In this document: positions 1 through 64,000 of the stretch, piece by piece
Position numbering within the stretch: position 1 is the stretch's first letter
Layout: the number at the start of each line of letters is the position of its first letter
NCBI GenBank assembly: GCA_022820995.1
Contig: JAJEEM010000050.1
Location: forward strand, 1-64,000
From: Gemmatimonadota bacterium
GTDB taxonomy: Bacteria > Gemmatimonadota > Gemmatimonadetes > Palauibacterales > Palauibacteraceae
Length of the DNA stretch: 64,000 nucleotides
Direction: 5' to 3'
Position numbers and translations under genes: made by a program
The notes under the pieces: model-generated
What the model was told of the DNA's origin: nothing
What the model saw: the letters and a program-made list of their open reading frames with translations, nothing else
Database searches by the model: none

Positions 1-202
1 CCGGCTCGGCCACCGCCCCCCCGGCGACGGGCGGAGTCGGCGCTAGCCGCACGGGCGATGCGGGCGCCGCGCTCCCCGCCGCCGCGTCGTCCGCCGCCGC
101 CCTCCCCTCCGCTCCCGGGCCGATTTCCGGCGCGCAGCCCGCGACCATCGCGGCCACCGCGCCGAGCGCAACGAGCATCGCCGATGTCGTCCGTTTCATC
201 AT
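1..202 (-). CDS. Putative lipoprotein, N-terminal fragment (truncated by window edge)
   Basis: Reverse-strand ATG at 202; open to the window edge; MMKRTTSAMLVALGAVAAMVAGCAPEIG has a signal peptide with lipobox VAGC. Absent from the ORF track because there is no stop in the window. Confidence 0.7.
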   Translation of the reverse strand, partial: MMKRTTSAMLVALGAVAAMVAGCAPEIGPGAEGRAAADDAAAGSAAPASPVRLAPTPPVAGGAVAEP

Positions 203-302
203 GTGCCTTCCCGTGTGTCGTTGTACGGCCTGCAGCCCGCGCATACGTTCGAACGGTGCGCCCCCGCAGAATAAACGCCCGGCCGGCTCCCGCGGAGACA
301 TC

Positions 303-2084
303 TTGAGATCGCTCAGAGCGCTGCTACCCTACTTCCGCCCGTACCGCCTGGGTATCGCGGTCGGGCTTGCGCTCGTGATCTTGAGCAATCTGTTCACGGT
401 CGCGGGCCCATGGGTGCTCAAGATGGCGGTCGACGCGCTGGAAAGGGAACTCCGCCCCGATCTCATCCTGCGCTACGCCCTCGTGTTCACGGCGATTTCC
501 GTCGTCGCCGGCGCGACGAGATTCTGGATGCGCAAGCTCCTCAACGGGCTGAGCCGCCGCATGGAGACGGATATCCGGAGCGACCTCTTCGCGCACCTCC
601 TCAGGCTTCCGCCGCAGTTCTTCGATGCCTGGCGCACGGGCGATCTCGTGAGCCGCGCGACGAACGACGTCCAGGCCGTCCGCATGGTCGCCGGACCCGC
701 GATCATGTACGCGGTGAACACCGCCACCGTCGCGACGCTGGCGCTCGGGCTCATGATCTGGATCGATCCCATGCTCACGCTCTGGGCGATGATCCCGATG
801 GTCGTCCTCCCCCCCATCGTGTTCATGTTCGGCCGGCAGATTCACGAGCGCTTCGAGAGAATCCAGGCGCAGTTCTCCGAGATCTCCAACTTCGCCCAGG
901 AGAACCTGGCGGGGACGCGCATCGTGAAGGCGTACGTGCGGGAGGAGGCTCAGACCCGGCGTTTCGAGACGCTCAACCGGGACTACAAGTCGCGCAATCT
1001 CTCCCTCGCCCGCGTGTGGGGACTGTTCCATCCGTCGCTCATGTTCTTCACGGGCGTCGGCGCGGTCGTCGTGCTGTGGTTCGGGGGCGGACAGGTAGCT
1101 CGGGGTGCGATCACCCTCGGCGATTTCGTCGCATTCTCCCTCTACCTCACGATGCTGATGTGGCCGATGATCGCTCTCGGCTGGGTCACGAACCTCTTCC
1201 AGCGCGGCGCGGCCTCGATGGGCCGCCTTAACGAACTGTTCGACATCGTTCCCGCGGTCCGGGACCCGGAGTCGCCGGTCTCGCTCACGCCGGTGAGGGG
1301 CGCGCTGGAGTTCGACGACGTTTCCTTCCGCTATCCGGAAACGGAGCGCGATGTGCTGCGGGACGTCTCCTTCCGCATCGAACCTGGGCAGACGGTCGCC
1401 ATCGTCGGCGCGACGGCGAGCGGCAAGTCCACGCTGGCCGCGCTCATCCCCCGTCTCTACGACGTGACGGCGGGGACGATTCGCCTGGATGGCGTGGATA
1501 TCCGCGAACTCGACCTGGGGCTGCTGCGCGACTCGATGGCTTTCGTGCCGCAGGAGCCGTTCCTGTTCAGCATGCGGCTGAGGACGAACATCGAACTCCT
1601 GCACGGAGGAAGGGACGCGGGGGAGCCCCTCTCGGAGGAACTCCGCAGCGCACTCGCCGTCTCGCAGCTGGAGAAGACGCTGGCCGTCCTTCCCGATGGG
1701 ATCGACACGCGCCTCGGCGAGCGCGGCATCAACCTTTCGGGCGGACAGAAACAGCGTGCCACGCTGGCCCGGGCCGTCCACCGCGATGCACCGGTCCTCA
1801 TCCTGGACGACGCGCTGTCGGCCGTGGATTCGGAGACGGAAACGGCGATCCTGGAGGCGCTGCGCGAATACATGTCCGGGCGCACCTCCATCATCGTCTC
1901 CCACCGGGTGTCGGCGGTGCGCACGGCCGACCTGATCCTGGTCCTGGACGATGGACGCCTCGTCGAGCGCGGCAACCATGAAGATCTGATCGCGGCCGAC
2001 GGCGTCTACGCGCGTCTGCTTCGCCGCCAGCTCATGGCCGAGGAACTCGAGCGCATCGAGCAGCGGCGCGTCGCCAGCGCCTGA
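303..2084 (+). CDS. ABC transporter, fused permease/ATP-binding exporter (MsbA/MdlB-like)
   Basis: N-terminal TM domain; Walker A-like GATASGKS; signature LSGGQKQR; Walker B VLILDDALSAVD. Likely TTG start at 303 inside ORF 201..2084. Confidence 0.93.
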   Translation: MRSLRALLPYFRPYRLGIAVGLALVILSNLFTVAGPWVLKMAVDALERELRPDLILRYALVFTAISVVAGATRFWMRKLLNGLSRRMETDIRSDLFAHLLRLPPQFFDAWRTGDLVSRATNDVQAVRMVAGPAIMYAVNTATVATLALGLMIWIDPMLTLWAMIPMVVLPPIVFMFGRQIHERFERIQAQFSEISNFAQENLAGTRIVKAYVREEAQTRRFETLNRDYKSRNLSLARVWGLFHPSLMFFTGVGAVVVLWFGGGQVARGAITLGDFVAFSLYLTMLMWPMIALGWVTNLFQRGAASMGRLNELFDIVPAVRDPESPVSLTPVRGALEFDDVSFRYPETERDVLRDVSFRIEPGQTVAIVGATASGKSTLAALIPRLYDVTAGTIRLDGVDIRELDLGLLRDSMAFVPQEPFLFSMRLRTNIELLHGGRDAGEPLSEELRSALAVSQLEKTLAVLPDGIDTRLGERGINLSGGQKQRATLARAVHRDAPVLILDDALSAVDSETETAILEALREYMSGRTSIIVSHRVSAVRTADLILVLDDGRLVERGNHEDLIAADGVYARLLRRQLMAEELERIEQRRVASA

Positions 2085-2100
2085 CGCTCCGGCCCCCGGG

Positions 2101-3048
2101 TTACCGGTACTCCGACCGGAACCCGATCATCTTGTAGGCGAGCTTGGCCGCGGTGAAGGCCGAAGCCTCTTCGCCCCGACGCGGGGCGAGTTCCACGATG
2201 TCCGCGCCCACGACGCGGCGCTCGCCGAAGACCCGGGAGAGCAGATCCAGCGCGTCCCACCAGCTTCCGCCGCCGGGTTCCGGCGTGCCGGTGGCCGGCA
2301 TCACGGACGGATCGAAAAAGTCCACGTCGAACGTGATGTAGACGTTCTCCCCCAGCGCCTCCAGGGCCCGCTCAACCCAGCCCGGGCGGCGCATCTCGTG
2401 GGCGAAGACGACCTCGATCCCGTGTTCGCGGATGACGTCCCGCTCCTCCCGCGTGAGCGCCCGGATCCCGACCGCTACGATATTCGTCGCGCTCGGCCGG
2501 CCCGCGCCGCCGTGCAACCGGTGCTCGAGTACCCGGCGCATGACACAGGCATGGTTCCATGGGGAGTCGTGGTGGCGATCCCTGAGGTCCGTGTGCGCGT
2601 CGAACTGGAGAATCGTGACGTCGCCGCCGAGCCGCTCCGCCCACGCGGTGGCCGGTGCGCTGGATATCGAATGCTCCCCGCCCAGTCCGATGACGAAGCG
2701 GTCCCCCGCGGCCTCGAGCAGATCGTCGTACAGGGCCCGCAGCCTCGCGATCGCGGGTTCGGGGCCGGCGGTGCCGAGGTCGATGGACGGGAGCGTGCAC
2801 ACGCCGACCTCGTACGGCTCGCGGTCCAGTTCCTCGTCATACCATTCGATGTAGCGCGACGCCTCGATGATCGCGGCCGGACCTTCGCGCGTACCCGTCC
2901 CCCAGCTTGTCGTCGCTTCGTAGGGGATGGGGAGGATCACGGCGCCGGCCGTCTCCCAACGGCACAGTTCGGGCGGGAGATCGAGGAAGTTGCGGCGGTC
3001 CGTCCAGGCGTGCTCCGCGAGAGCGCGGGGCAGATCGGCCTCGTTCAG
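2101..3048 (-). CDS. speB: Agmatinase/arginase-family ureohydrolase
   Basis: GGEHS, DAHTDLRD and DVDFFDPS metal-binding motifs. In-frame homologous-looking N-terminal sequence extends upstream of the GTG at 2940 to a CTG at 3048. Confidence 0.85.
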   Translation of the reverse strand: MNEADLPRALAEHAWTDRRNFLDLPPELCRWETAGAVILPIPYEATTSWGTGTREGPAAIIEASRYIEWYDEELDREPYEVGVCTLPSIDLGTAGPEPAIARLRALYDDLLEAAGDRFVIGLGGEHSISSAPATAWAERLGGDVTILQFDAHTDLRDRHHDSPWNHACVMRRVLEHRLHGGAGRPSATNIVAVGIRALTREERDVIREHGIEVVFAHEMRRPGWVERALEALGENVYITFDVDFFDPSVMPATGTPEPGGGSWWDALDLLSRVFGERRVVGADIVELAPRRGEEASAFTAAKLAYKMIGFRSEYR

Positions 3049-3491
3049 TGCAGGCAGTCGGGGCAGTAGCCCTCCAGCTCGAGCCGGTAGCCGACGACAT
3101 TGAACGGCGTCATATCGGCCAGACCCTCCATCCAGTCGCGTGGGCGCAGGCCTTCGATGTCCTGAACGCGGCCGCAGGAGAGACAGCGGATATGTTCGTG
3201 ATCATCGGTGCGGCCATCGTAGCGCGCGGGACCCACGCCGAGCGAGAGCTTACGCGCGACCCCGCAGGTCACGAACGCCTCGAGCGCCTTGTAGACCGTG
3301 GCGAGGCTGATGTCCGGAATCCGCTCGCGCACCGAGGTGAAGACATCGTCCGCCGTCGGGTGCGAGGACGTGCCGGACAGCACGCGGTACACGGCCGCGC
3401 GCTGGGTCGTAAACCGGTGGCCGCCGGCTTCCAGGGCACGACGCAACTCTTCTCGGGACACGCCTCGGCGTGGAGCTTCGGGAGGACTCAC
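3045..3491 (-). CDS. Fur/PerR-family transcriptional regulator
   Basis: Fur fold: HRFTTQRAAVYRVL, ISLATVYKALEAF, DDHEHIRCLSCG, CPDC zinc-binding cysteines. Confidence 0.9.
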   Translation of the reverse strand: MSPPEAPRRGVSREELRRALEAGGHRFTTQRAAVYRVLSGTSSHPTADDVFTSVRERIPDISLATVYKALEAFVTCGVARKLSLGVGPARYDGRTDDHEHIRCLSCGRVQDIEGLRPRDWMEGLADMTPFNVVGYRLELEGYCPDCLH

Positions 3492-3560
3492 TTGACCATC
3501 ACACCGTCAGGAAACGGGCCATCGCTCGGTCTTCGCGACCGATCCTCGCGTTCGCCGAAG

Positions 3561-4010
3561 CTAACGACCCCGTCCGGCGGGATCAACGGAGACCTCCGCC
3601 TCCCGCGACTGTTCCAGGAGCGCTTCCCAGCGCGCCCCGTCACCCTCGATCGGTACGTGACGAACCGCCGCGGGCTGTCCGAGCCGCCGCTGCAGTCCGG
3701 CCACGAGGCCGGGCACACGGTTCGCCGGCGCCCGTCCGTGCTCCACGACCACCTGGTGGGCGGGCGTGCCGTTGGCCGGCACCATGCGAGCGCTGTAGAG
3801 GGCGCGTCCGCCGTCCTCGAGGATGCTCGTGAAGAGGAAGAACTCGGAGGATTCCTCCATCTGGGGGAGGGGCGGAAAGAGCCAGACATCGGCAATGCGG
3901 GGCGGAGGGATGCGCCGGCCGAGGTCGCCGAGCCGCGCCGCGCGAGAACCCGGATCGTCCATAACCCCGTTCCCCGCGTGCGGAAGTTCGTTCGTGACCT
4001 TCGCGTCCAT
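3561..4010 (-). CDS. Hypothetical protein
   Basis: Part of ORF 3561..4109; likely start MDAKVTNELPHAG at 4010; same strand as neighbouring genes. Confidence 0.55.
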   Translation of the reverse strand: MDAKVTNELPHAGNGVMDDPGSRAARLGDLGRRIPPPRIADVWLFPPLPQMEESSEFFLFTSILEDGGRALYSARMVPANGTPAHQVVVEHGRAPANRVPGLVAGLQRRLGQPAAVRHVPIEGDGARWEALLEQSREAEVSVDPAGRGR

Positions 4011-4145
4011 CTCATCCTCCCCGCCGAATCCCCACCCTGGGCTCCGCTGCCGGCAGCCCCGAACGCACGGCACGTCTTCAACATACCCCGATGTCCCGGA
4101 CGGAGGCAATCCGAAGAGCCCGCCCCGCGCCCGTACGGACCGGTG

Positions 4146-5180
4146 CTACCGGGCCTTCTTCGAGGCCACCGCCGCCTCCACGAGCGGGCGCAACGCGTCC
4201 AGCACGACCCGCACCGCCTCTTCCAGATCGAGTTCTACGAGGACACCGGAAGCCTTCGCGTGTCCGCCGCCGCCGAGGAGCTGCGCGACGCCGGACACGT
4301 CCACTTCCCCGTTCGAACGCAGCGACACCTTCGTGCGATTGCGCGCGAGGCCGCGGAAGAGGAGTCCGACCTCCATTCCCGCGAGCCGGCGCGGGAACTC
4401 GACCAGGCCTTCCATGTCGTCGCTTCGCGCACCCGTCCTCGAGAGGGCCCGACGGTCGAGCGCGATCCAGGCGATGGGGGCGCGAGGGTCGACTTCCAGA
4501 CCCTCGAGGCCCAGCCGCATGAGGGCCAGCCGTCCCCGGCTGTACACGCCGTACAGCTCGCGGTAGAGCGCACCCGTATCCACACCCGTCTCCAGCAGCA
4601 CGGACGCGATCGCGTGCGCACGGGGAGAGGTGTTCGAGAAGCGGAACGAGCCAGTATCCGTCGAAATCGCCGTATAGAGAGCTTCCGCTTCCGCTCGCGT
4701 GAGCTCTTCGTCGTCGAGCGAGAGCAGGTCGTAGACGAGTTCACCCGTCGCGCACGCGGAGGGATCGCGGATCGCCGGCGTCACGAGGGGGGATCCCACA
4801 GGCGGATGATGGTCGATCAGGACGCCCCCCGTCCGCTCCGCATGTTCGGGCAGGCCGCCGAGACGCTTCGGCTCGGCGGTGTCGAGGATGGCGATCGTGT
4901 CGGCCGCGTTCAGCGGATCCGCGGCCGCCGGGTCCTCCTCCACGAGCGCCGGGATGTCCGAGAGGAGGAATCGCAGCGAGGACGGCGGCCGGCTCGGGGT
5001 GACGATCGTGGCTTCGGCTCCGTGCCGCAGCAGCCGGCAGGCCAGCGCGACCATGCTGCCGAGCCCGTCGCCGTCGGGATTCACGTGGGTCGTGAGCACG
5101 ACGGACGCTGCGTCGCGCAGGCGGCGCCGGATCGCTTCGAGCGCCTTCGCGCGAGCCGGCGACATCGGGGACACGGTCAA
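4146..5180 (-). CDS. nrnA: DHH/DHHA1 phosphoesterase (NrnA-type oligoribonuclease/pAp phosphatase)
   Basis: TTHVNPDGDGLGS, DTAEPKRLG, IDHHPP, C-terminal GGGGHAKASG. Confidence 0.88.
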   Translation of the reverse strand: MTVSPMSPARAKALEAIRRRLRDAASVVLTTHVNPDGDGLGSMVALACRLLRHGAEATIVTPSRPPSSLRFLLSDIPALVEEDPAAADPLNAADTIAILDTAEPKRLGGLPEHAERTGGVLIDHHPPVGSPLVTPAIRDPSACATGELVYDLLSLDDEELTRAEAEALYTAISTDTGSFRFSNTSPRAHAIASVLLETGVDTGALYRELYGVYSRGRLALMRLGLEGLEVDPRAPIAWIALDRRALSRTGARSDDMEGLVEFPRRLAGMEVGLLFRGLARNRTKVSLRSNGEVDVSGVAQLLGGGGHAKASGVLVELDLEEAVRVVLDALRPLVEAAVASKKAR

Positions 5181-5794
5181 GGTCCGCTCCCGCCGGCCGC
5201 CCGCAGGATCTCCCGCCAGAGTCCGCGGGTGGCGATGTCCAGTTCGCCGGGATCCCCCCGGTTGTCGAGCACGCGATCTGCCCGACGCCGTTTCTCCGAA
5301 GCCGCGAGTTGCGCGGCATCGATGGCGGCGAACTCCTCCGCGGTCCAGTCTCGAGACGCCAGCGCCCGCGCCTCGCGCACCTCTCGCGGCGCATCCACGA
5401 CGACGATCATGTCGTAGTCGTCCTCCAGGCCGACCTCGAACAGAAGGGGGATTTCCTCCACGACCACGCGTACGCCCGCCGCGGCCGCCTCCCCGATTCG
5501 CCGGGCCCGGAGCTCACGGATTCCGGCGTGGGAGATCTCTTCGAGGCGTTCGCGGGCCCGCTCGTCGGCGACGGCGGCCTCCCGGAGCGCGGATCGGTCG
5601 ATGGTCCCATCGGGGCCGATGACCCTGCTCCCGAACGCTTCGCGGATGCGGGCGTATGCAGGGGATCCCGGAAGCACGACCTCGCGCGCGAGTTCGTCGG
5701 CGTCGATGACGGTGGCGCCCCTTTCGGCCAGATTCCCGGCCACCATGCTCTTGCCGGCGGCCACCGTTCCGGTCAGTCCGACGCGAAACGGCAT
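5177..5794 (-). CDS. coaE: Dephospho-CoA kinase
   Basis: P-loop GLTGTVAAGKS, IDADELAREVV; 4-nt overlap with nrnA. Confidence 0.9.
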   Translation of the reverse strand: MPFRVGLTGTVAAGKSMVAGNLAERGATVIDADELAREVVLPGSPAYARIREAFGSRVIGPDGTIDRSALREAAVADERARERLEEISHAGIRELRARRIGEAAAAGVRVVVEEIPLLFEVGLEDDYDMIVVVDAPREVREARALASRDWTAEEFAAIDAAQLAASEKRRRADRVLDNRGDPGELDIATRGLWREILRAAGGSGP

Positions 5795-5801
5795 GGTATG
5801 G

Positions 5802-6161
5802 CTAGACGGCGAAAGAGGTCCCGCAGCCGCAACTCCCCGTCGCGTTCGGATTCTCGAACGTGAACCCCGTGCCCTGAAACGAGCTGTGGTATCCGATGGA
5901 AAGACCGGCCAGGTACTGGGCGCTGAACGGATCGATGACGACGGGCACCCCCTCCGACTCGAAGGTGAAATCGTCCTCGCGCACCGCGGTGTCCATGTCC
6001 AGCCCGTATTCGAAGCCGGAGCACCCGCCCGGAATCACGCTCACCCTCAGGATCATCTCGGCGTCCGTCCCGGCCTGGAACTCCCTGACCTTCGCGGCCG
6101 CCTCCGGCGTCAGCGTGACGATGGGTTCGGCCGACCGCGTGGCCTCTGCTATTTCGCTCAT
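5802..6161 (-). CDS. A-type iron-sulfur cluster carrier (IscA/ErpA-like)
   Basis: GGCSGFEYGL and C-terminal GSCGCGTSF; start MSEIAEATRSAEP at 6161 inside ORF 5802..6641. Confidence 0.9.
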   Translation of the reverse strand: MSEIAEATRSAEPIVTLTPEAAAKVREFQAGTDAEMILRVSVIPGGCSGFEYGLDMDTAVREDDFTFESEGVPVVIDPFSAQYLAGLSIGYHSSFQGTGFTFENPNATGSCGCGTSFAV

Positions 6162-6253
6162 ACCACCCTTGCCTGCATCGCTTCGGGTACTCAGCGCGTC
6201 GGATTCCCCGCGCTGCCCATCTTCCTCAAGATAACCGACTTCGTCGTTTCTCC

Positions 6254-7165
6254 CTAGCGCGGCCCGGCGGCGGCCCGCCAGGCAGGCTGCCGGTCGGCCT
6301 TCCGGCACGACCTGCGGCCGATCTCTTCCAGCCATCGCATGGGCACGTGCGCCCACCCGGGAACACCCCGTCGGCCTGCGTCGGGTCCATGCCAGTCCGA
6401 GCCACCGCAACGGAGCAAGCCGAGTTCGTCGGCCAGAGCGTTCATGCGGCTCCGCACGGCCGGTGGATTCGCGGGGTGTACGACCTCGACGCCATCCAGA
6501 CCCTCGCCCGCCCAACGACGGACTTCGTCTTCGCCGTGCATCCTGCCCGGGTGCGCGAGGCAGACGACGCCCCCCGCCGCGTGCACGCGGTCGAATACGA
6601 TCTTCGGCGGTGTCGGTTCCTTCCCGACGAAGGCGGGACATCCGCGCGAGAGGTAACGCCGGAACGCCTCGTTGATATCGGCGGCCGCGCCGCGGGCCAC
6701 CACTGCCCGGCCGACATGGGCCCGGGTGGGGGCCGCGGCGCCCGTCTGGAGTTCAACGTCCTCCCAGGTCACGGGCGCGCCCGCTGCCTGCAGCCGTTCG
6801 ACGATCTCGCGCGCGCGCCGCACCCGGTCCTCGCGGTAGCGGGAGAGAAAAGCCTGCAGGCCCGAATCGGCCGCATCGAACCCGTACGCCAGGAGGTGCA
6901 CGGACCGGCCGGGTTCGTTCGCCGACAACTCCGCCCCCGGCAGGAAGCGGAGGCCGAGGTCTCGCGCCGCCGCCTCCGCCTCGGCGAGTCCCTGCGTCGT
7001 GTCGTGGTCCGTCAGGGAGAACCCGTCGAGACCGGCGTCCGCCACGGCCCGGGCCACGTCGGCCGGCGCGACCGTTCCATCGCTGGCGGTCGAGTGCATG
7101 TGCAGGTCGACGCACGGACCCGTTCCGGGCCCGGGGACTGTCCGGCCGGCGACGGGAACGGTCAC
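6254..7165 (-). CDS. PHP-domain phosphoesterase
   Basis: DLHMHSTASDGT, LTDHDTTQG, LAHPGR, GGSDWHG. GTG start at 7165 overlaps the upstream stop (GTGA). Confidence 0.88.
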   Translation of the reverse strand: MTVPVAGRTVPGPGTGPCVDLHMHSTASDGTVAPADVARAVADAGLDGFSLTDHDTTQGLAEAEAAARDLGLRFLPGAELSANEPGRSVHLLAYGFDAADSGLQAFLSRYREDRVRRAREIVERLQAAGAPVTWEDVELQTGAAAPTRAHVGRAVVARGAAADINEAFRRYLSRGCPAFVGKEPTPPKIVFDRVHAAGGVVCLAHPGRMHGEDEVRRWAGEGLDGVEVVHPANPPAVRSRMNALADELGLLRCGGSDWHGPDAGRRGVPGWAHVPMRWLEEIGRRSCRKADRQPAWRAAAGPR

Positions 7166-7404
7166 CGACTGTAGGTCGGATAGTCGCGGGGGATTCCCAT
7201 CGAACGCGAGGCCTCGAACAGGCCCTGAAGTTCCTCCTCTGACATCTCCTCCAGGACTTCGCTCCCGGCGTGCCGGTCCGGGTCCAGGCGAACCACCCGG
7301 TAGGGGCGCTGGTCGGTGCTCTGGCAGAAGAACACGACGACGCGCTCCCCATTCTCGTCGGCGAGTTCCGCCCGCCACACGTCTCCCTCGGCCTTGATTC
7401 TCAT
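7162..7404 (-). CDS. Small hypothetical protein (80 aa)
   Basis: MRIKAEGDVWRAELADENGERVVVFFCQSTDQRPYRVVRLD...; GTGA overlap with the PHP gene supports coupled expression. Confidence 0.7.
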   Translation of the reverse strand: MRIKAEGDVWRAELADENGERVVVFFCQSTDQRPYRVVRLDPDRHAGSEVLEEMSEEELQGLFEASRSMGIPRDYPTYSR

Positions 7405-7516
7405 GCTCACGCGTTCATCGTCCGTTGTGCGGTTCGTCGTCCTTCGGGGCGGCACTGCGGGCCCCGGCGCGGCATGCGAGCCGGGGTTGAGGTCGGGATC
7501 ACAAGATCGGGGGACG

Positions 7517-8269
7517 ATGGAACAGGGTCAATGGCGACGGGCGCGGAGGCTCGTGCACGAGGCCCGGCGCGTGGTCGCGCTGACGGGGGCGGGGATCTCG
7601 GCCGAATCGGGCGTTCCGACGTTCCGGGACGCGGGCGGACTGTGGAAGAGCCATCGCCCCGAGGAACTCGCCACGCCCGAAGCGCTCGCTCGCGATCCGC
7701 GGACCGTGCTCGAATGGTACGCCTGGCGGCGATCGGCGCTCGCCGGCTGCCGGCCCAACGCGGGGCACCGGGCGCTCGCGCGCTTCTTCCTGCGGCGCGG
7801 GGAGGCCGGACTCGTGACCCAGAACGTCGATGGTCTCCACACGCGCGCCGCGCTCGAGGAAGCGGGAGAGGGGCCCGCGGAGGCGGCGCTGCCGCTCGAG
7901 CTTCACGGCGCCGTGGGCCGCGACCGCTGCGAGTCCTGCGAGGCGCGCTGGCCCGCCGAGCCGCTCGGCGAGACGCTCCCCCGCTGTTCCACCTGCGGGG
8001 GCCTCCGGCGGCCCGATGTCGTCCTCTTCGGCGAGATGCTCGACGCCGATCTGCTGGCCCGCGCGCGCCGGCTGGCGGAGCGGGCCGATCTGTGTCTCGT
8101 CGTCGGGACGAGCGCCGTCGTCTACCCCGCCGCGGCGCTTCCGCTCGCGACGCGCGGGGCCGGAGGCCACATCGTCGAGGTCAACGTGCAGCGCACGGCG
8201 CTCACCGAGGTCGCCACGCTGGCGCTCCATGGGGAGGCCGGAACGATCCTTCCGGCCCTGCTGGACTGA
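7517..8269 (+). CDS. cobB: NAD-dependent protein deacylase (sirtuin)
   Basis: LTGAGISAESGVPTFRD, TQNVDGLH, CESC/CSTC zinc cysteines, VVGTSAVVYPAA; start MEQGQWRRARR. Confidence 0.92.
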   Translation: MEQGQWRRARRLVHEARRVVALTGAGISAESGVPTFRDAGGLWKSHRPEELATPEALARDPRTVLEWYAWRRSALAGCRPNAGHRALARFFLRRGEAGLVTQNVDGLHTRAALEEAGEGPAEAALPLELHGAVGRDRCESCEARWPAEPLGETLPRCSTCGGLRRPDVVLFGEMLDADLLARARRLAERADLCLVVGTSAVVYPAAALPLATRGAGGHIVEVNVQRTALTEVATLALHGEAGTILPALLD

Positions 8270-8302
8270 CAGCCCGCGGCAATTCCGGCCAGCAGTCCGT
8301 GG

Positions 8303-8971
8303 CTAGGACTCGCGTTCGACGAAGACGGCGCGCGCGAGGACAGGCTCGACGTCGAAGGAACGGTCGTCCACTTCGAGGCGGGCGACGCCATCCGTCCGCT
8401 CGCCCAGGCACCGTATGCGCGTGCCCGGGAAGAGCCCGAGCGCCGCGAGTTCCCGGAGCGTCCGCGGACTCTGGTCGGAGACCTCACGCACGACGCCGCG
8501 CCCTCGCTTCAACTCGGCGAGGGGGATCCACTCGGTTTGCGCGAGTTCGCCGTCGCGCGTCGGGATCGGACTTCCATGCGGATCGATCGAGGGCTCCCCC
8601 AGCGCCTTAGCCATCCGGTCGATGAGCGCTTCCGAGGCGGCGTGCTCGAGGCGCTCGGCTTCGGCGTGCACGTCCTCCCAGGAGAATCCGAGTCTCTCGA
8701 TCAGGTACAGTTCGATCACCCGGTGCCTGCGGATGATCCGCAGCGCCGCCGCCTCTCCGGGGGCCGTGAGGAGCACTCCCCTGTAGGGCGTGTGCCGGAG
8801 CAACCCCTGCGCCGCCAGGCTCTTGACCATGTTCGTGACGGACGCCGCGGAGCGGTCGAGTTCCTCGGCCAGCGCCGTCGTGGACACGGGATCGCCGGCC
8901 TGCTGGAGCTTGTAGACGGCCTTCAGATAGTCTTCGACCGCCCGGCTCGGGTCCGCGGGACCGGATTTCAC
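8303..8971 (-). CDS. DtxR/MntR-family metal-dependent transcriptional regulator
   Basis: AVEDYLKAVYKLQ N-terminal HTH, RHRVIELYLIERLGFSWEDVHAEAERLEHAAS, C-terminal FeoA/SH3-like region. Confidence 0.9.
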   Translation of the reverse strand: MKSGPADPSRAVEDYLKAVYKLQQAGDPVSTTALAEELDRSAASVTNMVKSLAAQGLLRHTPYRGVLLTAPGEAAALRIIRRHRVIELYLIERLGFSWEDVHAEAERLEHAASEALIDRMAKALGEPSIDPHGSPIPTRDGELAQTEWIPLAELKRGRGVVREVSDQSPRTLRELAALGLFPGTRIRCLGERTDGVARLEVDDRSFDVEPVLARAVFVERES

Positions 8972-9786
8972 GAAGTCGGCCGCCGGAAGATGGAATCGGA
9001 CAGCGCCGGGTTCAGTTCGACGTCATCGTGGCGGAGTTCGCGGGTCGGGTTCATCTCCGTGTCCCGGTAGAGCCGCGAGATGACGTAGGTGAAGTCTCCG
9101 ACCTGCTCGTACCCGTCCCAGTACATGCGCGCCCGGCTCTCCTCTCCCCTCCCCTGCGAGATGTAGTGGACCTGCTCGGGCCAGGGATCGTCGTCGAGGA
9201 AATAGTAGAAGTAGCGGTCGCCGGACTGGAGGCCGACGCCGTCGCCGAAGGTGATGCGCACCTCGTATCCGCCTTCTTCGCGGGGTCCGGCCCGCCGGTT
9301 CACGCCGGGATCGAAGAGCTTGTACGGGAGCCCGAACCAGTAGACGACGTCCCGTCCCACGTACTCGGATTCATCCCAGGCTCGGATTCCCGGTTCGAGA
9401 AGGCGCTCGTTGAGGGTGGCCCACATCTCGGATCCCGTGAAGGTCTGGACGTAGAGGCCCTCGGCCTCGGGGCGCTCGATGCGGGTCTGCTCGACGCCGT
9501 CCACCTTCCGGTACTCGACGCGGCGCGGGCGCATCCGGCGGATCCCTCCCGTGGAGTCGTACCACACGGTGGTGATCGTGTAGCGGGCCGACTCGATGTC
9601 TTGCCAGGCTTCCATGCCGCCGGCGGCCTCGACCCAGGCACCGATGAGCGAATCGGCGAGAATCTGATCGGGCTCGAGAGCCGTCGAGGTCGCGGGCGAG
9701 GAACCGTCCGGTGCACAGCCCGCGGCGGCGGCGAGGGCAAGGGCCAGAACTGCAGGGCGTCGCGGGAATCGGGCACGGTGGTTCAT
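8968..9786 (-). CDS. Putative lipoprotein of unknown function
   Basis: Signal peptide with lipobox AAAGC; starts MNHRARFPRRPAVLAL; ATGA overlap with the DtxR-type gene. Confidence 0.7.
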   Translation of the reverse strand: MNHRARFPRRPAVLALALAAAAGCAPDGSSPATSTALEPDQILADSLIGAWVEAAGGMEAWQDIESARYTITTVWYDSTGGIRRMRPRRVEYRKVDGVEQTRIERPEAEGLYVQTFTGSEMWATLNERLLEPGIRAWDESEYVGRDVVYWFGLPYKLFDPGVNRRAGPREEGGYEVRITFGDGVGLQSGDRYFYYFLDDDPWPEQVHYISQGRGEESRARMYWDGYEQVGDFTYVISRLYRDTEMNPTRELRHDDVELNPALSDSIFRRPTS

Positions 9787-9862
9787 GAGGGCCTCCGGTG
9801 TCGGCTGCGGGTCGATCCTGTCGTGGCGCGCGGGCGGAATATGCACGCTGGGGCCGGGTGCG

Positions 9863-10303
9863 TCACGGCGTGTCCGACGCTCCGCCGACGCCCTTCAACT
9901 GTACGACGATGACCTCGACGGGTTCGGATCCCCGGTTCACATCTCCGTGCAGTTCGCCCGGAGGATCGGCGTCGAGCCAATAGGCCCGGCCCGTCTCCCA
10001 CGTCATGTCGCGCTGCTCCCCGGCGTCGCTGACGACGGTGAGCGTTCCGCCCTTGAGCGCGATGATGGCGCGGGGGTTGTCGTGGCGGTGCATCGCGAGC
10101 GGCTGATTCGGCGCGATCACGCTCTTCCAGACCTGCACGTGTTCGTTCTCGAACTGCGGCGTGCGCCCGGTGGTCGCGGCCTCGGCGGCCGGTTCCGCCT
10201 GTTCGCCGGCCTGACCGCACCCCGAGACGAGCATGGCGGCGAGGACGGGAAGTGCCGCGGGAACGAAACCGCGGACGGCGGCTGGGAAGATCCTGGCATG
10301 CAT
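9863..10303 (-). CDS. Cupin-domain lipoprotein
   Basis: Lipobox LVSGC; HRHDNPRAIIALKGGTLTV cupin motif; TGATG overlap with the upstream gene. Confidence 0.75.
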   Translation of the reverse strand: MHARIFPAAVRGFVPAALPVLAAMLVSGCGQAGEQAEPAAEAATTGRTPQFENEHVQVWKSVIAPNQPLAMHRHDNPRAIIALKGGTLTVVSDAGEQRDMTWETGRAYWLDADPPGELHGDVNRGSEPVEVIVVQLKGVGGASDTP

Positions 10304-12123
10304 CACGGGTCTGCTCCTTGCGTTGATCGGGTGGGGCCGGGGACGAATCGGGATCGCGTGTCGACGGTGTGGCCCGGCCGAACGGCGGTGGTCGGGGACG
10401 CGGGGACGATTTCGATTTCGGTGCTGGATTCGGCCGTTCCGTGCGTGGGGGAAGCGACCTGGAGCGTGAGGCGATACTGCCCCTCGTCGAGCATGGGAAG
10501 GCGGAGTTCCAGGGTGCGGCCCTCGGCGCCGGGATTCGTCGCCTCCTCGAGCCAGCGGATGCCCGCCCGTTCCGTGTCGTCGCGGGCGAGTCCGCTCCAT
10601 TCGAGGGCCCTGCGCCAGAACCCCTTCCCCTCTCGCGCCAGCGAAAGCGTCACCTCGAGAGCGGCGGCCGCGGCGGGAGAGCCGTACCACTCCCAGTAGA
10701 CGGCGAGAGTCTCGCCCGCCCGGGCGGTACGAGCGCCTCGCGCACGGGTGAGCGCCTCCGAGAGCGTGGAGGGGGAGGCGCCGCCGGTGTCGAGCAGCAG
10801 GATGTCGGACAGCAGCGGATGGCCTTCGGCGAGGGGCATCCGTGCGCGTGCGGCGCCGGGTCCCTCGTCGCAGCGCGCTTCGACGCCGACGAACGTGGCG
10901 GGGGTGAACTCCCGAAGCTCCGCGACCGCGAGCGGCTCGTCGCTGCGGCCGGTGCTGGCCGCCATCACGCCGTGGGCATCGGCGAGGAAGAGTCCGCTCT
11001 CCAGATCACAGGACGGCAGGGAGTCGGGCCATGAGAAGGCCGCGACCACCCGCCGGCGGCCGTCCCGCCGGAAGCTGGCCACCTGGTGAGGAAGGTTCGC
11101 GATCTCGCCGAAGACGGGCGCCCAGCTCGTGCGGCCCTCCGGCTCATCCAGCTCCCAGAGCGGCTCGTCGTCCCCGGGCTCGAGACGCGCCACGGTGAAG
11201 CGCTGCGCCCCCGGCAGGCGGTGCGACCACACGATCTCGTCCGTCCGCGAGCCGACGAACCGGCGGCGCGCCCGCTCCCAGCCGGCGGGCCAGCCGAAGC
11301 GCAGTGTGATTTCGGTGAGATCATCGCCCCAGCGCATCCCCCAGGGGCTCGCGGCGTCGGCCTGGAGCGCGGCGCGGACGCGGCGGGCGAGGTGTTCCGA
11401 GCGTCGCTCGAGTCCCGGCACGAGCCACAACGGGTCGGAAAGGTGCCAGAACGAGCGCTCCACGGCGCGCCGCGGCGAACTGCCGCAGGCGAAGCGTTCG
11501 TAGCGGCCGCGAGACCGGCGCTCGAGGACGGGCCCGAGCGCGGTCCAGTCACAACGCTCCTCCTCGGTCATCCGGCCGAGCGCACCCTCGAAGGCCACCT
11601 CCGCTTCCGCGTAGCGGCCGCTCTCCTGGAGGACGAATCCGGCCAGCCCGGCGCACCACGCGCTCTCCATGCGGCAGGCTTCCGTCAGCGCGAGCGCCTC
11701 TTCCGCGCGGCCCGCCTCCAGCCGGTAGGCGACGCGCTGCCCGGTGAGCCACTCGTCGCCGGGCACGATCCGGGCGGCGCTGTCGAGGGCGGCAATCAGG
11801 GCGAGCCGCTCCTCCACGACCTCTGCCTCCTCCGGGACCGGCTCCCAATCGTCGTCGTCCCACCCCTCGACGAGGCAGAAGCGCCCGATCCCCTCGCCGC
11901 ACTCCGGGTTGACCAGGGGGCCGCGCGGGAAATTGCGGCGCCGGACGTGCTCGAACGCGCGCTGCGCGTCGCGCGCCATCCGTATCGCCGCAGCCGCTTC
12001 GGGAGATGCGGGCGGCTCGCGAGACTGAGCCGCGTCTGCCGGCGTCGAGAGCGCGACGGCGGCGAGCGTCGAGACCAGCGTCGCGCGGGAAGTGTGGGTC
12101 CGGATGTCCCAGCCCGGACCCAT
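10303..12123 (-). CDS. Large secreted protein of unknown function
   Basis: 606-aa ORF with signal peptide (..LVSTLAAVALSTPADAAQ); helical repeat-like N-terminal half. Confidence 0.7.
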   Translation of the reverse strand: MGPGWDIRTHTSRATLVSTLAAVALSTPADAAQSREPPASPEAAAAIRMARDAQRAFEHVRRRNFPRGPLVNPECGEGIGRFCLVEGWDDDDWEPVPEEAEVVEERLALIAALDSAARIVPGDEWLTGQRVAYRLEAGRAEEALALTEACRMESAWCAGLAGFVLQESGRYAEAEVAFEGALGRMTEEERCDWTALGPVLERRSRGRYERFACGSSPRRAVERSFWHLSDPLWLVPGLERRSEHLARRVRAALQADAASPWGMRWGDDLTEITLRFGWPAGWERARRRFVGSRTDEIVWSHRLPGAQRFTVARLEPGDDEPLWELDEPEGRTSWAPVFGEIANLPHQVASFRRDGRRRVVAAFSWPDSLPSCDLESGLFLADAHGVMAASTGRSDEPLAVAELREFTPATFVGVEARCDEGPGAARARMPLAEGHPLLSDILLLDTGGASPSTLSEALTRARGARTARAGETLAVYWEWYGSPAAAAALEVTLSLAREGKGFWRRALEWSGLARDDTERAGIRWLEEATNPGAEGRTLELRLPMLDEGQYRLTLQVASPTHGTAESSTEIEIVPASPTTAVRPGHTVDTRSRFVPGPTRSTQGADP

Positions 12124-12124
12124 C

Positions 12125-13099
12125 TCAGTACACGTCCAGATCCCGGCCGTATGCGAGCGGTCCGTCGTAGCCGGCAGCGCGAATCTCTGCGACCATTTCT
12201 TCCGGCGTCGCTCCCCAGCCCAGCTGGTGATGCAGGACGAGGATGCCCGGGCGCGCCCGCACGGCGAGTTCGGCCAGTTCGACGGTCGACGTGTGAGCCT
12301 GGGCGTGATACGACTGCCATTCCGGCGGACGGTCGCGGAACGTCGTCGCCGAGTACACCTCGTGCACGAGCACGTCGCACCCCGCGCACATCTCGACGAT
12401 GGCCTCCGTCGGGGCAGTGTCGCCGGAGATGACGACCGAGCGCCCGCCTCCGTCGAACCGATAGCCGTATGCCTCGGGCCAGTCCGTATGCGGAACGGCG
12501 AAAGCGGTCACGCGGACGCGGTCATCTTCGTAGATGACCCCCGGGTCGATGTCGACCGCCTCCACCCGCCACCCATCCGGCGTCGCCGGTTGCCGGCCGC
12601 TGAGCCGGTTCTCGAGATCCGCCTCCCACGCCGCCGTCAGGTGCGCGGCCATGGCCGCCGTCCCGTCGGGACCGAACAGCTTCAGCGGCGCCTCCCGCTC
12701 GGCCACCCAGGGCGTGTGGATCAGGTCCGGCAGCCCCACCGTGTGGTCGCTGTGCAGGTGCGTGAGGAAGGCGATGTCCAGCCGCGCCGCCGTGAGACTC
12801 TCGGCGCCGTAGCGGTCCGCCGCCTCCGCCGCGCGCCGCACGAGGCCGGGACCCGCGTCCACGATGTAGGCCCGCCCGTCCACGAGCACCGCGGTGGCGG
12901 GACCCGACGCCTCCGGTTCGGGATTGGGCGTGCCCGTTCCCAGCAGGACGACGTGCGTTCCGGTGGAGAGATCGGAGGCCTCGGCCGCGCCGGATGAACC
13001 TCCGTCGGGGGCACACGCCCAAAGCACCAGCGCGGGCCAGACCAGGAGCAGGCGGGGCGCGATGGTCGAGCCCGGGCGGCTTCGTTTTGTGCAGGACAT
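12125..13099 (-). CDS. MBL-fold metallohydrolase (RNase Z/arylsulfatase-like), lipoprotein
   Basis: LLGTGTPNPEPEASGPATAVLVDG, THLHSDHTVGLPDL, ISGDTAPTEAIVEM; lipobox VLWAC. Confidence 0.87.
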   Translation of the reverse strand: MSCTKRSRPGSTIAPRLLLVWPALVLWACAPDGGSSGAAEASDLSTGTHVVLLGTGTPNPEPEASGPATAVLVDGRAYIVDAGPGLVRRAAEAADRYGAESLTAARLDIAFLTHLHSDHTVGLPDLIHTPWVAEREAPLKLFGPDGTAAMAAHLTAAWEADLENRLSGRQPATPDGWRVEAVDIDPGVIYEDDRVRVTAFAVPHTDWPEAYGYRFDGGGRSVVISGDTAPTEAIVEMCAGCDVLVHEVYSATTFRDRPPEWQSYHAQAHTSTVELAELAVRARPGILVLHHQLGWGATPEEMVAEIRAAGYDGPLAYGRDLDVY

Positions 13100-13182
13100 G
13101 CCGCAAGATCGTTCGATCGAGCGCGCCGCTCAACCGTTCGACCCGTCTTGACCGGATCCCGCACGGACGGCCTTTTGCGGCC

Positions 13183-13449
13183 ATGGACGAACCACGCCGC
13201 GCTCCGCCTTCCGGCCGCAACCCGGTCGCCGTCGCCGTCGCGGCCTTCTATGTGCTTCTCTTCGCGGCACTCGTGTGGCCCGTCTATCCGTGGTTCGCCA
13301 CCATCGAGCCGCGCGTGCTCGCGATGCCGTTCTCGCTCTTCTACGTCGTCGTCGGACTCCTCTTCTCCTTCTTCGTTCTCTTCGGGTACTACCTGTGGGA
13401 GCGGAAGCGGGAGGCGGTCGACGGCGATCCGAACGGCGCGAGCCGCTGA
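13183..13449 (+). CDS. DUF3311-like small membrane protein
   Basis: 88 aa, two TM helices; TGATG overlap with a downstream SSS symporter. Confidence 0.75.
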   Translation: MDEPRRAPPSGRNPVAVAVAAFYVLLFAALVWPVYPWFATIEPRVLAMPFSLFYVVVGLLFSFFVLFGYYLWERKREAVDGDPNGASR

Positions 13450-14945
13450 TGCCCGCCTGGCTGATCGTCTTCCTCGTCACGATCGGGTATCTGCTCGCCT
13501 CGCTCGCGATCGGGCTCGCCTCCGGCCGCCACGCCTCGGATAGCACGGAGGGGTACGTCGCGGGCGACCGCTCGCTGAACTTCCTCGTCCTCTACTTCAT
13601 CATGGGCGCTTCGGTGTTCAGCGCGTTCGCCTTCCTGGGCGGGCCCGGCTGGGCCTATTCGCGCGGGGCCGCGGCCTTCTACATCCTCGCCTACGCGTCC
13701 GTCGGGCTCGTCCCGTGGTACTTCTTCGGGCCGCGCGTCGCCGCCCTCGGCCGGCGTTTCGGTTACGTCACGCAGGCGGAACTCTTCGCGCACCGCTTCG
13801 ACAGCCGCGCGATCCCGGCCATCCTCGCGGTCCTCTCCGTCTTCGCCTTCGTCCCCTACCTGGTGATTCAGATGAAGGGGGCGGGATACGTCTTCAACGT
13901 GGTGACGGAGGGGCGCGTCCCTCAGTGGGCCGGGTCCGCGATCGCGTACGGTGTCGTCCTCGTCTACGTCTTCCGGAGCGGCGTCCTGGGGGTCGGCTGG
14001 ACGAACACCTTCCAGGGGATGTTCATGATGGTGCTCGCGTGGGGGCTGGGCCTCTACCTGCCGGCGAAGCTGCACGGCGGCGTAGGTCCCATGTTCGACG
14101 CGATCGCGGCCGGACTCCCGGACATGCTGCGGGGGCCGGGACTGGGGGCGGACGGACAGCCGTGGAGCTGGGGCGCCTACTCGAGTTCCGTCGCCATCTC
14201 CGCCTTCGGGTTCAGCGTGTGGCCGCACTATTTCATGAAGATCTACACGGCCCGCGACGTGGACACCCTCAAGCGGACGGTCGTCTACTATCCGACCTTC
14301 GCGCTCTTCCTCGTCCCCATCCTCTTCATCGGTTTCTCGGGCGTGCTCGCCTTCCCCGGCGTCGAGCCGGCGGACGCGATCCTGCCCACGATCGTGACCT
14401 CGGCGCAGATCGGGCTGCCGCCGCTCATCGTGGGCCTCTTCTGCGCCGGGGCGCTCGCGGCCTCGATGTCCACGGGCGACGCGCTTCTGCACGCGGCGGG
14501 GTCCGTGGCGGTGCGCGACTTCTGGGGCAACCTGCGGCCGGGCGCGCTCGACGACGCGGCGCAGCGGCGCTGGATTCGCCACATGGTGATCCTCGTGGGC
14601 GCCGTCAGCTACGGGCTCGCGCTGATCCCCGGACTCAGCCTCGTGGAGCTCCTGCTCCTCAGCTACGGGTTCATCGCGCAGCTCTTCCCGCTGACGGTCG
14701 TGACCTTCCTGTGGCGGGGAGTCACGCGCGCGGGGGCGCTGTGGGGTCTCGTGACGGGCGGCGGCATCGCGCTCTTCCTCGAGCTGGCCCTGCGGTTCGA
14801 TCTCGTCTCGGCCGCCGCGACCGCCGGCGTCCACCCCGGCATCTACGGCATGGTCGGAAACGTGATCGTCATGATCGCGGTCTCCCGCCACACCGCGCGC
14901 CTCGCCCCCGCACACGTCGCCGAATTCATCGACAGCCCGGGCTAG
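13449..14945 (+). CDS. Sodium:solute symporter (SSS) family protein
   Basis: Multi-TM; EGYVAGDRSLNFLVLYFIMGASVFSAFAFLGGPGWAYSRG; SMSTGDALLHAAGSVAVRDF. Confidence 0.92.
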   Translation: MPAWLIVFLVTIGYLLASLAIGLASGRHASDSTEGYVAGDRSLNFLVLYFIMGASVFSAFAFLGGPGWAYSRGAAAFYILAYASVGLVPWYFFGPRVAALGRRFGYVTQAELFAHRFDSRAIPAILAVLSVFAFVPYLVIQMKGAGYVFNVVTEGRVPQWAGSAIAYGVVLVYVFRSGVLGVGWTNTFQGMFMMVLAWGLGLYLPAKLHGGVGPMFDAIAAGLPDMLRGPGLGADGQPWSWGAYSSSVAISAFGFSVWPHYFMKIYTARDVDTLKRTVVYYPTFALFLVPILFIGFSGVLAFPGVEPADAILPTIVTSAQIGLPPLIVGLFCAGALAASMSTGDALLHAAGSVAVRDFWGNLRPGALDDAAQRRWIRHMVILVGAVSYGLALIPGLSLVELLLLSYGFIAQLFPLTVVTFLWRGVTRAGALWGLVTGGGIALFLELALRFDLVSAAATAGVHPGIYGMVGNVIVMIAVSRHTARLAPAHVAEFIDSPG

Positions 14946-14962
14946 GGGAATCTCTGCCAGCG

Positions 14963-16057
14963 CTACTTCGTCCAGATCGCGACGACCCCGCACTGGGAAG
15001 CGGATCCGCCGAACTCCGCCGCGAGGGACGAAGCGCTTACGTATATTTCGATGCCCGCAATCTCGGTCGGTCTCACCAAGTCGTCGATGGACTCCCCCCT
15101 TCGTCCGCCGAGACCTCTGACGGGCGTGCCATCGAGATAGAACTTCACCGGGCAACCCCCCGACATTCGCGAGGATGCCCTTATGTTCACCAATTGACAG
15201 TTGGTTCGTCGGAGGTCGCAGTTTCCCAGCCGGATCCCCGGCTCGTCGGCGATCATGTGCGAGACGAATATCGGTCGGCGCCGCTCGATGTCAGCTTCCG
15301 TGAGGAAGGTCGCCCCGCCGATGAGTTCACCCCAGTACTTGCGCTCGTAGAACCCCTTGACCTCCAGTCGGCGCGACCTCGTCGCCACCGCCACGATGGG
15401 TGCCATCTCCACCGGCTGCGGCGCCAGCCCGATTTCGACCTCCGTGGTGACGCCGCGTAACACCGCCACCGTGTGAGCAAGAGTGGCATACCCGAGGTGC
15501 CGCACAGCCAGCTCATGAACACCGACCGGAACGCCGCTCAGGATGAAACGGCCCTGCCGGTTGGTCTCAGCCACAGCCGTACCGCCCACGACGGACACCG
15601 CCGCCGCCACGACCGGCCTGTCGGTTAGAGCGTCTCGCACCTCACCGATCAGGCGTCCCGTCCTCACCGAACCCGAGCGGAGCCGGAGCTCCACTTCATG
15701 CAATGTTCCAGGCGCGATGTCGACCACGGACTCCTCGCTCGATGCATCTCCGAACTCTGCCCACAGCGTGGCCTGTCCGGCGTCCGGCGGAACGCAAAGC
15801 ACAAGGCCGCCATCGGACTCCACGTCCTGGCGTACCGGCCTCCTCCCCTGATCCGTCTCGGTCCAGCGAAGAACCACGGTGGCGGTCGGAATCGGGATCG
15901 TGCCAACTTCGTCCAGGACCACCACCCGAAGCACGGATCGTCCGTTGCAATCGGGCTCCTGACCGACAAGCCCCGGAACCCCGACTCCGAGCCCGAGAAG
16001 CGCAACGATCACGCAGAGCAGCCGTCCTGTCGCCGCCCGCCGCGTTCGATGCGTCAT
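14963..16057 (-). CDS. Carboxypeptidase-regulatory-like / TonB plug-like secreted protein without beta-barrel (copy 1)
   Basis: Signal peptide; GRLIGEVRDALTDRPVVAAAV...GRFILSGVPVG regulatory-like domain; plug-like region RRLEVKGFYERKYWGE...GIEIYVSASSLAAEFGG; stop follows CGVVAIWTK. Confidence 0.8.
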   Translation of the reverse strand: MTHRTRRAATGRLLCVIVALLGLGVGVPGLVGQEPDCNGRSVLRVVVLDEVGTIPIPTATVVLRWTETDQGRRPVRQDVESDGGLVLCVPPDAGQATLWAEFGDASSEESVVDIAPGTLHEVELRLRSGSVRTGRLIGEVRDALTDRPVVAAAVSVVGGTAVAETNRQGRFILSGVPVGVHELAVRHLGYATLAHTVAVLRGVTTEVEIGLAPQPVEMAPIVAVATRSRRLEVKGFYERKYWGELIGGATFLTEADIERRRPIFVSHMIADEPGIRLGNCDLRRTNCQLVNIRASSRMSGGCPVKFYLDGTPVRGLGGRRGESIDDLVRPTEIAGIEIYVSASSLAAEFGGSASQCGVVAIWTK

Positions 16058-16116
16058 TGCCTAACGGATCCCGTCCACAATCGAACGTTCTCCGTATCTT
16101 CAGCCGGCAGCCCGGT

Positions 16117-17187
16117 CTACTTCGTCCAGATCAGGACGAGGGCGCACTGTCCGACGCCGAACCGCATCATGCCGCCGGGGAGTGCCGTGGAGCTCCGGTA
16201 CACTTCGACGCCGGCGACTTCGCTGGGCAGCAGGACCGAGTTGAGCGCGAAATTGCTCCCGCTGCCCCTGTCGAGATTGCCCACGTTGATGTTGTCGAGA
16301 TACACCTGGAGGCAGTCACCGAGAGTCCCGCGCGTCCTGCCCGCGCGCACGAGCCGCGGACGCAGCATCGTGTGTTGCTCGAGCAGCTGGCTCATGCGCA
16401 TCGGACGCCAACGCTCCAGGTACTCCGGCGTGAGGAACTCGCCGACACCGAGCATCTCGCCCCAATACTGGCGCTCGTAGAACCCCTTGCTCTCGAGCCT
16501 GCGCGATCGGACCGTCGTCGCGACCAGGGGCTCCATCTCGACGGGATCCGGAACGAGGCCGATGTCCACCTGTGTGGTGAGTCCCGGTTTCACGGTGACG
16601 ACGTATTCGAGGGGCTCGTATCCCATGCGGCGGACCTGGAATTCCTTCGCCCCCGCGGGGATGCCCGTGAGGATGTACCGTCCCCAGCGGTCGGTCTCGA
16701 CTTCGCCCCGGCGACCGGCCACGGTCACGGCCGCGGTGGTGACCGGGTCTTTCGTTACGGCGTCGAATATTCGACCCTCGAGGCGTCCGGGGTTCTCTTC
16801 CCCCAGAAGTCGGAGTTCGACGTCACTCGTCTCGCCCGGGATCAGCTCGACGGACGTTTGCTCGCTCGACCCGTCCCCGGATTCCGCCCACACCGTCGCC
16901 TTCGTCGCGTCTCGCGGAGCGCAATACGTGAAGCCGCCGTCATCGCCGGAGCGCTTGCGCAGCGGACTGCGGACGGCGTCGGCCCAGCGGATGCGCACGT
17001 CGGCGTCGCTCACCCGCACCATCCCCGTGGCATCCAGCACTGCGATGCGGAGCCCGGCGCGATCGTCGCACGTGTGGGCCTCCTGGCCCGCCAACGCTCC
17101 GGCTCCCAGCAGGCCGCAAAGCACCGCGCTCGCCGCCGAAGCCATGAGAGTCGAGGGCCCCGAACCCGCAAGTGTCCGCCGTTTCAT
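16117..17187 (-). CDS. Carboxypeptidase-regulatory-like / TonB plug-like secreted protein without beta-barrel (copy 2)
   Basis: Same architecture as copy 1 (GRYILTGIPAG; RRLESKGFYERQYWGE; GVEVYRSSTALPGG; ends CALVLIWTK). Likely start MKRRTLAGSG at 17187. Confidence 0.8.
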   Translation of the reverse strand: MKRRTLAGSGPSTLMASAASAVLCGLLGAGALAGQEAHTCDDRAGLRIAVLDATGMVRVSDADVRIRWADAVRSPLRKRSGDDGGFTYCAPRDATKATVWAESGDGSSEQTSVELIPGETSDVELRLLGEENPGRLEGRIFDAVTKDPVTTAAVTVAGRRGEVETDRWGRYILTGIPAGAKEFQVRRMGYEPLEYVVTVKPGLTTQVDIGLVPDPVEMEPLVATTVRSRRLESKGFYERQYWGEMLGVGEFLTPEYLERWRPMRMSQLLEQHTMLRPRLVRAGRTRGTLGDCLQVYLDNINVGNLDRGSGSNFALNSVLLPSEVAGVEVYRSSTALPGGMMRFGVGQCALVLIWTK

Positions 17188-17286
17188 TCCGATCCTCCTT
17201 CTGATTGACCTGCCTGTACCCGGATACCAGACGCTCTTGGCCGACCGTAGGTCACAGACCATCGGTGCCCGGGATGGGGCGGCGCG

Positions 17287-18504
17287 TCAGCTCGCACGGG
17301 CGTAACGGGCCGGCCAGTGGAGGGCGAGGGCCGCGTTGCCGCGGATGCCGGTCGCCAGTTCGTCGATCTCGATGTGCTCGTTGACGGTGTGGGCCAGCCG
17401 GTCGTCGCCGGGCCCGAAGCCGACCACGGTCATGCCCGCGAGCCCGAAGTGTCCGCCGTCGGTCGCAAAGTCCCAGATGTCGACAGGCGGCTCTGCCCCG
17501 AGCGGGGCGGCCAGGACCTCGACCGCCGTGCGAACCGCGTCGTGGTTGGCGGGCAGCGAGAGCGCCGGGTTGTCGGCCGGATACGTCATCTCGTACCCCG
17601 CGTAGCTCGAGCGCTCGTGCTGCGGGATCAGGATGTCGCTGCTCGATCCCTCGATCTCGCACGCGCGCAGCACGGGCAGGAGTTGCTCCCGCAGCGAGGC
17701 CGCGTCCTGCCCGGTCACGGTCCGGCAGTCGAGCGTGACCTCCGCCAGGCCTGGGATGACGTTGCCGCTGGTCTGATCCGTCCCGATGAGCGTCGGAGCG
17801 ATGGAGCAGGTGCCCAGATCGGGGTCGTGCGCGAGGTCGACGTCTTCCAGCGCCGCGAGGAATCGGCCGAGTACGGTCAGAGGGTTGCGGCCGATGTCGG
17901 TCATCGAGGCGTGGGCCATCCTCCCCCGCACCTGGACGCGGAGTTCGATCCGGCCCCGGTGTCCGCGACGGACCTCGTTCCGGCTGGGCTCGCCGATCAG
18001 GACCAGATCGGGCTGCAGCGTTTCCGCCATGTAGCGGGCGCCGAGTCCGCCGACTTCCTCCTGTACCGTTGCCGTCACGTAGACGTCGCCGGGAGGCCGC
18101 CGGCCGGCGGCGACGAGCCGGGCGATGCCGTGCACCTGTGCCGCGAGCGGTCCCTTGATGTCGATCGCGCCCCGCCCCCACAGCAGGCCGTCGTGGATCT
18201 CGCCGCCGTAGGGGTCGTGGGGCCAGTCCGCCGGATCCCCGGCGTCCACGTGGTCGAGATGGGTGTTGAACATCACCGAGGGCGCGTCGCCGGTTCCGCG
18301 GATGAGGCCGATGACGTTGCCCGCGGCGTCATAATCGATGTCGTCGTAGCCGAGCGCGCGCATCTCGGCGGCGACGAGCCCGGCCAGTTCGCCTTCTTCG
18401 CCCGGCATCGACTGCGTGCGGATGAGTCGCTGCAGGAAGCGGACGCAGGCGTCGAGCGCCCCGCGGGACAGCTCGGGAGCGGTATGGTCGTTTGACATCA
18501 TCAT
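17287..18504 (-). CDS. M20-family metallopeptidase/deacylase (ArgE/DapE-like)
   Basis: MFNTHLDHVDAGD, WGRGAIDIKGPLA, VQEEVGGLGA. Confidence 0.9.
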   Translation of the reverse strand: MMMSNDHTAPELSRGALDACVRFLQRLIRTQSMPGEEGELAGLVAAEMRALGYDDIDYDAAGNVIGLIRGTGDAPSVMFNTHLDHVDAGDPADWPHDPYGGEIHDGLLWGRGAIDIKGPLAAQVHGIARLVAAGRRPPGDVYVTATVQEEVGGLGARYMAETLQPDLVLIGEPSRNEVRRGHRGRIELRVQVRGRMAHASMTDIGRNPLTVLGRFLAALEDVDLAHDPDLGTCSIAPTLIGTDQTSGNVIPGLAEVTLDCRTVTGQDAASLREQLLPVLRACEIEGSSSDILIPQHERSSYAGYEMTYPADNPALSLPANHDAVRTAVEVLAAPLGAEPPVDIWDFATDGGHFGLAGMTVVGFGPGDDRLAHTVNEHIEIDELATGIRGNAALALHWPARYARAS

Positions 18505-18589
18505 GGTCGGTCCTCAGGGGGGTTCGGGTTCCGGAGGGTGGTCATCCCGGCTGACTCTCAATGCGGGACGGAAGGAGTTCCGTCAACAC

Positions 18590-19999
18590 TCACGCTTGCG
18601 CGACCACGGGCGGCAAGCCGATCGGGCACGCGTGCCGGATGGCCGACGCTACGGCAAGCGCCCGGCCCTCGCCGCGGGGCGGCGCGACGACCTGCAACCC
18701 GACGGGGAGCCCGGCCGCATCCAGCCCGGCCGGGACGCAGGCGACCGGCAGACCCGGCATCGAGAGCAGGAAGGTGGGGGCGATCCAGTCCACATACGTC
18801 TTCATCGGCCGCCCCCCGACCGTCTCCGGATAGTTCTGCTCCGCCGGGAAGGGCGGGATCGCCATGCACGGCGTCAAGAGCGCGTCGTACCGCTCGAGGA
18901 GGACGAGCAGCTCTTCCCTCACCCGGCGGCGCACGTTCTCCGCCGCCCCGATCTCCGCCGGAGTCAGCGACAGTCCCGAGCGGAGGTTCGCCGACACGTT
19001 GGGGCCGAAGGCGTCGACCCGGTGCAGTTCGGCCTCGAAATGGGACACGAACCAGTGCCCGCGGAGGACGAGAAACGCGTCCCACGCCCAGGAGAGGTCG
19101 AGATCCACCTCGTCCACCCGCGCGCCCGCCGCCCGAAGCGACACGAGCGCCTCGCGGCAGGCCGCCTCCACGCCGCCGTCGATTCCGATCCGCGCGATGT
19201 CGCCGCACCAGGCCCAGCGGCTCCCGGCGAGTTCGGCGGCGTCCGCCTCCGGCCAGAGCGGGTCGGGTGCCGTGACCGGCGAGGCCGGATCGGGTCCCGA
19301 GATCGCCCGCAGCCCGAAGGCGACGTCCTCCGGATCTCGTGCCATCAGGCCGGTCGACTGCAGGTCGTCCCACAAGTAGGCGGCGGGCACCGTCGGGACG
19401 AGCCCCGGCGTGGGGCGAAGCCCCGCGATGCCGCAGAAGGAGGCGGGGATCCGCAGCGAGCCGCCGAGATCCGTGCCCTGCGCGAGTGAGATCATCCCCG
19501 TCGCGAGGGCGACCGCTCCGCCTCCTGTCGACCCACCCGCGCTGAGGGCGGGGTTCCACGGGTTCCGGGTCACGCCGAACACTTCGTTCCACGTGTTTCC
19601 GCCCGCGGCGAACTCCGGCGTGTTCGTCTTCCCGAGGATCACCGCGCCGGCCTCGCGCAGGCGACGCACGACGAGCGCATCCACCTCGGGCACGTGGTCC
19701 GCGAAGAGCGGCGAGCCGTACGTCGTGCGGAGGCCCGCCGTCTCGGTCACGTCCTTGATGCCGACGACGAGCCCCGCGAGGGTTCCCGGATCCGCGCCCG
19801 CCCGGAGGGAGGCGTCGACGGCGGCCGCCTCCGCCTCCGCCTCGGGGTTCAGCGTGACGACGGCGTTGAGTTCTTCGTTGTGCCGTTCGACGCGGGCGAG
19901 GCAGGCGCCGAGCAGCTCGGCCGCGGCCAGCTCCCCCGCACGGATGCGCCGGGCCTGCTCCCGCGCGGAGAGCAGCGCCGGATCGTGGTGTTCCATCAC
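18590..19999 (-). CDS. Amidase (amidase-signature family)
   Basis: VVGIKDVTET (Lys), GGSTGGGAVALATGMISLAQGTDLGGSLRIPASFCG Ser-cisSer-Lys signature. Confidence 0.93.
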   Translation of the reverse strand: MMEHHDPALLSAREQARRIRAGELAAAELLGACLARVERHNEELNAVVTLNPEAEAEAAAVDASLRAGADPGTLAGLVVGIKDVTETAGLRTTYGSPLFADHVPEVDALVVRRLREAGAVILGKTNTPEFAAGGNTWNEVFGVTRNPWNPALSAGGSTGGGAVALATGMISLAQGTDLGGSLRIPASFCGIAGLRPTPGLVPTVPAAYLWDDLQSTGLMARDPEDVAFGLRAISGPDPASPVTAPDPLWPEADAAELAGSRWAWCGDIARIGIDGGVEAACREALVSLRAAGARVDEVDLDLSWAWDAFLVLRGHWFVSHFEAELHRVDAFGPNVSANLRSGLSLTPAEIGAAENVRRRVREELLVLLERYDALLTPCMAIPPFPAEQNYPETVGGRPMKTYVDWIAPTFLLSMPGLPVACVPAGLDAAGLPVGLQVVAPPRGEGRALAVASAIRHACPIGLPPVVAQA

Positions 20000-20027
20000 G
20001 GCGGACGAAGCTCCCCGGCCCCCGCGT

Positions 20028-21188
20028 TTACGGCAGGAACATCTGGGCGATCGCCTCGCCGTACCGAGCCGAATCGAAGGGCAGCGCGTTCGTCTGAAGC
20101 GCCACGACGACTCCGTACTCGTCCCAGTTGCCGAGAAAGGATCGCGTCCCCTTCACCGTGCCGGTGTGGCTCGGATAGCGGCGCCCCGCCTGGTCCGTGC
20201 GGATGAACCAGGCCAGCGCCTGCTCGTGCGCGATCGGCTCGCCCAGTCCGTCCGCGGACGAGGGATCGATCTGACGGATTCCCGGCTCGAGTTGCGGCCG
20301 GTGCATCTCCGTCACCGTCTCGGGGCCGAGGAGCCGGCCGTCGTTGATCGCGATCGCGAAGCGGACGAGATCTTCCACGTTCGAGATGATCCCGCCGCCG
20401 GCGTACTTGTAGCTCGGGTCCTCCGGCGGGGCGTTGATGAAGCGGCCGGATTCACCCCGGACGTAGCCTCGGCCGCGGTGCTGCACGACCCGCGACGGGA
20501 CATCGAACTGGGTGGCGAACATCCCGGCCGGCTCCCACACGTAGCGCTTGAGGTACTCCTCGAAATCCATCCCCGACGCCGCCTCGACGACCCCGTGCTG
20601 CAGGTTGTGGGCGTGCGACGAGTACATCCACCCGGAGTCCGTGTCGTAGGCGAGGGGGTCGTCGCGCCACAGCTCCGTCGCCTCCTCGAAGGTGTCGTAA
20701 TGCCGCAGGCTGAGCAGGTCGTGCGGGCCGAACTCGACCCCGTTGTAGTGCCTTATGCCCGACGTGTGGATGAGGATGTGCCGCACCGTGATCGGGAATT
20801 CACGTTCCGGATACCACGGCATGTACGTCTGGAGCGTCGCGTCGAGGTCCACCTTCCCCTGCTCGACGAGCTGCATGAGGCCGACCACGGCCAGCACCTT
20901 CGACACGGATCCCGTGTTGTGGACCGTCCGGCCGGTGGCGGGAGTGCGATTGTCGAGTTCGGCGACGCCCACGCCCTCCGAGAAGACGATCTCGCCGTCC
21001 ACCGCCACCGCGACGGACAGCCCGGGAAGGTCGTTGTCGTGGCGGATCTGCTCCATGTAGTCGAGCAGCCCTTCCCGCGAATGGCTCTGGGCCGCCAGCG
21101 GGGCCGCGGCCTGCATGAGGAAGCAGAGGGTCAGTACGAGCGACAGCTGCGACAGTACGTTCGCCCGCGCACGGTTCGTGATCTTCAT
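20028..21188 (-). CDS. Serine hydrolase, class C beta-lactamase-like
   Basis: Signal peptide; SVSK (SxxK), YSSHAHN, SHTGTVKG. Confidence 0.9.
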   Translation of the reverse strand: MKITNRARANVLSQLSLVLTLCFLMQAAAPLAAQSHSREGLLDYMEQIRHDNDLPGLSVAVAVDGEIVFSEGVGVAELDNRTPATGRTVHNTGSVSKVLAVVGLMQLVEQGKVDLDATLQTYMPWYPEREFPITVRHILIHTSGIRHYNGVEFGPHDLLSLRHYDTFEEATELWRDDPLAYDTDSGWMYSSHAHNLQHGVVEAASGMDFEEYLKRYVWEPAGMFATQFDVPSRVVQHRGRGYVRGESGRFINAPPEDPSYKYAGGGIISNVEDLVRFAIAINDGRLLGPETVTEMHRPQLEPGIRQIDPSSADGLGEPIAHEQALAWFIRTDQAGRRYPSHTGTVKGTRSFLGNWDEYGVVVALQTNALPFDSARYGEAIAQMFLP

Positions 21189-21268
21189 CGTTCCACTTCT
21201 CCGTCTGAAGACTTCCTCGGGCGCTCATGTACGCCCGACGATCCAATCTCGACTGTTTCCCTGTGCCT

Positions 21269-22057
21269 CTATTCCTCGAGAAACGCCACCACGCGGCAGA
21301 AGGCGGCTTCCCCTCCCTTGAACTTCCAGGGGAAGCACCCGATGGTGAGCCGCCGGTTCTGCAGCTCCGGGGCGGCGATCCGTCCGCCGAGGTTCTCTAT
21401 GTGCATGCAGTTATGCGGGAAGAGCGCATTGTGCGTGAGCTGATAGTGCTCCTCCGGGAACAGTTCATCCACGGCCGCGGCGCCGCCGAACACCTTCTCC
21501 GCCATCGCCCGCACGCGGTCGCAGTGTCCGAAGGTGCCCTTCCCGAGGAATCTCCCGATCGGGAGGTTCATGGGATGATCCGTGGAGATCGCGTCCACGC
21601 CCCACACCTTGATCTTCCGGTCGATGAGCCACTGCACCATGTCGGGGTGCGCGCCGGGGTGGGTGTGCACGTAGCGCTCCTCGTTCGCCTCGGCGCCGAA
21701 CTGCGCGAAGCGCTCCCAGCCCGTGTGCAGGATCAGGAGGTCCCCATCGCGGATCTCCACCCGCGATTCGATCATCTCGGGCGTGTACGCGGCGAGATCG
21801 CTCATCTCGTCGCGCAGGTCGACGATCACGCCGTCCCCGTACAGCCACTCGAGGGGGATCTCGTCGATCGTCATCCCGTTGGTCACGAAGTGGCGGGGGG
21901 CGTCGAGGTGCGTGCCCATGTGGTTCGAGGTCTGGATGTACTGCGCGTTCACCCCGTGTTCGACCTTCCGCTTGATGTACTTCACTTCGAAGGGGGGATA
22001 GTAGGGCCAGAAGAAGCAGTCCTGATTGAGGGGCTGCGAGAGATCGTAGAGTTTCAT
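21269..22057 (-). CDS. Cyclase-family protein (kynurenine formamidase-like)
   Basis: HMGTHLDAPRHF metal-binding motif; DLLILHTGW. Confidence 0.87.
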   Translation of the reverse strand: MKLYDLSQPLNQDCFFWPYYPPFEVKYIKRKVEHGVNAQYIQTSNHMGTHLDAPRHFVTNGMTIDEIPLEWLYGDGVIVDLRDEMSDLAAYTPEMIESRVEIRDGDLLILHTGWERFAQFGAEANEERYVHTHPGAHPDMVQWLIDRKIKVWGVDAISTDHPMNLPIGRFLGKGTFGHCDRVRAMAEKVFGGAAAVDELFPEEHYQLTHNALFPHNCMHIENLGGRIAAPELQNRRLTIGCFPWKFKGGEAAFCRVVAFLEE

Positions 22058-22154
22058 GAGCGCTCGGCTCCACCGGGTTCGAGGTTGAGGTGTCGAGGAC
22101 TAACGGCCGTACGCTCCCCCATCCGGTCGGGGAACGCAATGGCCTCCGCCCCGG

Positions 22155-23723
22155 TCACGGCGGTGGGATGGGGATGTCGAAGAGCGCCTTTACGGCGGGC
22201 TTTTGCACCTTGCCCATCGCGTTGCGGGGCAGGTCGTCGACCAGGCGCCAGGCGCGAGGCACCTTGTAGCGGGCGAGCCGCTCCCGGACCCACGGATCCA
22301 GCCGCTCGGGGAGCGAGTCGGGTCGCGGCGCCGCGCCGGGCTCGGGGACGACCGCGGCGGCGATCCGTTCTCCCCAGTCTTCGTCGGGGATCCCGACCAC
22401 GGCGCAGTCCCTCACGGCCGGGTGCGTGCGCAGGAGTTCCTCGATCTCGACCGCCGAGATCTTGTAGCCGCCGCTCTTGAGGATGTCGACGGAGCGGCGC
22501 CCCAGCAGGCGGTAGTAGCCGTCCTCGAGGACCGCCTCATCTCCGGTCAGGAACCACCCGTCGACGAAGGCGGCCGCCGTCTCTTCGGGACGCCGCCAGT
22601 ATTCGGAGAACACCATGGGGCCGCGGATCCGGATTTCCCCCGATTCTCCGGGCTCGAACGCTTCCACGCCCTCCGCGAGCACGCGCCCGGTGGCCGGGCG
22701 CACGAGGCGCAGGCCGACGCCGGGGAGCGGCTGGCCCACGGTGCCCGCTCGCCGCTCGCCCTCGTAGGGATTCGAGAGCCCCATGCCGATCTCCGTCATG
22801 CCGTAGCGCTCGAGGAGCCGGTGCCCGGTGATCTCCTCCCACCGCTCGAACGCGCGCACGGGGAGGGCCGCCGAACCCGACACCATCAGCCGGAGCGCGC
22901 GGACGCCCCGCGACCATCGTTCGCGCGTGGAGCGGTCCGCCGCGTCCCAGGCGCGCAGGAGCTTCGCGTAGATGGTCGGCACGGCCATGAACACGCTGAT
23001 GTCGCCCGAGGCCAGGCGTTCCCAGGTGGACGCCGGATCGAAGGACCCGCCGAACTCCACCGTGGCCCCCGCATGGAGCGGACAGCAGAGGGCGTTGACG
23101 ATCCCGTGCGTGTGGTGGAGGGGGAGGACGTGGAGGATGCGGTCGTCGCGCTCCCACTTCCACGCGTCGAGCAGCGACCGGATGTGCGCCTCGATCTGGC
23201 CGTGCGTCGTCACGACGCCCTTGGGGCGTCCCGTCGTGCCGCTCGTGTAGAGGATCATCGCGGGTCGATCCAGTCCGACCGGTGGCAGCGGACCCGGGTC
23301 GGGGGCGTCGGACGCGGAGGCGCTCGCGTCCGGGTCGGATGCGTCGTGGAACGGGATGCCGCGCTCCCGCGCGGGGCCCTCGACGCGGCGTCCCGTTTCT
23401 CCGGCTCCGATGAGCGCGGCGCAGTCCGCGTCATCGATCACGTATTCGATCTCACGGGCGGGATGGTCCGGACAGAGGGGGACGGCGATCCCGCCGGCCC
23501 GCCAGATGGCCCACTGGGTGACGACGTACTCGAATCCCGGCTCCATGAGAAACCCCACCCGGGCCCCGTCGAGGTCGGCGGCACCGGCTCCGGCAAGGAG
23601 ACATCGGGCCCGCCGCCGCGATTCCGCTTCGAGTTCGCCGTACGTGCGGGACGCGCCGCCCGAGAGCACCGCCGTCCTCGCCGACCACTCGCGGGGCGGA
23701 TGAAAGAGACGCGGGACGGTCAT
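22155..23723 (-). CDS. AMP-dependent acyl-CoA synthetase/ligase (malonyl-CoA synthetase-like)
   Basis: ILYTSGTTGRPKGVVTTH, ERYGMTEIGMGLSNP, GWFLTGDEAVLEDGYYRLLGR, C-terminal MGKVQKPAVK. Confidence 0.92.
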   Translation of the reverse strand: MTVPRLFHPPREWSARTAVLSGGASRTYGELEAESRRRARCLLAGAGAADLDGARVGFLMEPGFEYVVTQWAIWRAGGIAVPLCPDHPAREIEYVIDDADCAALIGAGETGRRVEGPARERGIPFHDASDPDASASASDAPDPGPLPPVGLDRPAMILYTSGTTGRPKGVVTTHGQIEAHIRSLLDAWKWERDDRILHVLPLHHTHGIVNALCCPLHAGATVEFGGSFDPASTWERLASGDISVFMAVPTIYAKLLRAWDAADRSTRERWSRGVRALRLMVSGSAALPVRAFERWEEITGHRLLERYGMTEIGMGLSNPYEGERRAGTVGQPLPGVGLRLVRPATGRVLAEGVEAFEPGESGEIRIRGPMVFSEYWRRPEETAAAFVDGWFLTGDEAVLEDGYYRLLGRRSVDILKSGGYKISAVEIEELLRTHPAVRDCAVVGIPDEDWGERIAAAVVPEPGAAPRPDSLPERLDPWVRERLARYKVPRAWRLVDDLPRNAMGKVQKPAVKALFDIPIPPP

Positions 23724-23779
23724 CTCAACCGCATGCGTCGGTCACGGGTCCGAGTTGGCACCGCCGGGAAGGGTTCAGC

Positions 23780-24034
23780 CTACTTTGCGTGGGCTTCGTA
23801 GTACGCGCGGAGGATCGCATTGATCCTCGTCTGATATCCTCTGCCCTGTTCCTTCAACCACGCGAGAACATCGCTGTCGAGACGGATCGTGACCTGCTTC
23901 TTGCCGGGGGGAACCACGACCCGCGCCGTCGCGAAAAACGAGGCATCGACCTCCGGGATGTCCGAGTAATCGATGTCCTCATCCGTCATCCGGTCGATCC
24001 GCTTCAGATCGCTCTTCATACGCTTGTTGCTCAC
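23780..24034 (-). CDS. brnA: BrnA-family antitoxin
   Basis: TDEDIDYSDIPEVDASFFATARVVVPPGKKQVTIRLDSDVLAWLKEQGRGYQTRINAILRAYYEAHAK. Confidence 0.9.
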   Translation of the reverse strand: MSNKRMKSDLKRIDRMTDEDIDYSDIPEVDASFFATARVVVPPGKKQVTIRLDSDVLAWLKEQGRGYQTRINAILRAYYEAHAK

Positions 24035-24269
24035 GGCTATTCGCCTTTCTCATCGAGATGATCCGCGTGTTCCCGTTGCGTGTCGTGTGGGCGATGATCA
24101 CCAGCCGGCCCTCAAGGAAGCCGAATGTGATGTAGCGCTCCTCTCCGTAGTCGAAACGTGTGTCTTCAAGAGTCAGACACGATCCGGAAAACACCTTCGG
24201 CGCATCTTCGAAGCTGAGACCGTGCTTCAGCCAGTTCTCGTCGTTCTTCTTTCCATCCCATTCATACAA
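23979..24269 (-). CDS. brnT: BrnT-family toxin
   Basis: YEWDGKKNDENWLKHGLSFEDAPKVFSGSCLTLEDTRFDYGEERYITFGFLEGRLVIIAHTTR; TTG start; overlaps brnA by 56 nt. Confidence 0.92.
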   Translation of the reverse strand: MYEWDGKKNDENWLKHGLSFEDAPKVFSGSCLTLEDTRFDYGEERYITFGFLEGRLVIIAHTTRNGNTRIISMRKANSREQQAYEERSEADRPDDG

Positions 24270-24322
24270 TGCTCCCCCGCCCCTCCCATCCCCTTGTTAG
24301 ACGCAAACATATTTCCGCATAA

Positions 24323-24340
24323 TACCTACACTTGTAGGTA
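24323..24340. promoter_or_regulatory. Perfect inverted repeat upstream of brnTA, candidate BrnA operator
   Basis: TACCTACA-CT-TGTAGGTA (8-bp arms, 2-nt spacer), about 54 nt upstream of the brnT start. Confidence 0.6.
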
Positions 24341-24356
24341 CGTGGACGTTCCGATG

Positions 24357-25277
24357 TCAAGAATCAGCAGTCAGGCCGTGCTCAGCCGTGCGCGGGTGGT
24401 AAGCGCGCCATAGCACGCGTTCCGTGAGGACGCGGATCAGGTGGCGTCGGTATTCCTCGGTTGCGTGCATGTCGGCGGCGGGTTCGGCGGTCTCCGCGCA
24501 TGCGGCCGCGGCGGCTTCGATCGCTTCGGGCGTCGGCTTCTCGCCGACGAGCGTCTGCGCGGCCTCCCGCATCAGACATGGCGTGGAGCCCCCGTTCACG
24601 AGCGAGATGGCCGCGTCGTCGCAAACCCCGCTGGAGTTCAGCCGCACGCGCGCGGCCACGCCGGCGAGAGCGTAGTCGCCTCGGCGCCGGGCCACCTCCT
24701 CGAAGGCCGTCCCCTCCCGGGGGGCGGACGGCGGCACCTCGATCGCGGTCAGGAGTTCACCGGGCTCGAGCGCGGAGAAGAAGGGGCCGAGGAAGAAGTC
24801 GCCCAGGTCCAGCGTTCGCTCCACCCGGGAGCCGGACTCTCCGTCGCGCGCGCGGCGCGTGAGCCGGACCCGCGCCCCCAGCGTGAGGAGAACCGCGGGC
24901 AGTTCCGCGGCCGGATCGGCGTGGGCCACGGAGCCCCCCACGGTGCCCCGCGAACGAATCTGGGGGTGCGCGATGAAGCGCGCGGCCTCCGCGAGGAGCG
25001 GGATCCGCCGTCCGATGAACGGGTCGCGTTCGAGCGCCGAGAGCCGGGTCATCGCCCCCAGAAGCAGCCCTCCGTCCTCCGTTTCCTCGACCCGCGACAG
25101 CGCCTCGATCCCGTTCAAGTCCACGAGACGTTCCGGCTCCGCAAGACGGAAGTTCAGCATAGGGACGAAGCTCTGTCCCCCCGCGAGAGGTCGGGCCTCC
25201 ACCGAAATGTCCGCGAGCGCCTCCAGCGCTTCGTCGAGGGTGGCCGCAGCCACGTAGTCGAAGGGCGGCGGCTTCAC
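24357..25277 (-). CDS. FAD-binding medium subunit of xanthine/CO dehydrogenase-type Mo-hydroxylase
   Basis: FDYVAAATLDEALEAL, LAGGQSFVPMLNFRLAEPERLVDLNGI, RGTVGGSVAHADPAAELPAVLL. Confidence 0.93.
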   Translation of the reverse strand: MKPPPFDYVAAATLDEALEALADISVEARPLAGGQSFVPMLNFRLAEPERLVDLNGIEALSRVEETEDGGLLLGAMTRLSALERDPFIGRRIPLLAEAARFIAHPQIRSRGTVGGSVAHADPAAELPAVLLTLGARVRLTRRARDGESGSRVERTLDLGDFFLGPFFSALEPGELLTAIEVPPSAPREGTAFEEVARRRGDYALAGVAARVRLNSSGVCDDAAISLVNGGSTPCLMREAAQTLVGEKPTPEAIEAAAAACAETAEPAADMHATEEYRRHLIRVLTERVLWRAYHPRTAEHGLTADS

Positions 25278-27649
25278 GTCGTCTCTCCAGCCTGCGTCGA
25301 CGCTTCGCGGAGCTTCCGGAGAAGTTCGAACAGGCGGCCCGGGCTGCAGGGGATGTCGAGGATCTCCAGCCCGGGGGCGATGTCGGCCAGCGCATCCTCG
25401 ACGGCCTGCGCGAAGGCGGCCGCCACCGGGATCGCGCCGCCCTCCCCCACGCCCTTCGTCCCGAGAGGGTTCAGCGTCGAGGGCGTCTCCACGTGTGCGG
25501 TCTCGATCGGGGGGACGTCGGTCGAGGTCGGGAGAAGGTAGTCCATGAAGGAGGCGTTGCTCGTTCCGCCGAACTCGTCGAACACGAGTTCCTCGTAGAA
25601 GGCGTTCCCGATCCCCGCCGCGACGCCGCCGTGGATCTGGCCTTCGACGATCGTCGGGTTGATCACCGTCCCGCAGTCGTGCACGACGATGTAGCGCAGG
25701 ATCTCGACCATCGCCGTCTCGGGGTCCACGGCGACGACCAGGGCGTGCGTCCCGTTCGCCGTCGTCCCGTACGGCGGGCCGAAGTACGAAGTCGCCTCCA
25801 GCCCGGGCTCGGTGCCCGGCTCCACGGCTCCCCGCAGCGGGTTGGCGTTCACCGCGAGCGCGCCGAGATCGACGGATAGCTCCGGGGCGCCCCGCACGCG
25901 GGCGGCGCCATCGGCGAGTTCGAGGTCATCGGGGTCGACTTCGAGCGCCTCCGCGGCGTGTTTGAGGATCTTCTCGCGCACGGACAGCGCCGCGGCGTGG
26001 ATCGCGTTGCCGGCGACGACCGCGCCGCGGCTCGCGAAGGTGCCCGTCCCCCAGTGGAAGTCGCTCGTGTCGCCCGTCACCACCCGCACGTCGGACGGCG
26101 TGACCCCGACGGCGTCGGCCACGATCTGCGCGAAGGAGGTGAAGTGTCCCTGGCCCTGGGTCCCGACGCCGGTCGCGAGACGGACCGTGCCGCCGGGTTC
26201 CACCGTGATACGGGCCCCCTCGTAGGGGCCGATCCCCGTCCCCTCCACGTAGTTGACGACGCCGACGCCGACCGCCCGTCCGTCCGCCTGCGCCCGCTCG
26301 CGTTCCCGCGGGAACGTCTCGTGGCCGACGAGGCGGACGGCCTCCTCCAGCGACGCCTCGTAACTCCCGCTGTCGTAGCGGAGCGGGGCGAAGTCCTGGT
26401 ACATGATCTCGTGGTTGTACGGAAACTCGTCCGAGCGGATCACGTTGCGGCGGCGAATCTCGACCGGATCGAGGCCGAGGCCCCGGGCCGCGAGGTCGAG
26501 CAGTCGCTCCATGACGAACACGCCGTGCTGCCGGCCGGCGCCGCGCACGGGCGTCACAATCGGTTTGTTCGTGAAGGCCACCCGGAACTCGCTCTCGTAG
26601 TTCGGCACCCGGTAGGGCCCGAGAAGCGTGCACTGGGTGTTGATGGGGATCGTGAGACCGTAGGGGTCGTACGCACCGGAGTCGTGGATGAAGATGTCCC
26701 GCACCCCCAGGATCCGGCCCTCGCGCGTGACCGCGATCTCCGCCTCGTGCAGTTGTCCGCGCTCCTGGGTGGTGGCGAAGAAGTTCTCGTACCGGTCCTC
26801 GACCCACTTCACGGGCCGCCCCAGCTGGATCGAGGCCCAGGGGATGAGGATCTCCTCCGCGTAGAACATGATCTTCGGGCCGAAACCGCCGCCCACGAAC
26901 GGAGCGATGAACCGGACCTGCGACTCCGACAGGCCTAGGGCGGCGGCGACGACGTTGCGCACGGGAATGGGGGCCTGCGTCGTGTCCCACACCTGCAGCC
27001 GGTCGGCCCGCTCGTCCCACTCCGCCACGACGGCCCGGTTCTCGATCGCGCCGCCGATTCCCCGGTCGTAGGAGAAGCGGCGCTCCAGGACCAGGTCGGC
27101 CCGGGCGCGGGCGGCAGCGTAGTTCCCCTTCGTCTGCCGCACGTGTGCGGCGAGGTTCGACGGGAGGTCGTCGTGGATCCGCGGCGTGTCGTCATCGAGC
27201 GCACGCGCGAGATCCACGACGGGATCGAACGGTTCGATGTCCGCCTCCACGAGCTGGGCGGCGTCCTCGGCCACATAGCGGCTCTCCGCGACGATCATCG
27301 CCAGCGCCTCGCCCTGGTGGCGGATCCGGTCGCGGACGAGGGGGAGCGCCGTGCGGGCGTGGAACACCAGTCCCTCGAGCGGCGGCGGCGGCACGAGCAC
27401 CGCGCCGGGCCGGAGAAGCGGACCGAGGTCGGCGGCCGTGAAGACGGCGTGGACCCCGGCGTGCGCCCGCGCGCTCGCGACATCGAGCCCGCGGAGCCGC
27501 CCGGCCGGCAGGTCGCTGCGGACGAAGGCAACGTGCAGGGCACCCGGCGGTTCGACGTCCTCGACGAACTGCGCATGGCCGGTCAGCAGCCTCGCGTCCT
27601 CGTTGCGCGGCACGCGCGCCCCGATCCAGGTCCCGCCCGCCCGGCTCAT
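25274..27649 (-). CDS. Molybdopterin large subunit, xanthine/CO dehydrogenase family (form II-like)
   Basis: MSRAGGTWIGARVPRNEDARLLTG; FVGGGFGPK; VRGAGRQHGVFVMERLLD; GTKGVGEGGAIPVAAAFAQAVEDA. Start at 27649 inside the longer ORF. Confidence 0.93.
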   Translation of the reverse strand: MSRAGGTWIGARVPRNEDARLLTGHAQFVEDVEPPGALHVAFVRSDLPAGRLRGLDVASARAHAGVHAVFTAADLGPLLRPGAVLVPPPPLEGLVFHARTALPLVRDRIRHQGEALAMIVAESRYVAEDAAQLVEADIEPFDPVVDLARALDDDTPRIHDDLPSNLAAHVRQTKGNYAAARARADLVLERRFSYDRGIGGAIENRAVVAEWDERADRLQVWDTTQAPIPVRNVVAAALGLSESQVRFIAPFVGGGFGPKIMFYAEEILIPWASIQLGRPVKWVEDRYENFFATTQERGQLHEAEIAVTREGRILGVRDIFIHDSGAYDPYGLTIPINTQCTLLGPYRVPNYESEFRVAFTNKPIVTPVRGAGRQHGVFVMERLLDLAARGLGLDPVEIRRRNVIRSDEFPYNHEIMYQDFAPLRYDSGSYEASLEEAVRLVGHETFPRERERAQADGRAVGVGVVNYVEGTGIGPYEGARITVEPGGTVRLATGVGTQGQGHFTSFAQIVADAVGVTPSDVRVVTGDTSDFHWGTGTFASRGAVVAGNAIHAAALSVREKILKHAAEALEVDPDDLELADGAARVRGAPELSVDLGALAVNANPLRGAVEPGTEPGLEATSYFGPPYGTTANGTHALVVAVDPETAMVEILRYIVVHDCGTVINPTIVEGQIHGGVAAGIGNAFYEELVFDEFGGTSNASFMDYLLPTSTDVPPIETAHVETPSTLNPLGTKGVGEGGAIPVAAAFAQAVEDALADIAPGLEILDIPCSPGRLFELLRKLREASTQAGETT

Positions 27650-28176
27650 GCTTCGCCCTCTCCGTCGGGGGCGGACCCGCCCGCCGCGAGGCGCTCGGCG
27701 GCGAGCGCGACGCCCTCCACGATGTTGTGGTAGCCCGTGCAGCGGCACAGGTGCCCGGACACGGCTTCGCGTATCTCCTCCCGCGACGGCGCCGGGTTCT
27801 CGCGCAGGAACGCCTCCGCCGTCATCAGGATCCCCGGCGTGCAGAAGCCGCACTGCAGGCCGTGCGCCTCGTGCAGGGCCCTCTGGACCGGGTGCAGATC
27901 CTCGACGCCGATCGGCTCTCCCGGCTGCACCTCGGCCAGCCCCTCCACCGTCGTCACCTCGTGCCCGTCGATCTGCACCGCGAACATGAGGCAGGCCCGG
28001 ACCGGTTCCCCGTCCAGTTGCACGGTGCACGCCCCGCACACCCCGTGCTCACACCCCACGTGCGTCCCCGTGAGCCCGACCTCCGAGCGCAGGAAATCCG
28101 ACAGGAGCAGCCGCGGCTCCACCTCGCCGGACCACTCGATGCCGTTGATCCGGGCGGATATTCGTACGGAGGTCAA
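27646..28176 (-). CDS. [2Fe-2S] small subunit of xanthine/CO dehydrogenase-type Mo-hydroxylase
   Basis: GCEHGVCGACTVQLDG and CGFCTPGILMTAEAFL...GHLCRCTGYHNIVEGV; likely TTG start. Confidence 0.92.
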   Translation of the reverse strand: MTSVRISARINGIEWSGEVEPRLLLSDFLRSEVGLTGTHVGCEHGVCGACTVQLDGEPVRACLMFAVQIDGHEVTTVEGLAEVQPGEPIGVEDLHPVQRALHEAHGLQCGFCTPGILMTAEAFLRENPAPSREEIREAVSGHLCRCTGYHNIVEGVALAAERLAAGGSAPDGEGEA

Positions 28177-28181
28177 CGCCG

Positions 28182-30200
28182 CTACGGGACGAGTTCCTGG
28201 CGCGGCTGGAGCTTCACTGCCCACAGCCCGCTGAAGTACTCCGCGAAGAAGAGGTTCCCCTTGTGGATCTGCGGACCCCAGGTGAAGGGGGCGTTCGCCA
28301 CCACGCCGTCCGGATCGTACGCCATGTAGCGCGCGATCTCGCGGCCCTGCTCGCCCAGGTTCCCCTTCAGTTCCCCGGAAATGTCCAGTACGCGCAGCCC
28401 GCCGTTGTAGAACGCCGCGTAGAGCTTGTCGTCCTCGATCCACATGTTGTGAGAGCCCGCCTCGGGGATCTCGTAGCGTGCGACTTCCTCGGGGTTGTCG
28501 GGATCCGTGAAGTCCACCACGTGGATGTAGCCCGACATGAACTGCGGCGTGCGCTCGGGATCCTGCCCGTCGAAGCCCGGGCGCCCCGCCTCGTCTCCCA
28601 TGAACACGTAGAAGCGTCCCGTGGGACTCCGGTACGGGAAGGCCGCGTGCGTCCGCCCGCCGATGTCGCGGAAGCGCGCGATCTCCACGGGGTTGGACGG
28701 AGAGCCGCCGCGGTCGCCGCCCCCCACGTCGATGAGCACGACGCCGTCGCCCCAGTTCGAGGTGTAGGCGATCCCGTCCACGATCCAGATGTCGTGGATC
28801 GCGTGCCCCGGCGTGTCGAGTTCGAACCGTCCCACGCGGTGCGGGCGGGCCGGGTCCTCGATGTTGATCACGTCGAAGCGGCGCCCGTTGTTCACCGCGT
28901 ACACGTGATCCTCGTGGATGAAGAGGTTGTGAACGCCGCCCGTGAGTTCGTCGTCGAACACGGAGATCGTCGTCACGTCCCGCGGGTTCCGGCAGTCGAG
29001 GATGACGATCCCGTTGCGGCGATTCGAGGCGCCTTCGCGCGAAATCACGCAGATCTCCCCGTCCTCGCTCACCTTCACGTCATTCGTCGTGCGCGCGTCG
29101 ACGACGACGGAATCCGTGAGGACCGGACTCGCCGGGTCCGTCACGTCCCAGAAGTAGACGGCCCCCGCCGCCGCGTGCGTGCCGGTGATCGCGTAGTCGC
29201 GCCCGTCGACGCCCTCCCAGACCCACAGGTCCGAGGTGCGCTCGTTGTTCACCTGTCCCTGCCCCACGAACGTCACTTCCTGCGAGGCGTGTCGCGCATG
29301 GATTTCAAGCGAGGTGCGCGCGGCGCGGCCCGGCACGTTGGCGACGACGGTGTAGACGCCGGGGAAGTACGCCACGAACCGGCCCTGCTCATCGATCTCC
29401 GCCGGGGGAATGTCCGCCGTGGCCTCGATCGCGGGATCCGACATCACGGTCCAGGTGACGGGCAGGTCGGCCACGGCCCCGCCCATCGCGTCCTCGACCA
29501 TCGCCTCGAAACGCACGACGTCGCCCGTCCGCGCCCGCTCCGCGCTCCCGGACACCGTCAGGCGCGCGGCGGGGTTCTCCCGGACTTCGTAGGGGACCTC
29601 CGCGGCGATGCCTTCGGCTTCCGCCCGCAGCACCACCGCGCCCGGCGCGTGCGCCGTGAGGATGCCGAAGCGGTCCACGGTCGCGACGCCCTCGTCGGAG
29701 GTGGACCAGCGGATCTCGCCGTCACGCTCGTCCTCGGCCGTGTCAAGCAGCGCGGCCCGGTGACGCGTCGCGACGCCCACATACGTCGAACCGCCCGAAG
29801 GCGTCACGTCGATCCGTTCCAGCGGGGGGTACGCCACGCTCACCATGGCCTCCCCGCGCAGGCCGCGTGCCGTCGCGACGATGGCGGAGATGAGAAACTC
29901 GCCCCCCTTCACTGCTCTCACCCGGCCGGTCGCGCGGTCCACGTCGATGCTCTGCCGCGCACTCCCGCTCCGTCCGTCCGCGAAGGAGGGGAAGAAGAGG
30001 ACCTGGGCGTCGACCGCGTTCCCGTTCGCGTCCAGAACGCGGACTTCCAGCGTGACCTCATCGCCCACCTCGAGCGACAGCGCACCCGGCACGACCTCGA
30101 CCGACACCGCCTCCTGCGCAGCAACAGGCGCGGCGGTGGTCAAACCGAGAAGAATGAGAAGCGCGAAACGGGAGAAAATCGCCGGGTTGCGGTACATCAT
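28182..30200 (-). CDS. Secreted LVIVD-repeat (choice-of-anchor B-like) protein with Ig-like N-terminal domains
   Basis: Signal peptide; LVIVD-type repeats (VYAVNNGRRFDVINIEDPARPHRVGRFEL; LYAAFYNGGLRVLDISGEL). Confidence 0.82.
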   Translation of the reverse strand: MMYRNPAIFSRFALLILLGLTTAAPVAAQEAVSVEVVPGALSLEVGDEVTLEVRVLDANGNAVDAQVLFFPSFADGRSGSARQSIDVDRATGRVRAVKGGEFLISAIVATARGLRGEAMVSVAYPPLERIDVTPSGGSTYVGVATRHRAALLDTAEDERDGEIRWSTSDEGVATVDRFGILTAHAPGAVVLRAEAEGIAAEVPYEVRENPAARLTVSGSAERARTGDVVRFEAMVEDAMGGAVADLPVTWTVMSDPAIEATADIPPAEIDEQGRFVAYFPGVYTVVANVPGRAARTSLEIHARHASQEVTFVGQGQVNNERTSDLWVWEGVDGRDYAITGTHAAAGAVYFWDVTDPASPVLTDSVVVDARTTNDVKVSEDGEICVISREGASNRRNGIVILDCRNPRDVTTISVFDDELTGGVHNLFIHEDHVYAVNNGRRFDVINIEDPARPHRVGRFELDTPGHAIHDIWIVDGIAYTSNWGDGVVLIDVGGGDRGGSPSNPVEIARFRDIGGRTHAAFPYRSPTGRFYVFMGDEAGRPGFDGQDPERTPQFMSGYIHVVDFTDPDNPEEVARYEIPEAGSHNMWIEDDKLYAAFYNGGLRVLDISGELKGNLGEQGREIARYMAYDPDGVVANAPFTWGPQIHKGNLFFAEYFSGLWAVKLQPRQELVP

Positions 30201-30291
30201 CGCTCCACCTTCGTCGTCGGAGTCACTGCGTCGGGGGATCCCCACAAGATGTCCGCCAAACGAGGGACGCCGCAACGAGAGGAGCGGGATC

Positions 30292-30510
30292 TCAGCCGTA
30301 CTCCGCGCTCCGCGCCGCTTTGAGTTTCGGCGTCGACTGCGCGGGCACCGTCAGAACTTCTCCCGTTCCGGCGTCCACGCCGACAAGCACATTCCTGACG
30401 GTGGCGTTCGACTTCTCGAGTTCGACCGTTCGGCACTCGTAAACGATCTCGACGCGCCCGCGTTCGGGGGCCAGAGCGTGCCCGCGATCTCCCACCCGCA
30501 AGATCTTCAT
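30292..30510 (-). CDS. Small hypothetical protein (72 aa)
   Basis: MKILRVGDRGHALAPERGRVEIVYECRTVELEKSNATVRNVLVGVDAGTGEVLTVPAQSTPKLKAARSAEYG; purine-rich RBS-like AGGGTGATGAG upstream; Fur-box-like palindrome further upstream. Confidence 0.6.
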   Translation of the reverse strand: MKILRVGDRGHALAPERGRVEIVYECRTVELEKSNATVRNVLVGVDAGTGEVLTVPAQSTPKLKAARSAEYG

Positions 30511-30579
30511 CTCATCACCCTGCCCTTTGAACGCTCACGCCGATCGCGAGACCGCCGAGACGCAGTCGAGAGGAAATCC

Positions 30580-30616
30580 ATTCACACGGTGAATGATAAT
30601 CATTCATGGCGTGAAT
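30580..30616. promoter_or_regulatory. Fur-box-like palindrome
   Basis: Perfect 17-bp core TGAATGAT-A-ATCATTCA (30590-30606), imperfectly extended to ATTCAC...GTGAAT. The 19-mer matches Fur consensus GATAATGATAATCATTATC at 14/19 positions. Confidence 0.65.
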
Positions 30617-30637
30617 TGTATGGAGGCCGCGCGAGGG

Positions 30638-32317
30638 TCAGTAGCTGTGGGTGTGGACACCCTGGACCGCGCGGCCGGAGGGGTCGGCCATGCCGGCGAA
30701 GGCGGGGTCCCAGGCGATCGCGGCCGGCGTACTGCAGGCGATGCTCGGGCCCTCCGGGACGCAGCGCACCGCGGGCTCGCCGGGGAAGTGCGACGCGAAG
30801 ATCGAGCGGTAGAGATACGCTTCCTTCGTGAGCGGCGTGTTGGTGGGGAACCGCGCCGCCGCCCGCTCGAGCTGTCCATCGCTGATCTCCGCCTCGGCCG
30901 TCTCCTTCAGGCTGTCGATCCAGGAGTAGCCCACGCCGTCGGAGAACTGCTCCTTCTGGCGCCAGAGGATCTCGTCCGGGAGGAGTCCCTCGAACGCCTC
31001 GCGCAGGATGTGCTTCTCCATGCGTCCGTCCGCCGGCCGCTTCGACTCCGGGTCGAGGGCCATCGCCACGTCGAGGAACTCGCGGTCGAGGAAGGGGACG
31101 CGCGCCTCCACTCCCCAGGCCGCCATCGACTTGTTCGCCCGCAGACAGTCGTACTTGTGGAGCTGGTCGAGCTTGCGGACGGTCTCCTCGTGGAACGCCC
31201 TCGCGTCGGGCGCCTTGTGGAAGTAGAGGTAGCCCCCGAACACCTCGTCGGCGCCCTCCCCGGAGAGCACCATCTTGATCCCCATCGCCTTGATGCGGCG
31301 GGCCATGAGATACATCGGCGTGGAGGCCCGCACCGTCGTCACGTCGAACGTCTCCAGGTGCCGGATCACGTCGGAGACCGCGTCGAGTCCCTCTTGCAGC
31401 GTGTAGACGATCTCGTGATGCACGGTGCCGATCGCGTCCGCCGCTGCGCGCGCCGCCTCCAGGTCCGGGGCCCCCTCGAGTCCGATCGCGAACGAATGGA
31501 GCCGCGGCCACCACGCCTCCTCCGTGTCGTCCGATTCGACCCGCCGGCGGGAGAACTTCATCGCCAGCGCCGAGATGATCGACGAGTCGAGGCCCCCCGA
31601 GAGGAGCACGCCGTACGGCACGTCCGACATGAGCTGCCGGTGGACCGCTTTCTCCAGCGCCTCCCGGACCCGCTCAGGATCCGCGGGACCGCCCGCCACG
31701 GCCTCGTAGTCGCGCCACCCCGGCCGGTAGTACGGAACGGGCCGGCCATCGCCCTCGCGGCTGTCGAGCATGTGCCCCGGCGGGAAGTCGTGGATCTCGG
31801 GACAGGTGTCGATGAGCGCCTTCATCTCGGAGGCCACGTAGAAGCGCCCCTCCGAATCCCGCCCCGTGTAGAGCGGCATGACGCCGATGGGATCCCGCGC
31901 GATGAGGTAGCGGTCGCGCGCCTCGTCGTAGAGGGCGAAGGCGAAGATCCCGCTCAGCTCGTTGAGCCACTCGCCGGGATCGTCGGGTCGTCCCTCGTAC
32001 AGCGCGAGGATGACCTCGCAGTCGGAGCGCGTCCGGAACGGATAGCCGCGCGCCGCGCCCCGCTCCAGCTCCGTGTGGTTGTAGATCTCCCCGTTGACCG
32101 CGAGCACCGTCGTGCGGTCGGGCCCGAACAGGGGCTGCGCGCCGCTCTCCACGTCGACGATGGAGAGCCGCTCGTGGGCGAGGATCGCCCGCTCGCCCGA
32201 GTAGATGCCGCTCCAGTCGGGACCCCGGTGCCGTTGGCGCCGCGAAAGGTCCAGCGCCCGGCGGCGGAGGCCCGTTGCGCCGGGTTCGATCTCGAAGATG
32301 CCGAGGACGGAACACAT
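30638..32317 (-). CDS. asnB: Asparagine synthase (glutamine-hydrolysing)
   Basis: MCSVLGIF N-terminal Cys2; RHRGPDWSGI; NGEIYNH; LLSGGLDSSIISA; VLSGEGADEVFGGY. Confidence 0.95.
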   Translation of the reverse strand: MCSVLGIFEIEPGATGLRRRALDLSRRQRHRGPDWSGIYSGERAILAHERLSIVDVESGAQPLFGPDRTTVLAVNGEIYNHTELERGAARGYPFRTRSDCEVILALYEGRPDDPGEWLNELSGIFAFALYDEARDRYLIARDPIGVMPLYTGRDSEGRFYVASEMKALIDTCPEIHDFPPGHMLDSREGDGRPVPYYRPGWRDYEAVAGGPADPERVREALEKAVHRQLMSDVPYGVLLSGGLDSSIISALAMKFSRRRVESDDTEEAWWPRLHSFAIGLEGAPDLEAARAAADAIGTVHHEIVYTLQEGLDAVSDVIRHLETFDVTTVRASTPMYLMARRIKAMGIKMVLSGEGADEVFGGYLYFHKAPDARAFHEETVRKLDQLHKYDCLRANKSMAAWGVEARVPFLDREFLDVAMALDPESKRPADGRMEKHILREAFEGLLPDEILWRQKEQFSDGVGYSWIDSLKETAEAEISDGQLERAAARFPTNTPLTKEAYLYRSIFASHFPGEPAVRCVPEGPSIACSTPAAIAWDPAFAGMADPSGRAVQGVHTHSY

Positions 32318-32378
32318 GACCGGAAGCGCCCGCCCTCAGCCCGAGGGGGGCGCGTCGGCCCGGTCGTCGGACGGAGTG

Positions 32379-34712
32379 TCAGGGGACAAGTCGTTCCGTC
32401 CGCGGCTTCACGAGAAATAGTCCCTCGCGCCGGCTGGAGAGGAGGATCGTCCCGCTCTCGAAGTACGGATAGACGCTCCACGTCCCGTCGAAGCCCGCCG
32501 CGTCCTCGCTCCAGGGCGTGGTGTCGAAGCTCCCGGCCTCCGTCGGGTTCTCGGGGTCGCTGATGTCGAGCACGCGCAGTCCGGCCCGGTTGTTCGACAT
32601 GTAGAGGCGGTTGCCCCGCACGTAGAGGTTGTGGTCCGTGACGCTCGTCGCGCTGTAGTACTCGCGCACGAGGAGGGGATCGTCGAGGTCGCGCAGATCC
32701 CACACGAGGGTCCGGGTCCGGTCCACCTGCCCGCTCACCTCATCGAGTTCATCGTTGGAGTAGAAGTACGCGTGATCTTCCGTGAGCCAGCCCTGGTGCG
32801 CGTAGGCCACGTTCGGGTACTCCGCCCGCGCCACCGCGATCGGGTTCGACTTGTCCGTGACATCCGCGATCGAGATCGCCGTCTCGTTCGCGTTCACGCA
32901 GATCTCGCGGCCCGCGTAGTCCTCGTCCGGGCCGTGGTAGACGACGCACTGCGTGTCGTGCGAGTTCCCGGTGTTGCGGCGGCCGGTGTTCGGATGGGCG
33001 AAACAGCCGACGAACATCGGATTGAGCGGGTCGTTGATGTCGACAATGTGCGATCCGCCGCCGCACGTCTCCCCGCCACCGGACGCACCCACCAGGTACG
33101 CGAAACCCGTCTCCTCGTTGATCGCGACGTTGTGGACGGAGGCGACATCCTCATACAGCGCCGTGGGCTCCCAGTCGCGGGGCTCCGTGACGTCGCGCAA
33201 CTGGGTGAGGTCGAAGATCTGCATCCCGTGCTGCCCCGCGCCGTCCGCGACGACGAACATGTGGTCCATGAACACCTTCATGTCGCGCCACGTGTTGGAC
33301 CGGGTGCCCGGAGTCTTTGCGAAGTTGCCGAGATATCGCGGGTTGAACGGGTCCGTGACGTCGACGAACGCGATGCCGTCCATGCGGCCCACGAGCGCGT
33401 ATTCCCGTCCCGTCAACGGATCGGTCCAGCCCCACACATCGTTGAGCCGGACGCCGCGGGGGGCGCCGAGTTCTTCCCGGGGGATGAAGGAGAGGAGATC
33501 CACGCGGTCGCAGTCGAAGCCCTCGGCGAGCCCCTCCTCGCAGTCGATCTGTCCGCCCGAGATCGAGGACAGTCCGACCTGCTCGCTCACGAGCCGGATC
33601 AACCCGCTGGACTCCATGAGCACGGCGGAGCCGGCTCCGAAGTCGTCGGCCGGCAGACCCGCAACCACCCGGCCGCCGCCCGCAGCCACCACGCGTCCCG
33701 TCTGGACCGGTTCCCGGCCCGGCATCTCGAGCCCGGCTTCGACCGTCCAGCCGTCGTCCGAGCGCTCGACCTGGTACACGAGACCCCTTCCGAAGGCCAG
33801 TGGCGCACCGACCCACGCGGTGGCGCCATCCACGGCGAGCGCGGCGCCGAACGCGGCGGGGGCATCGTTGTCGGGCGCCACGGTCCCGGCGAGCCGCCAT
33901 TCCCCGTCGGCGTTACGCGCGAAGCGGTGGATGGCGCCGAGTCCGGCGTCCTGTCCGGCCGCGCCGACCAGCGCCTCGTCGCCGGCGAACGCGACGGCGG
34001 ACCCGAACGCGCGCCCCTCATCGCCGTCATCGCCGCCGAGTTGGGCGACGCGCTGCCAGCCGGCACCGGTGTCGAAGCCGAAGAGGTACGCCTCGCCGCG
34101 AGCCTCATCGACGAGCGGCGCGCCGACCAGCGCGAGGTCGCCGTTGAGCGCGATCGACGCTCCGAACCCCGCCGGCGCGCCGTCCGCCCCCAGGCGCCCT
34201 TCCTCCTCCCAGCCGCCGTTCGCGCGCCGATAGGCGACGACGACCGGCGCGCCGGCGCCGTCCGCTGCCGACACGAGGAGGTGCTCCGTTCCGGCGGCCA
34301 GCGAGCGCCCGAACTCCTCCAGTCCGGGCGAGGCGATCTCGGTCGCGTGCCGCCACTCGCCGTCCGCGTCCGCCCGCTCGAACACATGCACGGAACCCGC
34401 CCCCGGCGCACCCACGAACAACCGGGCGCCGGCGGCCGCGAGCGCTACGCCGAAGCGGTCTCGCACCGCAGCGTCCGGCGCGTACAGCGCCTGGACTTCG
34501 GTCCAGTCGTCGGGGCGGAAGACGCGCACGCTTCCCGGCTCGCGCTCGGACGTGGGCTCCCCCACCAGGACTTCGTCCTCGACAATGACGACCGAACTGC
34601 CGAGTCCCTGCCCGGCCAGCCCCGAGGGTCCCGCGATCGAGATCAGGACGGCAAAGGCCGCAGGGACGGCGAAGGTGGCGGCCGATGATCGGATCTTCAT
34701 GACTGTGACCAT
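32379..34712 (-). CDS. Secreted protein with N-terminal FG-GAP/integrin-like repeats and C-terminal LVIVD repeats
   Basis: Signal peptide; repeats ..FGVALAAAGARLFVGAPGAGSVHVFER..; LRDVTEPRDWEPTALYEDVASVHNVAINEE; LYMSNNRAGLRVLDISDPENPTEAGSFDT. Confidence 0.82.
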   Translation of the reverse strand: MVTVMKIRSSAATFAVPAAFAVLISIAGPSGLAGQGLGSSVVIVEDEVLVGEPTSEREPGSVRVFRPDDWTEVQALYAPDAAVRDRFGVALAAAGARLFVGAPGAGSVHVFERADADGEWRHATEIASPGLEEFGRSLAAGTEHLLVSAADGAGAPVVVAYRRANGGWEEEGRLGADGAPAGFGASIALNGDLALVGAPLVDEARGEAYLFGFDTGAGWQRVAQLGGDDGDEGRAFGSAVAFAGDEALVGAAGQDAGLGAIHRFARNADGEWRLAGTVAPDNDAPAAFGAALAVDGATAWVGAPLAFGRGLVYQVERSDDGWTVEAGLEMPGREPVQTGRVVAAGGGRVVAGLPADDFGAGSAVLMESSGLIRLVSEQVGLSSISGGQIDCEEGLAEGFDCDRVDLLSFIPREELGAPRGVRLNDVWGWTDPLTGREYALVGRMDGIAFVDVTDPFNPRYLGNFAKTPGTRSNTWRDMKVFMDHMFVVADGAGQHGMQIFDLTQLRDVTEPRDWEPTALYEDVASVHNVAINEETGFAYLVGASGGGETCGGGSHIVDINDPLNPMFVGCFAHPNTGRRNTGNSHDTQCVVYHGPDEDYAGREICVNANETAISIADVTDKSNPIAVARAEYPNVAYAHQGWLTEDHAYFYSNDELDEVSGQVDRTRTLVWDLRDLDDPLLVREYYSATSVTDHNLYVRGNRLYMSNNRAGLRVLDISDPENPTEAGSFDTTPWSEDAAGFDGTWSVYPYFESGTILLSSRREGLFLVKPRTERLVP

Positions 34713-34714
34713 GC

Positions 34715-36157
34715 TTAGGGTCCTCCGGTTTCCAGCGGTCCCGCGTACGCGGTGAACAGGTCGTTGATGTAGTGGACGTCGCGCCCCTCGCGGGCCAGAT
34801 AGCTCGCGGCCACCGCAGCCCGCGCGCCGCTCAGGCAATGTACGAGCAGCGAACCGTTCGACGGCAGCCGGTCGGCGTAGTCGGGCAGCCGAGTATAGGA
34901 CGCGTTCACCGCTCCGGGCAGGTGCGACGCCGCGTACTCCGACGCGTATCTCACGTCGAGGACGTCGCCGGTCCCATCTTCCGAGAGACGGCTCGCCGCG
35001 TCGAGGTCGATCTCCGGGATCGCGGCCGCCTCCCCGCCCCCGTCAAAGTACCGTTCGAGCGTTTCGTGCTCCACGAAGCCCCTCACGTCGTCGAACCCGA
35101 TCCGGACCAGGCGCCGCACCGCCCACTCGAGATCCGCCTCATCGATGACGAGCGTGACCGCCGCGCCCTCCGGCAGGACCGAGCCCGCCGCCGTGCAGAA
35201 CGATTTCGTGAGCGGGACATACACCGAGCCCGGGAGATGCCGCGCCATGAACGCCGACCGGTCCGGCCGCGTGTCGATGACGACATCCCGGCCGGTCGAA
35301 CCCATCCGGGCGCGAGACGCCGCCTCCCGCGGCGAGACTCGCGGCGGCCGCGGAAGGCCGCCCAGCACCGGGGCCCCGTCACGGTTGTCCCGTTTCATGC
35401 GGGCGAAGTACATCGGCGGCTCGGGCTGCCCTTCGAGGATATGGGAGATGAACGCGTCCTCCCCTTCGAGCGCCGCCGCGATCGCCGGGCTGAAGCGTCT
35501 TTCGTACCCCACGGTCGTCTCGGGTACCGCCCCAAGCGCCTTCCCGCACGAGGAACCCGCGCCGTGGGCCGGCCAGACCTGCAGGTAGTCGGGCAGGTCG
35601 AGGAAGCTCCGCACCGAGCGGTACAGCCGGCGCGCGGCTGGCGTCATCGCTCCCGCGACCCGCGCCGCCGTCTCGAGCAGGTCGGGCCGGCCGAGATCGC
35701 CCACGAAGACGAAATCCCCGGAGAGGAGACCCATGGGCTCGTCGGCGCCCGCGCCGCGGTCCGTGACGAGAAACGACATGTGCTCAGGCGTGTGCCCCGG
35801 CGTATGCAGCGCCCGGAATTCGATCTCGCCGATTCGGAAGCCGTCGCCGTCCCGGAGCGGCACGTGGTCGCAGCCCCCGTCGCGGGCCCACTCGTACCGC
35901 CACTCGGCGCCGCCCTCATCCGGGAGATAGAGCCGGGTCCCGAAGCGCGCCGCGAACTCCCTCGCGCCGGAGAGGAAATCGGCGTGAATGTGCGTCTCGG
36001 CCACGGCGACGATCCGCAGGTCTTCGCTCGCCGCCAGATCCACGTAGCGGTCGATGTCGCGCTGCGGATCGAAGAGGATCGCGTCTCCGGTACGCTGGCA
36101 CCCGATCAGGTACGCGTACTGCGCGAGCGTGTCGTCAAAAACCTGTCGAAAGAACAT
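34715..36157 (-). CDS. MBL-fold metallohydrolase fused to tandem rhodanese domains (persulfide dioxygenase-like)
   Basis: AETHIHADFLSGAREFAARFGT; HTPGHTPEHMSFLVTD; C-terminal rhodanese loop LVHCLSGARAAVAASYLA. Confidence 0.9.
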   Translation of the reverse strand: MFFRQVFDDTLAQYAYLIGCQRTGDAILFDPQRDIDRYVDLAASEDLRIVAVAETHIHADFLSGAREFAARFGTRLYLPDEGGAEWRYEWARDGGCDHVPLRDGDGFRIGEIEFRALHTPGHTPEHMSFLVTDRGAGADEPMGLLSGDFVFVGDLGRPDLLETAARVAGAMTPAARRLYRSVRSFLDLPDYLQVWPAHGAGSSCGKALGAVPETTVGYERRFSPAIAAALEGEDAFISHILEGQPEPPMYFARMKRDNRDGAPVLGGLPRPPRVSPREAASRARMGSTGRDVVIDTRPDRSAFMARHLPGSVYVPLTKSFCTAAGSVLPEGAAVTLVIDEADLEWAVRRLVRIGFDDVRGFVEHETLERYFDGGGEAAAIPEIDLDAASRLSEDGTGDVLDVRYASEYAASHLPGAVNASYTRLPDYADRLPSNGSLLVHCLSGARAAVAASYLAREGRDVHYINDLFTAYAGPLETGGP

Positions 36158-36202
36158 CTCGTCGAAGCCGCCTCTCGAAGCCCTCCGCCGGGCCGGTCGC
36201 CG

Positions 36203-37399
36203 CTACGGCGCGGCGATCAGCCCCGCCAGCAACGCGACGCGCTCCACGGCCTGGTCGATCCACACGAACTCGTGCCGGGCGTGGGCGCCGTCGCCCACGG
36301 CCCCCAGCCCGTCGAGCGTCGCGGTGTACCGGCTCGTCAAGTTACCGTCCGAGCCGCCGCCCGCCGATCCCTCCCGGAGTTCGAGGCCGATCTCGTCCGC
36401 CACCCGGAGCGCCCTCTCCCAGAGCGCGACGTTGCGCGGCGTCCGCTCCAGGGGCCCCCGGCCCGCCACCTGCGAGACCGTGATCCGCGTCCCGGGCACG
36501 GTGGCCTCCAGTCCGAACATCCCCTCGCGGATCCGGTCGGCCTCCGCTGCCGTCCACACACGCACGTCCACCTCGCAACTCGCGCTCGCCGCGACCACGT
36601 TGGGGCGGGAGCCGCCCTCGACGAGCCCCACGTTCATCGTCGTTCCCGTCTCCGGGTCCGCCAGGCCGTCGATCCGGCGGATCGCGTGGGCGAGTTCGAG
36701 GATCGCCGACGCGCCTTCTTCCGGCGCGAGTCCCGCGTGCGAACTCCGCCCCTCGACCTCGACGTGGTACTGGCCGATCCCCTTGCGCCGCGTCTTGAGC
36801 CGCCCGCCGGGGCCCAGCGCGGGTTCGAGGACGAAGGCCCGGGACGCGCCGCGCGCCAGATCGCGAATCACCGGTTCGGATTCGGGGCTCCCGATCTCTT
36901 CGTCCGAGTTGATGAAGAAGACGGGTGCGATGCCCGCGTCCAGCCCCAGATCCCGGAGCGCCCGCAGCGCGAACACGCCGATCGCGAGTCCGGTCTTCAT
37001 GTCGAAGGCGCCGGGACCCGAGAGGCGCCCGTCGGACACCCGCACGGGCATTTCGCGCAGCGTGCCGATGGGCCACACCGTGTCCATGTGTCCCACGAGA
37101 AGTTGTGCTCCGCCCGCGGCGGCTTCATCCGCCGAGGCCCGTCCGTCCGCCGCCCCGGGGCTCCGCGCCAGCAGGTGACCGCCGCTCGCCCGTCCCGGGA
37201 TGTGCTCCACCCCCAGACCGATGTCGCTCAGGGTTTCCGTGAGGATGGCGCGGATGCCGCCCTGGGCCTCCGGTTCGGTGGAAGGGGATTCCTCGAGCAC
37301 GAGTTGGCAGATGAAGTCGACGAAGTCGTCGCGCAGTTCGGCCATCCGGCCGCTCACGGCCTGCGCGGGCGTTCGGCCGTTCGCGCCGGAGCCGGTCAC
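36203..37399 (-). CDS. M20-family peptidase (carboxypeptidase G2-like)
   Basis: LLVGHMDTVWPIGT, GPGAFDMKTGLAIGV, NSDEEIGSPES, GSAGGGSDGNLTS. Confidence 0.9.
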   Translation of the reverse strand: MTGSGANGRTPAQAVSGRMAELRDDFVDFICQLVLEESPSTEPEAQGGIRAILTETLSDIGLGVEHIPGRASGGHLLARSPGAADGRASADEAAAGGAQLLVGHMDTVWPIGTLREMPVRVSDGRLSGPGAFDMKTGLAIGVFALRALRDLGLDAGIAPVFFINSDEEIGSPESEPVIRDLARGASRAFVLEPALGPGGRLKTRRKGIGQYHVEVEGRSSHAGLAPEEGASAILELAHAIRRIDGLADPETGTTMNVGLVEGGSRPNVVAASASCEVDVRVWTAAEADRIREGMFGLEATVPGTRITVSQVAGRGPLERTPRNVALWERALRVADEIGLELREGSAGGGSDGNLTSRYTATLDGLGAVGDGAHARHEFVWIDQAVERVALLAGLIAAP

Positions 37400-38232
37400 G
37401 TGCCGCCCTCGCCTTCTCCGGCGTCCGCCTGCAGCACGCCCTCGATCAGCGTCCGATGGGCCTGGTATTCCGGGAGATCGGGAATCCCCCCGGCCTCCTC
37501 CACTGCGGTTCGGATTCGGCCCCGGAACGCCTCCGCGGCGTCCGCGTCCCCTTCGAAGTCGGCCGCGCGCGCCGCGAGCAGGAGTCCGAGCAGGTGCTCC
37601 GGATCTCCGGCGAGGATCTCATCCGCCATTTCCCGCGCGAGACCGGACTCTCCCATGAGGAGACGGAGGAGGCCGACGTGGAACCGGGAGTCCGCATCGG
37701 TCTCTTCCGGAGGGACGACCGCGTACGCCTGCAGCGCCATGTCGATGAAGAAGGCGGCGCGCTCGAAGTCGCCGCCCTCGTGTTCGCGCATCACGCGCTC
37801 GAAGAGCCGGTCCGCGACCCCGCGCGGGCCCATGGCGGCGAGTTCCTCCATGCTCGGCATGCCGGCTCCGGCCGCATCGCCCCCCGCCGCCGGGGCCGCT
37901 ACGGGCCCGCCGGTCGTCTCGCCGGGGAGGCCGCCGGTCATCGTCATGTCTCCGATCCGCGTCACGCTTCCGCGCTGGACGGTCACGGCGATCAGCACGG
38001 AGAAGGCCGCGAGCGCGAGGCCGGAGAGGACCCACGGGAGCAGGGCCGAGCGAGGCTTTCGCGGCGGCGCGCCCACGGGCGTCCCGCATGCCGCGCAGTA
38101 CAGGGCATCCGGCCTGAGCGGCGCCTGGCAGGCCGGACATCCCGCACGCTGGCCGAGCGGGGCCCCGCACTGAGCGCAGAAGTTGCCCGACGCCGCCCTC
38201 CCGCAGCGCGGGCACGACGCGGCATGGCTCAT
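37396..38232 (-). CDS. Zinc-ribbon membrane protein with C-terminal helical region
   Basis: CPRCGRAASGNFCAQCG and CPACQAPLRPDALYCAACG double zinc ribbon, then one TM helix. Confidence 0.75.
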   Translation of the reverse strand: MSHAASCPRCGRAASGNFCAQCGAPLGQRAGCPACQAPLRPDALYCAACGTPVGAPPRKPRSALLPWVLSGLALAAFSVLIAVTVQRGSVTRIGDMTMTGGLPGETTGGPVAAPAAGGDAAGAGMPSMEELAAMGPRGVADRLFERVMREHEGGDFERAAFFIDMALQAYAVVPPEETDADSRFHVGLLRLLMGESGLAREMADEILAGDPEHLLGLLLAARAADFEGDADAAEAFRGRIRTAVEEAGGIPDLPEYQAHRTLIEGVLQADAGEGEGGT

Positions 38233-39512
38233 TGGGGCCGGTCGGCCCGGTCGCCGAGCCGCACGGTGATCACGTGCTCGTCGCCGTCGCGCAGATAGCG
38301 GAGGACGACCTCGTCGCCCGGCCTGTGGGCGGAGAGCGCGTCCGTGAACGCCTGCAGGTCGCCGGTCTCATGGTCCCCGAGGCCGACGAGGATGTCGCCC
38401 CGCGCGAGGCCGCCGTCCGCCGCGGGCGACCCCTCGGTGACCCCGGCGAGGAGCACGCCGAAGTCGACCGGCGTGAAGTCGGGCACGGTCCCGAGCCAGG
38501 CGCCGTAGCCTCCCGCGCGCTGGTCGCGTTCGCCCACGCCGGGGATGACGGCCAGGCGTTCCTCCCGGTTGGCGAGCGTCCGCAGGACGTTCTCCGTCAG
38601 GCGCGCCACGCGTCCGAGGCCGGGCGCGTCGATTTTATGCGCGTCGTCGGTGTGCCGGTGATAGTCGGAGTGGACGTTCGTGAAGAAGTGGAGGACGGGG
38701 ATGTCGTTCGCGTAGAACGAGGTGTGGTCGCTGGGTCCGAAACCGGCTTCCTCCCAGGCGAGCGGGATCCCGAGATCAGCGTTCGCCGCCGGGACGATCT
38801 CCGCCCACTCGGGCGCCGTCCCCATCCCGTACACGATCATCTCGCCGTCCTCGAGCCGTCCCACCATGTCGAGGTTGACCATGGCCACGGTCTCCTCGAG
38901 GGGCATCGCCGGGTGGTTCGCGTACCAGGCGGAGCCGATCAGCCCGAGTTCCTCTCCCGTGAAGGCGATGAAGACGATCGAACGCGCCGGGCGCGGCCCG
39001 CCCCGGAGGGCGCGAGCCGCCGCGAGGATGGCCGCCACGCCCGAGGCGTTGTCGTCCGCCCCGTTGTGGATCTCGCCCGCCTCTCCGGTGCTCCCGAACT
39101 CGCCGAGTCCGAGGTGGTCGTAGTGCGCCCCGACCACGACGGCGCTCCCGCGCAACTCGGGATCGCTCCCCCGGAGGATGGCGATCACGTTGCGCCCCCG
39201 GCCGGGCGGCGCGTGCGGCTGCGCCGCGCTCGCGAGCGGAAGCTCCTGGAAGAACCCGTCCTCCCCGCCCGGCTCGAGCCCGAGCGAGGCGAACATCGTC
39301 GCGATGTACTCGCCCGCGCACCGCTCTCCCGCGCTCCCGGAGAATCGGCCTCCGAGCACGTCGTCGGCCAGGTACCGCACCGTCTCCATCGGCGTCCCGA
39401 GCCGCGGCTCGTACGCCGGACAACCATCACCGGCGGCGCCGCCCGCTTCCTGTCCCCGCACCGCACCGGCGCACGCGGCCAGCGCGAAGCAAACGGCGCT
39501 CAAATGGCGCAT
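38229..39512 (-). CDS. M28-family aminopeptidase with C-terminal PDZ domain
   Basis: VVGAHYDHLGLG, NGADDNASGVAAILAAA, FIAFTGEELGLIGS, SDHTSFY; PDZ: FGVLLAGVTEGSPAADGGLARGDILVGLGDHE. Start at 39512. Confidence 0.9.
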   Translation of the reverse strand: MRHLSAVCFALAACAGAVRGQEAGGAAGDGCPAYEPRLGTPMETVRYLADDVLGGRFSGSAGERCAGEYIATMFASLGLEPGGEDGFFQELPLASAAQPHAPPGRGRNVIAILRGSDPELRGSAVVVGAHYDHLGLGEFGSTGEAGEIHNGADDNASGVAAILAAARALRGGPRPARSIVFIAFTGEELGLIGSAWYANHPAMPLEETVAMVNLDMVGRLEDGEMIVYGMGTAPEWAEIVPAANADLGIPLAWEEAGFGPSDHTSFYANDIPVLHFFTNVHSDYHRHTDDAHKIDAPGLGRVARLTENVLRTLANREERLAVIPGVGERDQRAGGYGAWLGTVPDFTPVDFGVLLAGVTEGSPAADGGLARGDILVGLGDHETGDLQAFTDALSAHRPGDEVVLRYLRDGDEHVITVRLGDRADRPQ

Positions 39513-39679
39513 CGGCCGCACACATATCTTCACTCTGTCGTTCCCCGTTTCCGGCTTCGGCTTAGGACCTGCCATCTGTCCTTGTTCGATGATGGGCGCG
39601 CAAGCTCGCCACGCAACGACGGGATGTCCACCTGCGGGGCGGGAAACGAACCGGCGCAGGACCTCGATCGGCGCTTCCC

Positions 39680-40186
39680 GTGGCAGGGTTGGCGCGGAAG
39701 GTGCATCTTGCGTCATTCCGCAGGCTGGTCTTCGAAGGCGAGGGAACGTTGAGACGGAAACTCTGGATGCTGGCGGGGCTCGGGGCGATCGCAGGGGCGA
39801 TCACGGTGCTCGCCGCGGGCGGGCTGAACGAGAACATGGTGTTCTTCCTCACCCCGGCCGAACTCGAGGCCCGCGGAGTCGAGATCGTCGATCAGCCGAT
39901 CCGTCTCGGGGGACAGGTGAAGCCGGGAAGCGTGGACTGGAATCCGGAGTCCGCCGAACTGCGCTTCGTCATCGGCGAAGAGGACATCGAGATCTCCGTC
40001 GAGAGCACGGGCGCGCCCCCCGCCATGTTCCAGCCGGGCATGGGCGTCGTCGTCGAAGGGGCCTACGGGAACGATGGCGTCTTCCGCGCCACGAACCTGA
40101 TGGTCAAGCACTCGAACGAGTACGCCCCTCCGGAGCACGCGGGCGACGCGGGCCAGGTCTACAAGTCCCTCCTCGAAGACTCCTGA
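39680..40186 (+). CDS. ccmE: Cytochrome c maturation protein CcmE (heme chaperone)
   Basis: RLGGQVKPGSVDW, VVVEGAYGNDGVFRATNLMVKHSNEYAPP with heme-ligating His. An internal TTG at 39749 (LRRKLWMLAGL) may be the true start. Confidence 0.88.
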   Translation: MAGLARKVHLASFRRLVFEGEGTLRRKLWMLAGLGAIAGAITVLAAGGLNENMVFFLTPAELEARGVEIVDQPIRLGGQVKPGSVDWNPESAELRFVIGEEDIEISVESTGAPPAMFQPGMGVVVEGAYGNDGVFRATNLMVKHSNEYAPPEHAGDAGQVYKSLLEDS

Positions 40187-40227
40187 GAACGTGGTGAGGA
40201 CCCGGTGAAGCCGGACGGGGCGGCCGC

Positions 40228-42294
40228 GTGCTGAGCACGCTCGGCTACGCGTCCGTCATCGCGGCGCTCCTGGCCGCCGCGGTGGCCACGGCGGCCGGCG
40301 GCTGGGGCGGCCTGTCCCGCTCCGGCGGCGAGGTGTCCGCGTCCCTGGCCCGCCGCGCCGCCTACTTCGCCTTCTTCGCGATGTCGGGCGGAATGCTCGT
40401 AATGGAGATCGCCCTTCTCACGCACGACTTCAGCGTCGAGTACGTGGCGCGCGTGGGGAGCCGGGAGACGCCGACCTACTACACGGCGATCTCCCTCTGG
40501 AGCAGCCTCGAGGGCTCGATCCTCTTCTGGGGCTGGATCCTCGCCGGCTATGGCGCGCTCTTCGCATTCACCCGGCGCCGCGAGTTTGGAGCGCTGCGGG
40601 CGGCCGGGGAACCCGTGACCGCGCTCGGCGGCGGGCTCGCGCACGGCCTCCGCACCACGCCGCTCGTCCTCGGCGTCATCGGCGTCGTCCAGCTCTTCTT
40701 CTTCGGACTCCTGGCGGGGGCGGCGAACCCGTTCGGGATCGTGGACCCGGCGCCGGCCAACGGCCCCGGACCCAATCCCCTCCTCCAGAATCACCCGCTC
40801 ATGGGCCTGCATCCGCCCATGCTCTACTTCGGGTTCGTGGGGATGACGGTGCCCTTCGCGTTCGCGATCGCGGCGCTGCTGCGGGGGAACGTCGAGGCGC
40901 GCTGGCTCCGGGACGCCCGCCGCTGGATGGTGGCGGCGTGGGCCTTCCTCACCATGGGGATCATCGGCGGCGGCTGGTGGTCGTACGAGGTGCTGGGCTG
41001 GGGCGGCGCGTGGGCGTGGGATCCGGTGGAGAACGCGTCCTTCCTCCCGTGGCTCACGGCCACCGCCTTCCTGCACTCCGCGATGGTCCAGGAACGGCGG
41101 GGGATGCTGAAGACGTGGAACCTCACGCTGATGATCGCAACGTTCCTCCTCACCCTCTTCGGGACGTTTCTCACCCGGTCGGGCGTCATCGACTCGGTGC
41201 ACGCCTTCACTGAGGGCGTCATCGGGCCCGTGTTCCTCGCCTTCATCGCCGTCGTGGCGATCGTCTCGCTCGCGCTCATCGGCTGGCGGGGCAACCGGCT
41301 GCGGGCGCCGGGGCAGGTGGAGAGCCCCGCCTCGCGCGAATCCGCCTTCATCCTCAACAACCTCCTGCTCGTCGGGTTCACGTTCACGGTCCTCCTGGGC
41401 ACGATGTGGCCGCTCGTCGTGGAGGCGCTGAGGGGGGACCGGATCAGCGTGGGACCGCCTTACTTCGACCAGGTCGCGAGCCCGATCGGGCTGGCGCTCA
41501 TCTTCCTGATGGGGGTGGGGCCGGCGCTCCCGTGGCGGCGCGCGGGGCGGAAGCAGCTGGAGCGGTCGTTCGCGTGGCCGGCCATCATCGGCGCCGCGGC
41601 CGGGCTCGTCGCCTTCGCCCTCGGCGTCGGGTACCTCCTCCCCATCCTCACGATCGCCTTCGCCGCCTTCGTGCTCACGACGATCGCGGACGAGTTCCGG
41701 AAGGGGATCGCGGCCCGGCGGAGGATCGCGGAACGGTCGTGGCCGGGCGCCCTGCGGGACCTGTTCGCGCGCACGGGCCAGCGCTACGGGGGCTACGTCG
41801 TGCACGTGGGCGTCATCGTCATCGCGCTCGCCATCTCCGTCTCGTGGACGTGGAAGACCGAGCGGGAGATGACGCTCCGGCCCGGGGAGCGGCTCGACAT
41901 CAAGGACTACGAGGTGGAACTCGTCGACGTGTGGGCGCACGAGGAACCGCACCGCTTCGTCATCGGCGCGACCTTCGCGGCCTACCGCGACGGACGGGGG
42001 ATCGGCGAGGAACGGCCCCGGATCAACTTCTACAAGGCCACGGGGCAGAACATCGCCACACCCGCCGTAAAGAGTTCGCTGACGAGCGATCTCTATCTCA
42101 CGCTGATGGCGGTGGATCCGGAGGGCGGAGACCACGCGACGGTGCGGGCGATCGTGAACCCGGGGATCGTGTGGCTCTGGATCGGGGGAATGATCATGGG
42201 CGTGGGCGCCCTCATCGCGATCTGGCCCTGGGGCCGGAGCCGGCTGCGCGCCGCGGGGGCCGAACTGCTCGCCGATCCGGCGGCCGCGGCATGA
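40228..42294 (+). CDS. ccmF: Heme lyase CcmF/NrfE family
   Basis: WGGAWAWDPVENASFLPWLTATAFLHS tryptophan-rich heme-handling motif; FLLTLFGTFLTRSGVIDSVHAF; many TM helices; GTG start. Confidence 0.95.
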   Translation: MLSTLGYASVIAALLAAAVATAAGGWGGLSRSGGEVSASLARRAAYFAFFAMSGGMLVMEIALLTHDFSVEYVARVGSRETPTYYTAISLWSSLEGSILFWGWILAGYGALFAFTRRREFGALRAAGEPVTALGGGLAHGLRTTPLVLGVIGVVQLFFFGLLAGAANPFGIVDPAPANGPGPNPLLQNHPLMGLHPPMLYFGFVGMTVPFAFAIAALLRGNVEARWLRDARRWMVAAWAFLTMGIIGGGWWSYEVLGWGGAWAWDPVENASFLPWLTATAFLHSAMVQERRGMLKTWNLTLMIATFLLTLFGTFLTRSGVIDSVHAFTEGVIGPVFLAFIAVVAIVSLALIGWRGNRLRAPGQVESPASRESAFILNNLLLVGFTFTVLLGTMWPLVVEALRGDRISVGPPYFDQVASPIGLALIFLMGVGPALPWRRAGRKQLERSFAWPAIIGAAAGLVAFALGVGYLLPILTIAFAAFVLTTIADEFRKGIAARRRIAERSWPGALRDLFARTGQRYGGYVVHVGVIVIALAISVSWTWKTEREMTLRPGERLDIKDYEVELVDVWAHEEPHRFVIGATFAAYRDGRGIGEERPRINFYKATGQNIATPAVKSSLTSDLYLTLMAVDPEGGDHATVRAIVNPGIVWLWIGGMIMGVGALIAIWPWGRSRLRAAGAELLADPAAAA

Positions 42295-42845
42295 GGGGCT
42301 GGTGGCGGTGGGCTCTGCCCACGGCGGCCCTGCCCGTCCTGGCGCTCCTCTACTGGGGGCTCGGACAGGACCAGCGGCGGCTTCCGTCGGCCCTCGAGGG
42401 GCGCGAGGCGCCGGCGTTCCGGCTCGCGAACCTCTACGACCCGAGCGATTCGGTGAGCCTGAGCGACTTCGAGGGAAAGGTGGTCGTGCTCAACTACTGG
42501 GCATCGTGGTGCATCCCGTGCATCAGCGAACACCCGGTGCTCGTCCGGCTGCGCGAGACGTACGACCCGGAGGAGGTCGCGCTCATCGGCGTCCTCTTCC
42601 AGGACAGGCCGGAGAACGGGATGCGCTTCATCGAGGAACTGGGCGGAGAGTGGCCGCTCGTCACGGATCCGGGGAGCCTGACCGCGATCGAATACGGCGT
42701 GTACGGGGTGCCCGAGACGTACTTCATCGGGGCCGACGGCGTCGTTGCGCTGCGGCACGACCTCGCGGTGACCTGGGACCTCGTCGAGCGGAACGTGGAC
42801 TCGCTGCTCGTGGCGCGGCGCGGCGGCGCGGCGGCGGGAAGCTGA
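42291..42845 (+). CDS. ccmG: TlpA/DsbE-type thioredoxin-like protein (CcmG)
   Basis: VVVLNYWASWCIPCISEHPVL, GVYGVPETYFI; ATGA overlap with ccmF. Confidence 0.92.
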   Translation: MRGWWRWALPTAALPVLALLYWGLGQDQRRLPSALEGREAPAFRLANLYDPSDSVSLSDFEGKVVVLNYWASWCIPCISEHPVLVRLRETYDPEEVALIGVLFQDRPENGMRFIEELGGEWPLVTDPGSLTAIEYGVYGVPETYFIGADGVVALRHDLAVTWDLVERNVDSLLVARRGGAAAGS

Positions 42846-43402
42846 TGCGTCCCGAGCGCGGTTCGCGGAGCCTCGGGATGCCGCGGGCGTGGCGTTGGGG
42901 CGCCCTCGCGATGGCCCTGTTCGCCGCGCCCGGCGCCGCGCAGACGGTCGACGGGGCCCTCGACGGGATCGAGCGGCCCGTCGCCCCCGGCGACCCGGTC
43001 CGCAGCGCGGAAATCGACCAGCGGACGGCGGAGATCGGCGCGACCCTGCGCTGCCCCATCTGCCGGCAGCAGTCCGTCGCGGAGTCGTCGGCCCGCATCG
43101 CACGCGAGATGCAGGATGTGATCCGCACCATGCTGATGGAGGGTCGCACCGCCGAGGAGATCGAGGCGTACTTCGTCGAGGCGTACGGCCCCTGGATCCT
43201 CCTCAAGCCCCGGGCCGAGGGAATGAATCTCATCGTCTACGCGGGTCCGGGCCTGGCCTTCCTCCTCGGCGGCTTTCTCGTCGCCCGCCGCATCCGGCGC
43301 GGCCGGGGTCGCGACGATGAGGAGCGCGCCGAGCCCGCGGCGCCCGACCACCTGCGGAAGGCCGACCGCCGGTGGATCGAGGCTGCGATCAAGGAATCCT
43401 GA
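42845..43402 (+). CDS. ccmH: Cytochrome c-type biogenesis protein CcmH
   Basis: LRCPICRQQSVAESSARIAREMQ...FVEAYGPWILLKP; C-terminal TM. Confidence 0.92.
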   Translation: MRPERGSRSLGMPRAWRWGALAMALFAAPGAAQTVDGALDGIERPVAPGDPVRSAEIDQRTAEIGATLRCPICRQQSVAESSARIAREMQDVIRTMLMEGRTAEEIEAYFVEAYGPWILLKPRAEGMNLIVYAGPGLAFLLGGFLVARRIRRGRGRDDEERAEPAAPDHLRKADRRWIEAAIKES

Positions 43403-43409
43403 ACCCGGC

Positions 43410-46193
43410 TCAGGTTTCCAGTTGCTGCCTCAGCACGGTCTGCAGAATGCCGCCGTTGCGGTAGTAGTCGACCTCGAATTCCGTATCCAGCCGCGCGATG
43501 GCCTCGAAGCGCGTCTCCGGTCCGTCGTCGGAGACCGCTGACACGGTGATCGCGTCCTTCGGCTTCAGCCCGTCCGCGATCCCGTCGATGCGGAAGGTCT
43601 CGTTGCCGGTGAGTCCCAGCGTCTCGGCCGTCTCCCCCTCCCGGAACTGAAGGGGCAGGATCCCCATCCCGATGAGGTTCGAACGGTGGATACGTTCGTA
43701 GCTCACGGCGATGACGGCCTGCACGCCCTGCAGGAAGGGGCCCTTGGCCGCCCAGTCGCGGCTCGACCCGGACCCGTAGAGCGCGCCGCCGATGACGATC
43801 GTCGGCGTCCCCTCCTCCCGGTAGCGCGTCGCCGCATCGAAGATCGTCATCTGCTCGCCGCTCGGGACGTGGCGCGTGAACCCGCCCTCCACCCCCGGCA
43901 CCATCAGGTTCCGGAGCCGGATGTTCGCGAACGTCCCCCGCATCATCACTTCGTGGTTTCCGCGGCGGGCCCCGTACGAGTTGAAGTCGCGGAGCGCCAC
44001 GCCGTGCGCCCTCAGGTAGTCCGCGGCCGGCGACGTCGGCGCGATCCCCCCGGCGGGCGAGATGTGGTCCGTGGTCACCGCGTCGCCGAGGAGGGCGAGA
44101 CAGCGGGCTCCCTCGATGTCCGCGGGGGCGGCGGCCTCCTTCGACATCCCGTCGAAAAAGGTCGGCTGGCGCACGTAGGTCGAGGCCTCATCCCACGCGA
44201 AGCGGTCGCCCACCGGGATCTCCAGTGCGTTCCAGCGCTCGTCGCCGGCGTACACCTCCGCGTACTTGGCGCGGAACATCTCCGTCTTCACGGCGGTGCG
44301 GACGGTTTCGTTGATCTCGTCCTGGCTGGGCCAGATGTCGCGGAGGAAGATCTCCTCGCCCCGGTCGTTCGTCCCCAGCGGCTCGCTGTACAGGTCGATG
44401 TCCATCCGGCCCGCGAGGGCGTAGGCGACGACGAGGGGAGGCGAGGCGAGGTAGTTCGCGCGCGAATCGGGGCTGATGCGGCCCTCGAAGTTCCGGTTCC
44501 CGGAGAGGACCGAGCAGGCGACGAGGTCGTTCTCGCGGATCGCGCCCGAGATCTCGGCCGGGAGCGGTCCGGTGTTCCCGATGCAGGTCGTGCAGCCGTA
44601 GCCCACCACATGAAAGCCCAGTTGCTCGAAGTAGGGCATGAGGCCGGCTTCGTCGAGGTACTCCGTCACGACCATCGAGCCGGGAGCGAGACTCGTCTTC
44701 ACCCATGGACGCTGCCTGAGGCCCGACTCGACGGCCTTCCGGGCCAGGAGGCCCGCACCGACCATGACGGACGGGTTCGACGTGTTCGTGCAACTCGTGA
44801 TCGCGGCGATGACCACGGATCCGTCGCGAAGGGAGAACTCGTGCGACTCGCCCTGTTCGTCCGTCAGGCGCACGGCGACGCCGGCGGGGGCTTCGGCCAC
44901 GGCCACGCCGCCGTCCCCCGCATCGGCGGACCAGCCGGTCATCTGCGTGAGGCCGCCGCCCCCCGTGCCCGGCCCCTTCAGCCCGTCGAGCGCCTCCAGG
45001 AAGCGCGGCTTGCTCTCCGACAGCGGCACGCGCTGCTGCGGCAGCTTCGGGCCCGCGATCGCCGGTTCGACCGTGGAGAGGTCGAGTTCCACGTGGTCGC
45101 TGTATTCCGCCGGCGGAGTGTCCGCATCGTGGAAGAGGCTCTGGGCCCGCGCGTAGGCCTCGACGAGCGCCACCTGCTCGTCGGAGCGGCCCGTGAAGCG
45201 AAGGTAGGCGAGCGTCTCCGCGTCGATGGGGAAGATCGCGCAGGTGGAGCCGAACTCGGGAGACATGTTGCCGAGCGTCGCCCGGTCGGCGAGCGACAGG
45301 CCGGCGAGGCCCGGTCCATGGAACTCGACGAACTTGCCGACGACGCCGGCGCCGCGGAGAACCTCCGTCACCCGAAGGACGAGGTCCGTCGCCGTAGCGC
45401 CGTCCGGCAACCGCCCGCGGAGCCGGAAGCCGAGCACGCGCGGGACGAGCATGGAGAGCGCCTGCCCCAGCATCGCCGCTTCGGCCTCGATGCCGCCCAC
45501 GCCCCACCCGAGGACGCCGAGACCGTTCACCATCGTGGTATGGCTGTCCGTGCCGACGACGGTGTCGGGATAGGCGACGCGCCCGCTTCCCGTCGCGTCG
45601 TCGAACACGACCCGGGCCAGGTACTCGAGGTTCACCTGGTGCACGATCCCCGTCCCCGGCGGGACGACCTTGAAGTTGTCGAACGCCGTCTGGCCCCAGC
45701 GGAGGAACGCGTAGCGCTCGTGGTTCCGCTCGAATTCCCGCTCCGCGTTGATGAGGAACGAGCGCGCCGTGCCGAACGAGTCCACCTGCACGGAGTGGTC
45801 GATGACGAGTTCGCACGGCATCAGCGGGTTGATCGAGGCGGGGTCGCCGCCCAGTTCCGCCATCGCGTCGCGCATCGCGGCCAGATCCACGACGGCGGGC
45901 ACGCCGGTGAAGTCCTGCAGGAGCACGCGCGCGGGCCGGAAGGAGAGTTCCCGCCCCGGCGTGGCCTGCGCGTCCCACCCCGCGATGGCGGCGATGTCCT
46001 CCGCCGTCACCGATTGTCCGTCCTCGTGCCGGACCAGGTTCTCCAGCACCACCTTGATCGAGAACGGAAGGCGCGACAGGTCGCTCCCGGTGGCGGAGGC
46101 GACGGCCCGCAGGTCGCGGATCGCGACGGGGCCGCCGGGAGCGTCGAGCGAAGCGCGGGCGCCGAAGGAATCGAGATGGGGAAGGCTGGACAT
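43410..46193 (-). CDS. acnA: Aconitate hydratase A
   Basis: [61 protein letters not shown]. Confidence 0.96.
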
Positions 46194-46362
46194 GGTGGAC
46201 CTCATCGAGACTGCGAAGGGTTTGTTCCTCTGTGCAAACGTATCGAACCCGAAGCCCCGGATCGACCGGGGAACGGGGCGTCAGGTTGAAGATGAATGTA
46301 CTTGCGAATAAACTCTGATGCCGGTCGGTCGCCCCGCGACGGACCGGCCTTGGCCACGCGGA

Positions 46363-47810
46363 TGACCGCCGACGCAGGCAAGGAGAGGGTATTGTCCGGA
46401 AGTCGAAAAGGGACGCAGCCTTCGGACGGACCGCCGGTCCCGGACCGCGATCCGGCTCGGGCGGCGCCGCCGCCGGGCGGACTCCTGACGCGGCGCTCCG
46501 CAATCCGCGCCGGGCTGGCGGGTCTGCTCGGGGCGCCGTTCGCCACATCGCTCGGCGCCTCCACCCGACCGCTCGCGCCGGGGCTGCGCTGGAGCGGAAA
46601 GCAGGGCACGCAGCCGGACGACGAGATCCTCCTCGGCGTGTCCGCGGCCTTCTCCGGGCCCTCCCGGGGACTGGGCACCGAATTGTATCGCGGAGCGATG
46701 TCCTGTTTCGGGCAGGTCAACGAGCAGGGCGGCGTCAACGGCCGGCGGATCGTCCTCAAGCTCTACGACGACGGCTACCAGCCCGACCCGTGCGTGGAGA
46801 ACACGCTCAGGCTGATGCTGGAGGACGAGGTCTTCCTGCTGTTCGGCTACGTCGGCACGCCGACCGTCACCCGCGTCCTGCCGCTTCTGAAGAAGTTCCA
46901 GGACCAGCAGATGTACATCTTCTTCCCCTTCACGGGCGCCCAGCCGCAGCGTGAGCCGCCCTACGGGGAGTTCGCCTTCAACCTGCGCGCCTCCTACGGC
47001 CAGGAGACGGCGGGGCTCGTCGACAACTTCGTCCGCATCGGGCGCCGCCGAATCGCGGTCTTCTACCAGGCCGACGCGTACGGGCGCAGCGGCTGGGCCG
47101 GCGTGAGGGCGGCGCTCGCGCGGCACGGCGAGACGATCGCCGGCGAGGCGACCTACCGGCGGGGCACGCAGTTCACGAGCGTGATGCGGCCGCAGGTCGA
47201 GATCCTGCAGGAGGCCGAACCGGACGCCGTGATCTGCGTGGGCGCCTACGCGGCGTGCGCCGCCTTCGCCCGCGACGCGATGGACCTCGGCCTGCACGTG
47301 CCCATCGCCAACCTCTCCTTCGTGGGGAGCGAGAACCTGCTGGCCCTGCTCATGGACGCGAGCAGCGACGATCCGGCCTACTACACGCCGTGGCTCGTGA
47401 ACTCGCAGGTCGTGCCCAGCTACGAGGACACGTCGATTCCGGCCGTGCCCGAGTACCGCGACCTGATGACGCGCTACGACCCGCAGGTGCCGGAGGAACT
47501 CGTCGTGGAACCCTACGACCCGTTCCCCTACAGCTTCACGAGCCTCGAGGGATACCTGGACGCGAAACTGCTCACGGAAATCCTGGGCCGGATCGACGGC
47601 ACCCCCGAGCGCAGCAAGCTGAACGACGCCGTGTTCTCCGTGCGCAACTACGATCTGGGGATCGGCGAACGGGTGTCGTTCGGGCCCGACCGGCGTCAGG
47701 GACTCCAGAGCGTCTACTACACCGTCGTGGAGGATGGCCGCTTCGTGACCCTCAGCGACTGGGATGCCAAGTTCGGCCTGGACGCGACCACGAGCGACGG
47801 GGCCCCGTGA
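46363..47810 (+). CDS. ABC-type (Leu/Ile/Val or amide-type) periplasmic substrate-binding protein
   Basis: EILLGVSAAFSGPSRGLGTELYRGAMSCFGQVNEQGGVNGRRIVLKLYDDGY; FGYVGTPT; twin-arginine-like TRRSAIRAGLAGLLGAPFATSLGAS. An upstream in-frame start at 46296 is possible. Confidence 0.88.
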
Positions 47811-48547
47811 CGCCGCCGGAGCAGCAGGCGATCCGGATCAAGAGGCTCTTCCGGAAGACGCGCTTCGGCATCTTCGTCCTCTTCGGCGCCATCGTATTCG
47901 CCACGTCCACGCTCTCGATCCGAACGGTCTCCAGCCAGTTGCAGGAGGAGTACGAGAGCAACAGCGCGAACATCGCCAAGAACATCGCCGACTCCAGCGT
48001 CGACATCCTTCTCAACCGGAACCTCGCCACGCTGCAGTCGCTCATCGACCAGTTCATCGAGATCCAGAGCATCCGGTACATCTACATCACGAGCGACACG
48101 GGCGAGATCCTGACCCACACGTTCGTGCCCGGCGTCCCCGATGTGATCCGCGAGGGCGACCCGCACGCGACCGAGCCGATCGAACGCAGCCTGCCGGGGA
48201 TGGGCGATTTCGTCGAGGTCGGGAGCCCGATCCTGGCCGGCCAGGCCGGTACGGTGCACGTGGGGATGGACCTCGACCTCGTGCGGCTCAAGATCCAGCG
48301 CGCCACGGGACAGCAGATCGCCCTGATCTGCATCATTCTCATCGTCGGCGTCCTGGGTTCGATCTGGTTCGTGAAGCTCGCCGTCACCCCGCTGGAGGAA
48401 CTGCTCTCCTACGTGGTGGGACTGGCCCGCCGCGACCCGGGCGGGATGACGGATGCACGGGTGCTGGCGCGCGACGACGAGATCGGGGAGATGGCTCGCC
48501 TGATGCTTCACGCGGTGAAGGGTGAAACGACGCCGGGAGCGGACTGA
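47807..48547 (+). CDS. Two-TM periplasmic-sensor/HAMP membrane protein lacking an output domain
   Basis: TM1 FGIFVLFGAIVFATSTLSI, extracytoplasmic loop of about 110 aa, TM2 QQIALICIILIVGVLGSIWFV, HAMP-like LAVTPLEELLSYVVGLARRDPGG...RDDEIGEMARLM, then stop. GTGA overlap with upstream gene. Confidence 0.78.
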   Translation: MTPPEQQAIRIKRLFRKTRFGIFVLFGAIVFATSTLSIRTVSSQLQEEYESNSANIAKNIADSSVDILLNRNLATLQSLIDQFIEIQSIRYIYITSDTGEILTHTFVPGVPDVIREGDPHATEPIERSLPGMGDFVEVGSPILAGQAGTVHVGMDLDLVRLKIQRATGQQIALICIILIVGVLGSIWFVKLAVTPLEELLSYVVGLARRDPGGMTDARVLARDDEIGEMARLMLHAVKGETTPGAD

Positions 48548-48548
48548 G

Positions 48549-49841
48549 GTGTCCACCGAGGGGTGGAAGGCGCCCCGAGTCGCGATCGCCTTCTTCTGCA
48601 CCGTCCTGCAGGTCTGCTTCGGCACCGTCTACGCGTGGAGCTTCTTCCAGACGATGCTGGTGCGGCAGGCGGGCTGGACGTTCACGCAGGGGTCGCTCGC
48701 CTTCTGCATCGCGATCTTCTCGCTCGGAACGGCGGCGGCCTGGGCCGGCCAGTTGCTGCCGCGGGTGGGTCCCCGGCGGCTCGCCCTCATCGGAAGCACG
48801 CTGTTCGCGGGCGGCTACATCATCGCGAGCTTCGCGCTGCGGATCGACTCGATCCTCCTCTTCTACGCCGGCTACGGGCTCATCGGGGGCATCGGCATCG
48901 GACTCGGGTACGTGACTCCGGTCACCACGGCCGCGAAGTGGTTCCCGGACCGGAAGGGGCTCGTCACGGGCATCGTCGTCATGGGCTTCGGCATCGGCGC
49001 GCTCATCCTCAGCAAGGGTCTCGCACCGCTGTTGGTGCTGCAGACGGAGGGGGATCTCCCGCAGATCTTCCTGTGGCTCGGGATCGTCTTCGCGTGCATC
49101 CTGATCCCCAGCAGTTTCGTCATCGACGATCCGCCGGCCGCCCAGGTCGCGCCGTGGAAGCAGCCGGCGAAGGTGGGGCAATACCTGAAGTCGAGCCAGT
49201 TCGTCATCATCTGGATCGTTTTCTTCTTCAACATCGCCGCGGGCATCTCGGTCATCAGCTTCCAGTCCGAACTCCTGCAGGAGGTGTGGGGGCTGGCCGA
49301 TCCCTCGGTAGAACCCGCGGTGCTGGCGGAATACGGGGCGACGCTCATCGCGGCGAGTTCCGTGTGCAACGGAGTCGGGCGCATCCTGTGGGCCTGGCTC
49401 TCCGACCGCATCGGGCGCGTCGGCGTGTTCCGGATCCTGCTCGCGAGCCAGATGGTCGTGTTCGGCGTCCTCATGACCGAGTCCAATCCGTGGATCTTCT
49501 CCGCGCTCGTGTGCTACGTGCTGCTCTGCTTCGGCGGAGGATTCGCGACCATGCCCTCGTTCATCCTCGAGGTGTACGGCCCCGGGAACATGTCGAAGGT
49601 GTACGGCGCGATTCTCACCGCCTGGGCCGCGGCGGGGATCACCGGCCCGCTGTACGTCGGATACCTCAAGGACTCCTATCCAGACCGGGCGGTGATGTAC
49701 TGCTTCCTGATCGGGATCCTGATGCTCGGCGCGGGCTACCTGTTCTCGTACCTGCTGGACGATGACCGCGTCAGCCTGGGCCGCCCGACGGTGAAGAAGA
49801 CGCTGGAGCGCTACGGGATCCCCGTCGCCGACCGGACCTGA
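48549..49841 (+). CDS. MFS transporter, oxalate/formate antiporter (OFA)-like
   Basis: 12-TM MFS; YVTPVTTAAKWFPDRKGLVTGIVVMGFGIGA; AWLSDRIGRVGVFRILL; GTG start at 48549. Confidence 0.9.
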   Translation: MSTEGWKAPRVAIAFFCTVLQVCFGTVYAWSFFQTMLVRQAGWTFTQGSLAFCIAIFSLGTAAAWAGQLLPRVGPRRLALIGSTLFAGGYIIASFALRIDSILLFYAGYGLIGGIGIGLGYVTPVTTAAKWFPDRKGLVTGIVVMGFGIGALILSKGLAPLLVLQTEGDLPQIFLWLGIVFACILIPSSFVIDDPPAAQVAPWKQPAKVGQYLKSSQFVIIWIVFFFNIAAGISVISFQSELLQEVWGLADPSVEPAVLAEYGATLIAASSVCNGVGRILWAWLSDRIGRVGVFRILLASQMVVFGVLMTESNPWIFSALVCYVLLCFGGGFATMPSFILEVYGPGNMSKVYGAILTAWAAAGITGPLYVGYLKDSYPDRAVMYCFLIGILMLGAGYLFSYLLDDDRVSLGRPTVKKTLERYGIPVADRT

Positions 49842-49845
49842 CGCG

Positions 49846-50280
49846 CTACCGCTCGTGTCGCGCCGGCGGCTGCGCGGGAGCGACGGCGAATACCTCCACC
49901 TGCACCGGGAGGCCCGGAACTCCGGCCAACCGCCGGTCCGTCGTCAGCAGCGGGGCAGCAAGGGTCTCCGCGAGCGTGACGTAGGCGGCGTCGTACGCGG
50001 TGAGGTTGTGGCGACGGGACCAGATCCTCGACAGGAGCGGCTCGTGTCCGTGCCGCCGCACATCGAGATCGAGGAGGTTGCGATACGCCTCGCCGGCACG
50101 GGTCGACGAGACCGCCCCGGTTTTCTCGTACCGGCGCAGAACGTGGAGCACTTCGAGGTCCAGGAGTTCAGGGCTGTGGAGGGAGATCCCGGGATCGGAG
50201 ATTCGTTGCATGATTCGGGCGCCGGAGGGCGTACCCACTACCAGTTCCACGACGGCGGATGCATCCAGGACGGCGACCAC
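49846..50280 (-). CDS. PIN-domain toxin (VapC/FitB-like)
   Basis: VAVLDASAVVELVVG; LEVLHVLRR; LTAYDAAYVTLAETLAAPLLTTDRRLA. Confidence 0.92.
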   Translation of the reverse strand: MVAVLDASAVVELVVGTPSGARIMQRISDPGISLHSPELLDLEVLHVLRRYEKTGAVSSTRAGEAYRNLLDLDVRRHGHEPLLSRIWSRRHNLTAYDAAYVTLAETLAAPLLTTDRRLAGVPGLPVQVEVFAVAPAQPPARHER

Positions 50281-50286
50281 GCGGCG

Positions 50287-50517
50287 TCAGCGCCTCGCCC
50301 GGGCTTCGCGGAGGACCTCGCTCGGCGGGGGATCCGGTTCGATCGGTGGGAGCCGGGCAATGCGGTTGAACAGCTCTTCCCGCGTGGGCTTCTCCAGGGA
50401 CCGGCGGATCTCGCGCAGGACGTAGTCCGACATCGACGTGCCGGCGAGCGCCGCACGGGACTTGAGCCGCCGGTGCAGTTCGTCCGGCATGTTTCGTATC
50501 TGAAGCATCTTTGACAT
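50287..50517 (-). CDS. Ribbon-helix-helix antitoxin (FitA/VapB-like)
   Basis: LQIRNMPDELHRRLKSRAALAGTSMSDYVLREIRRSLEKPTREEL; immediately upstream of the PIN toxin. Confidence 0.9.
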   Translation of the reverse strand: MSKMLQIRNMPDELHRRLKSRAALAGTSMSDYVLREIRRSLEKPTREELFNRIARLPPIEPDPPPSEVLREARARR

Positions 50518-50552
50518 GTGACGAACATGATTTCATGTTATAAACATGTCAA
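50511..50552. promoter_or_regulatory. Concentric double palindrome; candidate TA operator and symmetric divergent promoter
   Basis: TTGACATGT-GACG-AACATGA-TT-TCATGTT-ATAA-ACATGTCAA: 9-bp outer and 7-bp inner arms share one centre (50531/50532). TTGACA hexamers face outward on both strands with mirrored ATG codons. Confidence 0.7.
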
Positions 50553-50587
50553 GTGCGAGTGCGACAACCCATAGATCGGCGACGTAC

Positions 50588-51499
50588 ATGAACTCTTTCT
50601 CGGCTCCTTTCAGCGGCGCCCTCGCCGCGCTCGCGATGGCGTTTTTTTTCGGCTCGTGCGCGTCGCCGCCGGCTCCCCGGCCGCCGCTGGAGGTCGCGTG
50701 GGCGCCGGGCGCCCCCGTCCAGGGTCACCTCTTCGTCATCGGCGTCGCGGCGCCATCGGGCTCCGGCGTGATCTCGGCCGCCGGCGAGGTGGCTGGCGAG
50801 GCGCTGCACTTCCGGCGCGTCGGACCCCTGCTCGAGAGTCTGGCGGCGGTCCCGATTTCGACGGTGGACACGCTCGACGCGTGGGTGCGGGCGGACTATG
50901 CGGACGGCCGGTCCCGGACCGACTCGCTCCGCATTCCCGTGCGGGAGGGCGAATACGCACATGAGCGGCTCACGGTGGCCCCGCGCTTCGGGTCCCCGCC
51001 GAACGAGGAAGACCAGGCGCGGCTGGCAAGCGATCGGGCGAAGGCCGCCCGTGCCTCGCGCGAAGCGCACGCCATGCCGCGCATGTGGAGCACGGTGCGT
51101 CTCCCCCGCGAGTCCCGCGTGACGAGCGGCTTCGGCACGGGCTGCGAGTTCAACGGACAGATCACGAGCCGCCACATGGGACTCGACCTGGCCGGCGCCC
51201 GCGGCGCGATCGTGGCGGCGGCCGCCGATGGCGTCGTGGCGGTCGTCGACGGCTTTCTGCTCGGAGGGAACGTCGTCTACCTCAATCACGGCGGCGGCCT
51301 GCTCACCGGCTACTTCCACCTGAGCGAACAACTCGTCTCCGTCGGCGACACGGTCACGGCGGGGACGCCCATCGGACGGGTCGGGGCCACGGGTCGCGTT
51401 ACCGGCCCCCACCTGCACTGGGTCGTGCGTTACGGGGGTACGAGCGTGGACCCGCGCAGCCTGCTCGCGCTCCCGGGGATCAGAGCCATCCCGGAATGA
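50588..51499 (+). CDS. M23-family metallopeptidase, lipoprotein
   Basis: Lipobox FFGSC; TSGFGTGCEFNGQITSRHMGLDLAGARGAIVAAAADGVV; GGGLLTGYFHLSE; GPHLHWVVRYGG. An alternative start at 50546 lies inside the palindrome. Confidence 0.88.
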   Translation: MNSFSAPFSGALAALAMAFFFGSCASPPAPRPPLEVAWAPGAPVQGHLFVIGVAAPSGSGVISAAGEVAGEALHFRRVGPLLESLAAVPISTVDTLDAWVRADYADGRSRTDSLRIPVREGEYAHERLTVAPRFGSPPNEEDQARLASDRAKAARASREAHAMPRMWSTVRLPRESRVTSGFGTGCEFNGQITSRHMGLDLAGARGAIVAAAADGVVAVVDGFLLGGNVVYLNHGGGLLTGYFHLSEQLVSVGDTVTAGTPIGRVGATGRVTGPHLHWVVRYGGTSVDPRSLLALPGIRAIPE

Positions 51500-52256
51500 T
51501 CGCCTTCCGCTCCGGCGGATAGTCCTCGAACCGTTCGCGGTACCAGCGGTGGTGGCTGAGCGCCCGCGGGACGAGGTTCGCCGCCGTGAACAGGAAGAAG
51601 GCGAGGCCGGCCAGCGACCATGTCGCGAGCGCCCACCCGGCCCATTCCATCACCTCTCCCAGGTAGTTGGGACACGAGACGTAGCGGAACCCCCCGCCGC
51701 GGGGGATCGAATAGCCCGTCTCCCCGGGCTTCCGCAGCTTCAGCAGGGTGTTGTCGGAGTGCAGGTTGAGGGCGAAGCCGGCCGCGAAGACGGACAGGCC
51801 GGCCAGGAACCGCGGATCTCCCAGCCACTGCAGGTCGTACTGTCCGATCTCCGAGATCCAGCGCGCATTCACATACGCGTTCAGCATATTGAAAGCGAAA
51901 CCGGAGGCCGGGGCGGCGACGGGTATCCTCTTTCCCTTGGTCCGCGTCCGGAGGGGATAGATGAACGTCCGGTTCAGATAGTGGCACTGCCATATTCCGA
52001 GAAAGACGAGCGGCACCGCGTCGCCGGCCGACTGTCCCGCGAAATAGACATACGCAAAGAAGGCCGGCGCCGGTATTTCCATCAGAATCCAGCCGACGCG
52101 ATCCGGGAGGGTCGGGCCCCAGCCTCGCCCGGAATAGTGGCGGCCGTAGGGAGCCTTCAGACGGAGCAGACCGACGAAGGTCAGGGGCGCGAGGGCGAGG
52201 AGGATCCATACCAGGGCGCTGTGGAGCGCGACTTCGCCCATCGCGGACACGATCAC
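51480..52256 (-). CDS. Steroid 5-alpha-reductase (SRD5A)-family NADPH reductase homolog
   Basis: NLHSDNTLLKLRKPGETGYSIPRGGGFRYVSCPNYLGEVMEWAGWALATWS...LSHHRWYRERFEDYPPERKAIIP, close to the vertebrate SRD5A C-terminal pattern; multi-TM. Confidence 0.87.
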   Translation of the reverse strand: MIVSAMGEVALHSALVWILLALAPLTFVGLLRLKAPYGRHYSGRGWGPTLPDRVGWILMEIPAPAFFAYVYFAGQSAGDAVPLVFLGIWQCHYLNRTFIYPLRTRTKGKRIPVAAPASGFAFNMLNAYVNARWISEIGQYDLQWLGDPRFLAGLSVFAAGFALNLHSDNTLLKLRKPGETGYSIPRGGGFRYVSCPNYLGEVMEWAGWALATWSLAGLAFFLFTAANLVPRALSHHRWYRERFEDYPPERKAIIPGWL

Positions 52257-52280
52257 GTCAGCGGCCGGCTTGTGTCGACA

Positions 52281-53288
52281 CTAGAAGGGGATCACGGCGC
52301 CCAGGCCGAGATCCTCCGCCCGGCTCAGGGCCGTTTCCGCGATCGCGACATCCTGCGCGGCATTCCCCACCGACTTGAAGAGGGTGAAATCGCGGCCGCC
52401 GCGCCCGTCCGGGGCCTGGCCGTTGACGATCTCGCCGAGTTCGGCATCGATCACGTCGCGCCCGACGATCCCCTTCTCCACCGGGATGATGAGGTCGCCG
52501 GCCTCCTCCCATATCGCTTCGCGCTGGTCCACGATCACGCGTGCGCGGGTGACGATCTCCTCGGGGATCTCGCGCGTGTGAGGCTGAAAGGCGCCGATCG
52601 CGTTGATGTGGGCTCCGGGTTCGAGGAGTTCGGGGGAGAAGACGGGCGTCTCGCTCGTGGTCGCGGTCACGACGAGGCGCGCGCCGTCAAGCGCCTCGGC
52701 CGGGGTCGCGGCCGCCCGGATCCGGGGAGGAGTTCCTCCATCGGGCGGCACCAGCGATGCGGCCCGCGCGGTGAGGACGGCGGCCAGTTCCTCGGCGCCT
52801 TCCGGGGGAAGGGAGACGATCCGTATCTCGCGCAGCGGGCGGCAGGCCGCCAGCAATTCGATGTGGGCCCGGCCCTGGGCACCGGCGCCGAATACGGCGA
52901 GCACATCCGCGGCGGGATCGGCCAGCAGTTCCGTGGCCAGCCCGCTGCCCGCCGCCGTCCGGATCTCCGTGAGCGAGGTGCCGTCGAGGAGGGCGCGGGC
53001 GCCTCCCGTCTCCGCGTCGAGCAGGAGGACCGCCCCCTGGATCGGCGGCTGACCGGCGGAGACGTTGCCGGGGAAGACCGAGACGATCTTCGCGCCGAGC
53101 CCCCCGGAACCAGCGAGGAAGGCGGGCATGAGAAGCGTGATCCCGCGCCGGCTCTCGAGATGCCCCCGCACGGGAACCACCGCCTGACCGCCGGACAGTT
53201 CCCCGAACGCGACCCACATCGCGTCCACCGCGGCCTTCGCCGTCACGGCCCGCTCGATGTCGCTCCTCGAGAGAATCCGGATCTCCAC
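52281..53288 (-). CDS. Ornithine cyclodeaminase / mu-crystallin family protein
   Basis: GTSLTEIRTAAGSGLATELLADP; FGAGAQGRAHIELLAACRPLREI; VTATTSETPVF; IGAFQPHTREIP. Confidence 0.9.
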   Translation of the reverse strand: MEIRILSRSDIERAVTAKAAVDAMWVAFGELSGGQAVVPVRGHLESRRGITLLMPAFLAGSGGLGAKIVSVFPGNVSAGQPPIQGAVLLLDAETGGARALLDGTSLTEIRTAAGSGLATELLADPAADVLAVFGAGAQGRAHIELLAACRPLREIRIVSLPPEGAEELAAVLTARAASLVPPDGGTPPRIRAAATPAEALDGARLVVTATTSETPVFSPELLEPGAHINAIGAFQPHTREIPEEIVTRARVIVDQREAIWEEAGDLIIPVEKGIVGRDVIDAELGEIVNGQAPDGRGGRDFTLFKSVGNAAQDVAIAETALSRAEDLGLGAVIPF

Positions 53289-53292
53289 TCGT

Positions 53293-54216
53293 TCAGCCTC
53301 CCGTACTGTCGGCGCCGGAGGAGCGGCGCTCCTGGATGGCGGATCGGAGCATCGTGATCGCGGCGTAGAGGACGACGACGACGACGAGCCAGCGCATGGC
53401 GTTCAAAGGAAGCGACCGGACGATGAAAGCGGCGATCAGCACGGCGGGGATCCCGCCGATCGCGAGGCCGAGCGCCGCCCGGAGTCCGTAACGTCCCGCC
53501 TTCAGGAAACGCAGACCCGCGACCGGCATGAGGAAGGCGGACGCGCCCATCATGATCGGGAAGGCGACGGCCGGGTTCAGTCCCATGATGCTGACGACGA
53601 TCATCGTCGGGGCGTAGATCCCGATCCCGATCGTCATGAGCGCCCCGAGGACGAAGAGGCAGCCCGCGGCGAGGGCGAGCGATCCGCCGGACAGGCCGGA
53701 GGCCTCTCCTCCCACGGCCGCGATCTCGAAGATCGCCATGAGGAAGGTGGCGGCGGCGATGAGGAGCGCGACTCCCATCCCGATCCGGATCCGGTAGCGG
53801 GGCAGGCGGGCCACGACCCCCGCGCCCAGCCAGGCCCCGAGGACGGCGGCGGCAATGAGGACGAAGAGCGTCGTCGGCTCCACGCTGATGATCGCGATGA
53901 AGATGAACGCCTGGATCACGACCGGAGGCGTGTGTCCGATCATCATCGTGCCCGGGATTTCCTCGTCGGGCACGACCTTCTTCAGCTTGAACAGCGACGT
54001 GGTCGGCGCGAAGGAGCCGATGCCGAGCGTATCGAAGAAGTTCGTCCCGAAGCCCACCAGGAGTTCGAACGCGCTCGGGCGGCCGCGCCAGCCGTCACGC
54101 TCCCGACCGGCCCGCGTGGCCGCGGCGGCGGCGCGCGCCCACGCGATGAGAAGCCCGGCCGTAAGGAGCGCCAGAACGGAGAACAGGTAGAGGCGCGGAT
54201 CGCTCAGGTCAGGCAC
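53293..54216 (-). CDS. TauE/SafE-family sulfite/anion exporter-like membrane protein
   Basis: Multi-TM; VGFGTNFFDTLGIGSFAPTT; VLGAWLGAGVVARLPRYRIRIGMGVALLIAA. Confidence 0.85.
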   Translation of the reverse strand: MPDLSDPRLYLFSVLALLTAGLLIAWARAAAAATRAGRERDGWRGRPSAFELLVGFGTNFFDTLGIGSFAPTTSLFKLKKVVPDEEIPGTMMIGHTPPVVIQAFIFIAIISVEPTTLFVLIAAAVLGAWLGAGVVARLPRYRIRIGMGVALLIAAATFLMAIFEIAAVGGEASGLSGGSLALAAGCLFVLGALMTIGIGIYAPTMIVVSIMGLNPAVAFPIMMGASAFLMPVAGLRFLKAGRYGLRAALGLAIGGIPAVLIAAFIVRSLPLNAMRWLVVVVVLYAAITMLRSAIQERRSSGADSTGG

Positions 54217-54240
54217 CCGGTTCGACGCTCCTTGTCGAGG

Positions 54241-57200
54241 TCAGCGTGGCGGGGGGTCCTCGGACAGCGCCCGGTAGTAGGCCTCCACGAGTTCGCGGTA
54301 TTCCTCCGGTACGTCGTCCGATCCGGAGAGGAAAAAGCGCTCGATCTGCGACCCCAGTTCTCGGCGGAGGGCGAACTCGAAGTCCTTCAGGCCCCGCAGC
54401 ACGTCCGCCTGGAGCGCGGCCAGTTCCTCGGGATCGTCGAAGTCCCCAATGGTGCGCAGGCGGTCGAGTCCGGCGATGGCGTCGTCGAGGTCGCCCACGT
54501 CGACGCCCTCCTGACCCAGTTCGTCGCGCAGGCGGCGGGCGTCCTGTGCCCGCTGACGGAATTCCCGCTGGAACTGCCGGACGTCTTCGGGCGACAGCCA
54601 CGGTCCACCGCCTCCGCCGCCGCCCCCGCCGGGCGCGAACCCCTGGCCGCCGCGGGGGTTCTGGCCGGGCTGCCCCGGCTGCCCGCCACGACCTCCCTGA
54701 CCCTGGCCCTCGCCCTGCTGCTGGCCGCCCTGGCCCTCACCCTGCTGGCCGCCTTCCTGCCCCTGGCCGCCCTGCTGACCCTGGCCACCCTGTTGGCCCT
54801 CGCCCTGCTGCCCCTGACCCTGGCCCTGCTGTTCGCCCTGGCCTTCCTGCTGCCCCTGGCCCTGCTGGTCGCCCTGGCCCTGTTGCTGCCCTTGGCCCTC
54901 CTGCCCTTCCTGGCCCTGTTGCAGGCGTTCCTGGAGCGACTCGAGGCCGCGGACGAGGTCGCGCGTCTCGTCCAGTTGCCGGCCGAGGCGGCGGGGGTCC
55001 GACTCGCTCAGCGCATCCCGCGCGGCCTGGACCCGGGCACGCACGTTCTCCGCGTCCCGGGTGATCTGTTCCTCGAAATTCCGCACATAGTCCTCTGACT
55101 GCGTGCCGAGGACGCCTCGCGAGAAGTTGAGCTTGTCCCGCAGGCGGCTCTCGCGGATCTCGCCGGCGGCTTCCGTCAAGCGTCGGGCGGCGTCCGGCTG
55201 ATCCTGACGCGCCTCGCGCGCCAGGCGGTCCAGATCGGTCTCCAACTGGTCCACTTCGCGGGCGAGTTCGGTCTTGCGTTCGCGCAATCCGGCCACGCGG
55301 TCCGGGTCGCCGCCCGTCGGATCCTCGTTCACGTCGCTCTGCAGTTCCCGCTGACGCTCCGCGATCCGTTCGGCCCGCCGCGCGGCGTCCTCGACCTCCC
55401 GTTCCACCGCCGCGACCTGCCGGTTCTCGAGCAGACGGCGTGCGTCGCGCAGCCGGTCGAGGGCGTTCGACGCCTCCGCCTGCCCCTGCCCCCGGCGACC
55501 CTGCGCCTGCGCCCGCCGCATCTCGTCCGCCGCCTCCTGCAGCCGGCGCGCGGATTCCTCGACGTCCGCCCGGTCGCCCTCGCGGCCCAGGCGCTGCAGC
55601 TGGCGGGCCAACTCCTCCGTCTCCTGGATCATTTGCTGTTGCTGACCCTGGCCTCCGCCCGCGGCGCCCCGCGGCTGCGCGGCCGCGCGTTCGTTCATCT
55701 GCTGCTGGCGCCTCGCGAGTTCCTCGAGCTTCTGCAGCGCCTCGTCCACCTCCTGGTCCTGCTGTTGCTGCTGGCCTCGCTGGACGGTCTCGTACTGGTT
55801 CCTAAGGCGGTCCAGCTCCAGTTCGAAGAGGTCCGCGAGTTCCTCGGCCCCCGACCCGACACTTCCCGGCGTACCGCCGCCGCCACCGCCGCCCTGCTGC
55901 ACCTGGACATCACGGAACGCGGCTTCGGCGCGCTGCAGGTGCTGGAGCGAGCGCTGTTCGGGCGCGAGCGCTTCCTTGAGCTGGCGCTCGCCCAGCCTCG
56001 TCTCCGCTTCCAGCATCGCGGGCGGCGCCTGCGGGAGTTCCCGGAACACCGTCTCGAGCGACGGGTCGCCCGCCACGCCGCGCTGCTGCATCTGCGCGAT
56101 CAGCTCTTCCACCTGCTGTCGCAGCCGCCCCTGCAACAGCGTGAGCGTCGCGAGGTTCTCCGACATTTCCTCTTCTTCGAACTCGTTGCTGTCGCGCTCC
56201 AGGCGGAAGGTCGCGGCGACGATCTGTCGCTGCTGTTCGGACAGTTCGCCGCCCATGCCGGCCCCGCCGCCTCCGCCGCCGCCCCCTCCCCCGCCCTGCT
56301 CGGCCTGGCGGAAGTTCCGGTCGAAGGGGCGGATCTCGACGAAGTAGATGTCCGAGCTTTCGATTCCGCCGCCGGGGCCGCCGGGGCGGAGGTCCGCCGC
56401 GCGCGCGTAGTAGGAGAGGACGTCGCCCGGCTCGAGGCCGAACTCCTCGAGGAAGAAGGTGTGTCCACCGGAGAGCTGCGTGGTTCCGCCGCCGGTCGTG
56501 CCGTGGAGAACGCGGGACGATTCCTCCCCGCCGTTCACCGAGTAGAGGAGTTCGACCCGCCCGAGCCCGAAGTCATCCTCCGCCTCGACCTCCACGTACA
56601 GTTCCTCGATCGGCGAGAGGCGCGTGTCCCGTCCCGGCTCGGAGATCCGGACTCCCGGGGGCTGGTCGTCGAGCGGTTCGACGAGGTAGTCGGGGGAGCC
56701 GATGACGAAACGGTTGCCCGGACCCATGAACTCGATGCGGTAGAAGGTCTCGCCGGTCACCGTGAAGCTCGTCTCGAACGCGCCGTTCACGGGCTCGAGC
56801 GCGGCGCCCTCCTCCTCGCCGTCGAACGCGAGCCGCGCCGCCTCCGTGGCCATCGTCGGCGTGACGCGAAGGCGGACCTCGGTCCCCCGCAGCACGGCGA
56901 TGTCGCCGCCATCCTCCACCGTCCGCGGGCTCAGCCCCGTGTAGGCGGGGAAGTGGTACTCGAGGTCGATCCGGTCGACGTAGGGGAGGTCCGCGACCTC
57001 GATGGTGAACACGGGCGAGCGGACGCCCTCGGAACTCACCGTGTAGTCGGTGGGCTCGTCGAGGTCGAAGAGGAGGACCTCGAACGCGGCGCCCTCCGCG
57101 GCCGGCGTCATGAAGTAGCGTTCCCACGCGTCCGACTCGCCGCGCCGGACGGAGACCTCCACTTCGTCGGTCTCGAACCCCTGCGGGAAGGCGCGCACGA

Positions 57201-57840
57201 GCTGGTCCGAGCCGCGGGCGATGAGCGCGTCGCCGGGCTCCACCGCGATCGCGTACGGATTGGCGGCGTCGGCGGTCTTCCAGGGGCTCAGGAGAAGCGA
57301 GCCCGCCGTGCCCTGGAAGGCGGGACCGAAGAGGGCGATGAGCAGCACGGCCGAGGCGACGCCCGCGAACCAGGCGGTCGAACGGCGCAGCCGGTCGCGC
57401 TCCACGCGGCGCCCCCGTTCCACGCGGCGCGCGCGACGGGCGGCGACCTCCAGCAGGCGCGCATCGAGGCCGGAGCGGGCGCCCGGCGACCCGGCGCGCT
57501 CGATGGCCGCGAGAAACGCCGCCTTGAGCGACGGTTCATGCTCCTCCAGGTAGAGCGCGACCTGCGTGTCCGAGACCCGGCGCAGGAGCGGGCGCACCAC
57601 GAACCAGGCGACGAGGCCGGCGGCGGCGACCCAGAGCAGGATGCGGGAGGCGAGGACCGCGCCGTCGTCGAAGCGCAGCCGGTCGATCCCGAAGGTCGCG
57701 ATGAAGAAGACGGCGAAACCGATTCCCAGCGTCACGGCGACGCCCTGGATGACCTGGCGCACGCGCCAGCGTCGCCTCACATCGCGGATGATTTCGAGCA
57801 ACTGGTGCTCCGTGCTCCGCCTCTTCGCCCATCGCTGCAT
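54241..57840 (-). CDS. DUF4175-like large membrane protein with coiled coil and Gln/Gly-rich tract
   Basis: Two N-terminal TM helices, beta-rich middle, long charged coiled coil, QGQEGQ-type low complexity, conserved-looking C-terminus; start MQRWAKRRSTEHQLLEIIRDV. Confidence 0.8.
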   Translation of the reverse strand: MQRWAKRRSTEHQLLEIIRDVRRRWRVRQVIQGVAVTLGIGFAVFFIATFGIDRLRFDDGAVLASRILLWVAAAGLVAWFVVRPLLRRVSDTQVALYLEEHEPSLKAAFLAAIERAGSPGARSGLDARLLEVAARRARRVERGRRVERDRLRRSTAWFAGVASAVLLIALFGPAFQGTAGSLLLSPWKTADAANPYAIAVEPGDALIARGSDQLVRAFPQGFETDEVEVSVRRGESDAWERYFMTPAAEGAAFEVLLFDLDEPTDYTVSSEGVRSPVFTIEVADLPYVDRIDLEYHFPAYTGLSPRTVEDGGDIAVLRGTEVRLRVTPTMATEAARLAFDGEEEGAALEPVNGAFETSFTVTGETFYRIEFMGPGNRFVIGSPDYLVEPLDDQPPGVRISEPGRDTRLSPIEELYVEVEAEDDFGLGRVELLYSVNGGEESSRVLHGTTGGGTTQLSGGHTFFLEEFGLEPGDVLSYYARAADLRPGGPGGGIESSDIYFVEIRPFDRNFRQAEQGGGGGGGGGGGAGMGGELSEQQRQIVAATFRLERDSNEFEEEEMSENLATLTLLQGRLRQQVEELIAQMQQRGVAGDPSLETVFRELPQAPPAMLEAETRLGERQLKEALAPEQRSLQHLQRAEAAFRDVQVQQGGGGGGGTPGSVGSGAEELADLFELELDRLRNQYETVQRGQQQQQDQEVDEALQKLEELARRQQQMNERAAAQPRGAAGGGQGQQQQMIQETEELARQLQRLGREGDRADVEESARRLQEAADEMRRAQAQGRRGQGQAEASNALDRLRDARRLLENRQVAAVEREVEDAARRAERIAERQRELQSDVNEDPTGGDPDRVAGLRERKTELAREVDQLETDLDRLAREARQDQPDAARRLTEAAGEIRESRLRDKLNFSRGVLGTQSEDYVRNFEEQITRDAENVRARVQAARDALSESDPRRLGRQLDETRDLVRGLESLQERLQQGQEGQEGQGQQQGQGDQQGQGQQEGQGEQQGQGQGQQGEGQQGGQGQQGGQGQEGGQQGEGQGGQQQGEGQGQGGRGGQPGQPGQNPRGGQGFAPGGGGGGGGGPWLSPEDVRQFQREFRQRAQDARRLRDELGQEGVDVGDLDDAIAGLDRLRTIGDFDDPEELAALQADVLRGLKDFEFALRRELGSQIERFFLSGSDDVPEEYRELVEAYYRALSEDPPPR
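54640..54925 (-). repeat. Low-complexity Gln/Gly/Glu-rich coding repeat
   Basis: Encodes QGQEGQEGQGQQQGQGDQQGQGQQEGQGEQQGQGQGQQGEGQQGGQGQQGGQGQEGGQQGEGQGGQQQGEGQGQGGRGGQPGQPGQ on the minus strand; nucleotide tract of degenerate CTGCCC/CTGGCC units on plus. Confidence 0.85.
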
Positions 57841-57851
57841 CGTCATCCTCC

Positions 57852-59942
57852 TCAGGCCCCTGCCAGCCCCGACACGGGACGCTGGCGCGTCCAGCGGTTC
57901 GCCAGCACGCTCTCCACCCCCAGCACGAGCCCCGCGAGCAGCAGGAGCACCCACCAGAGTTCCGCGCGCCGCGGCACCGTTTCCTCGTCCGCCGCCGCTC
58001 CGTCCTCCCCGGCGGTTCCCGCCGCCGTCGGCGCGACGCCCGCCACGGCCTCCACCACGCGCTCCGTCGCCACCGACGCCAGATCAGATTCGGTCATCGG
58101 AGGGTTGACCGCCACGGTGGTCGCACGGCCGGCGTCGTCCCGGAGCGCCACCTGGTAGAAGCCGGCGCGGGGAAACTCGATCCACGTCGGCCCTTCGCCG
58201 ACCTCCACCGGCTGCCGGTCGCCGTCCGGATCCACCAGGACCCACTCGGCCTCGTCCCCGGCGAGCCCCGCGGGTCCCGCCCCGCCCGCTCCGACGAGGG
58301 CGGTGAGTTCGAGCACGCCGCCGGCTTCGATCCAGCGTTCCGGCTCCCGGTATCCGGTGGCGTGGAGCGCCAGACGGTGCACGAAGGGCAGGAAGACGGG
58401 CTGCAGCGCGAGGTCGTTCCAGAAACGGTCGAGGGTCGACGTCCAGACCAGCACGCGGCCCTCGCCCACCGCACGGTCCAGCAGGGCGGGTTCTCCGCTG
58501 TCGAAACGGGCCACCACCGCCGTGCCCTCCGCAGGCTCCAGGCTCCAGAATCGTTCGAAGCGCGCACCCGAAAAATCCCCGCTGCGGGGACCGGAGAACA
58601 ACTCGAACACGGCATGGTCGTAGTCGAGCCACGACAGCCGGCGGCCGTCGGCGGCATCCACGAGGGAGCCGGGACCGGCGCCGAGCAGTTCGAGTCCGGC
58701 GTCGGACCACCGATTCATGCTCGCATCCCGCCCGAGGACGATGAGCAGGCCTCCGCCGCCGCTCACCCATTCGCGCAGCCGGCCGGCCCGGCCCGCGTCG
58801 GCGAGGTCCGCGTCGTTGAGGATCGCGAAGTCCGCCGACGTCAGCGTGGCGGCATCGAGACCCGCGGCCGGCGTCCGCGAAGTCTCGATACGGGGCGCGT
58901 CGCCGATGCCGAGGGCGCGTTCGAGAAAGAGACTCCCGTCCGACGCCCTGCGGTTGTTCTCCAGAATGAGCGTGCGCAACCCGACCTCGGGCGCCGCCAT
59001 GAAGCGGAACTCGTTGTCGATGGCCAGCCCGTCCCCGGGGACCGTGAGACGCCCGCGGCTCCGCCCTTCCGGGAGGGCGAGGTCGTCGAACACCGCCGTC
59101 CCGGTGCCGCGCGGAGGCATGTCCACCGGAATCGTCCCCACCGTCCGCCACGCGATCTCGAGCGACACCGGGAGCCCGTCCACCGGCGCGTCGCCCATGT
59201 TCGCCAGCCGCGCCACGAGCCGGACGCGCCCGTCGTCCGCGGCCCGCACCGCCGCCTCCGCGAGCGCCACGTTCGCGGCCTCCTCCGGCGCCACGCTCGC
59301 CGCCCGCAGCGACACCCCATCGGGAAGCCGCACCCGGCCGCCGTCCTCCCACCCCGTGCGCTGGAAGTCCGAGACGAGCGCCACCTCCCGCCTCCGGTCC
59401 TCGGACTCCGCGAGAATCCGCCCCGCAAGCTGGATGCCCGCCTCGAGCCGCGTCCCCAGGTCGGTCGTCGACAGATCCGCGAGGGCGTCCCGGGCGGCGA
59501 CGAGGTCGAGCGTCAACGGCACCCGCTCCCGCGCCCGCTCGTCGAACGTCGCCACGGCGACGCGATCCCCCTCCCCGAGACCGTCGAGGACGGCGCGCGC
59601 GGAATCGAGGGCGGCCTCCCAGCGCCCCTCGTAGCCCAGGCTCGCCGACACGTCGAGGAGGATGACGACGTCGCGGGCCGAACCCGCCTCCACCGCCGCC
59701 ACCGAGTCGAAGAAGGGCCGGGAAAAGGCGAGCGCGAGGAGGATGACCGCGAGGCTGCGCAGGGCGAAGAGCAGGGGATGCCGGATCCGGCGCCGGTTCA
59801 TCGTCTTGAAGGGCAGCTTCCGGAGGAACATCAGCGACGGGAACACCGTCACCCGGCTGCGCTGGCGATGCGTCAGGTGGATGATGATCGGGATCGAGAG
59901 GAGTCCGAGCCCGGCCAGGAACCACGGGGTCAGGAAACTCAT
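57852..59942 (-). CDS. BatA/VWA-domain membrane protein
   Basis: MSFLTPWFLAGLGLLSIPIIIHLTHRQR BatA N-terminus; DVVILLDVSASLGYEGRWEAA VWA-like MIDAS; C-terminal TM. Confidence 0.88.
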   Translation of the reverse strand: MSFLTPWFLAGLGLLSIPIIIHLTHRQRSRVTVFPSLMFLRKLPFKTMNRRRIRHPLLFALRSLAVILLALAFSRPFFDSVAAVEAGSARDVVILLDVSASLGYEGRWEAALDSARAVLDGLGEGDRVAVATFDERARERVPLTLDLVAARDALADLSTTDLGTRLEAGIQLAGRILAESEDRRREVALVSDFQRTGWEDGGRVRLPDGVSLRAASVAPEEAANVALAEAAVRAADDGRVRLVARLANMGDAPVDGLPVSLEIAWRTVGTIPVDMPPRGTGTAVFDDLALPEGRSRGRLTVPGDGLAIDNEFRFMAAPEVGLRTLILENNRRASDGSLFLERALGIGDAPRIETSRTPAAGLDAATLTSADFAILNDADLADAGRAGRLREWVSGGGGLLIVLGRDASMNRWSDAGLELLGAGPGSLVDAADGRRLSWLDYDHAVFELFSGPRSGDFSGARFERFWSLEPAEGTAVVARFDSGEPALLDRAVGEGRVLVWTSTLDRFWNDLALQPVFLPFVHRLALHATGYREPERWIEAGGVLELTALVGAGGAGPAGLAGDEAEWVLVDPDGDRQPVEVGEGPTWIEFPRAGFYQVALRDDAGRATTVAVNPPMTESDLASVATERVVEAVAGVAPTAAGTAGEDGAAADEETVPRRAELWWVLLLLAGLVLGVESVLANRWTRQRPVSGLAGA

Positions 59943-60865
59943 CGGTCCTTCCCCTTGAGGCGCCGCGACCGGTGCGACAGATAGCGGAAGAGCACGGCGT
60001 CGAGCGGCGTCGAGGTGACGACGAGTTCGTGGTCGATCGCGCGGTCGATCATCATCTTCGAGATCTCGCCCACATGCCCCTCCACGAGGGAGAGGTACTC
60101 CTCGCGCATCACGTCCGGGGTCACAGGAAGCCGCTCCCCCGTCTCCAGGTCCTCGAACGACCTCGCCGCCTCGAACGGGAAGTCGACCTCGGCGGGGTCC
60201 AGGATCTGGAACACGATCACGTCCTGTCCCTTGCTGCGCAGCGCGCCCACCGAGTTCAGGACCGTCTTCGGTTCCGTGTAGAGGTCGGAGACGAGCACCA
60301 CGATCCCCTTCCGGGTCAGGCTCTCGGCCACCTGCGTAAGGGGCCGCGTGAGGTCGCCCGCCGTCTCGGCCCGGACGCGGTCGAGCGCCGCCAGGATCAG
60401 GCGGCGGTGCCGGACGGAGGGGGGGATGTACTCGAGGAGCTTCTCATCGAAGATCGCCGCGCCCACGCGGTCGCGCTGGCTCGCGGAGAGATAGGCGAGG
60501 CAGGCCGTGAGGTAGCGGGCGTAGTCGAGCTTCGTGATCCCGCGCGAGCCGTAGTCCATGGAACGGGAGGCGTCCACCGCGAAGAAGACGTTCGCGTTCG
60601 TCTCGGCCTCGTATTCCTTGATGTAGTGGCGGTCCGTGCGTCCGTAGACCTTCCAGTCGATCTTGCGGATGTCGTCGCCGGGCAGGTACTGGCGGTGCGC
60701 CGCGAAGTCGAGCGACAGCCCGAGGAAGGGCGACCCGTGCGCCCCGGCGATGAAGCCCTCGACCACGGAACGCGCCACGAGTTCGAGGTTCCCGATCCGG
60801 GTGAGCACCGCCGGATCGAGGAACTGCGTCCCCGGCACCGTCCTCGAGACGATTCGCGCCCGCAT
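59939..60865 (-). CDS. DUF58 domain-containing protein
   Basis: GLSLDFAAHRQYLPGDDIRKIDWKVYGRTDRHYIKEYEAETNANVFFAVDASRSM. Confidence 0.93.
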   Translation of the reverse strand: MRARIVSRTVPGTQFLDPAVLTRIGNLELVARSVVEGFIAGAHGSPFLGLSLDFAAHRQYLPGDDIRKIDWKVYGRTDRHYIKEYEAETNANVFFAVDASRSMDYGSRGITKLDYARYLTACLAYLSASQRDRVGAAIFDEKLLEYIPPSVRHRRLILAALDRVRAETAGDLTRPLTQVAESLTRKGIVVLVSDLYTEPKTVLNSVGALRSKGQDVIVFQILDPAEVDFPFEAARSFEDLETGERLPVTPDVMREEYLSLVEGHVGEISKMMIDRAIDHELVVTSTPLDAVLFRYLSHRSRRLKGKDR

Positions 60866-60881
60866 CGTCCGGCCCGCTCCC

Positions 60882-61970
<1,089 letters not shown>

Positions 61971-62011
61971 GCCGGCTCCTTCCGGGTTCAGTGTCTCGGC
62001 TCCACGTGAGC

Positions 62012-62821
62012 TCAGTGTGTGAGGGCGTATACCACATAGTTGACGCCCAGCTTGTACGCTTCGTTGGAGAGGGCGATGGGGACGAACCCGCGGTCGGACC
62101 ACTCCATGTAGTCGCCAATGTCGTTGTCGTGATTCACGATGACCATAAGGCGGCCGTCGGGGTCGTTGTCCTCGAAGACGCCCCAGTAGCTCGCCACGCC
62201 GCCCCGGTAGGGATGCGGCATCTCGATGTTCTCCTGTTCCAGGTGGAAGAAGGAGTCGAAGATCGGGTGGCTGTCGTCGAGCCGCACGAGCCGGAGTCCC
62301 GGGAGAAGGATGCCGAGCCCTTCCCTGGTCCGGTTCAGGTCCCGCATGCCGCCCATGTCGTCGATGATGAGGAACCCGCCCTTGCGCAGATAGTTGCCCA
62401 GGTTGTCGGCCTCCGCCTGGTTCATGGTCCAGCCGCCGGGTTCCGACAGGTACGCGACGGGGAACTTGAACAGGTCCGGGTCGTCCATGGCGAGGACGTT
62501 GCCGCCGCCCCGGCGCGGGCCGATCGTCGTGAGCGCGTCCATGATCTCGGCGAAGTTCCGCTCGGCCACGGGCCAGTCGTGGGACCAACCGGGGTTCCAG
62601 CCCCATCCTCCCGTCCGGTAGTAGAGGCGGACGAAGGTGAACTCGCCGGTGTAGGGCGTGTTGTACTCCTGGTACGCGGCGAGATCATCCCCGAATCCGC
62701 CTCCGCCGCGTCCGCGCCGGCGCTGGCCCTCGAGGTCGGAGACGGCGAGCAGCGCGAGCAGCGCGGCCAGGCCGCCGGTGGCGAGACGCCGGATCGCGCG
62801 GCGTCGGGTTTGCGCGGTCAT
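62012..62821 (-). CDS. DUF4159 domain-containing secreted protein
   Basis: FTFVRLYYRTGG, FPVAYLSEPGGWTMNQAEADNLGNYLRKGGFLIIDDMGG, DDSHPIFDSFF; start MTAQTRRRAIRRLATGG at 62821. Confidence 0.87.
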   Translation of the reverse strand: MTAQTRRRAIRRLATGGLAALLALLAVSDLEGQRRRGRGGGGFGDDLAAYQEYNTPYTGEFTFVRLYYRTGGWGWNPGWSHDWPVAERNFAEIMDALTTIGPRRGGGNVLAMDDPDLFKFPVAYLSEPGGWTMNQAEADNLGNYLRKGGFLIIDDMGGMRDLNRTREGLGILLPGLRLVRLDDSHPIFDSFFHLEQENIEMPHPYRGGVASYWGVFEDNDPDGRLMVIVNHDNDIGDYMEWSDRGFVPIALSNEAYKLGVNYVVYALTH

Positions 62822-64000
62822 CTCCCGCCCTCCGGGTCGCCGCGAATCTCGAGCAGCAGCTCGAGCGCGGCCTCGAAGTTGGGGGCGATCTCCAGGGCGT
62901 CGAGGACCGCGCTCCGGGCGCCGCGCGCGTCCCCGCTCCGGTGCAGCGCGAGGGCGAGCCGGTAGTGGGCCTCGGCGAGGTCCGCCGGCGCCAGCGCCAG
63001 GAGCGCCCGCCGCTCCAGCGCGGCTTCGGACCAGCGTTCCGCGGCCTCGTGGCCGGAGGCGAGCCGCGCGTGCACGTCCAGGTGGAACGGGTCGATCCAG
63101 ATCGCGCGTTCCAGCGCTTCGCGGGCGGCCGCCTCGTTGCCGAGCGCCTGTTCGAGGTCCGCGAGGGCGAGGTGCGCCTCGAAGTGGTTCTCGTTGAGGG
63201 CGGTGTACGTCCGGTACGCCTCCGCGGCGCGCGGGAGATCGCCCGCTTCGCGCCGGAGCTGGCCGAGAATGAGGATCGGCGCGTCGCGTCCCGCGTACTC
63301 GGGAAAGACCTCGTGCGCCCTTTCCAGCGCCCGCATCGCCTCCTCGGCGAGGCCCGCGCGCTGAGCCTCCGCCGCCGCCATGAGCAGTCCGGCGAAGGTG
63401 TCGGGGCCGGGCGGCGTCCCGGCTTCGGGGTCGCCCAGCGCCGCGAGCGTCGAACCGAACCGGGTCTCGATGTAGTCGCGCAACTCCCGGTCGAGGGCGG
63501 GGAGCGTCGTCCCCAGCGCCCGTTCCACGACCTCCGGCGTCTCCAGCCCGTCGCGATACCCGGCGAGCATGGCGAGCACGGCGTCGAAGCCGCGCGTCGT
63601 CTCGATCATCTCGCACAGGAGGGAGGCCATGTAGTAGGCGTGCTGCACCTGCCCCGGGTAGGCGGGCCGCACGAAGCCGTAGTTGAAGCGCTCGAGCGAG
63701 GGCAGCCGCTCGTCCCGGAAGGCGGCGAGGAAGCCGGGGTCCACGTCGGATCCCCATCCCTCGCGCGCGTGCCGCTCGTCGAGGACCGCGAGTCCCTCGG
63801 AGAGCCAGCGGGGGATGCGGTGCCCGGTGTAGCCGAGCGTGAACGCGTGGGAGATCTCGTGCCACAGCGTCGAGCCCCAGTTGAAGGCGCCGCCGGGACG
63901 GGCGCCGGGGGAGTCCATGGCGAGGACGGACCCGAAGCTCACGCCGAGCGCGCCGATGCCGGCGAGTCCGACCGTGCGCACGGAGAAGTCCGCGTGCCGG
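62818..64000 (-). CDS. Gluzincin (peptidase MA-like, HExxH) with TPR repeats; 5' end beyond window
   Basis: HExxH in STLWHEISHAFTLGYTGHRIPRWLSEGLA; TPR-like C-terminus; frame remains open to the window end (..RHADFSVRTVGLAG); ATGA overlap with DUF4159. Confidence 0.85.
   Translation of the reverse strand, partial: RHADFSVRTVGLAGIGALGVSFGSVLAMDSPGARPGGAFNWGSTLWHEISHAFTLGYTGHRIPRWLSEGLAVLDERHAREGWGSDVDPGFLAAFRDERLPSLERFNYGFVRPAYPGQVQHAYYMASLLCEMIETTRGFDAVLAMLAGYRDGLETPEVVERALGTTLPALDRELRDYIETRFGSTLAALGDPEAGTPPGPDTFAGLLMAAAEAQRAGLAEEAMRALERAHEVFPEYAGRDAPILILGQLRREAGDLPRAAEAYRTYTALNENHFEAHLALADLEQALGNEAAAREALERAIWIDPFHLDVHARLASGHEAAERWSEAALERRALLALAPADLAEAHYRLALALHRSGDARGARSAVLDALEIAPNFEAALELLLEIRGDPEGGR

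Follow-up and report, generated by a model that had tools for sequence, protein, structure and literature searches.

An array of four CATG boxes as the probable operator-promoter of a FitA/VapB-type toxin-antitoxin module in Gemmatimonadota

The 42-bp palindrome located between a vapBC-type gene pair and an M23 peptidase gene of a Gemmatimonadota bacterium is very probably the operator-promoter of that pair, which encodes a ribbon-helix-helix (RHH) antitoxin of the FitA/VapB type and a PIN toxin. As judged from its sequence and from its relatives, it would represent a variant of the known type II autoregulation, apparently with an undescribed and unusually rigid operator. The window considered here is the whole stretch of 64,000 nucleotides that was analysed (contig JAJEEM010000050.1, positions 1 to 64,000), and its relevant features are collected in Table 1.

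Table 1. Features of the vapBC-M23 region (positions in the window)
Feature	Position	Strand	Basis
MFS-type transporter, directly before M23 in congeners without the insertion	48522..49841	+	Synteny; MFS assigned by sequence inspection
vapC toxin, 144 aa, PIN domain	49846..50280	-	Pfam PIN 2.8e-10
vapB/fitA-like antitoxin, 76 aa, ribbon-helix-helix	50287..50517	-	Pfam FitA-like_RHH 3.6e-9; PDB VapB12 4.1e-7; model
Probable vapB operator-promoter, 42 bp comprising the -35, the -10, the four CATG boxes and the antitoxin ATG	50511..50552	-	Sequence; conserved in 108/112 pattern matches
CATG box 4, holds the antitoxin ATG (minus strand)	50515..50518	.	Sequence; array kept in relatives from protein search
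Predicted leaderless transcription start, A of the antitoxin ATG	50517	-	Constant 6-nt spacing, conserved frame, lack of SD
-10 element CATGTT, 17 nt from -35 (consensus CATGYT, -7 T 96 %)	50524..50529	-	Alignment of pattern matches
CATG box 3, within the -10 hexamer of the antitoxin promoter	50526..50529	.	Sequence, relatives
CATG box 2	50534..50537	.	Sequence, relatives
CATG box 1, overlaps -35; origin of the spurious plus-strand ATG 50546	50545..50548	.	Sequence, relatives
-35 element TTGACA, vapB promoter	50547..50552	-	Also in the relatives located through protein similarity only
M23 peptidase and probable lipoprotein, with 50588 and not 50546 as the most likely start	50588..51499	+	Orthologue N-termini, sister genome G007

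The structure is a concentric inverted repeat, returned in the same form by a repeat finder, with outer arms of 9 bp (50511-50519 and 50544-50552) and inner arms of 7 bp (50524-50530 and 50533-50539) around a common centre; sequence, coordinates, arms and centre were exactly as an earlier note on this DNA had given them. Both strands carried the promoter-like succession of TTGACA, 17 nt, CATGTT, 6 nt and ATG, again in agreement with that note. It was the only concentric 9+7 double palindrome of the window, and 40 windows simulated with the same dinucleotide composition contained none. The palindrome occurred once in its own genome when up to two mismatches were tolerated, and a reversed control pattern gave no match there. 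An Rfam scan of the window returned no RNA family. The arms were built from four CATG boxes with a spacing of 11, 8 and 11 bp, and it was this array, not the complete 9-bp outer arm, that was conserved elsewhere. The conserved core can be written as TTGACATG-N7-CATG-N4-CATG-N7-CATG, the antitoxin ATG lying inside the last CATG.

The antitoxin scored 36.9 bits against PF22513 (FitA-like_RHH, cutoff 27) and the toxin 41.3 bits against PF01850 (PIN, cutoff 23.6), which assigned them to the RHH antitoxins and the PIN toxins, respectively. The start of vapC lies 6 nt past the vapB stop, and acidic columns were conserved across 93 related toxins. VapB12 from Mycobacterium tuberculosis was both the closest solved sequence (4.1e-7) and the top fold match (E 0.011) of the antitoxin, whose AlphaFold model displayed an N-terminal strand region followed by two helices, as expected for an RHH protein. 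FitA (2bsq chains), Arc and CopG followed with weaker E-values; the weakness of these fold matches is due to the small size of the antitoxin. The inverted repeat overlaps the operon promoter, the latter being judged by sequence only. The minus-strand ATG at 50517, already taken as the antitoxin start in the earlier note, appears to be the correct one in view of its in-frame conservation among orthologous modules.

Relatives were located by antitoxin protein search and the DNA upstream of them was read without any DNA pattern; this is the only set of operators free of the circularity of a pattern search. Orthologous antitoxins were found in congeners and in more distant Gemmatimonadota, in differing surroundings, and the DNA preceding them displayed TTGACATG followed by CATG at 11, 8 and 11 bp, the last one providing the antitoxin ATG. 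Within the genus, the operator was present in eight out of 17 genomes, which were exactly those with this antitoxin type, and a genome with two such antitoxins harbored two operator copies; the nine remaining genomes, without this antitoxin type, lacked it. In a wider sample of the phylum, the four-box array was found in 26 of 395 genomes and a reversed control array in none. One box was missing in a relative from the same order (L015) and in a congener (L011). The array itself, its lock to the antitoxin start and its co-occurrence with the antitoxin were thus directly observed.

The same core, amounting to 20 fixed bases, was also scanned for on the DNA level in 84,980 genomes. It matched at 112 places, against ~0.5 expected by chance (2 x 2.57e11 / 4^20), and at 108 of these a FitA-like antitoxin started exactly at the last CATG, which argues for the earlier proposal that the palindrome serves as antitoxin promoter/operator. 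Two of these antitoxins were cut by the locus end just past an obvious start; the other 106 could be read fully or nearly so and displayed the signature M-x(1-3)-M-[ILV]-Q-x-R. Conservation of TTGACATG and of the CATGs in the 106 holds by construction, since both were fixed by the search pattern. A PIN-type ORF came next in 93 of the 98 antitoxins with enough downstream DNA, with a 4-nt overlap in 72. The operator occurred in unrelated gene neighbourhoods and, according to record titles (metagenome-bin assignments carrying some risk), in Gemmatimonadota, Acidobacteria, Alpha-, Beta-, Gamma- and Deltaproteobacteria, Planctomycetes, Myxococcales, Spirochaetes and Acidimicrobiia. Among the carriers is the cultivable Inquilinus limosus (L127). 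One record titled Gammaproteobacteria RHO1_bin_70 (L128) displayed an antitoxin and an operator nearly identical to those of Palauibacter, indicating either a recent transfer or a misbinned contig. The four remaining matches preceded one unrelated gene and three GntR-type regulator genes (by inspection; L064, L158 and L163). The latter were associated with a different palindrome, of GACATCATGACGTCATGATGTC type, which is probably the autoregulatory operator of another family.

Positions left free in the search uncovered a clear asymmetry of the promoter. The base after the third CATG was C or T and the following one T in 96 %, so that the -10 reads CATGYT, its A lying at -11 and the conserved T at -7. 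Where the operator mirrors this -7 T, A was found in only 25 %, and the conservation therefore reflects a directional promoter constraint, not operator symmetry. CATGYT agrees with TATAAT at three of six positions, a poor match and the same count as previously noted for CATGTT. Bases flanking the outer boxes were pyrimidine/purine and covaried as T-A or C-G (p = 6.6e-5 by Fisher's test). Compensatory change, which the earlier note had envisaged for both arms, was not significant at the inner flank bases (p = 0.36); neither p-value is corrected for relatedness. The four-CATG array was kept across orthologous loci but the full 9-bp outer arm and the mirror half were not. The outer TCAA of the window palindrome corresponds to Ser-Lys codons of the antitoxin. 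N-termini of related antitoxins read MPK, MTT, MAI, MYK and others. On the plus strand, the mirror TTGACA, which is the antisense of the Ser-Lys codons, was present in only 11 out of 105 operators. Both the symmetric promoter and the full length of the outer arm (9 bp) are therefore partly coincidental.

In every case the antitoxin ATG was found 6 nt past the -10, a fixed distance from which transcription would be expected to start on the A of the ATG. Seven, eight or nine codons separated this ATG from the Q-x-R, length changes being always of whole codons, and codons 2-3 varied as coding sequence does. Only four of 105 operators displayed an SD-like motif, which was missing in 101. The fixed TTGACA-17-CATGYT-6-ATG arrangement, the conserved -7 T and the missing SD make it likely that the antitoxin mRNA is leaderless and translated from the operator-embedded ATG, as was raised in the earlier note and is now suggested by more than 100 orthologous modules. 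It would not be leaderless if the antitoxin, behind the same operator, were translated from the second in-frame ATG (50508) or if the RNA started farther upstream. A second in-frame Met was indeed found within six codons of the start in 98 of 105 antitoxins, and the -10 is weakly matched. Furthermore, ~370 kb of the own genome displayed no TANNNT peak upstream of ATGs, with an SD peak being visible, so that leaderless genes are not obviously common there, although this comparison is limited by start codons guessed from longest frames. Against such a start stand the whole-codon changes between the first ATG and the Q-x-R, the coding-like variability of codons 2-3, the missing SD and the invariable 6-nt distance. 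A start other than the leaderless one is thus regarded as unlikely, while retaining some weight.

The layout of the preferred operator-promoter suggests the following mechanism. Transcription from the minus-strand promoter TTGACA-17-CATGTT would begin on the first base of the antitoxin start codon, 6 nt past the -10, and probably produce a leaderless vapBC mRNA. RHH dimers place a two-stranded ribbon in the major groove of DNA, and Q6 and R8 of the DNA-facing strand of the antitoxin were invariant, matching the invariant CATG core. VapB dimers, alone or in the VapBC complex, would bind the four boxes (11/8/11 bp), each self-complementary CATG taking one dimer, in two pairs whose members lie about one helical turn apart and which face each other across the 8-bp step. 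Since the boxes extend over the -35, the spacer, the -10 and the start codon, their occupation by an excess of antitoxin would repress the operon, most naturally through steric exclusion of RNA polymerase. Binding, repression, stoichiometry and the exact transcription start are predicted in this scheme, whereas the asymmetric conservation of the -10 was observed. The module, mobile over evolutionary time, was inserted in reverse between the MFS and M23 genes in this lineage, and the plus-strand mirror promoter and mirror ATG probably arise as by-products, from the symmetry of the operator and from the Ser-Lys codons.

The earlier note had instead interpreted the palindrome as a symmetric bidirectional promoter/operator, with M23 starting from the mirror ATG. 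In other congeners M23 directly followed the MFS gene with no toxin-antitoxin (TA) pair in between; the MFS stop lay 52-83 nt before the M23 lipobox in ten of them, most of which displayed a GTG start at or beside this stop. G007 is the only close relative sharing the vapBC-M23 arrangement of the window; in both, vapBC was found reversed between the two genes, the ancestral GTG was absent and an ATG stood at the position of 50588. This is likely the present M23 start, a new upstream ATG that seems to take the place of the lost GTG; the start that the earlier note had mentioned as an alternative is thus the most likely one. Position 50546 was rejected as the M23 start, as the alignment with M23 orthologues of other congeners begins only around residue 22-30 and as the mirror ATG, in frame with M23 in the window, opens a frame of only 10 codons in G007.

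M23 was not adjacent to the module in the other congeners holding it. Directly before M23, G015 (L042, ~2450-2670) displayed a vapC remnant that matches residues 2-58 of the window toxin at 72 % identity, and it had no operator there; M23 therefore outlives the module. An apparent antitoxin C-terminus was also seen in G015, which has the aspect of a decayed insertion at the same junction. M23 stands beside the palindrome because the vapBC pair landed in front of it, and a two-way promoter shared by vapBC and M23 is unsupported and not needed to explain the locus. If the plus half fired too, M23 would come under antitoxin control. The plus-strand TTGACA-17-CATGTT is intact in both genomes with vapBC before M23, and there M23 lost its ancestral place behind the MFS gene together with its GTG start and therefore needs read-through or a new promoter. 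However, the plus -35 is dictated by the Ser-Lys codons, and among the 11 operators sharing it the mirror-ATG frames ranged from 9 to 127 aa, none of their products being seen to recur. Orthologous loci had neither a conserved second promoter half nor a conserved second gene start, and no divergent neighbour recurred beyond groups of at most four among 97 upstream contexts. The short frame of G007 and the retention of M23 in G015 after loss of the operator also speak against a plus-strand function, which is considered improbable. The same low probability is given to a capture after insertion, whereby the symmetric operator would now act in two directions in this lineage and the TA repressor would control M23, a probable peptidoglycan hydrolase; if true, this would be a host gene captured by a TA operator. 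More generally, the symmetry of an operator can mimic a bidirectional promoter.

A main role of the palindrome in recombination or insertion, for instance as the end of a mobile element, is hardly credible and was rejected: vapBC does occupy different sites among congeners and was inserted here into an otherwise tight gene pair, but the array was found only at the antitoxin end, always overlapping the antitoxin start in frame, its promoter positions were conserved asymmetrically, neither the toxin end nor any other part of the genome contained a second copy, and the pattern was absent from 2.9 million viral contigs. A plasmid search with the antitoxin and the family consensus gave no match even at E 0.1, to which little weight is given.

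Among known systems, FitAB of Neisseria gonorrhoeae is likewise an operon of an RHH antitoxin and a PIN toxin, and the antitoxin described here belongs with the Pfam FitA-like_RHH. The FitAB hetero-octamer binds operator DNA through two RHH motifs (PMC3384007). The operator described here is made of four CATG boxes and has the start codon inside the last one. The FitA operator is named IR36; this name was not found in the open-access papers searched. In VapBC29 of M. tuberculosis, the operator CATCAC-N6-GCGATG also overlaps the -10 (GATGTT), just before the transcription start (PMC6118392), but binding requires one pair of 6-bp repeats in place of four CATG boxes, and operator letters and phylum are different. 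Four repeats for an RHH antitoxin and overlap with the -10 are shared with relO of Escherichia coli RelB-RelE, where the operator is bipartite, with one part overlapping the -10, and RelB dimers occupy its four 6-bp repeats (PMC2812701, PMC3920265); relO differs in its repeat, [A/T]TGT[A/C]A, in its adjoining 12-bp half-sites and in its RelE-type toxin. No paper on a CATG operator of an RHH antitoxin was found among the open-access papers searched.

A single signature, TTGACATG-N7-CATG-N4-CATG-N7-CATG, thus marks a FitA-type TA subfamily across many phyla and brings predicted repressor sites, promoter and start codon together within 38 bp. Such modules, and the true starts of their antitoxins, can be annotated with its help. 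The signature also predicts leaderless antitoxin mRNAs outside mycobacteria, in which leaderless TA transcripts were mapped: of the 37 M. tuberculosis TA pairs whose primary start has been mapped, 32 are leaderless (PMC3898074).

Two further arrangements were observed. Antitoxins of a related branch (MIQVRNV, RRAS/RRAE; L027, L028 and L029) displayed a shortened upstream array, consisting of the start region and of CATG pairs with an 11-bp spacing, which is possibly a reduced four-box operator. A second VapB type (MSVQITIRDVPEEV...), present in the own genome (L003, C70:25148-25360) and in L024, L025 and L030-L033, was preceded by a different conserved CTTGCGAAACG...TGTCAAAATG-N5-ATG, in which an AT-rich hexamer likewise lies 6 nt ahead of the ATG; this type is possibly another leaderless antitoxin with an operator of its own.
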